In this document: in pieces, positions 1 through 64,000 of the stretch
Layout: each line of letters begins with the position of its first letter
How positions within the stretch are numbered: position 1 is the first letter of the stretch
Source: Alkalispirillum mobile
Lineage (GTDB): Bacteria > Pseudomonadota > Gammaproteobacteria > Nitrococcales > Halorhodospiraceae
Length of the DNA stretch: 64,000 nt
NCBI RefSeq assembly: GCF_003664325.1
Contig: NZ_RCDA01000001.1
Span: forward strand, 124,001 to 188,000
Reading direction: 5' to 3'
The notes under the pieces: generated by a model
What the model was told of the DNA's origin: nothing
Seen by the model: only the letters and a program-made list of their open reading frames with translations
Databases searched by the model: none
Program-made: the position numbers and the translations under genes

Positions 1-472
1 GGCCATTACCGGAGGTCTTGGGATTGGGGAAGACGATGGAGACATCCTCGCGGGCCAGGTCCCCCCAATCCTCGATGCCCTTGGGATTGCCATCACGGAC
101 CAGGAAGGCGGGCAGGGAGTAGTGCGGCGAGGCGTTATGGGGGAAGTGCTCGCGCCAGTCCTCACTGACCACACCGCCATCCACCAGGGCCTCCACGTCG
201 GTGGTCTGGTTAAAGGTCACCACGTCGGCGTTCATGCCTTCGAGGATACTGCGGGCCTGGCGGGACGACCCGCCGTGGGACTGGCGGATGGTCACCGCCT
301 CACCCCTTTCCGTCTGGTAGTGGTCGAGAAAGGCTTCGTTCACGTCCTGGAACAGCTCCCGTGCGATATCGTACGAGGAGTTCAGCAGCGTCTTCTCCGC
401 CACGGCCCCGGCGGGCAAGAGCAGTAGCGCACTGAGGAACAGGGTGGTCGTCAGTGGGTGGCGCTGGGTCAT
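1..472 (-). CDS. sbp: Sulfate/thiosulfate-binding periplasmic protein, N-terminal part (runs off the window)
   Basis: Periplasmic solute receptor of a CysPUWA-type ABC importer that delivers sulfate or thiosulfate. The frame reads leftward from ATG 472 with a GGAG ribosome site about 8 bases upstream and is open to the window edge, so only about 157 residues are visible. Residues 1-25 form a signal peptide ending near AVA. The mature start LLNSSYDIARELF is the typical Sbp/CysP opening, followed by a QSHGGSSRQAR oxyanion-binding stretch and a DVVTFNQTTD segment. The gene is divergent from cysA, and cysT/cysW presumably follow beyond the left edge. Sulfate versus thiosulfate preference cannot be told from this fragment. 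Confidence 0.93.
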   Translation of the reverse strand, partial: MTQRHPLTTTLFLSALLLLPAGAVAEKTLLNSSYDIARELFQDVNEAFLDHYQTERGEAVTIRQSHGGSSRQARSILEGMNADVVTFNQTTDVEALVDGGVVSEDWREHFPHNASPHYSLPAFLVRDGNPKGIEDWGDLAREDVSIVFPNPKTSGNG

Positions 473-679
473 GATGAGGCTCCTTGCTTTTTGGCAATGG
501 AGGCCACGATAAGCGCCGTTGTTAAGAACGAAAAATAATTTCTAGTCACAGAGAAAGAAGTCAAAAGAATATAGAGCAGGCATTGATATAGCCAAAAAGA
601 ATCAAAATAGCGAATTTCAATCTTTTACGAGCTTACCCGCGCTGGCTAGTCTGCCGTGAGTAGACAGAAGGAGTGCGCA
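473..679. promoter_or_regulatory. AT-rich divergent promoter region between sbp and cysA
   Basis: A 207-base spacer separates the divergent starts of the sulfate-binding protein and cysA. Its centre (about 515-630) is strikingly AT-rich compared with the GC-rich surroundings, as expected for back-to-back promoters. In other Gammaproteobacteria such genes are activated by CysB, but I cannot point to a convincing CysB site or a consensus -35/-10 pair here. An AGAAGGAG ribosome site precedes the cysA ATG. Confidence 0.55.
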
Positions 680-1792
680 ATGGGTATTCAGGTCGAACGC
701 ATCCAGAAGCATTTCGGGCGCTTCCACGCCCTGGACGATATCTCGCTGGACCTGCCAACGGGCCAACTCAGCGCTCTGTTGGGCCCCTCAGGCTCGGGCA
801 AGACCACGCTGCTGCGCATCATCGCCGGTCTGGAGCACCCAGACAGCGGGCAGGTGCGCCTGGATGGCGAAGACGTCAGCCTCCGCCATGCCAGCCAGCG
901 CGGCGTGGGGTTCGTCTTTCAGCAGTACGCGCTGTTCCGGCACATGACCGTTTTCGAGAATGTGGCCTTCGGGCTCAAGGTGTTGCCCCGACGGCAGCGC
1001 CCGCGACGGGCGGCGGTCCGGCAACGCGTCATGTCGTTGCTGGAGCTGGTGCAGCTGGAATGGACTGCGGACCGGTACCCGTCCCAACTCTCCGGCGGAC
1101 AGCGTCAGCGCATCGCGCTGGCGCGCGCCCTCGCCACCCATCCCCGGGTTTTACTGCTGGACGAACCCTTCGGCGCCCTGGATGCGCGGGTGCGGGCGGA
1201 GTTGCGGCAGTGGCTTCGACGCTTGCACGAGGAGATCCACGTCAGCACCGTCTTCGTCACCCACGACCAGGAGGAGGCCCTGGAGGTGGCCGACCGCCTG
1301 GTGGTCATGAACCATGGGCGAATAGAGCAGGTCGGCCATGCGGACCGGGTCTACCAGCACCCGGCTACACCCTTTGTTTGCGAATTCATGGGCGAAGCCA
1401 CCCAGCTGGCCGGCCACCTGGAGGGCGGGCGCAGTCGGGTGGGCAGTGTCTCCCTGCCTCCGCCGGCTCGAGCGGCACCGGACGGGGCCCAGGTGCGGGT
1501 TTACGTAAGGCCCCACGAGTGGAAGATCAGCCGGGCCCGACCGGCCGATGACGCCTGGCAAGGGCACCTGCAAAGCCTCGATTTCGTGGGACCGGACGCC
1601 CGCCTGACCATCGCACTGCCGGGGCAACCCGAGGTCGAGGTGGTGCTGGACCGCCAGCAAGTGGCCGCCCTGGGGCTTGAGGGGGGTGAGACGCTCTGGC
1701 TCCGCCCCCACGCCAGCCGGGCCTTCGTAATCCCGGGCGCGGAAGACGTGCAGACCACCGCGCCCGAGAGTCGGGCGCGGGTCGCCGCCTGA
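680..1792 (+). CDS. cysA: Sulfate/thiosulfate ABC transporter ATP-binding protein CysA
   Basis: Cytoplasmic ATPase of the sulfate/thiosulfate importer. The ATG at 680 is chosen because AGAAGGAG lies 6 bases upstream; a GTG at 656 would add 8 residues without a ribosome site. The 370-residue protein shows Walker [10 protein letters not shown] (about 36-44), signature LSGGQRQR, Walker B VLLLDEP and the H-loop VTHDQEEA, followed by a roughly 100-residue C-terminal regulatory domain typical of CysA/PotA-type ATPases. It lies alone and divergent from sbp instead of at the end of an sbp-cysTW-cysA operon. Family assignment is firm; the sulfate role also rests on the neighbour. Confidence 0.93.
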
Positions 1793-2008
1793 AGGCGGTC
1801 GGGGCGGAGGAACGCACCTGAAGCGAGCGCGCCTGGCCGTCCGAGGAGAGGCTGTGCGCGCGTATAAAACGATAAAGAATAAACAAAAAGGAAAATTGTA
1901 TTTTTTATAATTTGGATTGGCATCTACGCTTTCAAGCAGAAACCGCGTGATGCCGCGTGCCTTTGATCGAACGATACTCGCCGCGAATAACAACCGATGA
2001 GAGAAGCC
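1793..2008 (+). promoter_or_regulatory. Leader/promoter region upstream of fccA
   Basis: A 216-base gap between cysA and the sulfide dehydrogenase genes. Bases 1861-1920 form an AT-rich island containing a perfect TATAAT at 1906-1911, a plausible -10 element. No convincing -35 lies 16-18 bases upstream, so if the promoter is real it probably relies on an activator. No rho-independent terminator for cysA is evident. Confidence 0.4.
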
Positions 2009-2368
2009 ATGCGCGAAGTGCAAACGTCGAGCAAGCCATTGAATAACCGGGCGGCCGCCATAGCCGTCGGTGCCCTGCTAGGCCTCGCAGTCGGGCTGCC
2101 CGGCGCCGCCGCCAGCGAGGACGAGATTCAACTCCGACACAAAGAGCTGTTGGCGAGCACCTGCTTTGCCTGCCACGGCGTGGAGGGGCGCCGCGGTGAG
2201 GAGGTTCCGGCGCTCGCGGGCCAGTCCTTCCGGGTGCTCCAGGCGCAATTGCTCGCCTTCCGTGATGACGAGGTACCGGATACGACCGTTATGAATCGTA
2301 TTGCCAAGGGGTACACGGATGAGGAGATCGAGGCCCTGGCCAGCTACTTCTCCAACCTGGAGCGCTGA
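2009..2368 (+). CDS. fccA: Sulfide dehydrogenase (flavocytochrome c) monohaem cytochrome subunit
   Basis: Small c-type cytochrome that accepts electrons from the FccB flavoprotein during periplasmic sulfide oxidation. After a signal peptide (hydrophobic stretch AIAVGALLGLAVGLPGAAA, cleaved near ASE) there is a single haem site CFACH, and a C-terminal VMNRIAKGYTDEE segment supplies the likely axial Met. It is therefore the short one-haem form, not the dihaem form of Allochromatium. Two starts are possible: ATG 1997, and ATG 2009, preferred here for a weak GAG upstream. fccB begins 48 bases downstream on the same strand. Confidence 0.88.
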   Translation: MREVQTSSKPLNNRAAAIAVGALLGLAVGLPGAAASEDEIQLRHKELLASTCFACHGVEGRRGEEVPALAGQSFRVLQAQLLAFRDDEVPDTTVMNRIAKGYTDEEIEALASYFSNLER

Positions 2369-2416
2369 ACCATGGCCGGACGTAGCGACAATAAGCAGAA
2401 CAGACAGGAGTTTTCC

Positions 2417-3730
2417 ATGGACCAGCCCCTGATCAACCGGCGCCAGGCCCTTGGCCTTTTGGGTGCAACCGGTGCTGTCACTGCCCTGGGTAGCCTGGGT
2501 GTGCCGATGACCGCCCGTGCCGCCGGCGCAGGCCATGTGGTGGTGGTCGGTGGTGGCTTCGGCGGAGCGACGGCCGCCAAGTTCCTCAAGCGCTTCAACC
2601 CTGCCGTGGAGGTGACGCTGGTCGAGGCCTCCGAGCACTTCTATACCTGCCCGTTCAGTAACTGGTACCTGGGCGGTCTCAGGGAGATGGCGTACATCCG
2701 CCACGGCTACGATGAGTTGAAGGACAGGTATGGGGTACACGTGGTGCACGCCACCGCCGAGGACGTGGACGGGGATCGGCACGAGGTGCGCCTGAGCACC
2801 GGGGAACGGGTGCGCTACGACAAACTGGTGCTATCGCCGGGCATCGATTTCGACTGGGATGGTCTGGATGGTTACGACGAGGCCGCAGCGGAAAAGGCTC
2901 CCCACGCGTGGAAGGCCGGGGAGCAAACTCGGCTGCTGCGGAGCCAATTGGAAGCGATGGACGACGGCGGGTTGTTCATCCTTCGCGCCCCGGACAACCC
3001 CTTCCGCTGCCCGCCGGGGCCCTATGAGCGTGTCAGCCTGATCGCCCACTACTTCAAGGAGCACAAGCCGCGCTCCAAGATCCTGCTGCTGGATGCCAAG
3101 GACAACTTCTCCAAGCAGCCGCTGTTCATGGATGGCTGGGAGCAGGTGTACGGCGACATGATTGAGTGGGTCGGCGCGTCCCAGGACGGCAACGTGATCT
3201 CGGTGGATGCCGATAACCTTACCGTGGAGACCGAGTTCGGCTCCCGGCACCAGGCGGATGTCCTCAACATCGTCCCTCCGCAGCAAGCCGGTTTCATCGC
3301 GCACCGCGCCGGGGTGGCCGATGACAGCGGTTGGGTGCCGGTCAAACCCCAGACCTTCGAGTCCACCCAGGTGGACGACATCTATGTAGTGGGCGACGCG
3401 ACCATCGCCGCGCCCATGCCCAAGTCCGGCTTTTGCGCCAATGCCCAGGCCAAGGTCGTGGCCTCGGCGATTGTCTCGGAGTTCGCCGGCCATGAGCCGC
3501 CGCCCGCAATCTGGAACAACACCTGCTACAGTCTCATCGCACCGGGGTACGGAATCTCCGTGGCCGGGGTGTACAAGGTGATTGATGGGCAGATTGCCGA
3601 GGTGCCGGGCTCCGGCGGCGTGAGCCCCCGGGATACCGACGAGGCATTCCGGGCTCGCGAGGCCGAATACGCCGTCAACTGGTACGAGGCCATGAGCGAG
3701 GACACCTGGGGGACCCGCTTCCGCGGCTGA
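2417..3730 (+). CDS. fccB: Sulfide dehydrogenase (flavocytochrome c) flavoprotein subunit
   Basis: Periplasmic FAD enzyme oxidising sulfide to sulfane sulfur and passing electrons to FccA. The ATG at 2417 has ACAGGAG 6 bases upstream and gives a Tat signal peptide with NRRQALGLLG. The 437-residue protein has the dinucleotide fold VVVVGGGFGGAT, a Tyr-Thr-Cys motif at Cys78 (precursor numbering), matching the cysteine that binds FAD covalently in this family, and cysteines 198 (FRCPPGPYERVS) and 340 (SGFCANAQAK), candidates for the redox-active disulfide. The C-terminal FCSD dimerisation domain starts near residue 360. It follows fccA and precedes a sulfur transporter and a SoxYZ carrier. Confidence 0.93.
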   Translation: MDQPLINRRQALGLLGATGAVTALGSLGVPMTARAAGAGHVVVVGGGFGGATAAKFLKRFNPAVEVTLVEASEHFYTCPFSNWYLGGLREMAYIRHGYDELKDRYGVHVVHATAEDVDGDRHEVRLSTGERVRYDKLVLSPGIDFDWDGLDGYDEAAAEKAPHAWKAGEQTRLLRSQLEAMDDGGLFILRAPDNPFRCPPGPYERVSLIAHYFKEHKPRSKILLLDAKDNFSKQPLFMDGWEQVYGDMIEWVGASQDGNVISVDADNLTVETEFGSRHQADVLNIVPPQQAGFIAHRAGVADDSGWVPVKPQTFESTQVDDIYVVGDATIAAPMPKSGFCANAQAKVVASAIVSEFAGHEPPPAIWNNTCYSLIAPGYGISVAGVYKVIDGQIAEVPGSGGVSPRDTDEAFRAREAEYAVNWYEAMSEDTWGTRFRG

Positions 3731-3812
3731 CCCCTGTCGGTGGACTGCACTGACCCGGCCCCGGGCGCGCTTCTGTCGCGCCCGGGGCGTGTTGTGTGTA
3801 TGAGGAGGGGTT

Positions 3813-4877
3813 TTGTTGGAGGCATTGGAACACACCACGATCGTGAACCTGGGTGGGCTGCTGATTGGCCTGCTGTTCGGGGCGGTGGGGCAGCGCAGTG
3901 GGTTTTGCCTCACCCGCGGGCTTCAGCGCTGCTTCCAGGCCGGGGACGGCCGCAAGCTGCGTAGCTTCGTTCTGGCCATGGTCACCGCCCTGGTGGGGAC
4001 CCAACTCCTGGCCAGCTTCGGTCTGGTCGACCTCAGCCGCAGCCTGTACCTCGGGGCGGAGTTCTCCTGGCTGCTGGTGCCCCTGGGCGGAGTGCTGTTC
4101 GGCTACGGCATGGTGATGGCCAACGGGTGTGGTGCCCGGGCGACGGTTCTGCTGGGGAGCGGTAATCTGCGTGCCTTCGTTGTGCTGACCTGCCTGGGCG
4201 TTGCCGCTTTCATGGCGTTGACGGGGGTTTTCGCCCAGTGGCGGCTCGCCGTGGCGGACCTCACCTCCATGCGCCTGGCCCTGGGCGCCGGACTGGATGC
4301 CTGGCTTGCCAGTGCGGGCTTGCCGGGCTGGCTGGCCCGTTGGCTGATGGTGGCCGTGCTGGCCGTACCATTGGTGGCCTTTGTGCTGGCCGACCGGCGA
4401 TTCTTCCGTCAAAGCCGTGGTGACTGGGTGGCGGGGGTGCTCATCGGTCTGCTGGTGCCGGCGGGGTGGTGGGTCACCGGGTACTTGGGTGCCGACGATT
4501 TTGATCCCGTGGCCGTGGTTTCCTTGACCTTCGTTGCGCCCATCGGGGATAGCATTCAGTACCTGATGCTGGCCAGTGGCACGGACCTCGGCTTCGGCGT
4601 GACCGTGGTCGCCGGCATCCTGCTGGGGTCGCTGGCCAGCGCGTTGCTGAGCGGCACTTTTCGCCTGGAGGGCTTCAGCCACCCGTTGCGCATGCTCCGT
4701 TACATGGGCGGCGGCGCGCTGATGGGCATCGGGGGTGCGTTGGCGTTGGGGTGCTCCATTGGCCAGGGCATCACCGGGTTATCGACACTGGCACTGCCTT
4801 CACTGTTCGCGGCCGCCGGCATCGTCTTGGGCGGTTTCCTGGCCCTGCGCGGCCCGACTCGGCTGCCGCCCATCTGA
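3813..4877 (+). CDS. YeeE/YedE family sulfur-compound transporter
   Basis: Integral inner-membrane protein of about ten helices. In the YeeE (TsuA) family, conserved cysteines pass thiosulfate or other sulfur species across the membrane. The expected cysteine motifs are present: RSGFCLTRGL near the N-terminus, ANGCGARAT in the first repeat and ALGCSIGQG in the second, consistent with the internal two-fold pseudo-repeat. The start is TTG 3813, supported by GAGGAGGGG at 3802-3810; no ATG in frame fits. Its place between fccB and the SoxYZ carrier suggests handling of sulfane sulfur, sulfite or thiosulfate from sulfide oxidation. The substrate is inferred. Confidence 0.85.
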   Translation: MLEALEHTTIVNLGGLLIGLLFGAVGQRSGFCLTRGLQRCFQAGDGRKLRSFVLAMVTALVGTQLLASFGLVDLSRSLYLGAEFSWLLVPLGGVLFGYGMVMANGCGARATVLLGSGNLRAFVVLTCLGVAAFMALTGVFAQWRLAVADLTSMRLALGAGLDAWLASAGLPGWLARWLMVAVLAVPLVAFVLADRRFFRQSRGDWVAGVLIGLLVPAGWWVTGYLGADDFDPVAVVSLTFVAPIGDSIQYLMLASGTDLGFGVTVVAGILLGSLASALLSGTFRLEGFSHPLRMLRYMGGGALMGIGGALALGCSIGQGITGLSTLALPSLFAAAGIVLGGFLALRGPTRLPPI

Positions 4878-4961
4878 CACAAGCATATTAAGAAAAAGCA
4901 TGGAACCAGCCGCTTTGCTGCCTATCAAAACCTGTTAAATCCGCTGGAGTTGAACAGCCCT

Positions 4962-5801
4962 ATGCCCCAGAAGCGTTGGAATGACCACCTGATGAGCCGC
5001 CGTGCCGTGCTGCGACACGGCGCTAATGGACTGCTTGCTGGCGCCGCCCTTTGGGCACTGCCCTCCGTGGCCTGGGGGCGCCAGGCCTGGGAGCGGCTGG
5101 ACGAGACCCGCGCGATTGTCGACGGGCGCACTCCTACTGGGCGGGGCATTACCCTGGACCTGCCCTCGGTATCGGAGGATGGCGCTTCCGTGCGGCTCAC
5201 GGTCAGCGTGGACAGCCCCATGAGTTCCGATGATTACGTGGAGGCGATCCACCTCTACGCCCTGGGCAACCCATCACCGCCGATTGCCACCTTCCGGCTG
5301 ACCCCCCGGGCGGGGAAGGCCGAAATCACCACCCGCGTCCGGCTCAACGAGTCGCAGACAGTCGTCGCCCTGGCCGAGATGAGCGACGGGTCGGTCCGTG
5401 TCGCGGAACAGCGGCCGAGGGTGACCGTGAGTGGCTGCCTGATCCGGGAAGAAACCTACGGCAACGGCAGTGACGACACCTTGCCTGAGCCGCGGGTACG
5501 GATGCCGCGTCGCCTCGCCGCCGGTGAGCCCGGCGAGATCATCACGCTGCTCAACCACCCGATGGAGACGGGCTTGCGGGAGGATGCTGATGGGGAGACC
5601 ATCCCGCAGCGGATTATCGAGCGCTTCCGTGCCGAGCTGGACGGGGAGACCGTAATCGATGCGGAACTGGCGCGTTCGCTGGCAGCCGACCCTTACATCC
5701 GCTTTTACTTCCGGGCTGAGGAGGAGGGCGAGCTGTACCTGCTCTGGCAGGAGGACAGCGGTGCGACGGCCGAGAGCCGGCAGAGTGTCTCTCCGGGCTG
5801 A
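4962..5801 (+). CDS. Fused SoxY-SoxZ-like sulfur carrier with Tat signal
   Basis: Single 279-residue protein joining a SoxY-like and a SoxZ-like domain, the two halves of the periplasmic carrier that holds sulfur intermediates on a cysteine. A Tat signal (SRRAVLRHGANGLLAGAAL) precedes the SoxY domain (about 50-158), which ends RVTVSGC; Cys159 aligns with the carrier cysteine of the canonical C-terminal GGCGG arm. Instead of ending there, the chain runs through a 15-residue linker into a SoxZ domain (about 172-270, ending FYFRAEEEGELYLLWQ). ATG 4962 is used; ATG 4992 is an alternative. It resembles fused SoxYZ-like carriers associated with quinoprotein dehydrogenases, but here follows fccAB and yeeE. 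No soxAX, soxB or soxCD is in the window. Confidence 0.85.
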   Translation: MPQKRWNDHLMSRRAVLRHGANGLLAGAALWALPSVAWGRQAWERLDETRAIVDGRTPTGRGITLDLPSVSEDGASVRLTVSVDSPMSSDDYVEAIHLYALGNPSPPIATFRLTPRAGKAEITTRVRLNESQTVVALAEMSDGSVRVAEQRPRVTVSGCLIREETYGNGSDDTLPEPRVRMPRRLAAGEPGEIITLLNHPMETGLREDADGETIPQRIIERFRAELDGETVIDAELARSLAADPYIRFYFRAEEEGELYLLWQEDSGATAESRQSVSPG

Positions 5802-5827
5802 CATCATACTGTCAGTCACAGTAATGA

Positions 5828-5864
5828 AAGGGCCCCGGGCTGTGCTGAGCCGGGGCCCTTCTTT
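5828..5864. terminator. Intrinsic terminator after the fcc-yeeE-soxYZ genes
   Basis: Perfect 11-bp inverted repeat AAGGGCCCCGG / CCGGGGCCCTT (5828-5838 and 5850-5860) around an 11-base loop, followed by CTTT. It closes the sulfur operon and, being flanked by A and T residues, could also serve the convergent DUF2189 gene. Confidence 0.9.
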
Positions 5865-5926
5865 ATCACGAGCGGTGAACCGGGGCCGATGGGGCGCTCG
5901 CCAAGCCCTTCAGCCCCCGGCAGTGC

Positions 5927-6766
5927 TCAGGCCTCTGCGGGCGGCTCCTCCTGGCCCGGCACGGGGTTCTTCGGCACCTCCGCGGCCACCATGTCCCGGT
6001 ATGCGTGCCAGCTGGCATGGCCCAGGAGCGGCAGGATGAGCGCCAGTCCGAGGTAGAACGTCACCAGCCCCGCGATGGTCAGCGCGGCCAGCAGGGCCGC
6101 CCACAGCAGCATCGCGTCGAGGTTACGGTACACCGCCTGCAGACTCGCGGTGATGGCATCCATGAAGGTGGCCTGCCGATCCACCAGCATGGGTACGCTG
6201 ACCACGCTCAGGGCGAAGGCCAGAAAGGCGAGGATCCCGCCAATCGCGCCACCAAAGGCAAGGAACGCGACACCCTGGGTGCTCAACGTGGCTTCCACCA
6301 GGCCGGCCAGCCCGGTGGGAATATTGCCAAAGAACAGGGCGAAGAGCAGCGTGGCCAGCCGTACCCAGAACAGGAAGAAGATCATCAGGGTCAGGCCCAT
6401 CAGCGAGATCTGCACCGGGTTGGACCGCCAGGCCGAAATGGCGGCTCCAAACGACGGGCGTTGGCCGTGCTCCAACCGGCGGCTCATGTCGTAAAAGCCG
6501 ACCGCGAGCACCGGCGCGATCAGGAGGAAGCCGGCCGCGAGCGGCAGAAGCCAGTGCTGCAAACCGCCGGCGAAAAGAGCGGCGGTGATGGCGAAGCTGA
6601 GCAGGGTGATGCCCAGGCCGTAGCCGATGCTGACTACCGGTGCGCGCATCATGTCCCTGGTTCCGGCAGCCAGCCAGCGCCACGGGTGCTCGATGGAGAC
6701 GTCGCGGATCTCAACTGCGAAATTATCGGAACTTGAAGCCTGTCCTAGGGTGTCGCTTGGTACCAT
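5927..6766 (-). CDS. DUF2189 integral membrane protein
   Basis: A 279-residue inner-membrane protein of unknown function with about six hydrophobic segments. After an amphipathic N-terminal region (VRDV-type start, IEHPWRWLAAGTRDM), helices run through VVSIGYGLGITLL, GFLLIAPVLAVGFYDMSRRLE and later segments to the family-typical ending LILPLLGHASWHAYRDMV. These features match DUF2189, often found near cytochrome oxidase genes; no oxidase gene is adjacent here. The ATG has GGAGG 9 bases upstream and a good sigma-70 promoter at 6835-6862. It is convergent with the SoxYZ carrier across a terminator. Confidence 0.8.
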   Translation of the reverse strand: MVPSDTLGQASSSDNFAVEIRDVSIEHPWRWLAAGTRDMMRAPVVSIGYGLGITLLSFAITAALFAGGLQHWLLPLAAGFLLIAPVLAVGFYDMSRRLEHGQRPSFGAAISAWRSNPVQISLMGLTLMIFFLFWVRLATLLFALFFGNIPTGLAGLVEATLSTQGVAFLAFGGAIGGILAFLAFALSVVSVPMLVDRQATFMDAITASLQAVYRNLDAMLLWAALLAALTIAGLVTFYLGLALILPLLGHASWHAYRDMVAAEVPKNPVPGQEEPPAEA

Positions 6767-6834
6767 GTGCCTTCCCCTCCTGCCTGTGGCCAGATGGCCG
6801 AATCTCCAGCCCCTGTTGTCCGGGGCCTAATTGA

Positions 6835-6862
6835 ACTATGGCAGGTGGGGGTCGACTGTCAA
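6835..6862 (-). promoter_or_regulatory. Predicted sigma-70 promoter for the DUF2189 gene
   Basis: Read on the minus strand, TTGACA (complement of 6857-6862) is followed after 16 bases by CATAGT (complement of 6835-6840). Transcription would start about 60 bases upstream of the ATG at 6766. Confidence 0.6.
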
Positions 6863-6897
6863 ACGGTTCTAATGCGCGCTATGGCGCTATAGATTGT

Positions 6898-7563
6898 TCA
6901 TTTTCCGTGGATATAGTCCCGGTCATCAAAACTGCGCACCCACTCGGGCTTGAAGACCGTCAGCATGGTCATGGTGGTGCCGTTGACGAAACCCTCCGGC
7001 AGCATGATCAAGGGCATGAGCACCAGGTAATCCCCGACTACCCGTTCCCACGGATAAACACCGAACAGCCCCAGCAGCAGCCCACCCGTTGCCATGGTTG
7101 CGCCGATGACAAGCATCGCGGCAAGGTGCGCTGAAACGAGCACATAGACAAAGAAGTGGCGAGGTAGCCAGGTGGCCACCAGACGGTGCAGACGGCTCGC
7201 TAGCATGACCGGGAGCACTACCCCGATCAGCCCGTTGATACCGAGCGTGGCCCAGTCGTAGAAGCCCATGGCCGTGTGGACCAGCAGGGCCAGTGAGGCG
7301 CCCACCAGTGCCAGGCGCCAGCCGAATATCAGTGTCATCGAGGTGATGCCCAGCAGGTGCAGTTCCAGTCCGGCGTGGATGCCCGCCTGCATGCGCCAGA
7401 GCAGCACCAGCAATACGGTCGCGCCGAAAAAGACATGCTGCAGGTCGTTTTCCTGGAGCAGGCGCCAGGGGGCACGGAGCACGGCCCAGATGGCCAGGCT
7501 CACGAATACCGGCAGGGTGACCCAGGCCACCCAGGCAGGAAGGAGTCCCTCGGGGATATTCAT
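6898..7563 (-). CDS. CbiM-like energy-coupling-factor ABC transporter membrane protein
   Basis: A 221-residue membrane protein with about seven helices and the CbiM-type N-terminus MNIPEGLLP. In cobalt and nickel ECF systems this N-terminus reaches the metal site, though the classical CbiM opening has a His (MHIPDG) that is Asn here. Other family marks are LELHLLGITSMTLIFGWRLAL and LPEGFVNGTTMTML. No EcfT or EcfA ATPase gene is adjacent, so it is an orphan; this subtype occurs alone in many Proteobacteria. Whether it transports a metal is unknown. It lies 36 bases downstream of another membrane-protein gene, suggesting co-transcription. Confidence 0.75.
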   Translation of the reverse strand: MNIPEGLLPAWVAWVTLPVFVSLAIWAVLRAPWRLLQENDLQHVFFGATVLLVLLWRMQAGIHAGLELHLLGITSMTLIFGWRLALVGASLALLVHTAMGFYDWATLGINGLIGVVLPVMLASRLHRLVATWLPRHFFVYVLVSAHLAAMLVIGATMATGGLLLGLFGVYPWERVVGDYLVLMPLIMLPEGFVNGTTMTMLTVFKPEWVRSFDDRDYIHGK

Positions 7564-7599
7564 TAGTGTGGCCTCACTCCTCTGAACACGGGCCCGGGA

Positions 7600-8373
7600 T
7601 CAGCGGTCAGCCGCCCCGGCCAAGGCCTGGAAGGGATTGCCGGCGGACTCCGCCACGGCGCGTGTGGCCAGGGCCGGCCACAGACAGAACAAGGGCAGGC
7701 CCACCAGGGCGAGGCGAAAGTCGACCAGGGCCAGCGCACCGGTCAGTAGCAGCGGGGCGGCAAAAAAAGCATCTAGCCAGCCACCGTCGTACAATGCCCG
7801 CCGGGCCCGGCGCAGGGTGTGGCCGGGGCGGGCACGAACCAACAGCACGAGCATGGGTAGCCAGAGCCATGCGCCGAGCAGTAGCTGTATAACCCCGTAG
7901 AGCAGTAGGCCGGTAATAAGTTCCAGCCCTGGAACGGTGGTGTAGGGGTCCAGGGCGCGTTCGTGGGCGTAATCCCAAACCCCACCAACGAGCTGTGGTA
8001 GCCATGCCAGGGCGGCAAGGGTGATGGCCGCGGCCAGCGCGGCCTGTAACAGGCTTTGCAGGATCACGCCGAGCACGCCGCGAAGCAGTGCGGCACGCTG
8101 GTGGGCAGGCGGCAGGCCCAGTGCCACGGCACATAACCAACTGGCGAGCGCCATGACGGCGGTGACCGAGGTGGCCAGCCACCAGGCCGACAGGGCCAGC
8201 TGCGGACCGGTCCCGAGGGGCGCGGCCAGGCTGTACACGAGGGCACCGGAATGGGCAGCCGCGAGTCCTAGCAGCAGGGGGAGCATCACGCGGGGCAGAA
8301 AGCCCCCTTGCAGCAGCTCCACGGCGGCCTTGAGCAGTGCGCCCGGTTGTGAGCGGATCAACGGGTCAGTCAA
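7600..8373 (-). CDS. Unrecognised polytopic membrane protein
   Basis: A 257-residue protein I do not recognise. It is very rich in Leu and Ala with about six predicted membrane helices (for example MLPLLLGLAAAHSGALVYSL, GLLLYGVIQLLLGAWLWLPML, LALVGLPLFCLWPALATRAV). An Arg-rich cytoplasmic loop (VRARPGHTLRRARRALYDG) lies between helices four and five. The overall pattern recalls BPSS1780/DUF2189-like glycerophosphoryl-diester-type membrane domains, but no diagnostic motif is seen. It precedes the CbiM-like gene on the same strand and is divergent from the SpmA-SpmB fusion gene. Confidence 0.6.
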   Translation of the reverse strand: MTDPLIRSQPGALLKAAVELLQGGFLPRVMLPLLLGLAAAHSGALVYSLAAPLGTGPQLALSAWWLATSVTAVMALASWLCAVALGLPPAHQRAALLRGVLGVILQSLLQAALAAAITLAALAWLPQLVGGVWDYAHERALDPYTTVPGLELITGLLLYGVIQLLLGAWLWLPMLVLLVRARPGHTLRRARRALYDGGWLDAFFAAPLLLTGALALVDFRLALVGLPLFCLWPALATRAVAESAGNPFQALAGAADR

Positions 8374-8491
8374 GGCGGGTACCAGGTCGGCGAATGGCGG
8401 ATTAGGCTAATCGGCCGGGGTCGTTGCTGGCAAGCCCGCCGTCGCTCGCCAATGCGCCGCTACCAGGGACAGAGAGGGGAGCAGGCAGGTA

Positions 8492-9790
8492 ATGAACTGG
8501 ATTTTCCTGGCGATCGTGCTGATCGCCTTTGCTACCGCGGCCTGGCGGGAGGTCCGCTTTGACGGCGGCCCGGGGGATGAGTCGCCCATGCAGGCGCTCT
8601 CCAGCGGCGTGATCGAATCTGCTGGAGGCGCCGTGGAGTTGGCGCTGGGGCTCGTTGGCGTCATGACCCTCTTCCTGGGTCTGATGAAGGTGGCGGAGGC
8701 CGGGGGGCTGCTGACGATTATCGCGAAGCTCATTCGCCCGGTCATGACCCGGCTCTTCCCGGACGTCCCTCCGGACCACCCCGCCATGGGGGCGATGATC
8801 CTTAATATGTCGGCCAATGCCCTGGGACTGGGGAACGCCGCCACCCCTTTCGGCATCCGGGCCATGCAGGAGCTTGACAAGCTCAACCCCCACCCCGGAA
8901 CGGCCACCAACTCCATGGCCCTGTTCCTCGCCATCAATACCTCCTCCATCACCCTGCTGCCGACGGGCGTCATTGCGTTGCGCGCCGCGGCGGGCTCCGA
9001 GGACCCGGCCGGCATCCTGCCGACCACCCTGGTGGCTACCATCTGCGCCACCATCGCGGCGGTCAGCGCCGCGACCCTGCTCCGGCGGTTCTTCCCCGCG
9101 GGCCCCCCGGATCCGGCAGTGCGCACGATGGAACGGCCCTGGGTGGAGGACAAGGCGGAGTCAGAGGCGCTCCCCGAGTATTCGAGCCAGGGGTACCCGC
9201 TGTGGGTTTCACTGGTGGCGCTGGGCGGACTGGTCGCGCTGATTCCGCTGACGGTGGCCTACGGGCAGGTCATCTCCCCCTGGATCGTGCCCGGTCTGAT
9301 GGTGGGCTTCCTGCTGTTCGGGGCGTTGCGCGGCGTTCGGATCTACGAGGTGTTCGTCGAGGGGGCGAAAGACGGTTTTCAGGTGGCGTTGCGGATCATC
9401 CCCTACCTCGTCGCTATTCTGGTCGCGGTGGGCATGTTTCGCGCCAGCGGCGCGATGGAGGCCATGGTCGGCGCCATCGGCGGGTTCACCGCCCGATTCG
9501 GCCTGCCGGCGGAGGCCCTGCCCATGGCCTTGTTACGGCCCCTGTCAGGCTCCGGTGCCTATGGGGTGATGGCCTCGATCATCAATGACCCGGCGATTGG
9601 TCCGGACAGCTATGTCGGTTACCTGGTGACCACCTTGCAGGGGTCCACGGAGACCACCTTCTATGTGCTGGCCGTTTACTTTGGTGCGGTGCAGGTGCGA
9701 CGGATACGCCACACCCTGGCTGCGGCGCTGACCGCTGACGTGGTGGCGGTGGTGGCCGCCGTGGCCATTTGCAGTTACTTGTTCCTGTAA
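8492..9790 (+). CDS. Fused SpmA-SpmB-type nucleoside-recognition membrane protein
   Basis: A 432-residue membrane protein combining two Gate (nucleoside-recognition) domains, equivalent to Bacillus spore maturation proteins SpmA (about 1-200) and SpmB (about 230-430). Visible marks are NMSANALGLGNAATPFGIRAM with the following AINTSSITLLPTGV in the first half, and PLSGSGAYGVMASI with QGSTETTFYVLAVYFGAV in the second. In non-sporulating Proteobacteria the fusion is common and its function is unknown; transport across the inner membrane is presumed. The start ATG follows GGGGAGCAGG. Its 3' end overlaps the convergent HEAT-like gene by 16 bases. Confidence 0.85.
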   Translation: MNWIFLAIVLIAFATAAWREVRFDGGPGDESPMQALSSGVIESAGGAVELALGLVGVMTLFLGLMKVAEAGGLLTIIAKLIRPVMTRLFPDVPPDHPAMGAMILNMSANALGLGNAATPFGIRAMQELDKLNPHPGTATNSMALFLAINTSSITLLPTGVIALRAAAGSEDPAGILPTTLVATICATIAAVSAATLLRRFFPAGPPDPAVRTMERPWVEDKAESEALPEYSSQGYPLWVSLVALGGLVALIPLTVAYGQVISPWIVPGLMVGFLLFGALRGVRIYEVFVEGAKDGFQVALRIIPYLVAILVAVGMFRASGAMEAMVGAIGGFTARFGLPAEALPMALLRPLSGSGAYGVMASIINDPAIGPDSYVGYLVTTLQGSTETTFYVLAVYFGAVQVRRIRHTLAAALTADVVAVVAAVAICSYLFL

Positions 9791-11157
9791 TGATCGGCGC
9801 CGGCCGGTTCGGAGGCTGCGCCGGTCTGGTTCAGGGCCTCGGCGATGAGCCGTCGGGCGCGGGGCCAGGCGCCGGCCTCGGCAGCCTGTTCGAGGTCCGC
9901 CAGCAGGTGGCGGATAGTGTCGAGCCGTTTCAGGCGGGTCCGGCCGGCGTGCCGGCCAGCGGTCTCCAGGGCCGCGACCCGCGTCTGCGCCGTGCGCAGC
10001 AGCTCCGGCAGGGGGAAGCCGCTGTGCCAGGGGGTCTGCCGAAGCGCTTGATGCAGTTGCCGCGCGTGGCGGAGCAGGGCGGTGGCGTCGGTCGGGTCCA
10101 GCCGGTCGGCCTTGTCCAGCAGCCCTGCGATGACCGTATGCTGGTCCAGGAACCGGCGCGCATCCGCGCACCAGCACTCCAGTCGCCAGTAGCGGGTGCG
10201 GTACCTGGCCTCTGCGGTCGGGTCCGCCCCGAGCGCCAGCCATGAGCGCCGGCTGCGGGCCAGCCGGCACTTCAGGGCGCCCAGCCGCTCTTCCGTGGGC
10301 TCCGGGTCTGCAGTCAGGTCGTGGGCCAGTTGCTCCAACGCTGTAAGAAGCGTTTGCTCATGCTCGGTGGCTTGCGGTGCTTTGCGGGCAGCACAGAATG
10401 TCCTGGCGCGCTCGAAGCGTTCGGCCAGCAGCGGCTCCGGTGCCGGCTCCAGTTGCGTCCATTGGTTTTCCAGTCGTTGCCGTCGTGCCTGCAAGTCATC
10501 CGTCCACCGGGATCGGCCGAGCCCTTCCATGGCCTCGCACAAGGCCACGGCCTGCTCCTGAACGGATGCTTCAACGGCCTGGCTCTCCAGCAGTTCGTCA
10601 AGCCGCCGCCGTGCCAGCCGCGCGACCCCGCGATCGTCACACCGTGCGACAATGCTCTCCAGGGCCTCCGGGTCTTCCAACAGGCTGACGGCGTATTTCC
10701 GTTGCCGGCGGACGGGGTCGTGGAGTGCGGCTTGCAGGCAGGCCTGTGGGCTGGCCAGGCAGCCCAACGCCTCGCGCCTTACCCGCTCCAGCCGCGCGGA
10801 CTGGGCCAGGTGGGCTAGCACGGTGCGGTCCGGGCAAAGCCGGACGGCTTCCAGCACCGGCCCCAGGTCCCCGCCCCAGTCGTCGCTCTTGAGCAGATAG
10901 CTGTAACGGGCGACGGCGGCCTCCCGCACCGCCCGTGGCTGGTCTTCGGACAGGCAGTGCCGCACAGTGGGCAGGTCGCGGAGGCGCTTAATCGCCGAAG
11001 CGCGCAGTGCCGGATCCTCCTCGCTGATTGCCAAGGCCTGGAGTTGCACTTGATGGCCCGGGTTGTCCGGGCATAATGCGCCAGGGTCCGGCGGCGGCGC
11101 CTCTGCGTCCCGTTCGCTGGCTTTCAGCAGTTTTTTGATGAGGTCCGTGGGGCTCAT
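9775..11157 (-). CDS. HEAT-repeat-like protein, possible DUF349 relative
   Basis: A 460-residue, Arg- and Ala-rich soluble protein without signal peptide. The first ~200 residues consist of short helical units such as DPALRASAIKRLRDLP, QPRAVREAAVARYSYL and RLERVRREALGCLAS, resembling HEAT repeats. The rest is long helices with coiled-coil character (DDLQARRQRLENQWTQLEP; RARRLIAEALNQ). This layout resembles gammaproteobacterial DUF349 proteins (N-terminal repeats, then helical RLxxxW-type segments), but I cannot confirm full DUF349 units. Function unknown. It is divergent from the SLAC1-type gene and overlaps the end of the SpmAB fusion gene by 16 bases. Confidence 0.65.
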   Translation of the reverse strand: MSPTDLIKKLLKASERDAEAPPPDPGALCPDNPGHQVQLQALAISEEDPALRASAIKRLRDLPTVRHCLSEDQPRAVREAAVARYSYLLKSDDWGGDLGPVLEAVRLCPDRTVLAHLAQSARLERVRREALGCLASPQACLQAALHDPVRRQRKYAVSLLEDPEALESIVARCDDRGVARLARRRLDELLESQAVEASVQEQAVALCEAMEGLGRSRWTDDLQARRQRLENQWTQLEPAPEPLLAERFERARTFCAARKAPQATEHEQTLLTALEQLAHDLTADPEPTEERLGALKCRLARSRRSWLALGADPTAEARYRTRYWRLECWCADARRFLDQHTVIAGLLDKADRLDPTDATALLRHARQLHQALRQTPWHSGFPLPELLRTAQTRVAALETAGRHAGRTRLKRLDTIRHLLADLEQAAEAGAWPRARRLIAEALNQTGAASEPAGADHYRNK

Positions 11158-11311
11158 GGCGTGGCGTATTCCGGCGTCGCTGGGCCGTTCAGGCCGAGTG
11201 CGGGCAGTGTAACCCGGTTAGCGCGCTCGAATCATGGTTTGGGGCTGGTGCGAGCATGGTCTGACCCGTTAACATTATTTATTGATCTTGAATGTATATG
11301 AGGGGGTTTTA

Positions 11312-12283
11312 ATGGCCGAGTCGCAATTGCCCGGGCGTAGCCTGGAGCACATGCCCATCCCGCTGTTCGCCACCGTCATGGGTACCGCTGGTCTCGCGCT
11401 GGCGTGGCGCGCCGCCGAAGGGGCATGGGGTTGGTCTGCTGGAATCAGCGTCGGGCTCACCGTCCTCGTGGTGGCTCTGTTCGCTTTTCTTTCAGTAGCT
11501 TATGTGATGAAGTTTGTCCGGTATCGGGATGCCGTCAAGGCGGAGTTTCACCACCCGGTCAAGATGAACTTCTTCCCGGCCATCTCCATCAGCCTGGTGT
11601 TGGTGGCTATGCTGCTCCAGCCGCACGTGACCTGGCTGGCCGGCGCTTTCTGGTTGCTTGGCGCGGCGCTCCATATCACGTTCACGTTGGTGGTCATGAG
11701 CATCTGGATTGGCCAGCGCCAGTTCGAGATCGCCCATATCAACCCCGCCTGGTTCATCCCCGTGGTGGGTAACGTGCTGATGCCGCTGGCGGGCGTGCCG
11801 TTGGGTTTTGTGGAACTCTCGTGGTTTTTCTTCAGCGTTGGGGTGGTGTTCTGGCTGGTTCTGATGACCCTGATGTTCTACCGCTTCATTTTCCATGACC
11901 CCTTGCCGGAGCGCCTGCTGCCGACGCTGGCCATCCTGCTGGCACCCCCGGCGGTTGGCTTCCTGGCCTGGACGGACCTGAATGGCGGTGACATCAACGC
12001 CTTCGGGCGGGTCCTGTACTACACGGGGCTGTTCACCTTCCTGCTGCTGGTGATCCGGGCACGGGGCTTTGGCAGGCTGCCCTTTTTCCTGTCCTGGTGG
12101 GCCTATTCCTTCCCGGTGGCCGCTTTCAGCATCGCCACCCTGACCATGGCGTCCATGGTGCCGTCCACGTTCCTTGCCGTGGTGGGGGCGCTGTTGGTGC
12201 TGCTGACCACGGCGCTGGTGATCGCCTTGGTGGTGATGACCCTGAAGGCGGCGCGCGCGGGCAAGATCTGCGTGCCGGAGTGA
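11312..12283 (+). CDS. SLAC1/TehA-family anion channel-like protein
   Basis: A 323-residue protein with ten predicted helices of the TehA/SLAC1/Mae1 family, whose members conduct anions, export sulfite or transport C4-dicarboxylates. Recognisable elements are MPIPLFATVMGTAGLALAW at the start, HPVKMNFFPAISIS after helix two, NPAWFIPVVGNVLMPLAG and the PFFLSWWAYSFPVAAFSIAT segment near the end. ATG 11312 has AGGGGG 5 bases upstream; an in-frame upstream start at 11282 lacks one. A weak promoter (TTAACA 11269-11274, TGTATA 11293-11298) may precede it. Sulfite export would suit this organism, but substrate is not determinable. Confidence 0.82.
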   Translation: MAESQLPGRSLEHMPIPLFATVMGTAGLALAWRAAEGAWGWSAGISVGLTVLVVALFAFLSVAYVMKFVRYRDAVKAEFHHPVKMNFFPAISISLVLVAMLLQPHVTWLAGAFWLLGAALHITFTLVVMSIWIGQRQFEIAHINPAWFIPVVGNVLMPLAGVPLGFVELSWFFFSVGVVFWLVLMTLMFYRFIFHDPLPERLLPTLAILLAPPAVGFLAWTDLNGGDINAFGRVLYYTGLFTFLLLVIRARGFGRLPFFLSWWAYSFPVAAFSIATLTMASMVPSTFLAVVGALLVLLTTALVIALVVMTLKAARAGKICVPE

Positions 12284-12307
12284 GCCGGCACGCAGCATCG
12301 CCCACGG

Positions 12308-13273
12308 CTACAACGTGACCGGGCCGCGGTCGTGCGGTGCGTTGTAGTCCACCGTCGGGCCCAGCGGGATGATCCGTGTGGGGTTGATCATCGGGTGGCT
12401 GGTGAAGTAGTGGCGCTTGATATGGTCCAGATCGACCGTACCGGCCACGTTTTCCACCTGGTAGAGCTGGCAGGTGTACGCCCATAGGTTGGGGTAGTCT
12501 GCCAGCCGGCGGACATTGCACTTGAAGTGGCTCACGTAGACCGGATCGAAGCGGACGAGGGTGGTGAACAGTCGCCAATCCGCTTCGGTTACCCGGTCGC
12601 CGGCGAGGAAGGGCTGTCGGGACAGCCGCTCCTCCAGCTGATCCAGCGCCTCGAACAGGTTGGTAACGGCCTCCTCGTAAGCCTCCTGGCGGGTGGCAAA
12701 GCCGGCCTTGTAGACGCCGTTGTTTACGCGATCGTAGACAAAGGCGTTAATCCGGTCGATGTCGTCCCGCACGGCTTCCGGGTAGAAATCCCGGTCGGCG
12801 CGCCCATGGTCGTCAAAGGCGCTGTTCAGCATGCGGATAATCTCCGCCGACTCGTTATTGACAATGGTGCCGCGCACCTTGTCCCAGAGGGTGGGTACCG
12901 TGACCCGCCCGGTGTAGTCCGGCTTGGCCTTAAGGTAGACCTGGTGCAAGTACTCGCACCCGTTTACCCGGTCGGGTGTGGCCCCCGGGTTATCAGAGAA
13001 GTGCCAGCCCCCCTCGCCCATGAAGGGGTCCACCACGGAGACATCGATAACGGATTCTAGCCCCTTGAGGTGACGCAGGATCAGCGTGCGATGGGCCCAG
13101 GGGCAGGCGAGCGAGACATAAAGATGGTAGCGGCCCGGCTCGGCCGGGTAGCCGGAACGCCCATCGGGGGTGACCCAGTCGCGGAATCGGGTGTCCGGCC
13201 GCTCGAAGCGACCGCCCGTACTCTCGGTGTCGTACCAGTCTTCGTGCCAGACACCATCAACCAACAGGCCCAT
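12308..13273 (-). CDS. yqjG: Glutathionyl-hydroquinone reductase (YqjG/ECM4-type glutathione transferase)
   Basis: Cytosolic Xi-class glutathione transferase that reduces glutathionyl-hydroquinones with glutathione. The 321-residue protein has the catalytic SLACPWAHRT motif (Cys at about 57), the family's long insert VDPFMGEGGWHFSD, the thioredoxin-fold cis-Pro region TVPTLWDK, and the helical C-terminal domain with NNGVYKAGFATRQEAYEEAV and LFTTLVRFDPVYVSHFKCN. Length matches the family. wrbA lies immediately upstream on the same strand, making a quinone-detoxification pair. High certainty. Confidence 0.93.
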   Translation of the reverse strand: MGLLVDGVWHEDWYDTESTGGRFERPDTRFRDWVTPDGRSGYPAEPGRYHLYVSLACPWAHRTLILRHLKGLESVIDVSVVDPFMGEGGWHFSDNPGATPDRVNGCEYLHQVYLKAKPDYTGRVTVPTLWDKVRGTIVNNESAEIIRMLNSAFDDHGRADRDFYPEAVRDDIDRINAFVYDRVNNGVYKAGFATRQEAYEEAVTNLFEALDQLEERLSRQPFLAGDRVTEADWRLFTTLVRFDPVYVSHFKCNVRRLADYPNLWAYTCQLYQVENVAGTVDLDHIKRHYFTSHPMINPTRIIPLGPTVDYNAPHDRGPVTL

Positions 13274-13298
13274 GGCTGCTCTCCCGGTGGGGCGGGCC

Positions 13299-13898
13299 TT
13301 AGCCCGCCAGCTTCTGGCTGATTTCCGCCACGTGGCGGCCCTGGAAACGCGCGATGGTCAGCTCGTTCTCCGAGGGCTGACGGCTCCCGTCGGGACCGGC
13401 CAGCGTGGTGGCGCCGTAGGGCGTGCCGCCGCTGATCTCGTCCATGTTGGCCAGTTCGGCGCAACTGTAGGGCACACCCACAATGACCATCCCGTGGTGC
13501 ATCAGAGTGGTCTGCATGGAGGTTAGCGTGGTCTCTTGGCCACCATGCTGTGAGCCGGTGGAGCTGAAAACGCTGCCCACCTTGCCGATCAGCTTGCCTT
13601 GGGCCCAGAGGGCGCCGGTCTGGTCCAGGAAGTTGCGCATCTGGCCGGCCATGTTGCCGAAGCGGGTTGGTGAGCCAATGATCAACCCGTCGTAGTCAGC
13701 CAGTTCATCCGGCCGAGCCAACGGGGCGTCGTCCGGCTGCGCACCGGCATTCTTTAGCGCCTCCTCACTCATGACTTCGGGCACCCGCTTGACGTCGACC
13801 CGGGTGCCCTCGACCTGGCGGGCGCCTTCGGCGACAGCGTCGGCTATGGTCCGGATGTGGCCGTACATGCTGTAGTAGAGCACTAGAATCTTGGCCAT
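13299..13898 (-). CDS. wrbA: NAD(P)H:quinone oxidoreductase WrbA
   Basis: Tetrameric FMN flavoprotein making two-electron reductions of quinones. The 199-residue product has the flavodoxin-like phosphate loop [12 protein letters not shown], the family motif [20 protein letters not shown], and [13 protein letters not shown] with PYSCAEL and GGTPYGATT. Start ATG 13898 is preceded by AAGGAG; an upstream extension to 13946 is not homologous. It sits 25 bases before yqjG on the same strand, and a 63-base gap separates it from moeA, so the three may form one minus-strand transcript. Confidence 0.94.
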
Positions 13899-13961
13899 GC
13901 TGCACACTCCTTTTGGCGGTTCGGGGATTGCAAGGCCGGCCCACAAGGCGGGCCGGTACGC

Positions 13962-15224
13962 TTACATCAAACCGTGGAAGGGCTGCACCATGACGGTTTC
14001 GCCCGCCTCCACGCTTCCCGCATTGTAAGGCAGCACGATGAAACAATTGGCCCGCGATACGGAACTCAGAATCCCGGAGCCCTGTGCGCCGGTGGTGCGC
14101 ACCTCCGGTTGCCCCGACTCGTTCCAGCTGAGGATGCCGCGTTGGAACTCCATCCGCCCCGGCCGTTTACGCAGCGGCTCGGCACACCGGACCGGGAAGT
14201 ACTGGTCCGGCTCCGGCTGGGCGCCCATCATGTGGAGCAGGGCGGGGCGGGTGATCTGGTACCAGGTGGCCATCACCGAGACCGGGTTACCCGGCAGGCC
14301 GAAGAAGAGGGCGCGCCCCAGCCGGCCGTAGGCCAGCGGACGACCCGGGCGCAGGGCGACCTTCCAGAAGTCCACCTCGCCGAGGGCATCCAGGGTGTCC
14401 TTGACGTAGTCTGCCTCGCCGACGGACACGCCGCCGGAGGTGACCAGCACGTCGGCAAACGCCGAGGCCTCGCGGAAAGCCCGCTCCAGGCTCTCCTTGT
14501 CATCACCCACGACGCCCATGTCCACTGCCTCCACGCCCAGGCGCTGCATGGCCGCGAACAGGGTGTAGCGGTTGGAATCGTAAATCTGGCCGGGACCCAG
14601 CGGTTGGCCAACGCCCTGCAACTCGTCACCGGTTGAAAAGAAGGCCACGCGCAGTCGCCGGAAGACGGAGATCTCCACCAGTCCGGCGGACGCCATCACC
14701 CCCAACTCGGCCGGCCCGATTCGCTGCCCTGCCGCGAGGATGCGCTCCCCCTCCGCCAGATCCTCGCCGGCCCGGCGCACGTGGTTCCCTGAGGGATGGG
14801 GCCCGTGGACACGGATACGGTCGCCGACGCGGTCGGCCTGTTCTTGCATGATCACCGTGTCACCCCCGGCAGGCATGGGGGCACCGGTCATGATGCGGAT
14901 GCACTCCCCGGAGCCCAGCTCGCCGTCGAAGGTTTCACCCGCGAGCGTCCGGCCCACAACCTCAAGATCGGTAGCGCCGTCGCCGGCCACGTCCTGGCCG
15001 CGAACCGCGTAACCATCCATGGCCGAGTTGTCGTGCGCGGGCACGGGAACCGGGGAGTGAACGTCCTCGGCGAGCACCCGGTTAAGCGCGTCACGCAGGG
15101 CCACGCGCTCGCGCGTAGTCACCGGTTGAATCCCGGCCTTGATGCGGGCGCGGGCCTCTTCCACCGGCAGGCCGCCGGCGTGGTTGTCACAGCAAGATTG
15201 GCTAGCTTGTGCGGATTGGCTCAT
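13962..15224 (-). CDS. moeA: Molybdopterin molybdotransferase MoeA
   Basis: Inserts molybdate into adenylylated molybdopterin, the metal-loading step of Mo-cofactor synthesis. The 420-residue protein carries PVPAHDNSAMDGYAVR, GECIRIMTGAPMPAGGDTVI, VTSGGVSVGEADYVKDTL (MPT-binding loop), PGRPLAYGRLG and FGLPGNPVSVMATW. Start ATG 15224 is preferred; the longer frame to 15290 enters the divergent DUF6494 promoter. The N-terminus has an unusual SCCDNH Cys-Cys-His patch. It likely supplies cofactor for the formate dehydrogenase and, for tungsten, the aldehyde oxidoreductase in this window. Confidence 0.95.
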   Translation of the reverse strand: MSQSAQASQSCCDNHAGGLPVEEARARIKAGIQPVTTRERVALRDALNRVLAEDVHSPVPVPAHDNSAMDGYAVRGQDVAGDGATDLEVVGRTLAGETFDGELGSGECIRIMTGAPMPAGGDTVIMQEQADRVGDRIRVHGPHPSGNHVRRAGEDLAEGERILAAGQRIGPAELGVMASAGLVEISVFRRLRVAFFSTGDELQGVGQPLGPGQIYDSNRYTLFAAMQRLGVEAVDMGVVGDDKESLERAFREASAFADVLVTSGGVSVGEADYVKDTLDALGEVDFWKVALRPGRPLAYGRLGRALFFGLPGNPVSVMATWYQITRPALLHMMGAQPEPDQYFPVRCAEPLRKRPGRMEFQRGILSWNESGQPEVRTTGAQGSGILSSVSRANCFIVLPYNAGSVEAGETVMVQPFHGLM

Positions 15225-15271
15225 GATGTAGTCGTTCCGGTTCCCACGAATGAATGACAGGAGGTTGCACC

Positions 15272-15484
15272 ATGTTGGATGAAGATGCACTGAACATGCA
15301 GATCCGTAAATTCCTCAAGCAGGTCGGCGTGACCTCGCAGCGCGAGATCGAAAAAGCGGTGCAGGCGGGGCTGGAGGATGGCAGCCTGAAGCTCGGTGAT
15401 AGCCTTCACGCGAAGGTCCGCCTGACCGTCGACGGCGTAGGGGTAGACCACGAGGTCACGGCGGACCTGGAACTCAAGGGCTGA
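15272..15484 (+). CDS. DUF6494 small protein
   Basis: A 70-residue soluble protein matching the DUF6494 family (NMQIRKFLKQVGVTSQREIE at the N-terminus, an acidic C-terminal part). Function unknown. ATG 15272 has CAGGAGGT 6 bases upstream, a strong site, supporting this start over an upstream ATG. It sits alone between moeA and moaA, both on the opposite strand, near the formate dehydrogenase operon. Conserved placement beside molybdo-enzyme genes would suggest a role there, but that is inference. Confidence 0.78.
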   Translation: MLDEDALNMQIRKFLKQVGVTSQREIEKAVQAGLEDGSLKLGDSLHAKVRLTVDGVGVDHEVTADLELKG

Positions 15485-15525
15485 GCGGCCGGTTTCGCGC
15501 AAGCCCGGACCGGCGGCAGTGTCGT

Positions 15526-16524
15526 TCAGCCGCCGGTCATGTTCATGTGACGCATGATCACCGGCTTGGCCCCCAGGTTGAAGTCATGGCCCTTGGGTTT
15601 GATCGCCATGGAGTCGCGGATCGCCTGTTTCAGCGGCTCCAACTCACCGGGATTGGCGCGCAGGACGCGGCGCAGATCCATCGAGTGCTCCTGCCCGAGG
15701 CAAAGGAGCAGCCGGCCCTCGGTGGTCACCCGGACCCGGTTACAGCTCTCGCAGAAGTTATGGCTGTGCGGTGAGATGAAACCAACCTTGCTGCCGGTGC
15801 CGCTTACCTTGAAATAGCGGGACGGCCCCCCGGTGCTGACGGTGGTGGGCACCAGTTCATAGCGGGTGGCGATGCGCTCTCGCACTTCATCGCTGGACAT
15901 GTAGACCTCGGCACGATCGTGATCGTCGATCTCGCCCAGCGGCATCTCCTCAATGAAGCTGATATCCAGGCCCCGCTCGACGACGTAATCCACCAGATCG
16001 ATGATTTCGTCATCGTTGCGGTTTTTCATGGCCACCGTGTTGATCTTAATCCCCTCGAAACCAGCCTCGCGGGCCGCCTCGATGCCGTCCAGCACCTTGT
16101 CGAGCTTGCCGGTGCGGGTGATCCGGTGGAAGCGGTCCGGGTCCAGGCTGTCGAGGCTGATGTTCAGGCGTCGAACGCCCGCCCGGCGGAGGTCGTCGGC
16201 GTAGCGGGTGAGTTGCGAGCCGTTGGTGGTCATCACCAGCTCACGCAGACCGGGTAGCTGCCCAAGTTCTTCAAACAGCCCCATGACGTTGCTGCGCACC
16301 AGTGGCTCACCCCCGGTGATACGGATTTTCCCGACACCGAGTTCGGTGAAAGCCCGGCCCAGGGTAGCCAGCTCCTCCAGGGTGAGGATCTGGGCCTTGG
16401 GCAGGAACTGCATGTCCTCGCTCATGCAGTACACGCACCGGAAGTCACACCGGTCGGTGACCGATATGCGCACGTAGGTGACCCGGCGTCCGAAGCGGTC
16501 GATCAGCTGGCTCTCGCTGGTCAT
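15526..16524 (-). CDS. moaA: GTP 3',8-cyclase MoaA
   Basis: Radical-SAM enzyme catalysing the first step of molybdopterin synthesis (GTP to 3',8-cyclo-7,8-dihydro-GTP). The N-terminal cluster motif is CDFRCVYC; the C-terminal GTP-binding cluster uses [10 protein letters not shown] with a downstream Cys in LLLCLG, and the chain ends in the conserved Gly-Gly tail. [10 protein letters not shown] and [14 protein letters not shown] are typical. ATG 16524 is preferred with GAGG about 9 bases upstream. It reads away from the formate dehydrogenase operon, which starts 242 bases to its right. Confidence 0.96.
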
Positions 16525-16766
16525 GAATCCCATCCTCAAGTGCTTGTGCCCTCAAAGGTTACCGGGCGTGTTTCGGCGTCTGGCCGCAGTATCGCCCAAA
16601 GCTTCCGGGGTATCAATTGATTGAACCCCTTGTGCAATGCCGTTTCCGAACCGCAGCATGACCATTCTGGGTAGGTAGCCTATCCTGAAGGGATAGAGTG
16701 ATTGCCTGTTTTGGCTGCCTGACACGGTGGCCTTGGTTGAGTCAGAAAGGAGCACTTCAGAGAACC
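16525..16766. promoter_or_regulatory. Divergent region between moaA and the formate dehydrogenase operon
   Basis: A 242-base spacer with two dyads. One is GGGGT-A-TCAAT..ATTGA-ACCCC at 16607-16629. The other is CTATCC-TGAAG-GGATAG at 16680-16696. It must contain promoters for both moaA and the formate dehydrogenase genes. I see no canonical sigma-70 pair or sigma-54 TGGC/TGC element; the dyads are candidate operators or leader hairpins. A GAAAGGAG lies about 14 bases before the first coding start, farther than usual. Confidence 0.4.
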
Positions 16767-17294
16767 ATGCAAGAGACAAACCAGAGCGCGAACGAGGGTG
16801 GGTTCGATGCGACGACCCGGCTGCCGGTGGGCGTGATTATGGCGCTGACCGGGGGGCGTTGGGAATTGAACGGGGCCGTGGTGGGGAAGCGCTTTGCCAG
16901 TGACCGGGTGCAGCGCGCGCCGCTGCGGCAGGCCGAGGATTCGGAGTTATGGCTGTGGACCGGGCTGCACCTTCGGCTGCGGATGCGGTACGTGGACGAT
17001 TATGCGTTGAACATCAATGACGATGCGCCCGCCTTGTTTGTCGTCTGTGGCCGCGATGCCGAAGGGGTACCGGTGCCCCGAATGGTGACCGTCAGTCCGG
17101 AAGAGGCCCAGGGCTCGGATGCGACCGACCTGCGTTCCGGCGCCGAAGAGGTACTCCGGACGGGCATGCCGCCTGAGGTGTACCGGTGGCTGGAACGGTT
17201 CGTGCTTGACAACTACAAGCCCAGGCGAAAGGGCGGCAAGAAAAAGCGTCGGACCGACCCCGAAGAGCAGTGGGGCAGAAAAGGAGGACAGTGA
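16767..17294 (+). CDS. DUF3305 protein, formate dehydrogenase-associated
   Basis: A 175-residue protein of the DUF3305 family, found next to Fdh genes in Proteobacteria. It starts with a short variable tail and then RLPVGVIMALTGGRWELNGAVVGK; the centre contains LWLWTGLHLRLRMRYVDDYALNINDDAPALFVVC, and the C-terminus is a basic tail (KPRRKGGKKKRR). No signal peptide or metal motif. Probably an assembly or maturation factor, but the activity is unknown. Its TGA overlaps the ATG of the next gene (TGATG), so translation is coupled. Start ATG 16767; an upstream extension is not conserved-looking. Confidence 0.8.
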   Translation: MQETNQSANEGGFDATTRLPVGVIMALTGGRWELNGAVVGKRFASDRVQRAPLRQAEDSELWLWTGLHLRLRMRYVDDYALNINDDAPALFVVCGRDAEGVPVPRMVTVSPEEAQGSDATDLRSGAEEVLRTGMPPEVYRWLERFVLDNYKPRRKGGKKKRRTDPEEQWGRKGGQ

Positions 17295-17911
17295 TGAGTG
17301 AACGCGGAGACCAGGTGGCAGAGTCGGGGCTGTTAAGTCGCTGGGCGCGCCGCAAACAGCAAGTGCAGCGCGGTGAGGCGGTTGAGGCACCCGAGCAGGA
17401 CGACCTGAGCCCGACAGCGGTCCAGCCGGGGGGCGAGCGCGAAGAAGCCGCATCCCTGGCCGCGGAGCAGGAGCGGCGCGACCCGCGTACCGGCAAGCTC
17501 TATTCCGAGCTTACGGACGAGGATCTGCCGCCACTGGAGAGCCTGGGGGAGGAGGCCGATTTCAGCGCGTTCCTGGCGCCGAACATCAGCCGGGCATTGC
17601 GCAACAAGGCATTGGCGAAGCTGTTCCATCTGCCCAAGTACAACAAGACGTGCCTTTGCGCGGAGTATTCCGGTGACTATCGCAACTTCGAGCCGCTCGG
17701 AGATGTGGTGCCCCAGGACATGAAGCGCGCATTGGCCCGTGAGGCTGAACGCCTGGCCGAGAAGGCGCGGGATGCCGTGGTGGAGGCGGAGGGCGAACAG
17801 GAGCCCGTGACAGCCGGCGCCGGCGACGAAACGGCCGGGGACGGGACATCGACCGGCGACGACAGCGCTGCGGTGGACGGCCAGGCGACACCCCGGGAGC
17901 CCGGGGTCTGA
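17294..17911 (+). CDS. DUF3306 protein, formate dehydrogenase-associated
   Basis: A 205-residue acidic protein of the DUF3306 family, the usual partner of DUF3305. The conserved parts are LLSRWARRKQQVQ near the start, LTDEDLPPLESLGEEADFSAFLAPNISRALRNKALAKLF in the middle and LPKYNKTCLCAEYSGDYRNFEPLG; the C-terminal 60 residues are low-complexity and acidic. No membrane segment. ATG 17294 has AAGGAGG 6 bases upstream. Presumably helps formate dehydrogenase assembly; mechanism unknown. The last codons carry a strong hairpin (17890-17907). Confidence 0.8.
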   Translation: MSERGDQVAESGLLSRWARRKQQVQRGEAVEAPEQDDLSPTAVQPGGEREEAASLAAEQERRDPRTGKLYSELTDEDLPPLESLGEEADFSAFLAPNISRALRNKALAKLFHLPKYNKTCLCAEYSGDYRNFEPLGDVVPQDMKRALAREAERLAEKARDAVVEAEGEQEPVTAGAGDETAGDGTSTGDDSAAVDGQATPREPGV

Positions 17912-17943
17912 TAGGGCAACGCTTATCCTGGCATAGGCGTTGC
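17890..17943 (+). promoter_or_regulatory. Two successive RNA hairpins between DUF3306 and the ferredoxin gene
   Basis: ACCCCGGG-AG-CCCGGGGT (17890-17907) spans the last codons of DUF3306, and GCAACGC-14 bases-GCGTTGC (17916-17922, 17937-17943) follows the stop. Neither is followed by a T-tract, so they are more likely attenuation, RNA-processing or mRNA-stability elements than full terminators. They split the operon between accessory genes and the downstream structural part. Confidence 0.5.
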
Positions 17944-18012
17944 TTATAACTTTATCAGTTTCAAGGTTGCCCGGCGGTGCGGCCTGGTAATCGTAAGGGT
18001 TAAGAGGATGCG

Positions 18013-19701
18013 ATGACGACGGCAGAAGCCAACTGGTTAGAGGACCTGTCAGCAGAGACCCCGGACGGGCGGGCACGAGGCTCGGCCCTTCAGGCCTTTT
18101 TATCTACGGAACAGTCGCCTACGTCACTGGTTTCGTACCAGTCACGGGGTGAAGTGCTGGTGATTGGGCCGGGGGACCAGGCACTGCCGTTCGTCGAGGA
18201 ACTCGACGACGGTGTCCCTGCCACGGTGCTTGTCACTGACGGCCAGCCGGCCGGGGGTAAGCCCCGCGGGGCCCGAATGGTATGTGGCAAAGTGTCACAA
18301 TTGGCCGGGTACCTGGGGCATTATGCCGCAGCCATCTCAGGGGCCGGCGATAAGCAATTGGATGTGGCGGAGCTCGCCGGGCTGCCGCGCCCGCATTTCG
18401 ATCTGGTGGTTGATTTCAGCGAGCAGCCTTTGCTCGGGTTCCAGACGCCGCCCTTCGGTTACTACCCCGTGGCGCGCGGTGCGCATTGGCGCACCAGGGC
18501 GTTGGAAGAGCTCCCGGATATGGGGGGCGAGTTCGAAAAACCCAAGTTCTTCAACTACGACCCGGACATTTGTGCGCACGGGAACAGTGGCCTCTCCGGC
18601 TGCACCCGTTGCCTGGACGGCTGTACCACCGGAGCCATTCAATCACTCGGCGACCAGGTGGAGGTCGACCCCTATCTCTGCCAAGGCGTCGGGGTCTGCG
18701 TGAGTAGCTGCCCCACCGGCGCCATGACTTATGCCTACCCCTCGCTTCGTGACCTGCTGCGCGGTGTGCGGCGGATGCTGCAGCAATACCGTGAGCAGGG
18801 TGGGGGAAAGCCGGTGCTGCTGTTCCATGACCGTGAAGCGGGCAGTGCGCTGCTAAAGGATGCCTTGCCTGGCCTGCCCGAGCATGTATTGCCCGTGGCG
18901 GTGGAGGAGGTGGGTTCGCTGGGCGCCGACGCCTGGCTGGCCACCCTTGCCTACGGCGCGGCCCAAGTCTGTCTCCTTGGGCACCAGGACACGCCGCCGC
19001 GGGTGGTCAAGGCGATGCGGGAAGAGCTGGGCCATGCCCGGGCGATCCTGGGCGGCATGGGTTATCCGCGACAGGCCGTGGAGTGGCTGCAGCCTGCGGG
19101 CCCCGAGGCCCTGCTGGTGGCGCTCCGGGCGCCACTGAACAGCCCGCAGATCCGCCCCGCCGGTTTCGAGACCTTCGATGAGAAGCGCAGCACGTTGCGC
19201 CTGGCCCTGGAGCACCTGCTGGCCGAGGCGCCGGATACGCCCCCGCCGGCGGTGGCGCTGCGTGAGGGTGCCCCGTTCGGGCAGGTGCTGGTGGACGCAG
19301 AGGCCTGCACGCTGTGCATGGCCTGCCCGCAGGTCTGTCCGACCCGCGCGTTGCTCGACAACCCCGAGGCGCCCCAGTTGCGTTTCGTCGAGGACCAGTG
19401 CGTCCAGTGCGGCCTGTGTGAACAGGCTTGCCCGGAGGATGCGATCACCCTGGAGCCGCGGTACCTCTACGCCGAGAGCGAGCGCCGGCAGCCGCGCATT
19501 CTCAATGAAGAGGAGCCGTTTTGCTGTGAGTCCTGCGGCACCCCGTTCGGGACCCGCAGCGTCATCGAGCGCATGCTGGAGAACCTGGAAGGCCACCGTA
19601 TGTTTCAGGACGAGGCACAGCGTCGGCGCCTGCGCATGTGCGGCGACTGCCGGGTAAAGGACATGTTCAAGGCGGAGTACCAGGCGGGGGGTGAGCAATG
19701 A
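18013..19701 (+). CDS. Multi-cluster 4Fe-4S protein of the formate dehydrogenase locus
   Basis: A 562-residue cytoplasmic ferredoxin-like protein without Tat signal. One pair of cluster motifs lies at about residues 187-233 (Cys187, 197, 200, 204; 223, 229, 233). A second pair lies near 434-480 (CTLCMACPQVCP and CVQCGLCEQACP). A C-terminal CxxC..CxxC zinc-ribbon-like element follows (CCESCGTPFG, MCGDCRVKD). The middle ~190 residues resemble a HdrA/MvhD-type segment with few landmarks. Homologues accompany DUF3305, DUF3306 and TorD beside Fdh genes; an electron-transfer or Fe-S/cofactor delivery role is likely but unproven. Its last four bases overlap the chaperone gene (ATGA). Confidence 0.8.
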   Translation: MTTAEANWLEDLSAETPDGRARGSALQAFLSTEQSPTSLVSYQSRGEVLVIGPGDQALPFVEELDDGVPATVLVTDGQPAGGKPRGARMVCGKVSQLAGYLGHYAAAISGAGDKQLDVAELAGLPRPHFDLVVDFSEQPLLGFQTPPFGYYPVARGAHWRTRALEELPDMGGEFEKPKFFNYDPDICAHGNSGLSGCTRCLDGCTTGAIQSLGDQVEVDPYLCQGVGVCVSSCPTGAMTYAYPSLRDLLRGVRRMLQQYREQGGGKPVLLFHDREAGSALLKDALPGLPEHVLPVAVEEVGSLGADAWLATLAYGAAQVCLLGHQDTPPRVVKAMREELGHARAILGGMGYPRQAVEWLQPAGPEALLVALRAPLNSPQIRPAGFETFDEKRSTLRLALEHLLAEAPDTPPPAVALREGAPFGQVLVDAEACTLCMACPQVCPTRALLDNPEAPQLRFVEDQCVQCGLCEQACPEDAITLEPRYLYAESERRQPRILNEEEPFCCESCGTPFGTRSVIERMLENLEGHRMFQDEAQRRRLRMCGDCRVKDMFKAEYQAGGEQ

Positions 19702-20321
19702 GCATGGAAACCATCAATGCCACTGCGCCGCAGACACCACGGCAGATCACCGACGAGGATCAACTGCGGGCCGGGGCCTGGTCGCTGTTGGGGGCCCTGT
19801 TGGCAGGGCCGCCCGATGACCAGGTGTTGGAGGCCCTGCGGGGCATTGCCGCGGACCCTTCGGATGATGACATGGCCGAGGGGTGGCGCGCGCTTCAGCA
19901 GATGGCCGAGGGCGCAGAGCCGGCCCGCCTGCGTCGGGAGTACGAGGCACTGTTTATCGGCGCCCCGGAAGGGGAACTGACCCCCTACGCGTCCTGGTAT
20001 ATCAGCGGTGCCCTGATGGAAAAACCGCTGGTGCGTGTTCGCCAGGCCCTTCGGATGTTGGGCTATGAGCGCCAGGAGGGAATCAGCGAACCGGAGGATC
20101 ACGCCGGGGCGCTGTGTGAAGTGATGGGCCAGGTGGTGCTGGACGAAGAACTGAGCTTTGAGCAACAGCGCGCGTTCTTCCAAGAGCACCTGGACCCCTG
20201 GATCGGAGACCTGTTCACCGACATGCAGCACGCCAAGACCGCGAGGGATTACCGGGCGGTAGGGCTGTTTGGTGAACGCTTTTTGGCAGTGGAACGCCGT
20301 TATTTGTCTATGCTTGTTTGA
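19698..20321 (+). CDS. TorD/DmsD-family chaperone for the formate dehydrogenase
   Basis: A 207-residue all-helical cytoplasmic redox-enzyme maturation chaperone. Family marks are RREYEALFIGAPEGELTPYASWY and the EPEDHAGALCEVMGQV motif. Such proteins bind the Tat signal of a molybdo-enzyme, keep it export-incompetent and help insert the Mo cofactor; here the clients are probably FdhA and the 71-residue Tat protein just downstream. The start overlaps the ferredoxin gene by four bases (ATGA), indicating translational coupling. Confidence 0.88.
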   Translation: MSMETINATAPQTPRQITDEDQLRAGAWSLLGALLAGPPDDQVLEALRGIAADPSDDDMAEGWRALQQMAEGAEPARLRREYEALFIGAPEGELTPYASWYISGALMEKPLVRVRQALRMLGYERQEGISEPEDHAGALCEVMGQVVLDEELSFEQQRAFFQEHLDPWIGDLFTDMQHAKTARDYRAVGLFGERFLAVERRYLSMLV

Positions 20322-20381
20322 TAAGCAGGCAAGTCCTTGAAGCCATTGAGCTTCACTTGAGTACGCTTCGGAGGTAGCAGC

Positions 20382-20597
20382 ATGAAACATTCAGAAAAAG
20401 AGTCCGGAGTCCGTCAGGATCGTCGCCAGTTCATGAAGACCATGGCCGTGGGTGGCGCTGCCGTCGGTGTCGGCATGACCGGCGGGCAGGCCCTGGCCAT
20501 TGAGCCGGAGGCTGAGCCGGAGACCCGTTCCCTTGAAAAGCGCGGGTACCACGAGACGGCACACATCCAGGACTACTACCGCAAGGCCGAATTTTGA
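20382..20597 (+). CDS. Formate dehydrogenase-region Tat-signal small protein
   Basis: A 71-residue protein that is little more than a Tat signal (DRRQFMKTMAVGGAAVGVG) plus about 30 mature residues ending GYHETAHIQDYYRKAEF. It matches the small formate dehydrogenase region TAT target family. CGGAGGTAG lies upstream of the ATG. Homologues sit between the TorD-type chaperone and the catalytic subunit; a role as an extra small subunit or in export is possible. The charged, Tyr-rich mature tail is its only distinctive part. Confidence 0.85.
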   Translation: MKHSEKESGVRQDRRQFMKTMAVGGAAVGVGMTGGQALAIEPEAEPETRSLEKRGYHETAHIQDYYRKAEF

Positions 20598-20664
20598 GTG
20601 ACTGGATGAACGAGACCTTGGATATGAAGGCGCGGGCATGGGTCCGCATCTGGAGGAGAACACC

Positions 20665-23559
20665 ATGAAACTGGTCAAGAAGACAGGCAGCTCCGCGGCC
20701 ACCGCAGTCGGGGGCTTTCTGGGTCGGGCCGTGGATCGCAGAACTTTCCTGCGCGGCACGGGCCTGGCAGTTGGTGGCACCGCCGCCGCCAGCGCCATGC
20801 TGCACCCCCGAATGGTCAAGAAGGCCAAAGCGTCGGATGACCGTGCGCGCTTCGACCCGAATGCAGACGTGCAGCTCGTAAAGACCGTCTGCACCCACTG
20901 TTCCGTGGGCTGCGGCGTGATCGCCGAGGTGCAGAACGGCGTCTGGGTGGGGCAGGAGCCCAACTTCGACAGCCCCATTAACCTGGGGGCCCACTGCGCC
21001 AAGGGTGCCGCCCTGCGCAACCATGGCCACTCCGGGCGGCGTACCAAGTACCCGTTGAAGAAGGTCAACGGCAACTGGGAGCGCATCAGCTGGGATCAGG
21101 CCATCGACGAGATCGGCGACAAGCTGCTGCAGATCCGCGAGGAGTCCGGGCCGGATTCGGTCTGGTTTGCCGGCTCCTCCAAAGCCAGCAACGAAGGGGC
21201 CTACCTGCAGCGCAAGTTCGCCGCCTTCTGGGGCTCCAACAACTGTGACCACCAGGCGCGTATCTGCCACTCCACGACCGTGGCCGGCGTTGCGAACACC
21301 TGGGGTTACGGCGCCATGACCAACTCCTACAACGACATCACCAAGGCGGGCAGCATCGTGATGTGCGGCTCCAACGCCGCAGAGGCCCACCCGGTGGCCA
21401 TGCAGATGATCCTGCGCGGCAAGGAGAACGGCGCCAAGATGGTGGTGATGGACCCGCGGTTTACCCGCACCGCGGCCCACGCTGACGTCTTCGTTCGCCC
21501 GCGCTCCGGCACCGACGTGGCGCTGATCTTCGGCATCCTCTACCACGTCTTCGATAACGGCTGGGAGGACCAGGAGTTCATCGACAGTCGTGTCTGGGCG
21601 ATGGACGAGATCAAGGAAGAGGTCATGACCAAGTGGACCCCGGACGAGGTGGAGCGTGTCTCCGGCGTCGGGCCCGATGCCCTCTATGAAGTGGCGAAGA
21701 TTATCCACGAGAACAGCCCCATGACCTTCATCTGGTGCATGGGCGGTACCCAGCACACCATCGGCAGCAACTACGTTCGCGCGTACAACTGCCTGCTGCT
21801 GGCTACCGGCAACGTGGGTGTCTCCGGCGGCGGCGCCAACATCTTCCGCGGCCACGACAACGTGCAGGGCGCGACGGACGTCGGCCCGAACCCGGACAAC
21901 CTTCCGGGCTACTACCCGATCAATGAGGCGGGCTGGAAGCACTGGTGTGGCGTCTGGGATGTGGATTATGACTGGCTCGCAAGCCGGTTTGACCAGGCAG
22001 AGTATGACGACGGTCAGGGTGGCACGCTCAAGCCGATGGAAACTCCGGGCATCACCGTGTCGCGCTGGATCGACGGCGTGCTGGAGGACCCGGATAACAT
22101 CACCCAGAAGGATCGCCTTCGTGCGGTGATGATGTGGGGCCACAACAGCAACAGCCAGACCCGTCAGCCCGAGATGAAAGAGGCGATGGAGGCCCTGGAC
22201 CTGCTGGTCATCATTGACCCCTATCCGTCGGCTGCTGCGGTGCTGCACGACCGCCAGGACGACACCTACCTGTTGCCGGCCTGCACCCAGTTCGAGACCC
22301 GTGGTTCGGCCACCGCATCCAACCGTTCGTTGCAGTGGCGTGAGAAGGTCATCGAGCCGCTGTTTGAAGGGAAGCCCGACCACGAGATCGCCTACCTGCT
22401 GGCCCGCAAACTGGGCTTTGCAGACGAGATGTTCAAGAACATCAGCGTGGAAGGCACTGAGCCGGTGGTGGAGGACGTGCTGCGCGAGATCAACCAGGGC
22501 ACCTGGACCATCGGCTATACCGGCCAGAGCCCCGAGCGCCTCAAGGAGCACATGGAAAACCAGCACACCTTCGACGTGGTGTCGCTCAAGGCCGAGGGTG
22601 GTCCCTGTGATGGGGAGTTCTACGGCCTGCCGTGGCCCTGCTGGGGGACCGCCGAGATCAAGCACCCCGGTACGCACATTCTTTATGACACCAACGAGCA
22701 CGTCATGGAGGGGGGCGGTAACTTCCGCGTTAACTGGGGCACCGAGCGCGAGGGTGAGACCCTGCTGGCGGAAGGCTCCTGGCCCAAGGGGCAGGAACTG
22801 GAGGCCGGGCACCCACCCTTCGATTCCGACCTGCTCAAGCAGCTGGGCTGGTGGGATGAACTCACCGATGAGGAAAAGGAGAAGGCCGACGGCAAGGCCT
22901 GGCACACCGATGTATCCGGCGGGATCATCCGGGTGGCATTGAAGCACGGCTGCATGCCCTTCGGTAACGGCAAGGCCCGCGCGGTCGTCTGGAACTTCCC
23001 GGACCCGGTGCCGAAGCATCGCGAGCCGCTGTATACCCCGCGGTACGACCTGGTCGAGGACTACCCGACCTACGAGGACCGCAAGGCCTTCTACCGCCTG
23101 CCCACCCGGTGGGAGTCCGTGCAGGCCACGGATTACTCCGACGACTACCCGCTGATCCACACCAGCGGTCGTCTGGTGGAGTACGAGGGTGGCGGCGAAG
23201 AGACCCGTTCCAACCCCTGGCTCGCCGAGCTCAAGCAGGAGATGTTCGTCGAGATCAACCCGCGCGACGCCAACAACGCCGGCGTGCGCAACAACGAGTG
23301 GGTCTGGCTGGAGGGCCCCGAGGGTGGCCGAATCCGGGTCAAGGCGCTGGTTACCCGCCGCGTGGCCTCCGGGACGGTATTCACGCCGTTCCACTTTGCC
23401 GGTCACTACCAGGGTGAGGACCTGCTCGACAAATACCCGGAGGGTTCGGCGCCCTACGTGCGTGGCGAGATGAACAACACGGCCACCACCTACGGGTATG
23501 ACGCGGTCACCATGATGCAGGAGACCAAGACCACTCTGTGCCGCGTGGTCCCGGCCTGA
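20665..23559 (+). CDS. fdhA: Formate dehydrogenase catalytic (alpha) subunit, cysteine form
   Basis: Periplasmic molybdopterin enzyme oxidising formate to CO2. The 964-residue protein begins with a Tat signal (DRRTFLRGTGLAVGG), followed by the [4Fe-4S] motif CTHCSVGCGV..AHCAKG and the bis-MGD domains. Catalytic residues are Cys201-His202 in DHQARICHST; the codon is TGC (21265-21267), so this is the cysteine, not selenocysteine, version. SSNKxSNE-like GSSKASNEGAYLQRKF and the C-terminal dinucleotide-binding domain (TSGRLVEYEGGGEETRSNPW) are typical of FdnG/FdhA. ATG 20665 has GGAGGAG 6 bases upstream, preferred over ATG 20638. Electrons go to FdhB and FdhC. Confidence 0.96.
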   Translation: MKLVKKTGSSAATAVGGFLGRAVDRRTFLRGTGLAVGGTAAASAMLHPRMVKKAKASDDRARFDPNADVQLVKTVCTHCSVGCGVIAEVQNGVWVGQEPNFDSPINLGAHCAKGAALRNHGHSGRRTKYPLKKVNGNWERISWDQAIDEIGDKLLQIREESGPDSVWFAGSSKASNEGAYLQRKFAAFWGSNNCDHQARICHSTTVAGVANTWGYGAMTNSYNDITKAGSIVMCGSNAAEAHPVAMQMILRGKENGAKMVVMDPRFTRTAAHADVFVRPRSGTDVALIFGILYHVFDNGWEDQEFIDSRVWAMDEIKEEVMTKWTPDEVERVSGVGPDALYEVAKIIHENSPMTFIWCMGGTQHTIGSNYVRAYNCLLLATGNVGVSGGGANIFRGHDNVQGATDVGPNPDNLPGYYPINEAGWKHWCGVWDVDYDWLASRFDQAEYDDGQGGTLKPMETPGITVSRWIDGVLEDPDNITQKDRLRAVMMWGHNSNSQTRQPEMKEAMEALDLLVIIDPYPSAAAVLHDRQDDTYLLPACTQFETRGSATASNRSLQWREKVIEPLFEGKPDHEIAYLLARKLGFADEMFKNISVEGTEPVVEDVLREINQGTWTIGYTGQSPERLKEHMENQHTFDVVSLKAEGGPCDGEFYGLPWPCWGTAEIKHPGTHILYDTNEHVMEGGGNFRVNWGTEREGETLLAEGSWPKGQELEAGHPPFDSDLLKQLGWWDELTDEEKEKADGKAWHTDVSGGIIRVALKHGCMPFGNGKARAVVWNFPDPVPKHREPLYTPRYDLVEDYPTYEDRKAFYRLPTRWESVQATDYSDDYPLIHTSGRLVEYEGGGEETRSNPWLAELKQEMFVEINPRDANNAGVRNNEWVWLEGPEGGRIRVKALVTRRVASGTVFTPFHFAGHYQGEDLLDKYPEGSAPYVRGEMNNTATTYGYDAVTMMQETKTTLCRVVPA

Positions 23560-23589
23560 CACATCGGATAAAGAGAGGAGACTGCCATC

Positions 23590-24180
23590 ATGGCGAGAAT
23601 GAAATTCCTATGTGACGCCGAGCGCTGCATTGAGTGCCAGGCCTGCGTCACCGCTTGCAAGAACGAGCACGAGGTCCCGTGGGGCATCAACCGTCGGCGC
23701 GTCATCGTCATGGACGATGGCGTGCCCGGCGAGAAGGCCGTGTCGGTGGCGTGCATGCACTGCACCGACGCACCCTGTGCCGCGGTCTGCCCCGTGGACT
23801 GCTTCTACACCACCGACGACGGCGTGGTCCTGCACGACAAGGACCTCTGCATCGGCTGTGGCTACTGCTTCTACGCGTGCCCCTTTGGCGCCCCGCAGTA
23901 CCCGCAGCAGACCGCTTTCGGTGTGCGCGGCAAAATGGACAAGTGCACCTATTGTGCCGGTGGCCCGGAACCCGCGCACTCCGAGGCGGAGCAGGTCAAG
24001 TACGGCACCAACCGTCTGGAGGAAGGCAAGTTGCCGCTCTGTGCCGAGATGTGCTCCACCAAGGCGCTCATCGCCGGTGACGGCAACATTCTTTCCGACA
24101 TTTACCGCAAGCGTCTGATCAAGCGCGGCGGGCGGCCCCAGACCTGGGGCTGGCAGGCGGCCTACGGACAGGAGGCGTGA
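23590..24180 (+). CDS. fdhB: Formate dehydrogenase iron-sulfur (beta) subunit
   Basis: Electron-transfer subunit with four [4Fe-4S] clusters between FdhA and the cytochrome b subunit. The four Cys groups are CIECQACVTACKNEHE, CMHCTDAPCAAVCPV, CIGCGYCFYACPFG and CTYCAGG..CAEMCSTKAL. At 196 residues it lacks the C-terminal membrane anchor of E. coli FdnH, like other short Fdh beta subunits. It has no signal peptide, so export would be as a hitch-hiker with Tat-bearing FdhA. GAGAGGAG precedes the ATG; the next gene starts within 6 bases of its stop. Confidence 0.93.
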   Translation: MARMKFLCDAERCIECQACVTACKNEHEVPWGINRRRVIVMDDGVPGEKAVSVACMHCTDAPCAAVCPVDCFYTTDDGVVLHDKDLCIGCGYCFYACPFGAPQYPQQTAFGVRGKMDKCTYCAGGPEPAHSEAEQVKYGTNRLEEGKLPLCAEMCSTKALIAGDGNILSDIYRKRLIKRGGRPQTWGWQAAYGQEA

Positions 24181-24185
24181 TACTG

Positions 24186-24413
24186 ATGATGCATAGTGGT
24201 GAAAGGCAGACCCGAAGATCGGGTTTCAAGCGCCCCCTGTCGCTGGTAGCGGCACTGCTCCTGAGCGGCGGTCTGTTGACCGCCTGCTCGGGCGAGGTCA
24301 CCTACTACGAGCCGGGTGTCTACAAGGGCGGTGATGACGAGCTGAAAGAGGGCTCGGAGGAACGAGCTGAGGCCTTGCGCGAGCGGGCCACTCGGGCTCA
24401 TACCGACCGCTGA
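24186..24413 (+). CDS. Small lipoprotein within the formate dehydrogenase operon
   Basis: A 75-residue predicted lipoprotein: a basic N-region (RQTRRSGFKRP), hydrophobic LSLVAALLLSGGL and lipobox LTAC with Cys34. The mature part is a short charged peptide starting SGEVTYYEPGVYKGG and rich in Glu and Arg. ATG 24186 lies 9 bases after GGAGG; ATG 24189 and GTG 24177 are alternatives. Being inserted between fdhB and fdhC, it may attach to or assemble the membrane complex; function is not known. Similar small proteins appear at this place in related Fdh operons, from memory. Confidence 0.75.
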   Translation: MMHSGERQTRRSGFKRPLSLVAALLLSGGLLTACSGEVTYYEPGVYKGGDDELKEGSEERAEALRERATRAHTDR

Positions 24414-24430
24414 GGCGTGGAGGGTTGATT

Positions 24431-25540
24431 ATGTCCACAGATACACGCACAGCCCAGGAGCGGCTGGCCCGGCGCAAGAAGTCCATGTTCTGGAGCTTCT
24501 GCCTGGTGCTGGTGCTCTCCATGGCGCTGCCACTGGGGGCCTACCTGGTCACGCCCGGCGCGGAGGCGCAACCCGCAGGCGAGCGTTTCTCGGAGGAACG
24601 GGCTACCAATCCCCGCTCGGACACCTGGCGCTACGCTCGGGCCGACGGGGAGGGGTTTACCACGGCCAGCGGGCCTTACGTGACCAACCAGTTGATCTCC
24701 AACATCGGCGAGAACTGGCGACAGCTGCGTAATGGTCCGGTAAAAGAGGTCGGGAGCTGGGTGATGGCACTCTCTCTGGGGGCCATCGGGCTGTTCTTCC
24801 TGATCAAGGGCCGGATCAAGCTGGATGGGGGACGGTCGGGCATGACCGTGCCGCGGTGGAGCGCTTTCGAGCGTTCCGTGCACTGGTTCGTGGCCATCAG
24901 CTTCATCATCCTGGCGATCACCGGGTTGTCGTTGCTCTTCGGGCGACATGTGCTCATTCCTCTGCTCGGTCATGGCGGGTTCGCCGGCTATGCCCAGGCA
25001 GCGATGTATGTGCACAACTTCCTGGGCCCGGCCTTTGGCGTCGCGCTGTTGGTGATGATCCTGATGTGGGTCCGCCACAACATCCCGACCAAAACCGACC
25101 TCAAGTGGTTCGCCTCGGGCGGCGGCCTGCTCACCAAGGGGCACCCCTCGGCTGGCAAGCTCAATGGTGGTGAGAAGGTCTGGTACTGGATGGGTGTAGT
25201 GATCATGGGCTCCATCGTCGTGGTCACCGGGTTTATCCTGGATTTCCCCAACTGGGGGCAGACCCGGGAGATCATGGCCTGGTCCCATATCCTTCACGCC
25301 GTGGTCGCCATGTTCTGGATCGCCTTTGCCTTCGGGCATATCTACATCGGTACCCTGGGTACCGAGGGGGCGTTCGAGGGTATGGCCAAGGGCCGGGTGG
25401 ACACCGCCTGGGCCAAGCAGCACCATGACCTCTGGTACGAGGAGCTGATCCAGCAGGGCGTGAAGCCCGAGCCGGCCGAGGAAGGGGGGCAAGCAGCCGC
25501 CCAGTCCGAATCCGTGCCCGGGCAGAAGCCCACGGCCTGA
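24431..25540 (+). CDS. fdhC: Formate dehydrogenase cytochrome b (gamma) subunit
   Basis: Membrane subunit that takes electrons from FdhB through two b haems to the quinone pool. The 369-residue protein starts with one N-terminal helix (MFWSFCLVLVLSMALPLGAYL), a periplasmic stretch of about 70 residues, then a helix near residue 105-125 followed by the four-helix FdnI-like core. Candidate haem ligands are His in FERSVHWFVAISF, MYVHNFLGP, WSHILHAVVAMFW and FGHIYIGTLGTEGAF. The N-terminal extension compared with FdnI is typical of the FdoI/Fdh gamma form in Beta- and Gammaproteobacteria. An intrinsic terminator follows. Confidence 0.93.
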   Translation: MSTDTRTAQERLARRKKSMFWSFCLVLVLSMALPLGAYLVTPGAEAQPAGERFSEERATNPRSDTWRYARADGEGFTTASGPYVTNQLISNIGENWRQLRNGPVKEVGSWVMALSLGAIGLFFLIKGRIKLDGGRSGMTVPRWSAFERSVHWFVAISFIILAITGLSLLFGRHVLIPLLGHGGFAGYAQAAMYVHNFLGPAFGVALLVMILMWVRHNIPTKTDLKWFASGGGLLTKGHPSAGKLNGGEKVWYWMGVVIMGSIVVVTGFILDFPNWGQTREIMAWSHILHAVVAMFWIAFAFGHIYIGTLGTEGAFEGMAKGRVDTAWAKQHHDLWYEELIQQGVKPEPAEEGGQAAAQSESVPGQKPTA

Positions 25541-25579
25541 CGGGCCGTGCCGCACGGCCAGGGAGGGCCGGATACGGGG

Positions 25580-25616
25580 CGCCGGAGCCGGCCTGCATGG
25601 CGGTTCCGGCGTTTTT
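25580..25616 (+). terminator. Intrinsic terminator of the formate dehydrogenase operon
   Basis: Stem CGCCGGAGCCG (25580-25590) pairs with CGGTTCCGGCG (25601-25611) with one G-U pair, loop of ten bases, followed directly by TTTTT (25612-25616). Confidence 0.9.
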
Positions 25617-25647
25617 ATGCCGGTCGAGCAAACTACCCGGAGCACCC

Positions 25648-26145
25648 ATGACCCGCAAGTTGATACGAACCTTTCGGTTAGATGATACGGACGACCACGT
25701 ATACCCCGTGGCGGCGCGCGTGGGGGAGTGGGCGGTACCCGGCGCCTTCGTCTTCCGTTTTGCCGAGCAGGATCCTGCCATCTGGACCGGGGGCCATCGT
25801 CAGGCCTTTCTGAATGGCTTCCTCGGTACCGAGAGCTTCGGATGGTCCACGTTGGTGGTGGTGGCGGAGATCGAGGATGCCGCCTACAAGACGGTGATAG
25901 AGCGGGTGGCGCACCACCTGGTCGAGGCCTACGGCGCGCCCGGGATGTCAGAGGCTCTGCCCTACGCCCGCGAAGAGGTGGAGTACGCGGCCAGCCTTTG
26001 CGCCCACCCGGTGAACACCGTGCTCTCGGTGCAGCGCCAGGCTGGTCCTTCCGGTATCGAGGAGAGTTACCGGACGTTGCGCGAGCAGGCCAACTGGGAG
26101 GGCGAGCAGGTCCGTATCTGGAAGCCGGTGGCCTCAGACGACTGA
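25648..26145 (+). CDS. DUF6505 protein
   Basis: A 165-residue soluble protein that I match to DUF6505 by its opening LIRTFRLDDTDDHVYPVAA followed by GEWAVPGAFVFRF and SFGWSTLVVVAEI. No catalytic motif stands out; conserved Trp and acidic residues suggest a small alpha/beta fold. Function unknown. It starts 31 bases after the formate dehydrogenase terminator with a CGGAG site, so it depends on readthrough or its own promoter. It is convergent with the chemoreceptor gene. Family assignment is from memory and moderately sure. Confidence 0.65.
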   Translation: MTRKLIRTFRLDDTDDHVYPVAARVGEWAVPGAFVFRFAEQDPAIWTGGHRQAFLNGFLGTESFGWSTLVVVAEIEDAAYKTVIERVAHHLVEAYGAPGMSEALPYAREEVEYAASLCAHPVNTVLSVQRQAGPSGIEESYRTLREQANWEGEQVRIWKPVASDD

Positions 26146-26165
26146 CCGGCTCCCACCAGGGCGGG

Positions 26166-28115
26166 TCAGACCTTAAAGACCCGCACCATCTGTTCCAGTT
26201 CCTCGGCCAGCTTGTTGAGGTTTTCCGCTGCCGCGCGGATTTCCTCCGAGCCGCGCGCGTTGCGGCTGGAGATGTCGTTGATGGTGTGGATACTGCGGTT
26301 CACGTCCTCGGCCACGGCGCTCTGCTCCTCCGCCGCGCTGGCAATCTGGGCGTTCATGTCATTGATGCCGGTGATCTGAGCGGCCACCTGTTCGAGGGTT
26401 TCGCCCGTGGTCGCCGCCTGGTGCACACTGTCTTCGGCCTGGCGTTGGCCGCGCTGCATTACCGCTTCGGCCCGCTCGGCGCGCGTCTGCAACTGCTCAA
26501 TAATGTCCTGAATCTGCGTGGTGGACTCGTTGGTCCGGTGGGCGAGGTTGCGGACCTCACCGGCGACCACGGCAAATCCACGCCCCTGCTCGCCGGCGCG
26601 GGCGGCTTCGATTGCCGCATTGAGGGCCAACAGGTTGGTCTGCTCCGCGATCTCGGTGATGACCTGCAGGATGGTGCCGATGTTGTCGCTGTCTTCCTTT
26701 AATTGCGCCATCACGCCGCTGGCATCGCGCACTTCCTCGGCCAGAGTGCGGTTGCTGTCAATGGCGCGGGCCATCATTTGCCGGCCCTCTCCCGCCTGAT
26801 TGCTCGCCCGGTGGGCGCTATCCGCTGCCTGTTGGGTGTTCCGCGCCACCTCCTGGACGGTGGCTGTCATCTCGTTCATGGCGGTGGCCACCTGTTCCAC
26901 CTCGCTGCGTTGGGTGGCCATGGCGTCGCCCGTGCGTGCGCTGGCGGCCATCATGTCGGTGGTGGCGGATGCGAGTTGGTGAGCGGACCGGGCGGTCTTG
27001 CTGACCAGTTCATGCAGCCGGTCCATGACGGCGTTGAAAGCTGCCGCCGTTTGCCCGATCTCATCTCGGCTTTCCACCTCAAGTCGCCGCGTGAGGTCGG
27101 CGTCGCCAGAAGCGATGTTATTCAGCCCCGCGGACAGGTGGCGTAGCGGGTTGGCGATCAGGCCGGCGTAGTAGAGTCCGAAGGCAAGCGTGACCAGGAA
27201 GGCGATCACCCAGAGAACCCACAGCATCCACCAGAGCAGTGTGACCGGCGCATAGATCTCGTCGGTGGTCTGGTCGAGGATCAGCCCCCAATTTGCACCG
27301 AAGCGGTCGTTGAAACCCTCGAGCATCACGGTGAGGCCCCATTTCTCCTCGCCGTCGCCGCTGGTGAATACCGCCCCCGGGTGGCCTTCGCCCTGTTCCA
27401 GCGGTGGGCCCATGATGGCGTAGTGGCTCATGTCGTAACCGGTCCGGTCACTGTCCTCATGGGCGAGGAGCCGGCCGGCGGCGTCGAATAGCGTGGCGCG
27501 CCCGGATTCGCCGATACGCACGCCGCCAATGCGCTCATCCAGCAGTGCCATGTCCATTTGTGCAGCGATCCACAGCGCTTCCCGTTGGCTGCCCTGGTCA
27601 ATTGGGTGGAGCAGGGTCAGGGCGCGTGGCACGCCGTCTTCGGCTCCCGGGCCGACCACGGTGGGGCCACTGTCGAGGGCGTCGGCCCAGCGCCCTTGCT
27701 GCTCCTCGGGAGCCGGTGTCCCGATGATCTCGCCGGCCGTGGCCCGGGCCTCACCCTGCGCATCGATGACCCCTATCCAGTCGAATTCGGGGAAGAGATC
27801 GCGGTACTGCTCCAGTAGATCCTCCGCCACGGCACCGCCGCCAATCGCAATCCGGCGGTCCTCCGCTACCACCCGCGCCTTGTCGCCCACCTGGAGCAGG
27901 TAGTCATCGGTTCGGGCACTGGCCTCGCTGCTCATATCAACGAGCGTCCCCTCCAGCTGGGTCTGTAGCTGCCCCTTCATCAGATGGAACGTGAAGCCGC
28001 CCATCAGCGATAGGGGAATGATGCTGGTAGTCAGCACCAGGAGGACGAGCTTCTGCTTGATGTTCAGCTTGATCAGGCGTTGCCGGAGGCTCAGATTGTC
28101 TGTCATTGGCGGCAT
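26166..28115 (-). CDS. Methyl-accepting chemotaxis protein
   Basis: A 649-residue transmembrane chemoreceptor. One helix lies at about 22-45 ([19 protein letters not shown]), followed by a periplasmic sensor domain of ~240 residues resembling a double-Cache fold ([30 protein letters not shown]). A second helix pair follows near 290-320 ([22 protein letters not shown]), then a HAMP domain and a signalling domain with the hairpin motif [20 protein letters not shown]. No C-terminal pentapeptide for CheR docking is present (it ends MVRVFKV). Ligand unknown. Alternative start ATG 28106. Confidence 0.92.
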
Positions 28116-28294
28116 CTTTCCCGTATGCCCCGGGGAGCACAGGATTGGTATTATTGAAGTTGTATTGGGCCTGGCTTTATCCGGGTAACTGCCTACCCGT
28201 TACAGCTGTTATCGGCGATGGCTTGCCGAAGTTGAGCATTGCGGGCATCCACCCAACGGCCCCTTTTTACCACAGCAGCGAGCAGGGTTTATTG

Positions 28295-28576
28295 ATGTCA
28301 GACAACACTGAAGCGCTTCGCCGGATGGCGCGCGCAGTCGAAGAAGTGCTGGATGGCCCACGGGAGCATGCCGAGGTCTTCTACCGGACCCGGGCCGATG
28401 AGATCGGCGGGTTGCTGGATGCCGCCCGGGATCGCCTGCCCCGGGGGGACGCCCCCCTGGAGCCCGCGCAGCGGACGGAACATGATGCAGCCGAGTACCT
28501 GGGACAGCTCTATGCAGCCCTGGCCTCCTGGGTGCTCACCGGGGAGCCTCCACAGATAGCGGGCAGGTACCGGTAA
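28295..28576 (+). CDS. Small hypothetical protein coupled to a small export protein
   Basis: A 93-residue, charged, all-alpha protein without signal or membrane segment (MSDNTEALRRMARAVEEVLD; EIGGLLDAARDRLPRG). I do not recognise a family. ATG 28295 has GCAGGG 7 bases upstream; an upstream in-frame extension to 28106 is unsupported. Its stop TAA overlaps the ATG of the following membrane-protein gene (TAATG), so the two are translationally coupled and probably act together. Confidence 0.65.
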   Translation: MSDNTEALRRMARAVEEVLDGPREHAEVFYRTRADEIGGLLDAARDRLPRGDAPLEPAQRTEHDAAEYLGQLYAALASWVLTGEPPQIAGRYR

Positions 28577-29034
28577 TGTCGCTGTTGGAGGCCCTCTGGC
28601 AGTACGTGGTCATCTTCGTGATGGCCGCAACGCCGTGGCTCGAGTTACTGATCGTGATTCCCATTGGGGTGGCGATGGGCCTCTCACCCTTCTGGGTAGG
28701 CCTGGTGGCGTTGCTGGGAAATGCATTGCCCGTGCTGCTCATCGTGGCGGGTTGGCAGTGGTGGCTGCGTTGGCGGGGTAAGTCCGGTGCCTCGCGCCGG
28801 GCCATGAAACCCAGGGTGCAGCGGGTCTGGGACCGGTGGGGCCTGCCGGGCCTGGCCCTGTTGGGCCCGTTGGTGACAGGCATTCACCTGGCCACCGTGG
28901 CGGCGCTGTTGCTACGGTCCGAATCCCGGGCGACCATGGTCTGGATGACGCTCAGCCTGGTGGTCTGGACGGTGGGCACCACGGCGGCTGCGGTGGGTGG
29001 CGTCGAACTCTTTCACCGCTTGGCCGTTTCCTGA
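28576..29034 (+). CDS. Small multidrug export (COG2426) family membrane protein
   Basis: A 152-residue inner-membrane protein of the putative small multidrug export family (DedA-like topology). Typical are ATPWLELLIVIPIGVAMGLSPFWVGL, with an acidic residue in the first re-entrant stretch, WDRWGLPGLALLGPLVTGIHLAT with its GPLxTG motif, and the last helix VVWTVGTTAAAVGG. Transport activity for this family has not been clearly shown. The gene overlaps the preceding small gene by one base. Confidence 0.8.
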   Translation: MSLLEALWQYVVIFVMAATPWLELLIVIPIGVAMGLSPFWVGLVALLGNALPVLLIVAGWQWWLRWRGKSGASRRAMKPRVQRVWDRWGLPGLALLGPLVTGIHLATVAALLLRSESRATMVWMTLSLVVWTVGTTAAAVGGVELFHRLAVS

Positions 29035-29108
29035 CCGTTTCCGGGGGCTTGTTCCCACGGTGTCCTTAAGGGCATTCTGTCCGCCGGATAGATCACTTAG
29101 GATCAGTG

Positions 29109-29531
29109 ATGCACTTTCAACAGACACGACACAGCTTTTTCACCTGCGGTCGGGGCACCCTGGAAGTCACGGAAACGGTGGCCGAGGATGTTCAGCGGGC
29201 CGGCGTGTTGAGCGGGTTGGCCCACGTCTTCCTGCACCACACCAGTGCCTCGCTGATGTTGTGCGAAAACGCCGATCCATCGGTGCGCCGCGACCTGGAG
29301 CGGTACTTCGGCCGTCTGGTGCAGGATGGTGATCCGATGTTCGAGCACCGGGTGGAGGGGGCGGACGATATGGCGGCCCATGTGCGCTCGGTACTCACGC
29401 ATAACGATCTGACCATCCCCATCGCCAACGGGCGCTTGGCCCTTGGCACCTGGCAAGGCATCTACCTCTGGGAGCACCGGTACCAGGGACACGAGCGCAA
29501 GGTCACGGTCAGTGTGCAGGGGATGCGCTGA
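29109..29531 (+). CDS. yjbQ: YjbQ (UPF0047) family protein
   Basis: A 140-residue trimeric-fold cytosolic protein of the YjbQ family, some members of which have weak thiamine-phosphate synthase activity. Conserved elements are VFLHHTSASL (metal-binding His pair), ENADPSVRRDL, ADDMAAHVRSVLTHNDLTIPI with two more His residues, and GTWQGIYLWEHR. ATG 29109 follows AGGA by 6 bases; a GTG at 29106 is less likely. It stands alone before tRNA-Ser. Confidence 0.9.
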   Translation: MHFQQTRHSFFTCGRGTLEVTETVAEDVQRAGVLSGLAHVFLHHTSASLMLCENADPSVRRDLERYFGRLVQDGDPMFEHRVEGADDMAAHVRSVLTHNDLTIPIANGRLALGTWQGIYLWEHRYQGHERKVTVSVQGMR

Positions 29532-29563
29532 CCGCTCCCGGTCGGCGACGGTACCGCGGGGCA

Positions 29564-29592
29564 TTGCAACGCACCGGCAAGTGGTTTACTCT
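29564..29592 (+). promoter_or_regulatory. Predicted promoter of tRNA-Ser
   Basis: TTGCAA (29564-29569) and TACTCT (29587-29592) are 17 bases apart. A GC-rich stretch after the -10 (TTGCGCCC) is the discriminator type seen in stable-RNA promoters under stringent control. The tRNA begins about 33 bases after the expected start. Confidence 0.6.
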
Positions 29593-29631
29593 TTGCGCCC
29601 TGTCGCCGGTTGGCGGCAGCAGCAAGTCAGC

Positions 29632-29722
<91 letters not shown>

Positions 29723-29729
29723 ATTCATT

Positions 29730-29742
29730 CCCCCCCCCCCCC
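29730..29742. repeat. Homopolymer of 13 C
   Basis: An uninterrupted run of thirteen C residues followed by GGG, 9 bases downstream of the encoded CCA of tRNA-Ser, in the gap before the convergent aldehyde oxidoreductase operon. It could be genuine slippage-prone DNA or a sequencing artefact. Confidence 0.85.
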
Positions 29743-29790
29743 GGGTTTATCCCCTGTTTGAGTGCGTGCGGCGTTCCATGTGCGCCTGAA

Positions 29791-30105
29791 TTACCCCCCG
29801 CCGCGTTGGAACCGGTGTTCAAATGCCTTCAGGAAGGCATCACGTTGCGGCTGGCTGACCCCGGTGAAGGTGATCGTTACATGGCTGGCCGGCAAGTGCA
29901 GTCTGCCCAGGTGCCGGTCGGGCAGGGCCTCCACCCGTACGTGGACTTTTCCCGTGGAGTCGTCTCCCGCCTCGAGGGCCCCGGCGCCTGCCGGTTGCCA
30001 GGGCGTTGGCGCGGGCAGCGCCTTCACGCCGGCCAGCAAGGCTGGCGGGCGCAGTCCCATCTGTTTGCGCACCACGCTGGGGCCGGGTGCGGCCGGGTCA
30101 GCCAC
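29791..30105 (-). CDS. Small unrecognised last gene of the aldehyde oxidoreductase operon
   Basis: About 104 residues from GTG 30105, which overlaps the end of the MoaD-like gene by 8 bases (GTGGCTGA); ATG 30141 (116 residues, 44-base overlap) or ATG 30060 are alternatives. I do not recognise the family. The visible pattern is a Pro/Ala-rich N-terminus, then a compact domain with VRVEALPDRHLGRLHLPASH and a C-terminal RDAFLKAFEHRFQRGGG, i.e. a strand-rich core followed by an aromatic/basic helix ending in Gly-Gly-Gly. As the fifth gene after Fe-S, catalytic, FAD and MoaD-like genes it may be a maturation factor for the W/Mo pterin; this is inference. Confidence 0.6.
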   Translation of the reverse strand: MADPAAPGPSVVRKQMGLRPPALLAGVKALPAPTPWQPAGAGALEAGDDSTGKVHVRVEALPDRHLGRLHLPASHVTITFTGVSQPQRDAFLKAFEHRFQRGGG

Positions 30106-30367
30106 CGGCGATAGGGGGCCAGACGGCGACCACGTCACCATCCCTCAGCACCGGTTTGTCGCGGTCCTCCGGGTTCACGTAAACGCCGTTGAGCAATATG
30201 AGGTGCGCCAACTCCCGGGGCACGTCCAGCTGGTCAATCAACGCGTGGGGGCTGGTGTCGCCCGGTAAATCCAGCAGCGCGCCCTCGTGGGGGGGGACTC
30301 CGTCCGGCATACGGTCGGAGAGGCTGGCATACAGTTTGACCTGGATCTTCATTGGCAGCGCATCCAT
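30098..30367 (-). CDS. MoaD/ThiS-like ubiquitin-fold sulfur carrier
   Basis: An 89-residue beta-grasp protein: IQVKLYASLSDRMP at the start, LLNGVYVNPEDRDKPVLRDGDVVAVWPPIAGG at the end, with the terminal Gly-Gly needed for thiocarboxylation. It probably serves dithiolene formation for the tungsto- or molybdopterin of the adjacent aldehyde oxidoreductase, as a dedicated MoaD paralogue. The ATG at 30367 overlaps the stop of the upstream FAD protein (TGATG) with AGGAGG about 10 bases before; an internal Met at 30352 is an alternative. No separate moaE is in the window. Confidence 0.88.
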   Translation of the reverse strand: MDALPMKIQVKLYASLSDRMPDGVPPHEGALLDLPGDTSPHALIDQLDVPRELAHLILLNGVYVNPEDRDKPVLRDGDVVAVWPPIAGG

Positions 30368-31653
30368 CAGGCGGGCGCCTCCTTTGGGCTAGGGCGACCG
30401 ATGGCCTGGGTACAGCCCAGATAAGCCTCCATCAGGCGTGTGGGGTCGGCTTCCAGGCGTTCCTTCCATTTGCCAAGGCGCACCTGCCCCTCAATGAGTC
30501 CGCGTAGCACCCCCACATGTTCTGTGAGCCCCAGGCTGTTCGCCCCGACAATGGTGTCGTCCTGAAATTGCAGGCGGAGGTAGCGGAAACGCTCCCGGTC
30601 GAGCAGGGCGGTGCTGTCACCGCCTTCCACGCCCTGCCACTGCCCGAAAGAGGTGGAGATCAGGCCCAGGGTATCCAGTACGTTCATCAGGAGACTGCCA
30701 TGGTAGTGGCGGGTCCGGCCTGCCATGTTGCTGGCAGCAACCTGGCCGTGGTCCACGGAGGTCGGTTGGACGGCGTGTACCGACCAGCCCCCGGTGGAGA
30801 AGTCGGGCCCCTGGGCCACGTCACCCGCAGCGAAGACGTCCGGCAGGGTTGTCTGCAGCCGGTTATCCACCCGGATGCCCTGATCTACTTCAATGCCGGA
30901 ACCGCCCAGGTAATCGGTATTGCTGCGGACACCGGCGGAGACGATGACCAGGTCAGCCGGGAGCGCATCGCCGTTCCCCAGCTCGACCGCCAATGGGTGT
31001 CCGCCGGGCGGCCCTTCCGCCACTCCGGTTACCGTCTCGCTGGTGCGTACGGCTACGCCACGGGATTCGCACCAGCGGCGGATCAAATCGCCCGCGTCCG
31101 CGTCCATCATCCGCGGGACCATGCGGTCGCCCTGTTCCACTACGGTCAGCCGGGTGCCCCGCGTGACCAACGCCTCAAGAATGATCGAGCCGATGAAACC
31201 GGCACCGATCAGGACCACGCGGGCGTCGCGTCGGGCCCGCTGGAGGATGGCGCGGGCATCGGCCAGGGTCCAGCAGGTGTGGACGCCCTCCCTGTCCATG
31301 CCGGGTAGGGGCGGAATCACGGGGCTGGAGCCGGTAGCCAGCAGCAGGCGGTCGTACGTCAATGTCCGGCCATCCGAGAGATGGGCCTCGTGGCCTGCCG
31401 TGTCCAGCCTGTTCACTGCCCCTTCAACGATCTCGATGCCCAGCCGGTCGAAGTGGTCCTGCTGCTTGCGCAGCCAGGTGCCCGACTCCGGTATCTGCTC
31501 CACCAGGTAGTAGGGGATCGCCATGCGGGAGTAGGGGGGCGCCGGTTCCCGGGTCAGCAGCTTGATGTCGGCCTGCGGATCCAGCTTGCGCAGGCGCTCA
31601 GCAGCCACCACACCGGCGGGACCGGCGCCGACTATCACGTGTTGCATGCTCAC
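30367..31653 (-). CDS. FAD/NAD(P)-binding subunit of the aldehyde oxidoreductase system
   Basis: A 428-residue pyridine-nucleotide disulfide oxidoreductase-type flavoprotein. It has an N-terminal FAD site VGAGPAGVVAAERLRKLDP, a second dinucleotide site VVLIGAGFIGSIILEALV for NAD(P)H, and the DVFAAGDVAQGPD FAD-binding motif; no redox CxxxxC disulfide is present. In the Aromatoleum-type AorABC complex an FAD subunit of this size links the W-enzyme to NAD+; the gene order here is the same, so the equivalent role is likely. Coupled by TGATG to the MoaD-like gene. Confidence 0.85.
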   Translation of the reverse strand: MSMQHVIVGAGPAGVVAAERLRKLDPQADIKLLTREPAPPYSRMAIPYYLVEQIPESGTWLRKQQDHFDRLGIEIVEGAVNRLDTAGHEAHLSDGRTLTYDRLLLATGSSPVIPPLPGMDREGVHTCWTLADARAILQRARRDARVVLIGAGFIGSIILEALVTRGTRLTVVEQGDRMVPRMMDADAGDLIRRWCESRGVAVRTSETVTGVAEGPPGGHPLAVELGNGDALPADLVIVSAGVRSNTDYLGGSGIEVDQGIRVDNRLQTTLPDVFAAGDVAQGPDFSTGGWSVHAVQPTSVDHGQVAASNMAGRTRHYHGSLLMNVLDTLGLISTSFGQWQGVEGGDSTALLDRERFRYLRLQFQDDTIVGANSLGLTEHVGVLRGLIEGQVRLGKWKERLEADPTRLMEAYLGCTQAIGRPSPKEAPA

Positions 31654-31667
31654 TCTCCCACGCTACT

Positions 31668-33518
31668 TTAAAGGCGCAGCCGTTTACGGGTTTCATCGGT
31701 GACCCGGCCATCGGTTGTCCAGCCGCGGACCCGGTAGTACTCGGGCAACATCTTGCCCAGGTCATTCGCCCGACCCTTCGCGGGGCCTACCTTGGCCGCC
31801 TCTTTGAGGAGCCGCTTCGGCAGCGTATCGTCGGCCCCGGTGAGGCCGGCCCGGAGGTTGAAGTCCCGCTCCAGGTTCCAGATCCGCTCCCCCATCTCCA
31901 GCAGCCGATCGGTGTTCCAGCCCCCGCCACAGGCGGCATCGATCTGCGGGGCGATATCATCCGGCGTCCAAGCGAAGGTGGTGAAGATGCACAGCCCGGA
32001 GGAGTCCACCATGGCGGCCGCATCCTGGAAGGCCTTCACCAGCTCCGGCTTGCCGTCGGTGGCGAGCGGATCGGTCTTTTCGGGAATACCCAGAACCTCT
32101 GAGGACACGGTGTAGCCGCGCAAGTGGCAGGCGCCACGATTGGAGGTGGCATAGGCCAGCCCCATGCCCTGGATGCCCCTTGGGTCATAGGCGGGGAATT
32201 CCTGGCCTTTCACCGTCATGGACAGGTCCGGCTGGCCGTACTTCTCGCAAAGCCGCTTGGAGCCCAACCCCAGGTCCTTGCCAAAGCCTTCACCGGAGGC
32301 CACCAGCTCCGCGCACCGGCTAAGCGCCTCGGCGGAGCCGAAGTGCAGGGCGAGGCCCTCTGTGTCCCGATCGGTAATGGCGCCGGCTTCGTACAGCTCC
32401 ATTGCGGCAGCCACCGTGGCCCCGAAGGAGATGGGGTCGAAACCGTCCTCGTTGCACAGGAAGTTGGCGTAGGTGAGGGCCTCCAGGTCATCCACCCCGG
32501 TATCGGAGCCCAAGGCCCAGGCCGCCTCGTACTCCAGACCACCGGAGTTGCCCCAGTACCTGGGCTTGTGCTCCACGGTGAAATGGCCGTTGTCGATCCG
32601 GCTGATCCGGCCGCAGGCGATGGTGCAACCGAAGCAGGCGGCGTTCGTAGTGAGATTGGGCCGCTGGTCGGTGCTGCGCGGCTCATGCATCGCTTCGCCG
32701 GAAATCTTGTGCGCCCCCTCGAACTGGACCTCGCGCATGTTCCGAGTGGGCATCGCGCCCATCTCGTTGATGACATTCATCAGCACCTGGGTGCCGTAGG
32801 TTGGAAGCCCCTGGCCGGTGACCTCGTTGTCGGCCAGCACCTTCTTCCCCTGTTCCGTGGCCTGCAGAAAGCGCATGGGGTCGTGGATGTTGCCCACCCC
32901 CCGGGTGCCACGCACCGCGACGGCCTTCAACCCTTTGGCGGCCATGACCGTGCCCACGCCGGAGCGGCCGGCCGCCCGGTGGAGGTCGTTGATGACCCCC
33001 GCGTACAAACAACCGGCCTCCGCCGAACGTCCGACGCAGGCGATGCGCAGTTCCGGGTCCTGGTGCATGCGGTGCAGTTCCGCATCCGCGTCCCACACCG
33101 TTTTACCCCAGAGGGTGTCCGCCGGGCGCAATTCGGCCTTTTCATTCTCGAGGTACAGGTAGACCGGGGTGGGGGAGGCGCCCTCAAAGATGATCATGTC
33201 CCAACCGGCCATCTTGATCTCGGCGCCGATGAAGCCGCCGGAATTGGAACAGGCGATGGCGCCGGTCAGCGGACTCTTGGTCACAACGGAGTAGCGGCCG
33301 CCAGTAGAGGCCATGGTCCCGGTCAGCGGACCGGTCGCCATTATCAGCTTGTTCCCCGGCCCGAGGGCGTCACAGGCCGGGTCGATCTCCTCATATAGGT
33401 ACTTGCTGGCCAGCCCGCGTTGTCCCAGGTAGTCCCGCGCCCACTCCATGTTGAGGGGTTCGGAGCCGACCGTCCCGTCAGTCAGGTTTACCCGCAATAG
33501 TTTTCCTGCCCAGGCCAT
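31668..33518 (-). CDS. Tungsten/molybdenum aldehyde ferredoxin oxidoreductase family catalytic subunit
   Basis: A 616-residue AOR-family enzyme oxidising aldehydes to acids, or the reverse, with a bis-pyranopterin W or Mo centre and one [4Fe-4S] cluster. It shows the cluster motif CFGCTIAC plus the later SSGLC, the pterin-binding segments GGRYSVVTKSPLTGAIACSN and RGIQGMGLAYATSNRGACHL, and a C-terminal PEYYRVRGWTTDGRVTDE. ATG 33518, with GGGAGGGCAG upstream, is used; the open frame extends further but over the Fe-S gene. It has the size of AorB of the Aromatoleum-type complex. Substrate is not known; a benzoyl-CoA-reductase-like BamB role is less likely given the neighbours. Confidence 0.92.
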   Translation of the reverse strand: MAWAGKLLRVNLTDGTVGSEPLNMEWARDYLGQRGLASKYLYEEIDPACDALGPGNKLIMATGPLTGTMASTGGRYSVVTKSPLTGAIACSNSGGFIGAEIKMAGWDMIIFEGASPTPVYLYLENEKAELRPADTLWGKTVWDADAELHRMHQDPELRIACVGRSAEAGCLYAGVINDLHRAAGRSGVGTVMAAKGLKAVAVRGTRGVGNIHDPMRFLQATEQGKKVLADNEVTGQGLPTYGTQVLMNVINEMGAMPTRNMREVQFEGAHKISGEAMHEPRSTDQRPNLTTNAACFGCTIACGRISRIDNGHFTVEHKPRYWGNSGGLEYEAAWALGSDTGVDDLEALTYANFLCNEDGFDPISFGATVAAAMELYEAGAITDRDTEGLALHFGSAEALSRCAELVASGEGFGKDLGLGSKRLCEKYGQPDLSMTVKGQEFPAYDPRGIQGMGLAYATSNRGACHLRGYTVSSEVLGIPEKTDPLATDGKPELVKAFQDAAAMVDSSGLCIFTTFAWTPDDIAPQIDAACGGGWNTDRLLEMGERIWNLERDFNLRAGLTGADDTLPKRLLKEAAKVGPAKGRANDLGKMLPEYYRVRGWTTDGRVTDETRKRLRL

Positions 33519-33520
33519 GG

Positions 33521-34057
33521 TTACTGCCCTCCCGTCGGAGCGGGGTTGTAGGTCTGAACGGGCTTCCCGCTTGGTGTCTTGGTAGCCGTTGGTTGGGGAC
33601 GGGGCGCCTGGTATGCCCAGGCCCGCATCCGCTCCAGCCCGGCGGTATCCGCCGGTACCCAGGTAATGGCCCCGGTGGGGCAGGCTTTGGCACACCAGGG
33701 GTCGCCGCCGCAAAGGTCGCACTTGGCCACCTTCCCGGTCGCCTCCTCGTAGTTCACCGTGCCGAAGGGGCAGGCGATAGTGCACACCTTGCAGCCGACA
33801 CAGACATCTTCGTCCACCACTTTGGCGCCGGTCTGGAGGTCCACGGTGATGGCCTCCACCGGGCAGCTGTGCATGCACCAGGCCTCGTCACACTGAGTGC
33901 AGGTGTAGGGGGCGAAGCTGCCCTCCTCGTGAAAGGTGAACACCTTGATTCTGGAGCGTGCCGGGTTAAAGGCACCGGTGTTCTCGTAGGAACAGGCCAT
34001 CTCGCACTGCAGGCAACCCGTGCAGAGGGCGGGCTCCAGTTTCAGGACATGCTGCAT
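33521..34057 (-). CDS. Four-cluster ferredoxin subunit of the aldehyde oxidoreductase
   Basis: A 178-residue DmsB/HycB-like protein carrying four sets of Cys: CTGCLQCEMACSYEN, CTQCDEAWCMHSCPV, CVGCKVCTIACPFG and CDLCGGDPWCAKACPTG. The C-terminal 40 residues are a Pro/Thr-rich tail. It would pass electrons between the W/Mo subunit and the FAD subunit, as AorA does. ATG 34057 has GGAGGGGAG upstream; longer starts are unsupported. First gene of the five-gene minus-strand operon; its stop lies 2 bases before the catalytic gene's ATG. Confidence 0.88.
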   Translation of the reverse strand: MQHVLKLEPALCTGCLQCEMACSYENTGAFNPARSRIKVFTFHEEGSFAPYTCTQCDEAWCMHSCPVEAITVDLQTGAKVVDEDVCVGCKVCTIACPFGTVNYEEATGKVAKCDLCGGDPWCAKACPTGAITWVPADTAGLERMRAWAYQAPRPQPTATKTPSGKPVQTYNPAPTGGQ

Positions 34058-34340
34058 GGCTCTCCCCTCCGATGATGCGATGGAGCGACCGGCAGGTTTC
34101 CGTTGTGCAACATAAACGGGCCGCAAAACGGCTGCGGTCACTCCAGAAGAATGGAATAGGCCGGGGGGAAGTCAAGGTGCGGGAAGGACCGCAAGGAAGC
34201 CGTTGGCTGTACGTTTCCGCACTGCAGCAATTTTTAACGGCCCTCGGCGATACGAAGGCGTCATTCGCAGCGTTGGGTGGACCACTCCCCGACGGGGGCG
34301 ACGGCGCCTGCCAGGCCCCGGTAGAATATTCAGGAAATGC

Positions 34341-34368
34341 TTGACACGGCAGACCACAGGTCTATTCT
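34341..34368 (+). promoter_or_regulatory. Predicted sigma-70 promoter of folE
   Basis: Perfect TTGACA (34341-34346) and TATTCT (34363-34368) separated by 16 bases, about 65 bases before the folE ATG. The operator-like palindrome at 34368-34384 covers the expected start of transcription. Confidence 0.7.
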
Positions 34369-34384
34369 GTACAACTCTTGTACA
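34368..34384. promoter_or_regulatory. Operator-like palindrome TGTACAA-CTC-TTGTACA
   Basis: A perfect 7-bp inverted repeat with 3-base centre; it can also be read as two self-complementary TGTACA hexamers 5 bases apart. Overlap with the folE -10 and start site suggests repressor binding. It is not a TyrR box, which has the form TGTAAA-N6-TTTACA, though similar in style. The regulator is unknown. Confidence 0.6.
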
Positions 34385-34432
34385 TTAGTGTTTCTGGACC
34401 GAATTCAGGCGGTGTCCGGGTGAGGAGTTCAC

Positions 34433-34999
34433 ATGACTGAAAGCATTCAAGCGGCGTACCGGCAGATCCTCCTGGACCTGGGTGAAGACCCGGATCGCGA
34501 GGGCCTCAAGGACACCCCGGGCCGGGCCGCCCGGGCCATGCAGTACCTGACCCGCGGCTACCACCAGACGTTGGATGAGGTGCTGAACGGGGCAGTATTC
34601 AGCTCGGACAACGACGAGATGGTGATCGTCCGCAACATCGAGCTCTACTCCCTCTGCGAGCACCACCTGCTGCCCTTTATCGGCCGGGCGCACGTGGCGT
34701 ACCTGCCCGATGGCAAGGTGATCGGGTTGTCGAAGGTGGCGCGCATTGTCGATATGTATGCCCGCCGCCTGCAGATCCAGGAAAACCTCACGCGCCAGAT
34801 CGCGCTGGCCATCCAGGAGGTCACCGGTGGTCGCGGTGTCGCGGTCTACATCAACGCGCGGCACATGTGCATGATGATGCGTGGTGTGGAGAAGCAGAAC
34901 TCCGAGATGAGTACCTCGGTCATGCTGGGAGACTTCCGCTCGAACCACAAAACCCGAGATGAGTTCCTGCAGCTGATCCGCACGCCATCGGCCTACTGA
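34433..34999 (+). CDS. folE: GTP cyclohydrolase I
   Basis: Converts GTP to 7,8-dihydroneopterin triphosphate, the entry to folate and monapterin synthesis. The 188-residue protein has the zinc ligands in [10 protein letters not shown] and the later Cys in [10 protein letters not shown], plus [21 protein letters not shown] and [11 protein letters not shown]. It is the zinc-dependent type IA enzyme. GAGGAG is placed 8 bases before the ATG. folX follows after 16 bases, so the pair directs part of dihydroneopterin triphosphate to monapterin. Confidence 0.96.
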
Positions 35000-35015
35000 G
35001 GCCAGGGAGCGCCGC

Positions 35016-35396
35016 ATGATTGAGAAGGAACCGGCACTGATCCGTATCAAGAACCTGCGCCTTCGCACCTATATCGGTTTCAAGCCGGAGGAGCAGGAGA
35101 AAATGCAGGACGTCGTCATCAACGTCGAGATCCGGTATGACGCGTTGGCGGCTGCCACCAGTGACGATGTGGAGCTGGCGCTGGACTACAAGCGCCTTAC
35201 CAAGGAGATCATTGCCCACGTGGAGGGCAACCGATTCCTGCTGCTGGAAAAGCTGGTACACGACCTGTTGCAAATGGCCATGGCCTATCCTTTGGCGCAA
35301 GAGGTGGCGGTCGAGGTGGACAAGCCCCATGCACTGCGGTTCGCCGATTCGGTGGCCCTGCGGATGACAGCCCGGCGAGAGCACACGGGCCGCTGA
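35016..35396 (+). CDS. folX: Dihydroneopterin triphosphate 2'-epimerase
   Basis: A 126-residue tunnelling-fold enzyme epimerising dihydroneopterin triphosphate to dihydromonapterin triphosphate. IRIKNLRLRTYIGFKPEE, DYKRLTKEIIAHVEGNRFLLLEKL and DKPHALRFADSVAL match E. coli FolX more closely than the aldolase FolB, notably the RIKNLRLRT and HALRxADSV blocks. Co-directional with folE, 16 bases apart. Tetrahydromonapterin is the cofactor of phenylalanine hydroxylase in Pseudomonas; a PhhB-type dehydratase lies 20 kb away here, but no phhA is seen in the window. Confidence 0.9.
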   Translation: MIEKEPALIRIKNLRLRTYIGFKPEEQEKMQDVVINVEIRYDALAAATSDDVELALDYKRLTKEIIAHVEGNRFLLLEKLVHDLLQMAMAYPLAQEVAVEVDKPHALRFADSVALRMTARREHTGR

Positions 35397-35483
35397 GTAC
35401 CCAACCCCTGGTGGGCGAGAGTCACCGGTGGTGCATCTGGTAAGATGCGCGCCATTCGCAGTCCATCAGTGGAAAGCAGACCA

Positions 35484-36905
35484 ATGGCCAAGATAAAAAC
35501 GCGTTTCGCTCCCAGTCCTACCGGTTACCTGCATATTGGCGGCGCGCGCACCGCGCTCTATTCCTGGCTGTATGCCCGGCGTCACGGGGGCAGCTTTGTG
35601 CTGCGTATCGAGGACACCGATCGCGAGCGTTCTACCCAGGAATCCGTCAATGTCATCCTGGAGGGCATGGGCTGGCTGGGGCTGGATTATGACGAGGGGC
35701 CCTTTTACCAGACCCAGCGTTTCGACCGTTACCGCGAGCTTATTCAGTACCTGCTGGATCAGGGGCTGGCTTATCGTTGCTACTGCTCCAAGGAGCGCCT
35801 GGACGCGTTGCGTCAGGAGCAGATGGCGAACAAGCAAAAGCCCCGCTACGACGGCCGTTGTCGTGACCTTGAGGCGGCCCCGGACGGGGCAGGGGAGCCG
35901 GTGATCCGGTTCCGCAACCCGCTGGATGGCGAGGTCGTGATCGAGGACCGCGTCCGCGGGCGGGTGGTGTTTCAGAACACCGAGCTGGACGACCTGATCA
36001 TCGCCCGGGGCGATGGCACGCCCACCTACAACTTCACGGTGGTGGTGGACGACATGGATATGGGCATCACCCACGTGGTCCGGGGTGATGATCACCTGAA
36101 CAACACGCCGCGACAGGTCAACCTCTACCGCGCCCTGGGCGTGGAGCCGCCGGTATTCGCCCACGTGCCCATGATCCTCGGTGAGGATGGCAAGCGCTTG
36201 TCCAAGCGGCACGGTGCGGTGAGTGTGCTCCAGTATCGTGAGCAGGGCTATCTGCCTGAGGCGGTGTTGAATTATCTGGTCCGCCTGGGCTGGTCCCACG
36301 GTGACCAGGAGGTCTTCTCGCTGGACGAGATGGTCAGCCTCTTCGATATCGAGGACATCAACCACTCCGCCTCCACGTTCAACCCGCAGAAGCTGCTGTG
36401 GCTGAATCAGCAGCACATCATGCGCTCCGAGCCGGCTCACGTGGCCCGTTACCTGGCGCACCATCTCGGTGAGCGTGATATCGACCCCGCCGAGGGGCCG
36501 GCGCTGGAGCAGGTGGCGGCGGCCCAACAGGAGCGCGCCAAGACTCTGGTGGAGATGGCGGACAACAGCAGCTTCTTTTACCGCGACCCCACCGAGTACG
36601 ATGCGAAGGCAGCGCGCAAGAACCTGAAGCCGGCGACTGAGGCCGCCTTGGTCCGGGTCCGCGATCTGCTTTCCGACCTGGAGGACTGGCAGCGTGAGGC
36701 CATTCACGAATGCGTGCTCAAGGCCGCCGAGGTGCTCGATCTCAAACTCGGGAAAGTGGCGCAGCCGGTCCGAGTGGCCGTCTCCGGTGGGCCCGTTTCT
36801 CCGCCGATCGACCAGACCCTGGAACTGCTTGGCAAGGAGACCACCCTGCGGCGAATCCAGGCAGCGATCGACTGGATCGATCAGCAGACCGGCGAGGCGG
36901 GTTGA
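35484..36905 (+). CDS. gltX: Glutamyl-tRNA synthetase
   Basis: Class I aminoacyl-tRNA synthetase charging tRNA-Glu. The 473-residue protein has [19 protein letters not shown] (HIGH motif), the [10 protein letters not shown] block, a zinc-site remnant [18 protein letters not shown] (KMSKS equivalent) and a helical anticodon-binding domain from about residue 320. ATG 35484 begins [11 protein letters not shown]; an in-frame ATG 39 bases upstream is not needed. An extended -10 like TGGTAAGAT sits at 35438-35446. tRNA-Ala genes follow on the same strand. Confidence 0.97.
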
Positions 36906-36915
36906 GCCGCCGGGG

Positions 36916-36944
36916 TTGACCAATGGGGCGCGGGGGCCTACCAT
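36916..36944 (+). promoter_or_regulatory. Predicted promoter of the tRNA-Ala pair
   Basis: TTGACC (36916-36921) and TACCAT (36939-36944), 17 bases apart, followed by a GC-rich discriminator ACGCGCC typical for stringently controlled stable RNA. It lies between the gltX stop and the first tRNA-Ala. Confidence 0.65.
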
Positions 36945-36960
36945 ACGCGCCTCATTGCAC

Positions 36961-37036
36961 GGGGCCATAGCTCAGCTGGGAGAGCGCCTGCATGGCATGC
37001 AGGAGGTCGGCGGTTCGATCCCGCCTGGCTCCACCA
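36961..37036 (+). tRNA. tRNA-Ala (anticodon GGC), copy 1
   Basis: A 76-base cloverleaf. Acceptor GGGGCCA pairs with TGGCTCC (one G-T pair), the anticodon loop ATGGCAT gives GGC, the T loop is GTTCGATCC, the discriminator is A and CCA is encoded. Identical to the copy at 37164-37239. Confidence 0.97.
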
Positions 37037-37104
37037 AACACGCGAGCCGGCAGTTCGCCAGCTCGGGCATTGCCTTCAGGGCAGTGCCGGTTCGACAAGC
37101 AGTG

Positions 37105-37122
37105 AAGCACCCAGGGGTGCTT
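37105..37122 (+). other. Hairpin between the two tRNA-Ala genes
   Basis: AAGCACCC-AG-GGGTGCTT, an 8-bp perfect stem in the 127-base spacer. No T-tract follows, so it is more likely an RNA-processing landmark in a joint tRNA precursor than a terminator. Confidence 0.5.
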
Positions 37123-37163
37123 GACCGACACGGACCAAATCCGTAGCATATAGCGCCAGTCAA

Positions 37164-37239
37164 GGGGCCATAGCTCAGCTGGGAGAGCGCCTGCATGGCA
37201 TGCAGGAGGTCGGCGGTTCGATCCCGCCTGGCTCCACCA
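37164..37239 (+). tRNA. tRNA-Ala (anticodon GGC), copy 2
   Basis: Base-for-base identical to the upstream copy, 127 bases after it, with encoded CCA. Both copies probably derive from one transcript that ends at the terminator immediately downstream. Confidence 0.97.
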
Positions 37240-37245
37240 AACGAT

Positions 37246-37277
37246 AAAAAAGCCGGGCACAATGCCCGGCTTTTTTT
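37246..37277 (+). terminator. Intrinsic terminator after the tRNA-Ala pair
   Basis: AAAAAAGCCGGGCA (37246-37259), loop CAA, then TGCCCGGCTTTTTTT (37263-37277): an 8-bp GC-rich core extended by A-T pairs with a seven-T tail. Confidence 0.95.
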
Positions 37278-37279
37278 GT

Positions 37280-37358
37280 GCCCGAAATGCGGCACGCGCC
37301 GCTTTGCACCGTTCGGGCTTGCCGATGGCTGCCGGGCCGCGAGTGCCCGGCAGCCATC
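37280..37358. other. Two further large hairpins between the tRNA terminator and the AhpD-like gene
   Basis: GCCCGAA..TTCGGGC (37280-37286, 37312-37318) encloses a nested GCGGC-ACGC-GCCGC. A perfect 14-bp stem GATGGCTGCCGGGC..GCCCGGCAGCCATC (37324-37337, 37345-37358) with a 7-base loop follows. The latter lies 6 bases beyond the 3' end of the minus-strand AhpD-like gene and probably protects or ends that transcript, although no T-tract follows it. Confidence 0.6.
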
Positions 37359-37364
37359 ATGGCC

Positions 37365-37712
37365 TCATTGGCCGGCGGCGAACTCGTCGAATGCCTCCAG
37401 TGCCATACCGCCATAGACGAAGGAGGGCCCGCCGCCCATTTGCACGGCGACGGCGATCATCTCCTGCACCTGTTCCCGGGTTGCGCCATTCTTCGCGGCC
37501 GCCTTGGCGTGAAAGGCCAGGCAGCCCTCGCAGTGCGCGGCAATGCCGAGCGCCAGGGCAATCAGCGATTTCGTGGCGGGGTCCAGGGCACCATCCTTGC
37601 CACTGGCCTGCTTCAGCTGGTTGAAGCCGCGGGCCATCTCCGGGGCACCCATTGCTACCTGCTTCATGCGGCCGCTCATCGACTCGGCCAATTCCGCCCA
37701 GTACTGACTCAT
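37365..37712 (-). CDS. AhpD-like carboxymuconolactone decarboxylase family protein
   Basis: A 115-residue helical protein of the CMD/AhpD-like family with the redox motif AHCEGCLAFH (CxxC followed by His three residues on), typical of alkylhydroperoxidase-type disulfide reductases. It also shows GAPEMARGFNQLKQA and the GGGPSFVYGG end. ATG 37712 is 9 bases after AGGAG; an ATG 37718 directly abuts the mobA stop. It is the third gene after yqeC and mobA on the minus strand and may share their transcript. Physiological substrate unknown. Confidence 0.88.
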   Translation of the reverse strand: MSQYWAELAESMSGRMKQVAMGAPEMARGFNQLKQASGKDGALDPATKSLIALALGIAAHCEGCLAFHAKAAAKNGATREQVQEMIAVAVQMGGGPSFVYGGMALEAFDEFAAGQ

Positions 37713-37718
37713 TAGCAT

Positions 37719-38339
37719 TTACTCCTGTCTAAATCGGGTTTCGAGGTCTTCAAGCTCTTCCGGCGTGTTCACATTGATAAAGGCCTCGGCCTGCTCCTCC
37801 ATATCCAGTACGGCCAGGCGATGCTGCCGGTACCAGCGGTCGATCTTCCCCTGGCCGGATGTCAGGTATTCGTAAAGGTCTGTTGCCAGCGTGCAGCGGA
37901 TAAGAGCGAAGGTCGGTTGCAGCCGGCCCCCGCACTGCGCGGTCACGATGTCCGCATCCTGCTCGTCCCGGGTCTGCGCCAGTCGGGCCACCAGGTCCCC
38001 GGGGAGCAACGGCGCATCGCAGGGCACAATGGCTATGAACCCGGTCGCGGCGGTCTCCATTCCAGCGAGCATGCCCGCCAAGGGCCCCGGGTAGTCCGGC
38101 AGTCGGTCGGGGATCACCGGGTGCCCGAACCGCTGGTAGCGATGGTGATGCCGATTGGCATTGATAAGCAGGTGATCCACCTGGGGTGCCAGGGCTTCCA
38201 GGACCCAGTGAATCATCGGCTGCCCGGCCAGCGACAGCAGCCCCTTGTCCTGGCCGCCCATGCGACGGGCCTGGCCCCCGGCGAGGATGACTCCCGTGAT
38301 CGCCTCGCTTTCGCGGGGTGTATTGCTGTTTTCGTGCAT
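37719..38339 (-). CDS. mobA: Molybdenum cofactor guanylyltransferase MobA
   Basis: Transfers GMP to Mo-molybdopterin to make the MGD form needed by bis-MGD enzymes such as formate dehydrogenase. The 206-residue protein has the nucleotidyltransferase signature GVILAGGQARRMGGQDKG, DRLPDYPGPLAGMLAGM, the metal-binding IVPCDAPLLP and QPTFALIR. It has 22 bases to yqeC upstream and abuts the AhpD-like gene downstream. A conserved dimerisation tail INVNTPEELEDLE ends the chain. Confidence 0.93.
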   Translation of the reverse strand: MHENSNTPRESEAITGVILAGGQARRMGGQDKGLLSLAGQPMIHWVLEALAPQVDHLLINANRHHHRYQRFGHPVIPDRLPDYPGPLAGMLAGMETAATGFIAIVPCDAPLLPGDLVARLAQTRDEQDADIVTAQCGGRLQPTFALIRCTLATDLYEYLTSGQGKIDRWYRQHRLAVLDMEEQAEAFINVNTPEELEDLETRFRQE

Positions 38340-38361
38340 GCTTGTCCTCTTCTCGGGGCGC

Positions 38362-39120
38362 TCAGTCGCCGACGATCTCTACCAGCGGAGACGGGGCCCG
38401 CATACTGGCAAGGACCACGCGGTCGAAGCGTCGCGTATCCGCCAGGGCGGCTTCGGCGACGCGTCGCGCGACGGCCCGCGCCTCGGCGTTGTCCACCATG
38501 TTGATCACCGGAGTGACCGGGGTATCACCCAGACCCTGAAGCAACCCATGGGGGTGAGTCAGCAACCGGGCCAGGTGGGTGGCGCCGATGGTCTGGCCCC
38601 GGCGGAGGCCGGTGGTGTCGGCGATCCGATCGGGGCGATGCGCAACCTTTTCGTCCAGCGGGCGTCCGATCGCCTTGATCGACAGTAGCGCAATCACGGC
38701 GTCGCAGGGCGTGGCCAGCACCGGCTCTTTGGGGCCTGGGGCCTTGATGCGTCGCATACGGGCGCCGTCTGCCTTGACCAGTGTCACCTGGCGTCGGGCA
38801 ACCTGGTGCAGGCGCGGAATCAGGGTCGGAGGCAGGCCGCTGTGTCGGTCCGGGCGTTCCGAGGTGCCGAACCAGGCCAGCGCGATGCGCTGGTCGCGCG
38901 AGGCATCGGCGTGCTCTAACAGGGCTGTCTCTGCGCCAGTCTGCACTGTATGAGAGAGCCAGTCGGGCAGCGGTGCGCAGAAAACGGTGCTGCTCAGGCC
39001 GACGGCGCGGTTAGGTTGAAGGCTGGCCAGGCGCGCCATGGTGGTCTTCTTGCCACCGGCACCCACCAGACAGACTATGCCCCGGTCTGCTTTCAGTGTC
39101 TCGATCAGATCCTCGGCCAC
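38362..39120 (-). CDS. yqeC: YqeC-family putative selenium-dependent molybdo-hydroxylase cofactor protein
   Basis: A 252-residue P-loop protein (VCLVGAGGKKTTMARLA) of the YqeC family, proposed from genomic context to act in selenium-dependent molybdenum hydroxylase maturation. VTLVKADGARMRRIKAPGPKEPVL and NMVDNAEARAVARRVAEAAL are typical. It is the first gene of the yqeC-mobA-ahpD-like set. No selenium enzyme is in this window, and the formate dehydrogenase here uses cysteine, so its client may lie elsewhere or it may act on the Mo cofactor generally. Confidence 0.85.
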   Translation of the reverse strand: MAEDLIETLKADRGIVCLVGAGGKKTTMARLASLQPNRAVGLSSTVFCAPLPDWLSHTVQTGAETALLEHADASRDQRIALAWFGTSERPDRHSGLPPTLIPRLHQVARRQVTLVKADGARMRRIKAPGPKEPVLATPCDAVIALLSIKAIGRPLDEKVAHRPDRIADTTGLRRGQTIGATHLARLLTHPHGLLQGLGDTPVTPVINMVDNAEARAVARRVAEAALADTRRFDRVVLASMRAPSPLVEIVGD

Positions 39121-39449
39121 ACGTCCTCACCGTTGTTAACTTAAAGGAATGTGCATCTAATATGACGGTATTCGACCGCCCTGACCAAGCGTTGCAGAAT
39201 GCCTATTGGCACAGGGGTGTTCAAGCTGCGCCGCTTAAGTCGGACCGGTGGCGTGAATCTGGTAGATTGTAACCAGCTAATATATCAAGGGAGACGATTA
39301 TTTCCGAACTCACCGGGCGCCAGTGGACCACTGGCTGCCCAAACGGGTTGGGTGCCCCTTCCAGGATGGGGGCCGGAGCGAGAGGAAGGTCCACAGGGTA
39401 TGGCGTGGTTACTGTGAGGCCTTGACAATCAATGCAAAAAGTAGAATAT
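39121..39449. promoter_or_regulatory. Divergent spacer between yqeC and the ArsR-type regulator
   Basis: About 330 bases without a convincing gene. It has a 17-base palindrome GCCAGTGG-A-CCACTGGC (39319-39335) and AT-rich patches (TAATATATC near 39280; GAATAT-AT-GAATAT at 39444-39457). A perfect -35 TTGACA sits at 39422-39427, with a poor -10 candidate AATATA at 39445-39450. If that promoter is real, translation of the regulator would start at the ATG at 39480 or be leaderless. Confidence 0.45.
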
Positions 39450-39800
39450 ATGAATATGAACGCGATCCTTGATCTCGATATGGACCAGATGTCCAGGAAT
39501 GCCGCGCAAGCGAGCCGCTTCCTGAAGACATTGGCCAACGAACGCCGTCTGATGATCCTTTGCCACCTCGTGGAGGGTGAAAAGTCGGTGGGCGAACTCG
39601 AACGCCTGCTGGGTATGCGGCAGCCAGCGCTGTCACAACAGCTGACCCGGCTACGCGAAGAGAAGCTGGTGGCGACGCGCAGGGAATCCCGCACGATCTA
39701 CTACCGCGTTGCCAGTGAAGAGGCAATGGCGCTGCTGGGCAAGCTGCACGAGTTGTTTTGTGGCGCAGACCACGGACGGGACGGGACGGCGGATCGATAG
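39450..39800 (+). CDS. ArsR-family regulator of the BigR/SqrR persulfide-sensor type
   Basis: A winged-helix repressor of about 116 residues. The recognition region GEKSVGELERLLGMRQPALSQQLTRLREEKLVATRR follows the BigR of Xylella and SqrR of Rhodobacter. Cys38 (in RLMILCHL) and Cys104 (in LHELFCG) are 66 residues apart, the same spacing as the Cys41/Cys107 and Cys42/Cys108 pairs that form a tetrasulfide in SqrR and BigR. No ArsR-type ELCVCD metal site is present. It would respond to sulfide/persulfide. The start is uncertain (ATG 39432, 39450, 39456 or 39480). It precedes a SulP transporter gene. Confidence 0.85.
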   Translation: MNMNAILDLDMDQMSRNAAQASRFLKTLANERRLMILCHLVEGEKSVGELERLLGMRQPALSQQLTRLREEKLVATRRESRTIYYRVASEEAMALLGKLHELFCGADHGRDGTADR

Positions 39801-39914
39801 AGGCCCCTCAGCCGCTGATTCCCGTGCTGCTCCTTTGCGACCGGTGCTCGCCGACTAATCCTTTTTCACACGGGTTTTGCCCGCTACGGGGCTATTCTTC
39901 ACTGGAGGTTTTGC

Positions 39915-41672
39915 TTGGAGGTTCGCTCCGGGAGCAGCAAAGCGGGGCATCGGTTGCCCCTGTTCGGTTGGTTGCGTGGCTACCGCTCGGAGTATTTCGC
40001 CGGTGATGTAATCGCCGGCGCGGTGGTGGCCGTCATGCTGGTGCCGCAGGCCATGGCCTACGCAATGTTGGCCAACCTGCCCCCGCACGTCGGGCTGTAC
40101 GCCAGCATTATCCCCCCGATTGCCTACGCCCTGTTCGCCAGCAGTCGCGCCCTGGCCGTCGGGCCGGTGGCCATCGTTTCGCTCATGGTGGCGAGTGTGG
40201 CGGGGACGGTGGCCGTGCCCGGTACCGCCGAGCACCTGGGCGCGGCGGTGGCCCTCGCCCTGCTCTCCGGGGTGGTGCTTCTGGTCATGGGCATGGTCCG
40301 GCTGGGGTTCGTGACTCAATTCCTCAGCCATCCGGTGCTCTCCGGGTTCATCACCGCCGCGGCGATTCTCATCGGTTTCAGCCAGTTGCGGCACGTCCTC
40401 GGGGTAGAGGGGGGCGGCAATAACCTACCCACCATGCTCTGGGCGTTGGCCCAGTCGGCAGCAGATATCAACCCGGTCACGTTGTTGCTGGCGGTGGGCA
40501 GTGTGGCGCTGCTGCTTTTGATGCAGGGGCCCTTCAAGCGGCTTCTGACCGGGCTGGGCCTGTCTGCTGCAATCGCCGGCTTAATGGTGAAGACGGCCCC
40601 GCTGGTGTTGGTGGTCCTCGCTTCCGCGGCGGTTGCGCTGCTGGGCCTGGACCAACGCTACGGGGTCAGTGTGGTGGGTGCCGTACCGGAAGGCCTGCCC
40701 GGCATCGCCATGCCTGCCGTTGATTTGCCGCTTTGGCGGGAACTGCTCTGGGGGGCCATTCTCATTGCATTGGTTGGGTTCCTGGAGAGCGCCTCCGTGG
40801 CCAAGTCGCTGGCGGCGAAGGACCGGGAGCGGATAGACCCTGATCGGGAGCTCAAGGGCCTGGGGTTGGCGAATATCGGGGCTTCGTTCTCCGGGGGCTA
40901 CCCGGTCACCGGCGGTATCTCGCGCTCGGTGGTCAACTACACGGCGGGGGCGCGCACCCCCCTGGCGGGGGTCATCAGCGCCTTGTTAATCGTGCTGGTG
41001 TTGTTGTTCTTCACACCCTGGCTGGCCTGGCTGCCTCACGCCAGTCTGGCCGCCATCATCCTGGTGGCCGTGGTGGGCCTGGTGGATCTGCATACCCCCC
41101 GGCGGATCTGGGAGTACAGCCGCAGTGAGTTCCTCACCCTGGTAACCACCGGCGGAGTGGTGTTGCTGGTCGGGGTGGAGGCCGGCATCGTGGCCGGCGT
41201 GCTCCTCTCCCTGGGCCTCTACCTGTGGCGGACCAGCCGGCCACACATGGCCGTGGTCGGCCGGGTGCCGGGCACGGAGCACTACCGAAACGTGGAGCGC
41301 CACGAGGTGAAGACGGACCCCCGGGTGCTGCTGGTGCGGGTGGACGAGAACCTCTACTTCCCCAATACCCGTTATCTGGAGGACCGGCTGCAGGGTCTGG
41401 TCTGGGGCCAGGGCGGGGTGGAGCACGTGGTCCTGATCTGCAGCGCCGTCAATTTCATCGACGCCAGTGCGTTGGAAACCCTCGAGGAGCTGGCGGAGCA
41501 GTTCGCGGACAGTGGGGTCACGCTGCACCTGGCAGAGGTGAAGGGCCCGGTGATGGACGGGTTGGTGCGGGCCGGTTTGCCGGAGCAGCTCCGTGGCGGG
41601 CAGATCTTCTTGAGCACCCACCAGGCGATGGAAACCCTGGGCACCCGATCCCGGTGGGTCATCCCCACCTGA
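39915..41672 (+). CDS. SulP-family inorganic anion transporter with STAS domain
   Basis: A 585-residue inner-membrane transporter of the SLC26/SulP family. It has about 12-14 helices, the signature region AVVAVMLVPQAMAYAMLANLP, SHPVLSGFITAAAILIGFSQ and a C-terminal cytosolic STAS domain from about residue 450 (NFIDASALETLEELAEQF). The family moves sulfate, bicarbonate or other anions; the substrate is not evident. TTG 39915 is the start with TGGAGGT 5 bases upstream. Its position behind a predicted persulfide sensor suggests sulfate or sulfite export/import tied to sulfide oxidation. Confidence 0.9.
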   Translation: MEVRSGSSKAGHRLPLFGWLRGYRSEYFAGDVIAGAVVAVMLVPQAMAYAMLANLPPHVGLYASIIPPIAYALFASSRALAVGPVAIVSLMVASVAGTVAVPGTAEHLGAAVALALLSGVVLLVMGMVRLGFVTQFLSHPVLSGFITAAAILIGFSQLRHVLGVEGGGNNLPTMLWALAQSAADINPVTLLLAVGSVALLLLMQGPFKRLLTGLGLSAAIAGLMVKTAPLVLVVLASAAVALLGLDQRYGVSVVGAVPEGLPGIAMPAVDLPLWRELLWGAILIALVGFLESASVAKSLAAKDRERIDPDRELKGLGLANIGASFSGGYPVTGGISRSVVNYTAGARTPLAGVISALLIVLVLLFFTPWLAWLPHASLAAIILVAVVGLVDLHTPRRIWEYSRSEFLTLVTTGGVVLLVGVEAGIVAGVLLSLGLYLWRTSRPHMAVVGRVPGTEHYRNVERHEVKTDPRVLLVRVDENLYFPNTRYLEDRLQGLVWGQGGVEHVVLICSAVNFIDASALETLEELAEQFADSGVTLHLAEVKGPVMDGLVRAGLPEQLRGGQIFLSTHQAMETLGTRSRWVIPT

Positions 41673-41712
41673 TGGGGCGCGGCGCCCCGCTTGCGCGCCC
41701 GTCCAGGTGGTT

Positions 41713-42252
41713 CTATTTGGCCAGCAGGTGCCGGAATTGCGCCTGCGCCTTGCCGAGCTTCGGTGCGATGACCATCCTGCAGTAGGGCTGGGCACCGTGT
41801 TGCCGGTAGTAGTCCTGGTGCTCCGGTTCGGCGGGGTAGAAGGCGGGCAGCTCGGTGACCTCGGTGACCAGCGGGGCCGGCCAGTCGGCGGCCACCTCTG
41901 CCATGATCTCTCGCGCGGTCTCGGCTTGCTGGTCGTCGTGGGTAAATATGACCGAACGGTACTGGGTGCCGATATCCGCACCCTGGCGGTTCAGCGTGGT
42001 CGGGTCGTGGATCACGAAGAACACCCGCAACAGGTCCGCGTAGCTGATTTTATCGGGGTCGAAGGTGATCTGAACCACCTCGGCGTGGCCGGTGGCCCCC
42101 GAACAGACCTGCTGGTAACTGGGGTTCGGCCGTTTACCGCCCGCGTAACCGGAGACCACGCGATGGACACCGCGCAGTTGTTGGAAGACCGCCTCCAGAC
42201 ACCAGAAGCAGCCCCCGCCGAGGGTTGCCTGCGCCCGTTTTGCCTCAGTCAT
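41713..42252 (-). CDS. msrA: Peptide methionine-S-sulfoxide reductase MsrA
   Basis: Repairs methionine-S-sulfoxide. The 179-residue protein has GGGCFWCLEAVF with the catalytic Cys, the YAGG signature SGYAGGKRPNPSYQQVC, a GHAEVVQITFDP substrate site and QYRSVIF. The C-terminal part lacks the double resolving-Cys tail of E. coli MsrA; a single Cys in AQPYCRMV may resolve. The ATG is followed upstream on the same strand by the sigma-54 regulator gene. Confidence 0.95.
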   Translation of the reverse strand: MTEAKRAQATLGGGCFWCLEAVFQQLRGVHRVVSGYAGGKRPNPSYQQVCSGATGHAEVVQITFDPDKISYADLLRVFFVIHDPTTLNRQGADIGTQYRSVIFTHDDQQAETAREIMAEVAADWPAPLVTEVTELPAFYPAEPEHQDYYRQHGAQPYCRMVIAPKLGKAQAQFRHLLAK

Positions 42253-42283
42253 GGGTGTGCCTCTCAGCCAAGCAGAGTGGTGG

Positions 42284-43261
42284 TCAGGCAGAGAGCAGCG
42301 GCGTGCGCTGCATGCCGGCTATCTCTTCCTGTAACCCGTACTTTTTCATGCGGTAAAGCAGTGTATCCCGTGTCAGCCCGAGAAGGCGCGCAGCGCGGCT
42401 CCGGTTACCCTCCGTGCGCGCCAGCGCCTGGCGGATCAGGTCGGCCTCCAGTTCGTCCATTCTTACCCCCTCAGCCGGCAGCCGGAAGCTGTTGCCGGCT
42501 CCGCCGGTGGTGCGGAGCGCCGCCGGTAAGTGGTCGGGTTCAATGGTCTGGCCGGCGTGCAGAATGACGAGGCGTTCGCAGGTGTTGCGCAGCTCACGGA
42601 CGTTCCCCGGCCAGGCATAGGCCTCCAGGCATTGTCGGGCCGCGCACGAAAGCCGGGGACCGGGGAGGCCGTGCTGACCGGCCAGCGTCTCCAGGAAATG
42701 GCTCAGCAGGGCAGGGATGTCGCTGGGCCGCTCGCGCAGGGCGGGCAGCTCCAACGGGATGACCTGCAGGCGGTAATAGAGGTCCGCCCGGAAGCGCCCC
42801 GCCGCCACGTCCTCGTGGAGATCCCGGTGGGTCGCGGCCACCACCCGGGTGTCCACGGCCTGCGGCCGGGTGGCCCCCAGGGGCTGACACTCGCCCGATT
42901 CCAGAAAACGCAGTAGCTTGGCCTGGACCGCTGCCGGCAACTCGCCGACCTCGTCCAGAAACAACGTGCCCCCGTCCGCGGCCGCGATCCGGCCGTCGTG
43001 GGCATCGACCGCGCCGGTGAAGGCACCGCGCCGATGGCCAAAGAGTTCCGACTCGGCCAGGCCTTCGGGCAGCGCCGCGCAATTGACCGCGATGAAGGGG
43101 GAACCTGCACGGGGGCTTTCGTCGTGGAGGGTGCGCGCCAGCAGTTCCTTGCCGGTGCCGCTTTCCCCGAGGATCAGTGTCGTGACATCGGTGCTGGCGA
43201 CCAGTCGTGCCGCGCGCAGGACCGACTGCAATTCCGGAGACTTGCCGAGCATTCTGTTCAT
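42284..43261 (-). CDS. Sigma-54-dependent transcriptional activator without receiver domain
   Basis: A 325-residue bacterial enhancer-binding protein consisting of an AAA+ domain (Walker A GESGTGKE, the sigma-54 contact GAFTGA, Walker B GGTLFLDEVGEL, arginine-finger region) and a Fis-type HTH (RSRAARLLGLTRDTLLYRMKKYG). There is no N-terminal receiver, GAF or PAS domain; only ~10 residues precede the AAA+ core, so it may be constitutively active or controlled by a partner, PspF-like. ATG 43261 begins MNRMLGKSPELQ. A longer open frame through to 44095 is an antisense artefact of the SafE-like gene. Targets unknown. Confidence 0.9.
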   Translation of the reverse strand: MNRMLGKSPELQSVLRAARLVASTDVTTLILGESGTGKELLARTLHDESPRAGSPFIAVNCAALPEGLAESELFGHRRGAFTGAVDAHDGRIAAADGGTLFLDEVGELPAAVQAKLLRFLESGECQPLGATRPQAVDTRVVAATHRDLHEDVAAGRFRADLYYRLQVIPLELPALRERPSDIPALLSHFLETLAGQHGLPGPRLSCAARQCLEAYAWPGNVRELRNTCERLVILHAGQTIEPDHLPAALRTTGGAGNSFRLPAEGVRMDELEADLIRQALARTEGNRSRAARLLGLTRDTLLYRMKKYGLQEEIAGMQRTPLLSA

Positions 43262-43278
43262 CGTATAACCCCAGACTC

Positions 43279-43986
43279 CTACGGCCCCCCGAGGGCCTCC
43301 GTGCCGTAAAAGTGGCCCGGAACGGTGACCGTTGCCACTGCCATCAATATAACGGTAACCCCGACGATGCGTCGGATCATTGGCCTGCGGACAAAGCGGG
43401 CCAATGTCCCGGCCATGACGCCGGCAGTGACCATCGCCGGCATAGTGCCCAGGCCGAAAAAGAACATGAACGCGGCGCCTTCCACGGCGCTGCCGGCGGA
43501 CAGGCTGAAGATCAGCGCCGAGTAGACCAGGCCACACGGCAACCAGCCCCAGACAAGGCCGAAGAGATAGGCCTGGTGGACGCCGCGCACCGGAAGCATG
43601 CGCCGGCCCAGCGGTTCCAGTCGGCGCCACAGGGGCAGACCGACCCGCTCTATCCGGGCCAGGCTCGGGAACCAGCCGGCTATGTAGAGCCCGATCCCCA
43701 CCAGGAGGGTTGCGGCCACCACCTGCACCACGAACTGCCCCTGGCCACCCAGCCCGACCAGCAGGGTGCCGCCCAGTGCCCCGGTGATGGCCCCGGCTAT
43801 GGAGTAGCTGGTGATCCGGCCGAGGCTGTAGGCCGTGCTGTACAGCGGGAGCAGGCCGCCCCGTTTGCGCACTTCCGGGGCCAGGCTGAATGTCAACGCC
43901 CCGACGATGCCGCCGCACATGCCCAGGCAGTGCACCGTGCTGAACAGACCGACCAGAAACGCGATGATGAGCGGAGGGTATTCCAA
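43279..43986 (-). CDS. SafE/TauE-like (COG2836) membrane protein
   Basis: A 235-residue six-helix membrane protein of the COG2836 sulfite exporter TauE/SafE-like family, often next to ccoNOPQ-GHIS and thought to handle copper or sulfite. It shows the paired Cys motifs HCLGMCGGIVGAL in helix one and WGWLPCGLVYSAL in the centre, plus FGLGTMPAMVTAGVMAG. TTG 43986 is the start with GGGAG 5 bases upstream. It precedes the sigma-54 activator gene by 17 bases on the same strand, suggesting a shared transcript. Confidence 0.82.
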   Translation of the reverse strand: MEYPPLIIAFLVGLFSTVHCLGMCGGIVGALTFSLAPEVRKRGGLLPLYSTAYSLGRITSYSIAGAITGALGGTLLVGLGGQGQFVVQVVAATLLVGIGLYIAGWFPSLARIERVGLPLWRRLEPLGRRMLPVRGVHQAYLFGLVWGWLPCGLVYSALIFSLSAGSAVEGAAFMFFFGLGTMPAMVTAGVMAGTLARFVRRPMIRRIVGVTVILMAVATVTVPGHFYGTEALGGP

Positions 43987-44166
43987 GACAGCTCCCTGAC
44001 TGACGCGATAAGCTAGCCCCGCCAGGCGGTGCGCCCGGGGCGCGACCGATCGGCCTGCCGGGCCCGTACCGCCTGTCTTGGCGGTTATGGTACATCTTTT
44101 CCCGAGCAGCGGGTTGCGACAGCTTGCCACGGAGATGAAGGTGCCGGCGGCACCAGGAGACAGGGG

Positions 44167-44856
44167 ATGCGCGTCAGCCTGCAGGGCCTGAGCAAAGGGT
44201 ACGCGGAGGGCGGCCAGCAACGCGTCGTGCTCGACGGCGCCGCGTTGGATGTGGCGCCCGGCGAGCACGTGGCGTTGATCGGGCGCAGCGGGTCCGGCAA
44301 AAGCACGCTCCTGAACCTGATCAGCGGGATGGACCGCCCGGATGCGGGCCGTGTCCTGCTGGGCGATACCGAGCTGAGCAGCTTGGGTGAGGGTGAGCGG
44401 ACCCGCTTCCGGCGCCACCATGTCGGTTTTGTTTTCCAGTTCTTCAACCTGATCCCCACGCTGACCGTCCTGGAGAACCTGCTGCTACCGCTGGAGCTGG
44501 TGGGCGAGCGCCACGCCTCCGGGAGGGCGAGGACATTGCTCGAGGCGGTGGGCCTGGGCGACCGGGCGGATGCCTTCCCGGAGCGCCTGTCCGGCGGCGA
44601 GCAGCAGCGGGTAGCCCTGGCCCGCGCCTTGGTCCACCGGCCCGCGCTGTTGCTGGCCGATGAGCCCACCGGGACCCTGGACGCCGAGACCGGCGCCCAG
44701 GTGCTCGCCCTGTTGCAGCAACTGGTTCGGGCAGAGGGCATGACGCTCATCACCGTGACCCACAGCCAGGAGGTCGCGGCGGCCGCTGACCGGGTCTACC
44801 GGCTGGTGGCGGGGCAACTGCAGTGGGTGGATCGGGCGGAAGGGGTGCGTGTCTGA
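44167..44856 (+). CDS. ABC transporter ATPase (MacB/LolD-type)
   Basis: A 229-residue ATPase partner of an FtsX-like permease. Walker A is GRSGSGKST, signature LSGGEQQR, Walker [13 protein letters not shown], with the MacB/LolD-type [24 protein letters not shown]-loop. ATG 44167 follows AGGAG by 7 bases. The next gene starts within its stop codon (TGATG). Together with the permease and the AttH/CrtC-like lipoprotein it forms a three-gene unit. Confidence 0.92.
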
Positions 44857-47387
44857 TGCACCTGCTCCGGCGTGCGGGTCTCCGCTACCTGCTCGGTCAT
44901 CGTTGGCAGGTCGCCCTGGCAGTCCTGGGGATTACCCTCGGTGTGGCCGTGGTGACGGCGGTGGACCTGGCCAACCGCAGCGCCCTGCAGGCCTTCCAGC
45001 TTTCTGCCGACGCCCTCACCGGGGAGGCAACGCACAGCATCACGGCGGGAAGCGAGGGCTTCGACGAGGCCCTCTACCCCTGGCTGCGGGTGGAGCAGGG
45101 CGAGCGGCGCGCCAGCCCGGTAGTGGAGGGGTACGCGGAGGATCTCGACCAGGCTGCGCGTGTCTGGCGCATGCTCGGCGTGGACGCTTTCGCCGAGTCC
45201 GAGGTGCGCCCGGGGCTGGGGGGTATCGCCGGGCAGGCCGATCTCGCGCTGTTCATGGGCCGCGACGACCACGTGTTGATGCTGGAGGATGCGGCTGCCG
45301 AGCTGGACCTGCAGCCGGGAGACCGGTTGCGCTTGCGCGTTCAGGGCCGGGAACGGGCAGTAGTGCTCGGCGGCACCCTGGCCACGGCCCGACCCGTTGA
45401 CCGGCAGGGGCTGCACGATGTGCTGATCATGGACATCGCCGCCGCGCAGGCGCTGCTCGGCCGGACGGGGCGCCTGGACCGTATCGACCTGGTCCTGCCC
45501 GATGAGGGGCGGGCGGCGACGCTGGCGGAGGACCTGCCCGACGGCGTGCAGCTGCGCCCGGCCGAGGCCCGGTCCAGCGCCCTGCTGGATATGAGCCGCG
45601 CCTTTCGTCTCAATCTGACCGCCTTCAGCCTGCTGGCGCTCCTCGTCGGGGCCTTCCTGATCTATAACGCCATGACCTTCGCTGTCGTGCAGCGGCGGGC
45701 GCTGTTCGGTCGGCTGCGCGCCCTCGGAGTGGATCGGGTGCAGATCCTCCGCCTGGTGCTGCTGGAGGCGGCTGTCGTTGGGCTTGTCGGGAGCGTGCTG
45801 GGGCTGGTCGTGGGGTGGTTGCTCGCCCAGGGGCTGGTGGGTCTGGTCACGCGCACCATCAACGATCTCTATTTCGTAGTGCAGGTCCGCGGCGTGGCGC
45901 TCTCCCCGCATAACCTGGCTTTGGGGCTGGCGCTGGGGATGGGCGCGACGCTGGTGGCGGCCCTTTTGCCCGCCAACGAGGCAGCCCGGTCACCGCCGCG
46001 GGCGACCCTGAGCCGGGCCGACCTGGAAGGCCGCAGCCGGGCCCGGGCCCCGCGCTTGGCCGGCGCCGGGGTCGGCGCAATCCTCCTGGGCAGCGCGCTG
46101 CTCCTGGTCAGTCCGGCGTTACTGGTTGCCTTTGTCGGAATTTTCCTGCTCCTGATGGGGGCGGCCCTGATGGTGCCCTGGTTGGTGTTGCGCAGTTCCC
46201 TCGCGTTGGCGCGTCCGGCCGGTGCACTGTTCGGCCTGCCCGGGCGCATGGCGGCGCGCGGCCTGTCGGCCGGGCTCTCCCGCAGTGCGGTGGCCGTGGC
46301 GGCGCTGATGATCGCGATCAGCACGGTGGTCGGCGTCGGCGTGATGGTGGATAGCTTCCGGGGCACCTTCGAACGGTGGCTGGATGCTAGTCTCGCCGCC
46401 GATGTCTACATCGCGGCCCCCAGCGTCACCGGCGAGGCGTCACCCCCGCTGGCGCCCGGTCTGCCGGAGGCGTTCGCTGGCGTCGAGGGCGTTGAGCGCA
46501 TTACCACCGGGCGCTACCTGCGCCTGGCCCGGGGCGGGGAGGATTGGCGTCTGCGCGCCTACGACCTCGGGCGGGACCGGGCGGATGGCTTCATGTTCCG
46601 CGAAGGTGACCCGGCCCTGTGGGCGCGCCTTCGCGAGGAGGACGCCGTGCTGGTCACCGAGCCCTTTCAGTCCCGCCACGGGGTCGGCACGGGGGACTCG
46701 CTGACCCTGCCCACGCCGGCCGGGGAGCGCTCGTTCACCGTGGTCGGTGTCACCTACGATTACACCACCAGCGAGGGGGCCGTGATCATGGCTGCCGAGC
46801 GCTACCGGTCGATCTGGGAGGATGAAACGGTGAACAGCGTGGCCGTACACGCCGCTGCCGGCACCGACACCGCGGAGCTAGTGGCGCGCCTGCGGTCAGC
46901 GGCCGGCGAGGCGCAGGCGTTGCGCTACCGGCCCAGTGCGGAGATCCGGCAGATCTCGCTGGATGTCTTCGACCGCACCTTCACCATCACCCACGTGCTG
47001 CGCCTGCTGGCCACGGGGGTGGCCGTGGTGGGGGTGCTGGGCGCCCTGCTGGCCCTGGCCCTGGAGCGGTCGCGGGAAATGGCCGTGTTGCGGGCCATGG
47101 GGTGCTCGGTACAACAGGTCCGTCGGCTGATCCTCGGTCAATCGCTGTTTGCGGGCGGGTTGTCTGGCCTGTTGGCGCTACCGTTGGGCCTGGCCCTGGC
47201 GGTGGCGCTGACCCAGACCATCAACCAGCGCGCGTTCGGCTGGAGCCTCGGTGTCCACGTGGACCCCCTGCTGCTCCTGCAGGCGGTCGCGCTGGCGGTG
47301 CTGGCGGCCCTGTTGGCGGGGTGGTACCCGGCCCGGCGCATGGCCGCCACCCCGCCGGGCGACGCACTGCGCGAGGAGGTGGAGTGA
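44856..47387 (+). CDS. FtsX-like ABC transporter permease, two-module type
   Basis: An 843-residue inner-membrane permease with a first helix (QVALAVLGITLGVAVVTAV), a periplasmic domain of ~200 residues, helices near 255-370, a central helix cluster (400-500), a second periplasmic domain and three last helices. This arrangement matches the long YbbP-type FtsX permeases with two FtsX units. ALERSREMAVLRAMGCS and VQRRALFGRLRALGVDR are the coupling loops. It works with the ATPase and is coupled to both neighbours by TGATG overlaps; the cargo may be the lipoprotein or a lipid. E. coli YbbAP is a comparable pair. Confidence 0.9.
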   Translation: MHLLRRAGLRYLLGHRWQVALAVLGITLGVAVVTAVDLANRSALQAFQLSADALTGEATHSITAGSEGFDEALYPWLRVEQGERRASPVVEGYAEDLDQAARVWRMLGVDAFAESEVRPGLGGIAGQADLALFMGRDDHVLMLEDAAAELDLQPGDRLRLRVQGRERAVVLGGTLATARPVDRQGLHDVLIMDIAAAQALLGRTGRLDRIDLVLPDEGRAATLAEDLPDGVQLRPAEARSSALLDMSRAFRLNLTAFSLLALLVGAFLIYNAMTFAVVQRRALFGRLRALGVDRVQILRLVLLEAAVVGLVGSVLGLVVGWLLAQGLVGLVTRTINDLYFVVQVRGVALSPHNLALGLALGMGATLVAALLPANEAARSPPRATLSRADLEGRSRARAPRLAGAGVGAILLGSALLLVSPALLVAFVGIFLLLMGAALMVPWLVLRSSLALARPAGALFGLPGRMAARGLSAGLSRSAVAVAALMIAISTVVGVGVMVDSFRGTFERWLDASLAADVYIAAPSVTGEASPPLAPGLPEAFAGVEGVERITTGRYLRLARGGEDWRLRAYDLGRDRADGFMFREGDPALWARLREEDAVLVTEPFQSRHGVGTGDSLTLPTPAGERSFTVVGVTYDYTTSEGAVIMAAERYRSIWEDETVNSVAVHAAAGTDTAELVARLRSAAGEAQALRYRPSAEIRQISLDVFDRTFTITHVLRLLATGVAVVGVLGALLALALERSREMAVLRAMGCSVQQVRRLILGQSLFAGGLSGLLALPLGLALAVALTQTINQRAFGWSLGVHVDPLLLLQAVALAVLAALLAGWYPARRMAATPPGDALREEVE

Positions 47388-48547
47388 TGGGGCGGGCGCG
47401 ATTTTTCCCGGCATTACTGCTGGCCGGTGCCGTGCCGATCGCCGGGCTAACGGGGTGCGGCGACCGGGAGCCCCCGGAGGACCCGGCACCCATGTCAGTC
47501 ACCGGCGCGCTCTCGGGCGAAGACCAGGTGGCCGGCTTGGCCCGTGTGGAGGGCCCCGAACCGCTGGTCTTTCCCCGGGACCACGGTCCCCATCCGGGGT
47601 ACCGCCATGAGTGGTGGTATGTCACCGGCCACCTGTTTGACGGCGAGGATCGGCATTACGGCTTCCAGGTGACCCTATTCCGATTCAATGTCGCGCCCGA
47701 GTCGACCCCGGAGCGCCCCTCCGCCTGGGCGACCGACCAGCTGTGGATGGGCCACTTCGCCATTACCGATACCCAGGGCGAGGCGTTCCACCACTTCGAA
47801 CGACTCTCCCGGGGTGCGCTGGAGCTGGCCGGCGGGCAGCCCGACCCGTTCCGCATCTGGCTGGAGGACTGGTCACTGGCAGCGGACGACGACAGCCCGG
47901 GGCCCTTCCCGATGCGGGTGCGGTTCCAGCAGGATGGTTTCGGTGTCGACCTGCGGCTGGAGGCGGAGAAGCCGATGGTGCTGCAGGGGGATGGCGGCTA
48001 CAGCCAGAAGGGGCCGGAGCGGGGCAACGCGTCGCGTTACTTCTCCTGGACCCGGTTGGCGGCGGAGGGTCGCCTGACGCTGGAGGGCGATGAGCGGCGT
48101 GTGGCGGGGCAGGCCTGGAAGGACCGGGAGTGGGGCACCAGTGCCCTGGGCGAGGATCTGGCCGGCTGGGACTGGTTCTCCGTGCAACTGGATGATGGCC
48201 ACGAGCTGATGTTCTACCACTTGCGCCGGGAGGACGGCGGTGTCGACCCCATCAGCAAGGGGCTATGGGTGACGCCGGCGGGCGACAGCCGGGTGCTCGG
48301 CCTGGAGGACGTGGACCTGGTAGCCACCGACGAATGGCAGAGCCCGGACGGGCAGGCGACCTACCCGGGTGGGTGGCAGCTGACGCTCCCGGAAGAGGGA
48401 TTGGCGTTGGAACTGCGACCAGTGGTCGCAGACCAGGAACTCCGAGCCGGGGTCTTCCGCTACTGGGAGGGGGCGCTGGCGGTGTCCGGGGAACGGGCCG
48501 GGCAGCCGGTGAGTGGCCATGGATATGCGGAACTGACCGGATATTGA
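47387..48547 (+). CDS. AttH/CrtC-like lipocalin-fold lipoprotein
   Basis: A 386-residue predicted lipoprotein (LTGC lipobox after FFPALLLAGAVPIAG). The two lipocalin-type halves resemble AttH and carotenoid 1,2-hydratase CrtC: GYRHEWWYVTGHL, GFQVTLFRFN, HFAITD, GNASRYFSWTR, KDREWGTS and FSVQLDDGHELMFYHLR. In Agrobacterium an AttH protein follows ABC subunits AttEFG, and here the order ATPase-permease-AttH is similar. Carotenoid hydration is not implied, since no crt gene is nearby. ATG 47387 overlaps the permease stop with a good GAGGAGGTGGAG site. Confidence 0.85.
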   Translation: MGRARFFPALLLAGAVPIAGLTGCGDREPPEDPAPMSVTGALSGEDQVAGLARVEGPEPLVFPRDHGPHPGYRHEWWYVTGHLFDGEDRHYGFQVTLFRFNVAPESTPERPSAWATDQLWMGHFAITDTQGEAFHHFERLSRGALELAGGQPDPFRIWLEDWSLAADDDSPGPFPMRVRFQQDGFGVDLRLEAEKPMVLQGDGGYSQKGPERGNASRYFSWTRLAAEGRLTLEGDERRVAGQAWKDREWGTSALGEDLAGWDWFSVQLDDGHELMFYHLRREDGGVDPISKGLWVTPAGDSRVLGLEDVDLVATDEWQSPDGQATYPGGWQLTLPEEGLALELRPVVADQELRAGVFRYWEGALAVSGERAGQPVSGHGYAELTGY

Positions 48548-48571
48548 CTGTCAGTTATGCAACAATACTCA
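48544..48571 (+). promoter_or_regulatory. Predicted promoter for the universal stress protein gene
   Basis: TTGACT (48544-48549), overlapping the stop of the AttH-like gene, and TACTCA (48566-48571) with 16-base spacing, about 50 bases upstream of the ATG at 48618. Confidence 0.45.
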
Positions 48572-48617
48572 GAGCACGACATGACATGCGTAGCATCCGG
48601 ACAAGAGCGAACGGGAC

Positions 48618-49514
48618 ATGACCATTAAGAAAATCGTCTACGCCACTGATCTCTCCCGCCGGGCGGACCGAGCCGGTCGCCGCGCCCTGCAACTGGCCAC
48701 CGACTACAATGCCGAACTGCTGGCGCTGAGCGTGGTCGAGGCGGACCTGCAGGAGGAAAGCCTGGTCCGCCTGATGCGAGGCAGCCCCGAGCAGGTTGCC
48801 CAGCAGCTGGTGGACGGGACCGACTCGGCCCTGGCCGAGCACATGGAAAAGCTCGGCGTGGTGGAGGGGGGCTCGGTACAGAGCCGGGCCGTATTGGGGA
48901 ATGGCTACAAGACCATTCTCAGCGAGGCCAAGGCCTTCGGTGCCGACCTGCTGGTGGTCGGTGCCCACGGCCACCACCACCTGCGGGATATCTTCCTCGG
49001 CACCACGGCCGAGAATCTGGTGCGGAACACCGATCGGCCGATCCTGGTGGTCAAGAACGAGCCCCAGGGGCGCTATCGCAAGGTGCTGGTGCCGGTGGAC
49101 TTCTCTGAGCGGTCACGCCATGCACTGGAGATGGCCACCACGTCGGTGGCGGAGGACGGCATTGTTCAGGTGCTGCACGTCTTCAACACCGCGCCGCTGG
49201 ACCGGATCTACCGGACCGGGGCCGACGACGAGACCGTCCGCCGCATCCATCAGCAGGCCATGGCCGAGACGCAGCAGGACCTGTCGGCGTTCCTCGCCAA
49301 CGCGAACGTGGACCTGAGCCGGGTGGAGTCCACCATTCGGGTGGGCTATCCGCCGTTGGTCATTGAGGAGGCGGCCAACGCCTTGAACGCGGAACTGCTG
49401 GTCATGGGCACCCATGGCCGCAAGCACTGGCAGGACGTGCTGCTTGGCGGTGTGGCGCGGCGCGTGGTGCACCAGGTGCGGTGCGACGTGTTGCTGTCCC
49501 GCGGCAAGAACTAA
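48618..49514 (+). CDS. Tandem universal stress protein
   Basis: A 298-residue cytosolic protein made of two UspA domains (1-147 and 150-298). Both retain the ATP-binding signature of the nucleotide-binding Usp type: VVGAHGHHHLRDIFLGTTAENL in domain one and VMGTHGRKHWQDVLLGGVARRV in domain two. The N-terminal KKIVYATDLSRRADRA and KVLVPVDFSERSRHAL mark each domain start. Likely stress responsive. Convergent with glpK. Confidence 0.93.
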   Translation: MTIKKIVYATDLSRRADRAGRRALQLATDYNAELLALSVVEADLQEESLVRLMRGSPEQVAQQLVDGTDSALAEHMEKLGVVEGGSVQSRAVLGNGYKTILSEAKAFGADLLVVGAHGHHHLRDIFLGTTAENLVRNTDRPILVVKNEPQGRYRKVLVPVDFSERSRHALEMATTSVAEDGIVQVLHVFNTAPLDRIYRTGADDETVRRIHQQAMAETQQDLSAFLANANVDLSRVESTIRVGYPPLVIEEAANALNAELLVMGTHGRKHWQDVLLGGVARRVVHQVRCDVLLSRGKN

Positions 49515-49560
49515 AACCCGACCAGCACCGCCCTCCCGGTGGTGTGGGCCCGGGGCTCGC

Positions 49561-51048
49561 TCAGTCCTCTTCCCGCGCCCACCCTCCGGCCCGGGCTACG
49601 GCCCGGTGCCAGACGCCCATCCGCTGCTCCACTTCGTAACGGGAGAGCTGTGGGTCGAAGCGCGTAAGGTGCTCGTCCCGGGCCGGTGAGGAACCGTTCA
49701 GGCCGACCCCGCGGGCAGCCAGCGCGGCAGCGCCGGCGGCGGTGGCCTCGGTGTCGGCTGGCCGTGCCACCGGCGCGCCCAACAGGTCCGCCTGGAACTG
49801 CATAAGCAGGTTGTTCGTGCTGGCACCACCATCTACCCGCAGCTGTTTTACGGCCATGCCGGCGTCTATCTCCATGGCGCCGATCACCTCCGTGGCCTGG
49901 AATGCAACGCTTTCCAACGCGGCCCGCGCGATGTGCGGGCGTTCGGTGCCGCGGGTCATGCCCACCAGTATGCCGCGCGCGTCCGGATCCCAATGGGGCG
50001 CACCGAGCCCTGCGAAGGCCGGGACCAGGTAAACGCCCCCGGTATCCGGTACCTGGCGGGCCAGGGCCTCGATCTCGTCGGAGGAGCGGATCAGGCCGAG
50101 GCCGTCGCGCAACCACTGCACCACGGCACCGGCGATGAAGACGCTGCCTTCCAGGGCGTAGTCAGTGCGCCCGTCGATGCGCCACGCCACGGTGGTGAGC
50201 AGGCGGTTGGCCGAGGGTATGGGTTTGTCGCCGGTGTGCATGAGCAGAAAGGCGCCGGTCCCGTAGGTGCACTTGGCCAGGCCAGCCTCCTGGCAGCCCT
50301 GCCCGTAGAGGGCGGCCTGCTGATCACCTGCTACCCCGGCGATCGGGATGCCGTGGGGCAGCCCCTCGCAGGCAGTGGTCCCGCAGACACCGGAGGAGTC
50401 GATGATCTCCGGCAGCACCGCTGCCGGGATGTCCAGCGCGGCCAGGAGTTCTGGGTCCCATTCCACCTCATGGATGTTGCACAGCAGGGTGCGCGAGGCG
50501 TTGCTGGCATCGGTGACGTGCAGGCGGCCGGCGGTCAGTTGCCAGATCAGCCAGCTATCGACAGTGCCGAAGGCCAGTTCGCCGGCTTCGGCCCGGCGGC
50601 GCGCCCCGGGGATGTTGTCCAGTAGCCAACGGAGTTTGGTGCCGGAGAAGTAGGGGTCGAGCAGCAACCCGGTGCGTTCGCGGAACAGTCGCTCCTGGCC
50701 GTCCCGGCGCAGTTCCTCGCACAGGCGCGCGGTGCGCCGGTCCTGCCAGACAATGGCGCGGTGCAGCGGCTCGCCGGTCTGCCGGTCCCAGAGCAGGGTG
50801 GTTTCCCGCTGGTTGGTCAGGCCCAGCGCGCTGATATCGCCGCGGCTGAGGCCGGCCCGCTCCACCGCCTGAATGGCCACCGCGAGCTGGCTCTGCCAGA
50901 TCTCCCCGGGGTCGTGTTCCACCCAGCCCGGTTGCGGGAAGTGCTGCTCAAAGCCCTGTTGGGCGGCGCCCAGCACGCCGCCATGGCTGTCGTAGACGAT
51001 TGCACGGGAACTGGTGGTGCCCTGGTCCAGGGCCAGTATTGCCTGCAT
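49561..51048 (-). CDS. glpK: Glycerol kinase
   Basis: Phosphorylates glycerol to glycerol-3-phosphate. The 495-residue protein has [78 protein letters not shown] and the C-terminal [22 protein letters not shown]. No glpF or glpD is adjacent; it stands alone, convergent with the stress protein gene. Assignment certain. Confidence 0.97.
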
Positions 51049-51167
51049 GGTGTCTGTAGCCTCTGGCTGCCGACCCCGGGTGAAGGGGCGCTGGTTGGGT
51101 TACAGACTGCAGTGTGCCACCGGCCTGAACGGGCTGCCACGCCCGGCGCAATGTGAGGGGGAGGCGG

Positions 51168-51455
51168 TCAGTCGATGACGCAGCCGCGGTAGACCCGCTG
51201 CGGCCGGGGTGAGGACTCCGTTGCTGATCCAGTGTCGTTCGCGCCGATGTCCTGATCCGGGGCGGAGGGGCCTAGGCTGGCCCGCAGTTCCCCGGCCAGG
51301 TGCTGCACCACCCGGCGGGTGGAGTGTGCCGAGAGCGCAAGCAGGCGGTCCATCGCGTCTGCTTCCGCCAGTCTGACCTGGTGGGCCTCAGCCAGTTCGC
51401 ACCGCAACTCACGGCGGAGGGCCTGTGCGAGGGTGATCGTTGCGCGTGTGTACAT
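51168..51455 (-). CDS. Small hypothetical protein
   Basis: A 95-residue protein of unknown family. The first 60 residues are predicted helices with heptad-like spacing (LAQALRRELRCELAEAHQVRLAEADAMDRLL), then a polar low-complexity stretch and the terminal RVYRGCVID, which recalls the YRG endings of DUF4278-type small proteins. AAGGAG lies 6 bases before the ATG at 51455, a strong site, so I regard it as real. It sits alone between thiC and glpK. Confidence 0.6.
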   Translation of the reverse strand: MYTRATITLAQALRRELRCELAEAHQVRLAEADAMDRLLALSAHSTRRVVQHLAGELRASLGPSAPDQDIGANDTGSATESSPRPQRVYRGCVID

Positions 51456-51597
51456 GCACTACTCCTTGTCCCAAAGTCCTGGGAACAATAACGCAATGTG
51501 CATGCCAGCCCTCGGCCATAACAGAAACAGCAAGTTGCGATGATGTCACGCCCCCCGCCGCACCATGATAGTGCAGCGGGGCGCGCGATGGTTCAGG

Positions 51598-53655
<2,058 letters not shown>

Positions 53656-53693
53656 CGCAAGGTAGCACAGCCATGTTTGGCGCGCCATGCCGG

Positions 53694-54512
53694 TCAGGTC
53701 CCCGGCACATGAAAGCCGTCGGCCGGACGGCCCCCGATACGCCGGGTGATCTCCGCGGCCGTACGGGCCACCAGGTCACCGAGCACGGGGATGCGGGCAT
53801 CACTGATGCGGGGGGTCGGCCCGGAGATGGAGATGGCCGCCACAGCCTCGCCGTAGGCGTTGAAGAAGGGTGCGGCCACACAGCGCATCCCCAGTGCCTG
53901 TGCCTCGTCATCCAGCGCCCAGCCGCGCTCACGGGCCAGCGCCAGGGTCTGGTGCAACTGGTCCGGCGTGGTGACCGTTTTGGGGGTGTAACAGGGCATG
54001 CCGTGCTGGCGGATCAGCTCCTCCACGCGCTCCGGGCTCATGCACGCGAGCAGGGCCTGACCGACCCCGCTGCAGGTCAGTGGCGTGCGATCGCCGGGCC
54101 TGGCCATGGCGCGGACGATGGCTCGGCATTCCACCTGCGAGAGGAATACCGCGTGTCCGCCATTCTCCACTGCCAGGTTACTGGTTTCGCCGGAGCCGTC
54201 GGTCAGTTTGCGCAAAAAGGGGCGGGACAGGCTGACGAAGTCGTGACCCTTTAAAAAGGCGTTGCCCACCGCCAGCGCCTGTACCCCAACGCTCCAGAGC
54301 CCAGTGGTCTCGTTGACCTCCACGAACCCGCTGCGCAGCAGGGTGTTCAGCAGGCGGTGGGTGGTGGAGGGGGCCAGCTCAACGTGGTCCGCGAGTTCGG
54401 TGAGGGTCATGCCGGCCTCCTCCCCGGCCAGAGTCTGCAGCAATCGCAGGCCCCGGTGGAGGGATTTCACCGTGTCACCACTGCTTGCGCTGGACTCCGA
54501 TACCCTGGCCAT
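53694..54512 (-). CDS. IclR-family transcriptional regulator
   Basis: A 272-residue regulator. It has an N-terminal winged helix (SLHRGLRLLQTLAGEEAGMTLTELADHVELAPSTTHRLLNTL) and a C-terminal effector domain with ALGMRCVAAPFFNAYGEAVAAISISGP. It is divergent from the glycerate 2-kinase gene with 75 bases between, so it probably regulates that gene in response to glycerate, hydroxypyruvate or a related acid. The effector is inferred from context. Confidence 0.9.
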   Translation of the reverse strand: MARVSESSASSGDTVKSLHRGLRLLQTLAGEEAGMTLTELADHVELAPSTTHRLLNTLLRSGFVEVNETTGLWSVGVQALAVGNAFLKGHDFVSLSRPFLRKLTDGSGETSNLAVENGGHAVFLSQVECRAIVRAMARPGDRTPLTCSGVGQALLACMSPERVEELIRQHGMPCYTPKTVTTPDQLHQTLALARERGWALDDEAQALGMRCVAAPFFNAYGEAVAAISISGPTPRISDARIPVLGDLVARTAAEITRRIGGRPADGFHVPGT

Positions 54513-54587
54513 GGCCGCTCCTATGAATCCGTTGTTTCCACCGGTTGCCGGTAGCCTATTCTACGGTCCCGTGCTTAAACTGGAACC

Positions 54588-55883
54588 ATGGACGAACAAC
54601 CGGAACAGTTTCTCCGCGCGCTTTTCGACACCGTCGTGGCCCGGGTCCAGCCCGAGCGGGCACTCCCGCCCCACCTCCCCGAGCCGCCCCGCGGCCGCAC
54701 GGTGGTGATCGGGGCTGGCAAGGGGGCGGCTGCCATGGCGCGGGCCCTGGAGGGCGCGTGGCCCGGCCCGTTGGAGGGCATCGTCGTCACCCGTTACGGG
54801 CACGCGGTGCCCTGCCGGCATATCCTGGTGGAGGAGGCCGGCCACCCGGTGCCGGACGAAGCGGGCGTGCGCGCCACGGCAAAGATCCTCGACTGGGTAT
54901 CGGACCTGGACGAGGAGGACCTGGTCATCGCGTTGATCTCCGGCGGGGGCTCGGCGCTGCTGGTGCAGCCGGCCCCTGGCATCGACCTGCGGACCAAGCA
55001 GGCCATCTCCCGGCAGCTGCTGCACAGTGGCGCGGACATCAGCGAGATCAACTGCGTGCGGCGCCACCTCTCGGCCGTGAAGGGGGGGCGCCTGGCGGCG
55101 GCCTGTCATCCGGCGCGGGTCATCGGTCTGCTGGTCTCCGATGTGGCCGGTGATGACCCGGCGGTGATCGCCTCCGGGCCGACGGTCGGGGACGCTACCA
55201 CCTGCGCGGACGCCCGGGCCGTGCTCGAGCGCTACGCGATACGGGTACCGGACGCGGTGGATGCCCTCCTGCGCAGTGGTCGAGGGGAGACGCCGGCGCC
55301 CGGCGATCACCGACTGGCACGTGTCGAGAACCGGCTGGTGGCGACACCGGCCCAGGCGCTGGAGGCCGCGGCGGCGCGGGCTCGTGAGTCGGGGGTCACC
55401 CCCTTGGTGCTGGGGGATGCCATCACCGGGGAGTCGCGGGAGGTGGCCCGGGAGCAGGCAGCCCTGGCCCGGCAGATTGCGTCCGGACAGGGGCCGGTGG
55501 CCCCGCCCTGTGTGCTGCTGTCCGGTGGCGAGACCACGGTGCGGGTGACCGGGGACGGGCGCGGCGGCCCCAACGCGGAGTTTGCCCTGGCGGCGGCGCT
55601 GGCATTGGAAGGTTGCCCCGGCACGTGGGTGCTGGCCGCCGACACCGATGGCGTCGACGGCACCGAAGACAATGCCGGCGCCTGGGTGAGCCCCGCAACC
55701 CTGAGCGCGGCCGAAGAGGCGGGCGTGGATCCCCAGGCCTTCCTGGCCCGGAACGATGCCTACGGTTTTTTCGCCGCACTTGGTGACTTGCTGGTCACCG
55801 GACCTACACTGACGAATGTGAATGACTTCCGCGCTATTCTGGTGCTGCCGGAGACGGGCGGCGGGGGTAGTGGGCATGCGTAG
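54588..55883 (+). CDS. Glycerate 2-kinase (GckA/TtuD, MOFRL family)
   Basis: Phosphorylates D-glycerate to 2-phosphoglycerate. The 431-residue protein has VVIGAGKGAAAMARALE, GHPVPDEAGVRAT, LISGGGSALLVQPAPGIDL, SEINCVRRHLSAVKGG and SDVAGDDPAVIASGPT. The C-terminal MOFRL domain shows SGGETTVRV, GPNAEFALA and DTDGVDGTEDNAGAWV. It would feed glyoxylate- or glycerate-derived carbon into gluconeogenesis, and gpmA nearby interconverts its product. Divergent from IclR. Confidence 0.93.
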   Translation: MDEQPEQFLRALFDTVVARVQPERALPPHLPEPPRGRTVVIGAGKGAAAMARALEGAWPGPLEGIVVTRYGHAVPCRHILVEEAGHPVPDEAGVRATAKILDWVSDLDEEDLVIALISGGGSALLVQPAPGIDLRTKQAISRQLLHSGADISEINCVRRHLSAVKGGRLAAACHPARVIGLLVSDVAGDDPAVIASGPTVGDATTCADARAVLERYAIRVPDAVDALLRSGRGETPAPGDHRLARVENRLVATPAQALEAAAARARESGVTPLVLGDAITGESREVAREQAALARQIASGQGPVAPPCVLLSGGETTVRVTGDGRGGPNAEFALAAALALEGCPGTWVLAADTDGVDGTEDNAGAWVSPATLSAAEEAGVDPQAFLARNDAYGFFAALGDLLVTGPTLTNVNDFRAILVLPETGGGGSGHA

Positions 55884-55906
55884 TCGTAACTGGAGGTAGT
55901 CGCTCT

Positions 55907-56248
55907 ATGTCATTGACGGAAAAGCGTTGTACGGCGTGCGAGGGTGGGGTTTCACCCATGGACTCGAATGAGGCGCGGCAGTACCTGGCCGAGGTGCCAG
56001 GCTGGACGCTCACCCACGATGACACCCGCATCGCGCGCCGCTTCAAGACCCAGGATTTCGCTTCTGCCCTGGCCTTCACCCAGACTATTGGGGCGTTGGC
56101 GGAGGAAGAGGACCACCACCCGCAGATCACCCTGGGTTGGGGGTTTGTCGAGGTGGAGTTGTACACCCACAAGATCGGCGGGCTCCACCAGAACGATTTC
56201 ATTCTGGCGGCAAAGATCAACCAGGCCTGGAACGCGGCGGGGGGCTGA
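55907..56248 (+). CDS. phhB: Pterin-4a-carbinolamine dehydratase (PCD/DCoH)
   Basis: A 113-residue enzyme dehydrating 4a-hydroxytetrahydropterins. It has the active-site motif EEDHHPQI followed by VEVELYTHKIGGLHQNDFILAAKIN. It usually recycles the pterin of phenylalanine hydroxylase; a hydroxylase gene is not in the window. Some PCD proteins are linked to molybdopterin metabolism, and this one is convergent with moaC. The N-terminus contains CTACEGG. It starts 23 bases after the glycerate kinase gene. Confidence 0.9.
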   Translation: MSLTEKRCTACEGGVSPMDSNEARQYLAEVPGWTLTHDDTRIARRFKTQDFASALAFTQTIGALAEEEDHHPQITLGWGFVEVELYTHKIGGLHQNDFILAAKINQAWNAAGG

Positions 56249-56304
56249 ACCCGCCCCGGGCAACCCGGCCTGTCCGGGCCGGTGACAGCGGCTGCTGCCG
56301 GGCC

Positions 56305-56805
56305 TCAGCCCGGCTGGCAGTCCCGGTCCCAGGTACCTGATCGGCCGCCGCTTTTATGGACCAGCTGCACACCATCGATGCGCATGCCCCGGTCCATCGC
56401 CTTACACATGTCGTAGACGGTCAGCAGGGCCACCTGCACCGCGGTGAGCGCTTCCATCTCAACCCCGGTGCGTTCCACGGTTTCGGTGCGGGCGCGGCAG
56501 TGCACGGCGTTCCTCGCCCGGTCCGGCGTCAATTCCAGCGATGCATGGGTCAGGGCGATCGGGTGGCAGAGCGGCACCAGCTCCCAGGTGCGTTTGCAGG
56601 CCATCAGCCCCGCGATCCGCGCTGCGCTCAGGGCATCACCCTTCTTGAGATCCCCCGCGATGAGCCGTTCCAGCGTCTCCGGGGCCATCTCGATCCAGCC
56701 CTCGGCGATGGCCACCCGCCGGGAGTCTTCTTTTTCGCCCACGTTGACGATGTGGACCTCACCCTCGGGGTTCAGGTGGGTTAGGTCGTCGCTCTTTCCG
56801 GCCAT
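56305..56805 (-). CDS. moaC: Cyclic pyranopterin monophosphate synthase MoaC
   Basis: Second enzyme of Mo-cofactor synthesis, acting on the MoaA product to form cPMP. The 166-residue protein has AARIAGLMACKRTWELVPLCHPIALTH and ALTAVQVALLTVYDMCKAMDRGM, with the KSGG end that binds substrate. ATG 56805 overlaps the stop of the small DUF3096 gene (TGATG). It is 40 kb from moaA. Confidence 0.96.
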   Translation of the reverse strand: MAGKSDDLTHLNPEGEVHIVNVGEKEDSRRVAIAEGWIEMAPETLERLIAGDLKKGDALSAARIAGLMACKRTWELVPLCHPIALTHASLELTPDRARNAVHCRARTETVERTGVEMEALTAVQVALLTVYDMCKAMDRGMRIDGVQLVHKSGGRSGTWDRDCQPG

Positions 56806-56948
56806 CAGAAGAACAGCTCCAGTACGCCAAAGGCGATCAGGAAGGCGCCTAAGATGTAGCGCTGCTGGCTGGGCGCCACGAGCACGCCGATCCCGGCGAT
56901 GATGGCCAGGACGGCCGGCAGGGTGGAAGAGGAGATGTGAATAGTCAT
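56805..56948 (-). CDS. DUF3096 small membrane protein
   Basis: A 47-residue hydrophobic protein with two helices (LPAVLAIIAGIGVLVAP and YILGAFLIAFGVLELFF) separated by SQQR, matching the DUF3096 family of tiny membrane proteins. Function unknown. Read on the minus strand from ATG 56948 to TGA 56805-56807, overlapping the moaC start, so the two are translationally coupled. The upstream spacing from the SDR gene end is 45 bases. Confidence 0.8.
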   Translation of the reverse strand: MTIHISSSTLPAVLAIIAGIGVLVAPSQQRYILGAFLIAFGVLELFF

Positions 56949-56993
56949 GAGTGGTTGGTATCCCTCTGATAATCCTTGGCTAATCCGGTGATA

Positions 56994-57713
56994 TTACCAG
57001 GGTATGGCGGTGCCGTCGCGGAAGAACCCGCCGGTGGGGCCATCCGTGGGTAGCGTCGCTGCCCAGACGATACCCGCCGCCGCCTCCGCCGCGCTGCGCG
57101 GTGCGTTCTGCCCCCCCATCCGGGTACGCGTCCAGCCCGGGTCCACGCTGTTGACCCGGATCTCGTCCGCCTCCAGCTCGGCGGCCAGAACCCGGGTCAG
57201 GGCATTGAGCGCGGTCTTGGAGATCCGGTAGCCCGGAAACCCGGCCCGCATGCCGGTCAGCTGACCGTAGCCGGAGCTCACGTTGACAATACAGCCGCCG
57301 TGGGGACGCATCATGGGCACCACCGCCTGACAGATCCGGACCGTACCGAGCACGTTGGTGTCGAAGCTGTCCTGCAGGTGGCTCAGCGGGGCCTGAAGCA
57401 CGTTGGCCTGGCGCGGGTCGTCCAGGTCCGGGTCGACGAAATCTCCGGCGTTGTTGACCAGCACATCCAGTCGGCCAAAGTGCTCGGCCAGGTAGGCGGC
57501 CAACCGGCGGACGCTCTCCTGGCGCGTGAGTTCCAGCGGCTGATGGGAGACCGCCAACCCCTCGCTGCGCAGCTTGTCGGCCGCCGCCTTGCCGGCCAGT
57601 CCGTCGCGGCTGGTGATGACCACGCGGTAGTCCTTGCGGGCCAGCTGGCGCGCCACCTCGACACCGATGCCCCGGCAGCCACCGGTGACCAGGGCGGTTC
57701 GTTCCGCGGTCAT
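56994..57713 (-). CDS. Short-chain dehydrogenase/reductase
   Basis: A 239-residue NADPH-type classical SDR. It has the cofactor motif TGGCRGIGVEVARQL, NNAG in LVNNAGDF, the active-site Ser in NVSSGYG, YRISK (Tyr and Lys) and a C-terminal PGWTRTRMGG. It resembles carbonyl reductase-like SDRs more than FolM or FabG. Substrate unknown. Upstream on the same strand of DUF3096-moaC, with gpmA next beyond. Confidence 0.9.
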   Translation of the reverse strand: MTAERTALVTGGCRGIGVEVARQLARKDYRVVITSRDGLAGKAAADKLRSEGLAVSHQPLELTRQESVRRLAAYLAEHFGRLDVLVNNAGDFVDPDLDDPRQANVLQAPLSHLQDSFDTNVLGTVRICQAVVPMMRPHGGCIVNVSSGYGQLTGMRAGFPGYRISKTALNALTRVLAAELEADEIRVNSVDPGWTRTRMGGQNAPRSAAEAAAGIVWAATLPTDGPTGGFFRDGTAIPW

Positions 57714-57810
57714 GGGGAAACTCCTATCAAATCATCCGGCTGACGGTAGCGGGGGCCCCCGATGGGGTCAAGCCGGGCGTCCATCGGAGCGGGTGCCCGG
57801 CCCCGGGCGC

Positions 57811-58509
57811 TCAGTCGCGCTCCCGAAGGTAGTACTTGTCCAGGACGTTCAGCGCGTCATCCAGCTCGTAGACCAGCGGGTCCCCGGTGGCGATCTCCAC
57901 TTTCATGATGGACTCGTTGTCCAGCTGGTCCAGGTGCTTGATCAGGGCCCGGATGCTGTTGCCGTGCGCGGCGATCAGCAGGTTGTCGCAGCCGCTGAGG
58001 GTGGGGACGATGGCCTCGTTCCAGTAGGGCAGAACGCGCTCCAGGGTGAGGGCCAGCGACTCGGTGGCCGGCAGTTGCTCCGGTTGGAGGCCGGCGTAGC
58101 GCGGGTCATGCTTGGGGTGGTACGGGCTGTCCTCTTCCAGCGCCGGCGGGGGGGTGTCGTAGCTGCGCCGCCAGATATGGACCTGTTCAGCCCCGTACTC
58201 CTCGGCGGTTTCCGCCTTGTTGAGGCCGGTGAGGGCGCCGTAATGGCGTTCGTTCAGCTGCCACGCCTTGGTGACCGGCAGCCACATTTGGTCCAGTTCA
58301 TCGAGGCCGATCCAGAGGGTGCGGATGGCGCGCTTGAGCACAGAGGTGTAGGCGTGGTCAAACCGCAGGCCGTGTCGGAGCATCAACTGACCGGCCGCCC
58401 GGGCCTCTTCGCGGCCCTTGTCGGTGAGATCCACGTCGTGCCAACCGGTAAAGCGGTTCTCCTGATTCCAGATGCTTTGGCCGTGGCGAAGTAAGACCAG
58501 TTTTTTCAT
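57811..58509 (-). CDS. gpmA: 2,3-bisphosphoglycerate-dependent phosphoglycerate mutase
   Basis: Interconverts 2- and 3-phosphoglycerate in glycolysis and gluconeogenesis. The 232-residue protein has the phosphohistidine motif [20 protein letters not shown] (His9), the [17 protein letters not shown] block and the second His in [13 protein letters not shown] hairpin region lies beyond its 5' end. Its position near glycerate kinase makes sense for a 2-phosphoglycerate route but may be chance. Confidence 0.95.
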
Positions 58510-58576
58510 GTGCCTGCGCCCTCTGGTTTGCAGCTTGGTATCGGTTTGAAGGGATTGTTGAATGGGTATCCGGTAC

Positions 58577-58613
58577 TCGCCCGTGGGCGAAGGCCCGGCA
58601 GTTTAGCCGGGCC
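58577..58613. other. Paired hairpins between gpmA and the thioesterase gene
   Basis: TCGCCC-GT-GGGCGA (58577-58590) and GGCCCGGC-AGTTTA-GCCGGGCC (58592-58613) lie side by side downstream of the thioesterase gene on the minus strand. No T-tract follows, so termination is uncertain; they separate that gene from gpmA. Confidence 0.5.
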
Positions 58614-58698
58614 GGCGGCGCAGGGCCAGACCTGGACCCAGCCGCCTGGGTGCCCCGTGGGGGGCGCGAGAACCGCTGCCATGACGCAGCACCCCGGG

Positions 58699-59157
58699 TC
58701 ACGGGCGGGCGAAATAGCGCCCCTGGAGGGTGGCATCCGGGTCCTCCGGGTCGCCGACCTGGATGACCAGGGGCAGCCGCACCCGGCGCCCGCTACCCAG
58801 CCGATGGGTGAGTTCGGCGAGCTGTTCCGGGGTGATGGCCGTGTGTGCCACGATGTCGCCGGTGACAGGGCGCTGGTAGTGCATCTGCGCGTCCGCGATC
58901 ACCAGTTCGGCGTCGACACCTGCCTGTCGGGTGGCGTGTCGGAGCAGCGCCCAGCCGGCCAGCACGGCCACCGAGTAAATGGCCCCGGCGAAGCCAGTCC
59001 CGGCGTGATTGTGGTTCGGGCCCAGCGGCGCCTCCAGCTCGATGTGCGCTGGCCCCAATGCGCTGATGCGGATCTCCATGTACCCGGACAGCGGAATCAG
59101 GGTGTGGAGATCGGACTGCAGCGCCTGCCTGGCGTTTTCCTGGTCGCTCACGGTCAT
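58699..59157 (-). CDS. YiiD C-terminal-type thioesterase domain protein
   Basis: A 152-residue hotdog-fold protein. HAGTGFAGAIYSVAVLAGWALL carries the FAGS-like active region of the YiiD C-terminal (putative thioesterase) domain, and IADAQMHYQRPVTGDIVAHTAI forms the next strand pair. It lacks the N-acetyltransferase half found in E. coli YiiD (FabY-related). In other bacteria such proteins hydrolyse acyl-ACP or initiate fatty acid synthesis; activity here is unknown. Confidence 0.8.
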   Translation of the reverse strand: MTVSDQENARQALQSDLHTLIPLSGYMEIRISALGPAHIELEAPLGPNHNHAGTGFAGAIYSVAVLAGWALLRHATRQAGVDAELVIADAQMHYQRPVTGDIVAHTAITPEQLAELTHRLGSGRRVRLPLVIQVGDPEDPDATLQGRYFARP

Positions 59158-59257
59158 CGGTCCCGCAACTGGTGTCCTTGATAAACCGTGATTCTAACAG
59201 CACGCGGTCGGGTCCTTGGGTTAGCATGTCAAGGCAAGCGGCGAACAGGGAGGCGGC

Positions 59258-59728
59258 ATGCCCGCAGAAATCGAACGCAAGTTCCTCGTCCGGGACGACA
59301 GCTGGAGGCAACAGGCGGGCCCGGGCAACCCCTACCGGCAGGGCTATTTCGGCGGTACCCGGCGGGCGTCGATCCGTGTGCGCATCTCCGGGGACGAGGG
59401 GCGTCTCAACATCAAGAGCATGACCCTGGGAGTGGAACGGCAGGAGTACGAGTACCCGGTGCCGGTGGATGAGGCCCGGGAGATGCTCGATACGCTGTGT
59501 GAACGCCCCTTTGTCGAGAAGGTGCGCTACGAGGTGCCGGTGGGCGATCATGTCTGGGAGGTGGATGTCTTCGAGGGTGACAACGCCGGGCTGGTCGTTG
59601 CCGAGGTGGAGTTGAATGACCCGGACGAGGGGTTCGAGATGCCGGCATGGGCCGGGGAGGAGGTCTCCCACGACCCCAAGTACTACAACATCAACCTGGT
59701 CAAACACCCCTATCGGGCCTGGAAGTAG
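59258..59728 (+). CDS. CYTH-domain (inorganic triphosphatase-type) protein
   Basis: A 156-residue triphosphate-tunnel protein starting with the family signature EIERKFLV. Basic residues in RASIRVRISG and RLNIKSM and acidic residues in EVDVFEGDNAGLVVAEVELND line the tunnel. Short bacterial CYTH proteins are often inorganic triphosphatases. GGGAGG lies 8 bases upstream. The L,D-transpeptidase gene begins 3 bases after its stop. Confidence 0.9.
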   Translation: MPAEIERKFLVRDDSWRQQAGPGNPYRQGYFGGTRRASIRVRISGDEGRLNIKSMTLGVERQEYEYPVPVDEAREMLDTLCERPFVEKVRYEVPVGDHVWEVDVFEGDNAGLVVAEVELNDPDEGFEMPAWAGEEVSHDPKYYNINLVKHPYRAWK

Positions 59729-59731
59729 CCG

Positions 59732-60265
59732 ATGGCCCGTACGGATCACAGACAACAGCGGTGGCTGGTCGTGGACCTGCAGGCGCAGGTATTGCACCTG
59801 CTGCAGGGCGACCAGGTGCTGGCCCGGTGGCCGGTGTCGACCGGGAAGAACGGCGTCGGCGAGGCCGAAGGCAGCGGCCGGACCCCACGCGGTTGGCACA
59901 GGATCCGTGCCTGCATCGGGGGGGAAGCGCCCGCAGGCGCGGTGTTTGTCGGCCGACGACCCACCGGCGAGGTCTACAGCCCGGCGCTGGGCCGTGCCCA
60001 CCCGGAGCGGGACTGGATCCTCAGCCGGATTCTCTGGCTCTGTGGCGAAGAGCCCGGGTACAACCGGGGGGGGCAGGTGGACACCCAGCGCCGGTACATC
60101 TACATCCACGGCTGCCCGGACGAGTGCCCCATGGGGGTGCCGCTCAGCCATGGCTGTGTGCGTATGCGTAACGCGGACGTAATGGCCCTATTCGATCAGG
60201 TTGGCCCGGGGACCCGGGTCTGGCTTGGCGATGGCCGGCCGACGGATGCCGGGGGAGGGCGCTGA
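59732..60265 (+). CDS. L,D-transpeptidase (YkuD domain) without signal peptide
   Basis: A 177-residue YkuD-fold protein. WLVVDLQAQVLHLLQGDQVLARWPVSTG opens the domain, and IYIHGCPDE with LSHGCVRM holds the catalytic His and Cys; the active site is intact. No signal peptide or membrane anchor is visible, which is unusual for an enzyme acting on periplasmic peptidoglycan. It might act in the cytoplasm on recycled muropeptides, consistent with its place directly before nagZ (TGATG overlap). It is 3 bases after the CYTH gene. Confidence 0.9.
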   Translation: MARTDHRQQRWLVVDLQAQVLHLLQGDQVLARWPVSTGKNGVGEAEGSGRTPRGWHRIRACIGGEAPAGAVFVGRRPTGEVYSPALGRAHPERDWILSRILWLCGEEPGYNRGGQVDTQRRYIYIHGCPDECPMGVPLSHGCVRMRNADVMALFDQVGPGTRVWLGDGRPTDAGGGR

Positions 60266-61311
60266 TGTTACTGGGGCCTTTGATGGTCGGGATCGAGGGC
60301 ACGCGGCTCACGGCCGGGGAGCGGGAACTGCTCCGGCATCCGCGGGTCGGTGGGGTCATCCTTTTTACGCGAAACTTTGAATCCGCCGGGCAGCTCACTG
60401 AATTGACAGGGGAAATTCATGCGCTTCGACGGCCGCCGCTGCTGATCGCGGTAGACCAGGAGGGCGGCCGGGTACAGCGCTTCCGCCAGGGTTTCACCCG
60501 GCTGCCGGCCCCCGGCGTACTGGCCGAGCGTTACGACGAGGACCCGCAACGGGCCCGGGCGTTGGCCCACGACATGGGCTGGCTGATGGCCTCCGAGCTC
60601 CTGGCCTGCGGTGTCGACTTCAGCTTCGCCCCGCTGCTGGACCTGGGTCGGGGCGTAAGCCGGGTGATCGGTGACCGCGCCTTTCACGCCAAACCGGAGG
60701 CCGTGGTCCACCTGGCCAGGGGCTGGGTGGCGGGCATGCGCGACGCCGGCATGGGCGCCGTTGGCAAGCACTTCCCCGGACATGGTTCGGTAGCCCCCGA
60801 CTCTCACTTGGAACTACCCCGCGATCACCGCGACCGGGCCCGCCTGGATGGTGCGGACCTGGTGCCGTTCCGCATGCTGGCCGCCGACCGGCTGCCGGGC
60901 ATGATGACCGCGCACATCATCTACGACGCCATCGACTCGCATCCGGCCACCTTCTCCAGGTACTGGGTGACAGGGGTGTTGCGCGGTGAGTTCGGCTACG
61001 AGGGCGCGGTGTTCAGTGATGACCTGGGGATGGCCGCCGCGGCAGAGGCCGGCAGCATGCCGGAGCGTGCGCGTGCCGCGGTGGAGGCGGGGTGTGACAT
61101 GGTATTGCTGTGCAACCATCCGGAGGCCGCACCCGCCGTGCTGCGCAGCCTGCCCGACCCGGACCCGGTGTCCGACATGCGTCTGGTGCGGCTGCATGGC
61201 CGGCCGGTGGTTGCAAGCTGGGAGAAGCTCCGGCGGCTCCCGCGCTGGCGGGAGACCGTGGCCCGGGTGCGGGGGCAGGACCCATCGCCGGAAGGCGAGC
61301 TGGAGGTATAA
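60265..61311 (+). CDS. nagZ: Beta-N-acetylhexosaminidase NagZ
   Basis: Cytoplasmic family-3 glycosidase removing N-acetylglucosamine from anhydromuropeptides in cell-wall recycling. The 348-residue protein has VDQEGGRVQRFR, FAPLLDLGRGVSRVIGDRAF, the NagZ loop GKHFPGHGSVAPDSH and the nucleophile Asp in VFSDDLGMAAAA. Length matches the family. Coupled to the L,D-transpeptidase by TGATG; hpt follows after 30 bases. Its products influence AmpC-type regulation in related bacteria. Confidence 0.95.
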   Translation: MLLGPLMVGIEGTRLTAGERELLRHPRVGGVILFTRNFESAGQLTELTGEIHALRRPPLLIAVDQEGGRVQRFRQGFTRLPAPGVLAERYDEDPQRARALAHDMGWLMASELLACGVDFSFAPLLDLGRGVSRVIGDRAFHAKPEAVVHLARGWVAGMRDAGMGAVGKHFPGHGSVAPDSHLELPRDHRDRARLDGADLVPFRMLAADRLPGMMTAHIIYDAIDSHPATFSRYWVTGVLRGEFGYEGAVFSDDLGMAAAAEAGSMPERARAAVEAGCDMVLLCNHPEAAPAVLRSLPDPDPVSDMRLVRLHGRPVVASWEKLRRLPRWRETVARVRGQDPSPEGELEV

Positions 61312-61341
61312 GGATGGGCGATTGCATGAGGGTAGAGTGGC

Positions 61342-61938
61342 ATGGCGTGGGATGAAGCCGAGCAGGTACTCGCCGAGGCGGACCTGATCCATGACCAGGC
61401 AGCGGTGGACCGCGCGCTCGACAGCCTGGCGGGTGACATTACCCGGCGCCTGGACGGGTGCCGACCATTGATCCTCGGGGTCATGATCGGCGGTATGGTG
61501 CCCGCCGGTATGCTGTTGCCGCGGCTGGGTTTCCCGCTGCAGCTGGACTATGTTCACGCCACCCGGTACCGGGGTGCCCTGACCGGGCAGGCAGAGCTGG
61601 AGTGGCGGGCAGAGCCGGGTACGCCGGTGCGCGACCGCGTGGTACTGGTGGTGGACGACATTCTGGACGAAGGCCACACCCTCGCCGGCATCGTGGAGGC
61701 GTTGCGGGCCCAGGGGGCGGCAGAGGTCCTGACGGCGGTCCTGGTCAACAAGCTGCATGGCCGCAAGCACCCAGGGCTCCACGCCGATTTTGTCGGACTC
61801 GAGGTGCCGGACCGTTATGTCTTTGGCCTCGGGATGGACTACAAGGGCCTGTGCCGCAACGCCCCGGGCATCTTCGCCGTCCGGGAATCCGCTGTCGCAG
61901 CAGCATCGGCAACCACTGCAGAGGAGCGCAATCCATGA
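61342..61938 (+). CDS. Hypoxanthine-guanine phosphoribosyltransferase
   Basis: A 198-residue purine salvage enzyme with the PRPP-binding motif VVLVVDDILDEGHTLAGI, the N-terminal LGVMIGGMVPAGMLLPRLG and a Lys-containing VLVNKLHGRKH substrate region. It makes IMP or GMP from hypoxanthine or guanine. Its last four bases overlap the methylthioinosine phosphorylase gene (ATGA), whose product releases hypoxanthine; together they form a nucleobase salvage step. Confidence 0.9.
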   Translation: MAWDEAEQVLAEADLIHDQAAVDRALDSLAGDITRRLDGCRPLILGVMIGGMVPAGMLLPRLGFPLQLDYVHATRYRGALTGQAELEWRAEPGTPVRDRVVLVVDDILDEGHTLAGIVEALRAQGAAEVLTAVLVNKLHGRKHPGLHADFVGLEVPDRYVFGLGMDYKGLCRNAPGIFAVRESAVAAASATTAEERNP

Positions 61939-62672
61939 CGTTGGCCATTATCGGCGGGACGGGGTTGACCCGTTTGGATGGGCTGGAGATCACTCGCAGG
62001 GAAGTGGTCCGGACGCCCTTTGGTGAGCCCTCCGGCCCGGTCATACACGGGGTCCTGCAGGGGCGCGAGGTCATGTTCCTGGCCCGCCATGGCTATGCCC
62101 ACACCATTCCCCCGCACCAGATCAACTACCGCGCCAACATCTGGGCCATGCGCCACTTGGGGGTGCGCCGCGTCATCGCCGTGGCCGCGGTCGGCGGCCT
62201 GGCCGACGAGATGGAGCCGGGGCGGCTGGTCTTTCCGGACCAGATCATCGACTACACCTACGGCCGCCGCCACACCTTCTTCGAACAGGACCTCACGGAC
62301 GTGGTCCACATCGATTTCACCTACCCCTATGAGCAGACCCTGCGGGACGCGCTGATCAGCGCTGCCGACGCCGCGGGCCTGGACGCCGTCCCGTGGGGGA
62401 CCTACGGGGCTACCCAAGGGCCCCGGCTGGAGACCGCTGCGGAGGTCCGCCGGCTCGCCCGGGATGGGTGCCACGTGGTCGGCATGACCGGCATGCCGGA
62501 GGCGGCACTGGCCCGGGAGGCCGGCCTGGCCTACGCCACCTGCGCGGCGGTGGCCAACTGGGCGGCGGGTATCGGCGGGCGGACGGTCACGATGGAAGAG
62601 ATCGATGCCAACCTGGTGAAGGGCATGGAGCGGGTCCGGAGCCTGCTCGCAAAGGCGGTGCCGCAGTTGTGA
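61935..62672 (+). CDS. S-methyl-5'-thioinosine phosphorylase (MTIP)
   Basis: A 245-residue purine nucleoside phosphorylase of the MTAP class. It has AIIGGTGLTRLDGL, RHGYAHTIPPHQINYRANIWAM, TYGATQGPRLETAAEVR and GMTGMPEAALAREAGLAYAT. The trimeric MTIP subgroup of Pseudomonas lies next to nagZ as here, and purine-site residues favour inosine over adenosine, so methylthioinosine cleavage to hypoxanthine and methylthioribose-1-phosphate is the best assignment. MTAP activity cannot be excluded. Confidence 0.88.
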   Translation: MTLAIIGGTGLTRLDGLEITRREVVRTPFGEPSGPVIHGVLQGREVMFLARHGYAHTIPPHQINYRANIWAMRHLGVRRVIAVAAVGGLADEMEPGRLVFPDQIIDYTYGRRHTFFEQDLTDVVHIDFTYPYEQTLRDALISAADAAGLDAVPWGTYGATQGPRLETAAEVRRLARDGCHVVGMTGMPEAALAREAGLAYATCAAVANWAAGIGGRTVTMEEIDANLVKGMERVRSLLAKAVPQL

Positions 62673-62747
62673 CGACGAGCAGGGCCGCGGCTGCCTGCCC
62701 CTCTGGCCTGGGCGCGGGAGCCACGGCCCGCGGGCGGGAGAGCAGCG

Positions 62748-63737
62748 CTATTCCGCCCGGTTGGCCGGTGGTTCCTGCGCCGCCTCCGGCAGAGGGCCTA
62801 CGGTTACGGGTTGCTCATCAATCCGGGGCTGCCCACCCTCCGCGTGATCGAGGTTGAGTACGGCCAGGCCCTCATAACCCTCGGCACCGTTGGCCTCGGC
62901 GGTAACCACATGGCCAAGCCGTTTGCCGCCACTGTTTCGCACCTCGTCGCCCGGTCGGGGCGGTAGGCCCTCGCCGCGGATCGGGAACATGCGTTTCTTC
63001 AAGCGGCCGAGGTAGTGCATCCGGGCCACCACTTCCTGGCCGGGATAACAGCCCTTGCGGAAGGTCAGCCCGTCGAGGATATCGAGGTTCGCCATCTGCG
63101 GGATGAAAAGGTCCTGGCTGTCCTGGAAGACCTCCGGCTCACCCTCGCGGATCTGCAACAGGCGCCAGTGCTGGGTGTCCCCCACTGGCAGTTCACGCAG
63201 CGTTTCCCAGAGCCGGTTCATTCGGTCGGGGCCGGCCAGCAACAGACCTCTGGTTTCGCCGAGGCGAAGCAGGGTGGCGCCGTGGGCCTGAAAGGCCACG
63301 CCATCCTCCGGCAGGTCTGCATCCAGGCTCTGCGCGGCGGCTTGCAGTGCCGATTGGCCGTGCAGCCCCAGGGCAAGCAATTCGCCGGAACGGTCCGCGA
63401 GGGTGACCCGGGCCCGCAGGACAAACATCTGCAGGCGACGCATGACCCCGGTCACCAGCTCACCGGGGCAGAGCAGCCGGAAGTGCTGGTCGCTATCCCG
63501 GACAACGCGGAACAAGGCCAGCAACCGCCCCTTGGGGTTGCACCAGCCGGCGAGCCGCCAGCTCCGTGTTGGCATGCCCTTGATGTCGTGGGTCAGCTGG
63601 CTGTGCAGGAACTCGGCGGCGTCCGGGCCCTCTACGGCGATAACGCCGGCGTCGGGCAGCGGGGTGATCAGCGCATCCGGCAGGGCGTTCAGCGGCACCG
63701 GCGCGACATCTTGGATATCGGTCCACGTTACGGACAT
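62748..63737 (-). CDS. ygfZ: Folate-binding protein YgfZ (Fe-S maturation)
   Basis: A 329-residue tetrahydrofolate-binding protein related to aminomethyltransferase, needed for repair or assembly of some Fe-S enzymes such as MiaB. It shows the signature KGCYPGQEVVARMHYLGRLK, VEGPDAAEFLHSQLTHDI and WCNPKGRLLALFRV. The chain ends in a short acidic tail. It is convergent with MTIP and divergent from the SDHAF4 gene. Confidence 0.93.
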   Translation of the reverse strand: MSVTWTDIQDVAPVPLNALPDALITPLPDAGVIAVEGPDAAEFLHSQLTHDIKGMPTRSWRLAGWCNPKGRLLALFRVVRDSDQHFRLLCPGELVTGVMRRLQMFVLRARVTLADRSGELLALGLHGQSALQAAAQSLDADLPEDGVAFQAHGATLLRLGETRGLLLAGPDRMNRLWETLRELPVGDTQHWRLLQIREGEPEVFQDSQDLFIPQMANLDILDGLTFRKGCYPGQEVVARMHYLGRLKKRMFPIRGEGLPPRPGDEVRNSGGKRLGHVVTAEANGAEGYEGLAVLNLDHAEGGQPRIDEQPVTVGPLPEAAQEPPANRAE

Positions 63738-63810
63738 CAGACCTCCTCAGCGCGAAACAGGCCTATGGCATAATAAGAGCCGCCAACAGCAGACCTTGCA
63801 GGAGACGGCC

Positions 63811-63993
63811 ATGACTGAACGTGACAGCCAGCAACAGTCCGCGGATGAAAAGGCGGTCGACCGCCCCGATGATACCACGGGCCGGGTGACCGATGAGGGT
63901 GCCGGTAAGGCCAAGGAGATCGGCGGGCCGAAGGGGCCGGAACCGACCCGTTACGGGGATTGGGAACGGAATGGGCGGTGCAGCGATTTCTGA
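63811..63993 (+). CDS. DUF1674 / succinate dehydrogenase assembly factor 4 homologue
   Basis: A 60-residue protein of the SdhAF4/DUF1674 family, ending GPKGPEPTRYGDWERNGRCSDF, the family's diagnostic C-terminus that binds flavinylated SdhA. The N-terminal half is disordered and acidic. ATG 63811 has CAGGAG 6 bases upstream. It lies divergent from ygfZ at the right edge of the window. Confidence 0.9.
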   Translation: MTERDSQQQSADEKAVDRPDDTTGRVTDEGAGKAKEIGGPKGPEPTRYGDWERNGRCSDF

Positions 63994-64000
63994 ACCTGGC

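Follow-up and report, generated by a model that had tools for sequence, protein, structure and literature searches.

The window, meaning the whole analysed stretch of 64,000 nucleotides of Alkalispirillum mobile DNA, encodes a single chain in which a SoxY and a SoxZ domain are fused and the carrier cysteine, Cys159, sits in the linker between them. The gene stands behind fccA, fccB and a PF04143 sulfur-transporter gene (Table 1), and fusions with the same invariant Gly-Cys-Leu motif are found, mostly behind fccAB, in related genomes in which SoxB had no match and SoxA remained under its cut-off. We consider it somewhat probable that the fusion carries sulfane sulfur in the periplasm as the dedicated partner of flavocytochrome c sulfide dehydrogenase, forming a relay without a Sox cycle. 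What is new is the setting, that is, a fusion joined to fccAB and mostly to a transporter gene in genomes without SoxB.

Table 1 Features of the fusion operon (positions refer to the window).
Feature	Position	Strand	Evidence
fccA, small one-heme cytochrome c subunit	1997..2368	+	one CxxCH; Pfam Cytochrom_C E=1.2e-7
fccB, flavocytochrome c sulfide dehydrogenase flavoprotein	2420..3730	+	FCSD_central 172.5 bits, FCSD-flav_bind 99.2 bits
Terminator-like hairpin, fccB/transporter gap	3758..3788	+	12 G-C pairs; weak T tail
PF04143 sulfur transporter, TsuA/SoxT-like	3813..4877	+	Pfam Sulf_transp 208.6 bits, profile 1-310 of 310
SoxY-SoxZ fusion carrier	4962..5801	+	279 aa; Pfam SoxY and SoxZ; 15-member alignment; AlphaFold2
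Codons Ser157-Gly158-Cys159-Leu160	5430..5441	+	Gly-Cys-Leu invariant 15/15; translation, DNA
Linker residues 160-177, carrier Cys to SoxZ start	5439..5492	+	pLDDT; spacer lengths in 15 fusions

The fusion protein and its carrier cysteine

The Pfam SoxY match covers residues 57-159 of the fusion and ends with Cys159 at the last profile position (112 of 112), to which the carrier cysteine of the SoxY chains in the PDB aligns as well; a SoxZ match follows over residues 182-273, and both matches are far over their cut-offs. In free SoxY the chain is closed by Gly-Gly after the carrier cysteine. The environment of Cys159, the sole cysteine among the 279 residues, reads VTVSGCLIREE, with Leu160 and not Gly-Gly behind the cysteine, and 18 residues lead from there to SoxZ. 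Evidently, the sequence-only reading was right in stating that the SoxY half ends with VSGC, that the chain runs on into SoxZ and that the Gly-Gly is gone, as translation and Pfam matches both indicate. The reading frame has an alternative upstream opening at TTG 4950, and the translated N-terminus is twin-arginine-like (SRRAVLRHG); the protein is presumably periplasmic.

A search of 59 relatives yielded full-length fusions of the Gly-Cys-Leu type at 15 loci in 14 genomes of seven genera, the window's own included, and a profile search in 54 genomes of the order returned the identical 15 loci. Gly158, Cys159 and Leu160 are invariant in all 15 sequences (alignment A1), and the residue preceding Gly158 is Ser in 12, Ala in two, Asn in one and Gly in none, resulting in an arm [SNA]GCL and in no GGC arm at all (0/15). 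Cys159 is the only cysteine beyond residue 40 in 14 of the 15 fusions, and the spacer from the cysteine to the invariant Arg178 measures 15 residues in 13 of them, 16 in one and 18 in the window. Since 14 further full-length fusions exist in relatives and Gly-Cys-Leu is kept throughout, the fusion is not a product of chance. With 15 fused loci across 14 assemblies, an artificial joining of two genes by a frameshift or a sequencing error was ruled out, and the invariant cysteine ruled out a degenerate or relic carrier. The earlier claim depended on Cys159 being conserved in close homologues, and this conservation was indeed found (15/15).

The AlphaFold2 model of the fusion, built on the 15-row alignment, consists of two ordered domains (mean pLDDT 85.1, pTM 0.79), whose pairwise comparison gave Z 12.0 and rmsd 1.6 over 107 residues for the SoxY domain against Paracoccus SoxY (2oxg_B), and Z 9.8 and rmsd 2.0 over 105 residues for the SoxZ domain against Thermus SoxZ (1v8h_A); SoxY and SoxZ are the top families in Foldseek as well. 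Residues 159-165 and 167-169 have a pLDDT of less than 50. Cys159 is accordingly modelled as the first residue of a loop that is tethered at both ends, where it would probably be exposed and mobile, and nothing in the model or the alignment suggests a relic or buried residue. The different working geometry that had been proposed for the carrier is thus compatible with the prediction of a low-confidence loop between ordered domains. For comparison, a fusion of the TIGR04557 type (L100) was modelled from 10 sequences (alignment A2), resulting again in a carrier cysteine, Cys149, within a linker of low confidence (pLDDT of less than 50 for 149-152). Because the linker of this control is likewise poorly ordered in the model, a carrier cysteine tethered at both ends is a trait of known fusions, too. 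The claim of a cysteine inside the linker therefore holds as an observation and fails as a unique trait: the linker cysteine alone is not new, since TIGR04557-type fusions have it in common.

Relation to known carrier families and spread

Among the NCBIfam models, the window protein ranked first with TIGR04487, the SoxY model with an AACIE arm (117.8 bits, cut-off 172), closely followed by TIGR04557 (115.9 bits, cut-off 140) and then by the canonical SoxY model TIGR04488 (96.9 bits, cut-off 125), all three under cut-off, and it barely reached the cut-off of the SoxZ model TIGR04490 (76.2 bits, cut-off 76). It has neither the free C-terminal GGCGG arm of SoxY, its SGCL being followed by linker and SoxZ, nor an AAC[ILV] arm, in place of which all 15 fusions carry [SNA]GC.

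An outlying carrier of the TIGR04557 kind, such as SoxYZ-S2 or SoxYZ-S4 with a role in alcohol metabolism, would share the domain order and the linker cysteine with the window protein, and the profile comparison of the Gly-Cys-Leu fusions with the TIGR04557 type (E=5.2e-35) points in the same direction as the 115.9 bits. However, this score lies under the cut-off of 140; the member L022, the only one that was scored, reached 252 bits, and TIGR04557-type status was otherwise judged from the GGCS arm, which is invariant in 10 of 10 such sequences (A2) as against [SNA]GCL in 15 of 15 (A1). In an unrooted LG+G4 tree computed from 197 columns of 58 SoxY-SoxZ domain pairs, which did not include the published S2 and S4 sequences, the 15 Gly-Cys-Leu fusions stood apart from all other pairs with a support of 100, and nine TIGR04557-type fusions formed another clade with a support of 100. 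As unfused pairs lie between these two clades, separate origins are the simplest account of the two kinds of fusion. Furthermore, the Gly-Cys-Leu fusions neighbour fccAB and a sulfur-transporter gene, and four relatives (G022, G033, G035 and G037) carry both kinds as separate genes on separate contigs. Membership in TIGR04557 was ruled out by score, arm, tree (with the composition given above) and neighbours, and we regard a role of this kind as extremely improbable.

The parent lineage of the Gly-Cys-Leu fusions cannot be named from an unrooted tree. An origin through loss of the stop codon in a pair with AAC arm was considered as well and found no support, the AAC sequences grouping with unfused SoxYZ.

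In a class sample of 369 genomes, drawn evenly from a larger group, the Gly-Cys-Leu fusion was recognised only in the window's genome; many weaker open matches lie beyond the fetched loci of this sample, which may hold more members. The same result was obtained for a phylum sample of 398 genomes, likewise drawn evenly, where every match listed (threshold 1e-45) apart from that of the window is interrupted by one or more stops. A scan of viral contigs gave no Gly-Cys-Leu fusion. A further scan of genome contigs, which perhaps did not cover near relatives of the window, returned four loci, none of them a fusion.

The operon

The fccB reading frame opens at 2372, its likely start (Table 1) being followed by a Tat-type signal, and the transporter gene starts with TTG, its exact start being uncertain. 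Counted from 2372, the gaps in the order fccA-fccB-PF04143-fusion are 3, 82 and 84 bases. An fccA-fccB pair lies upstream of the fusion at 13 of the 15 loci, and the four-gene order with PF04143 in between is found at 10, the window counted; at three loci (G022, G033, G035) fccA-fccB and the fusion occur without the transporter gene. G037, which belongs to the genus of these three, has its fusion on an 11-kb contig that lacks fcc and PF04143, and its fccAB on a separate 3.6-kb contig that ends soon after fccB. The second fusion copy of G002 opens a 3-kb contig, its upstream genes being beyond the contig edge. Most reading frames flanking the operon recur just inside one genus, apart from a few single matches between genera, and the conserved operon contains no further Sox cytochrome and no hydrolase. 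A Thioalkalivibrio survey (PMC6382920) states that gene conservation around fccAB is missing among the sulfur oxidisers compared; among the fusion-bearing genomes of the order, these surroundings are conserved.

One heme motif was found in 12 of 12 aligned FccA copies (L038 and L047 left out; L147 of another class included), and cysteines at positions 93, 213 and 385 of FccB, numbered from the 2372 frame, in 14 of 14 (L147 again included). Cys32, Cys106 and Cys314 of the transporter are kept in nine of nine aligned operon copies, the tenth (L043) being left out.

Expression of fccB and of the transporter gene may be uncoupled by the hairpin that separates them; four such sites were found as compared to 3.0 expected in shuffles, which makes the evidence weak. 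It could also be read as an attenuator that sets the ratio of enzyme to carrier. Outside the operon, a CysA-like sulfate/thiosulfate ABC ATPase (683-1792; Pfam ABC_tran, CysA_C_terminal) lies upstream of fccA on the same strand, and a DUF2189 membrane protein together with a CbiM-like cobalt-uptake membrane protein faces the operon from the other side (5927-7563, minus strand).

Sox, Fcc and sulfur genes in the relatives

FccB is present in 19 of the 59 relatives, including all fusion genomes (14/14 against 5/45 of the others, p=8.7e-10, Fisher's test with kinship ignored). SoxB gave no match in any of the 14 fusion genomes in the profile search and SoxA none over cut-off (0/14), two weak SoxA matches in G012 and G037 amounting to 24-27 bits at a cut-off of 110. 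SoxB and SoxA over cut-off occur in the same seven of the 59 relatives, none of which has the fusion. Because most relatives are without SoxB, the contrast between fusion and SoxB is not significant alone (0/14 versus 7/45, p=0.18, Fisher's test, kinship again ignored). The idea that the fused carrier works with different partners gains support from these counts.

The linkage to FccAB would also fit if the fusion is an activator or redox partner of FccAB, for instance through reductive reactivation as proposed for SoxF, and not a sulfur carrier. A SoxF flavoprotein that reportedly stimulated thiosulfate oxidation in vitro in Chlorobaculum tepidum speaks for this reading. In genomes without SoxB and without SoxA over cut-off, however, there is no Sox cycle to stimulate, and the PF04143 gene in 10 of the 15 operons points to the movement of sulfur; an activator is in our judgement unlikely.

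Distant, unrecognised SoxAX or SoxB substitutes would turn the fusion into a carrier of thiosulfate or sulfite in an altered Sox cycle. SoxH is said to make up for SoxB in Sulfurimonas CVO (PMC11237559), and the weak SoxA matches under cut-off in G012 and G037 speak in the same direction. Against this, SoxB was unmatched and SoxA under cut-off in every fusion genome, and the conserved operon adds neither a Sox cytochrome nor a hydrolase, leaving an altered cycle decidedly unlikely.

The window's genome (G000; 2.95 Mb, 99.7% complete) gave zero matches for SoxB, SoxA and DsrA and contains the fusion as its single SoxY/SoxZ match. Because SoxB and SoxA are missing, the standard Sox thiosulfate cycle is an unlikely role there. 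Clustered CCG-domain (sHdr-like) genes were not found in this genome, whose PF02754 matches fall on three reading frames (416, 289 and 1300 aa) at distant places, and its one TusA gene is located far from the operon. DsrA passed its cut-off in 10 of the 59 relatives, of which G002 and G004 alone carry the fusion.

Static storage or scavenging of sulfur, which would shield the periplasm against polysulfide but pass nothing on, would agree with the three loci that combine fccAB and fusion without a transporter gene and with a window genome that has neither DsrA nor clustered sHdr-like genes to use imported sulfur. At 10 of the 15 loci, however, a sulfur-transporter gene is at hand, and the conservation of Leu160, equal to that of the cysteine, together with the almost constant spacer would suit docking. 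Static binding, which the sequence-only reading had left as an option, is not favoured, since cysteine, leucine and spacer length are conserved along with the sulfide dehydrogenase and often with a sulfur transporter; we hold it to be very improbable.

Arm type and SoxB

The GGCGG arm of SoxY enters the active site of SoxB, and the structure 4uwq is described as a disulfide-linked SoxB-SoxYZ complex. Where the arm was read and SoxB searched, SoxB was present in 31 of 33 genomes with a GGCGG arm (kinship ignored), composed of 7/7 relatives, 8/8 and 16/18; L034 (Thiocapsa; GGCGG) and the TIGR04557-type fetched loci of G300, with SoxB over cut-off, and G188, without it, were left out of the 33. 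Other arms occurred both with SoxB, as GGCA (G097, G237), GGCS (G068) and GGCG (G067, G114), and without SoxB found, as GGCGE (G216), SGCRD (G384) and GGCGNE (G769).

Four genomes from a different class of the same phylum (loci L147, L148, L150 and L151) have soxY and soxZ about 0.5 kb after fccB; their SoxY ends with AACLIG or AACVIG, and SoxB was found in none of the four. Since GGCGG arms go together with SoxB in 31 of 33 genomes and the FccB-linked SoxY with AAC arm is without SoxB in four of four, it may be SoxB that keeps the free glycine-rich arm under selection, whereas the arm could be lost in a carrier that serves FccAB. The SAC arm in G781 and G782, where SoxB is present, counts against a strict rule.

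The locus L147, the only one of the four scored with NCBIfam, has soxX between fccB and soxY and soxA after soxZ, and its SoxY reaches 171.1 against TIGR04487, just below the cut-off of 172. The resulting cluster fccA-fccB-soxX-soxY(AAC arm)-soxZ-soxA at 2834-11105, in a genome without SoxB, recurs by eye as similar reading frames in L148 and L151. It is flanked by molybdenum-hydroxylase genes on one side and by genes of XdhC/molybdenum-cofactor type on the other (families named for L147 only). This odd SoxAX without SoxB may link sulfur supply to the maturation of molybdenum enzymes.

Some single loci are recorded here for their arms. L095 (G384:C189; genome 82% complete) and L152 (G769:C1) are the sources of the free SoxY arms SGCRD and GGCGNE, the latter with a divergent fccB beside SoxY. 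L049 (G002:C207, record 5543-6272) contains separate soxY and soxZ genes adjoining a PF04143 gene, the SoxY ending with VGGAC and the cysteine as last residue; G002 also holds two Gly-Cys-Leu fusions.

Proposed relay

The fusion has probably been re-tooled to accept sulfur from sulfide oxidation. In the relay that we favour, FccB would oxidise sulfide and deliver the electrons to the heme of FccA, and the persulfide sulfur would pass to Cys159 and be held there on the short, doubly tethered loop. At loci with the PF04143 gene, it would then be handed on to the transporter and thereby reach the cytoplasm, and with no SoxB to serve, selection for a glycine-rich free end would cease. With SoxA and SoxB both missing, the standard Sox thiosulfate cycle would be closed to this carrier, and because the loci of G022, G033 and G035 are without the transporter, the import step cannot be general. 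The unlinked fusion of G037, the absence of DsrA and sHdr-like genes in G000, the hairpin in front of the transporter gene, the contrast between fusion and SoxB that is not significant alone, the DsbA-like go-between weighed for SoxT1A and the SAC arms accompanied by SoxB all count against the relay.

To our knowledge, no acceptor of sulfur from flavocytochrome c is established. As far as the available text of the open-licence literature searched goes, no description of an FccAB-linked SoxYZ fusion operon was found. There, SoxYZ fusions are tied to alcohol, formate and methanol metabolism (PMC12997753, PMC11237559, PMC11582611, PMC12172469), and for Methylophaga without SoxAB two soxYZ fusions are reported, the fcc genes not being described there as linked to them (PMC6548844). 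A large SoxY survey deleted sequences without a GGC motif (PMC11237559), so that Gly-Cys-Leu carriers would be missing from it. PMC11582611 describes the route by which sulfur oxidisers bring sulfur into their cytoplasm as poorly understood.

The wider picture can be put forward only tentatively, its chances being a little short of even: the Gly-Cys-Leu fusions would be a third, independently fused SoxYZ lineage and the dedicated acceptor of FccAB, completed by a SoxT-like importer to a self-contained relay from sulfide to cytoplasm. As a general rule, the GGCGG arm would be kept where SoxB is served, and FccAB-linked SoxY in genomes without SoxB would lose it, either through an AAC arm or through fusion with SoxZ. 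With a compact operon and a single reactive cysteine, both the sulfur acceptor and the entry into the cytoplasm become testable by mass spectrometry, and the role of SoxB in keeping the glycine-rich free arm is offered as a rule that can be tested as well.

Comparison with known systems

Canonical SoxYZ (TIGR04488 with GGCGG arm, TIGR04490; PDB 2ox5, 2oxg, 2oxh, 4uwq) resembles the window protein in both folds and in the position of the carrier cysteine. In contrast, the window protein is one chain with an arm [SNA]GCL that has no free end, and the fusion genomes contain no SoxB and no SoxA over cut-off.

The TIGR04557 carriers (e.g. PP_2677 of the ped cluster; SoxYZ-S2, SoxYZ-S4) are likewise single-chain SoxY-SoxZ proteins whose cysteine falls in a linker of low confidence. 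They differ by their own arm GGCSAP (GGCSLP in L102), by their separate clade and by a setting in alcohol metabolism according to the literature (PMC12997753, PMC11237559, PMC11582611).

TIGR04487 SoxY with a separate SoxZ has an aliphatic residue after the cysteine in common with the fusion, and in four genomes also fccB upstream and the absence of SoxB, whereas it is unfused, carries an AAC arm and groups in the tree with unfused SoxYZ. The arrangement of SoxEF, as FccAB-type proteins beside soxYZ are called, is paralleled at L050, L152, L153 and L157, where FccB lies no more than a few kb from SoxY and SoxZ; there, however, SoxY is free and SoxB is present in three of the four genomes (G001, G645 and G725, not G769).

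With SoxT1A and TsuA (YeeE-YedE, PF04143) the operon transporter shares the family, and its three conserved cysteines may correspond to those that line the channel according to PMC11582611. It scores far under the cut-off of the NCBIfam TsuA model (104.9 of 400 bits). According to the same paper (PMC11582611), the cytoplasm of Hyphomicrobium denitrificans receives sulfur through SoxT1A; the authors regard a transfer from the cysteine of SoxY as conceivable, also weigh a DsbA-like go-between and raise the spacing of the cysteines.
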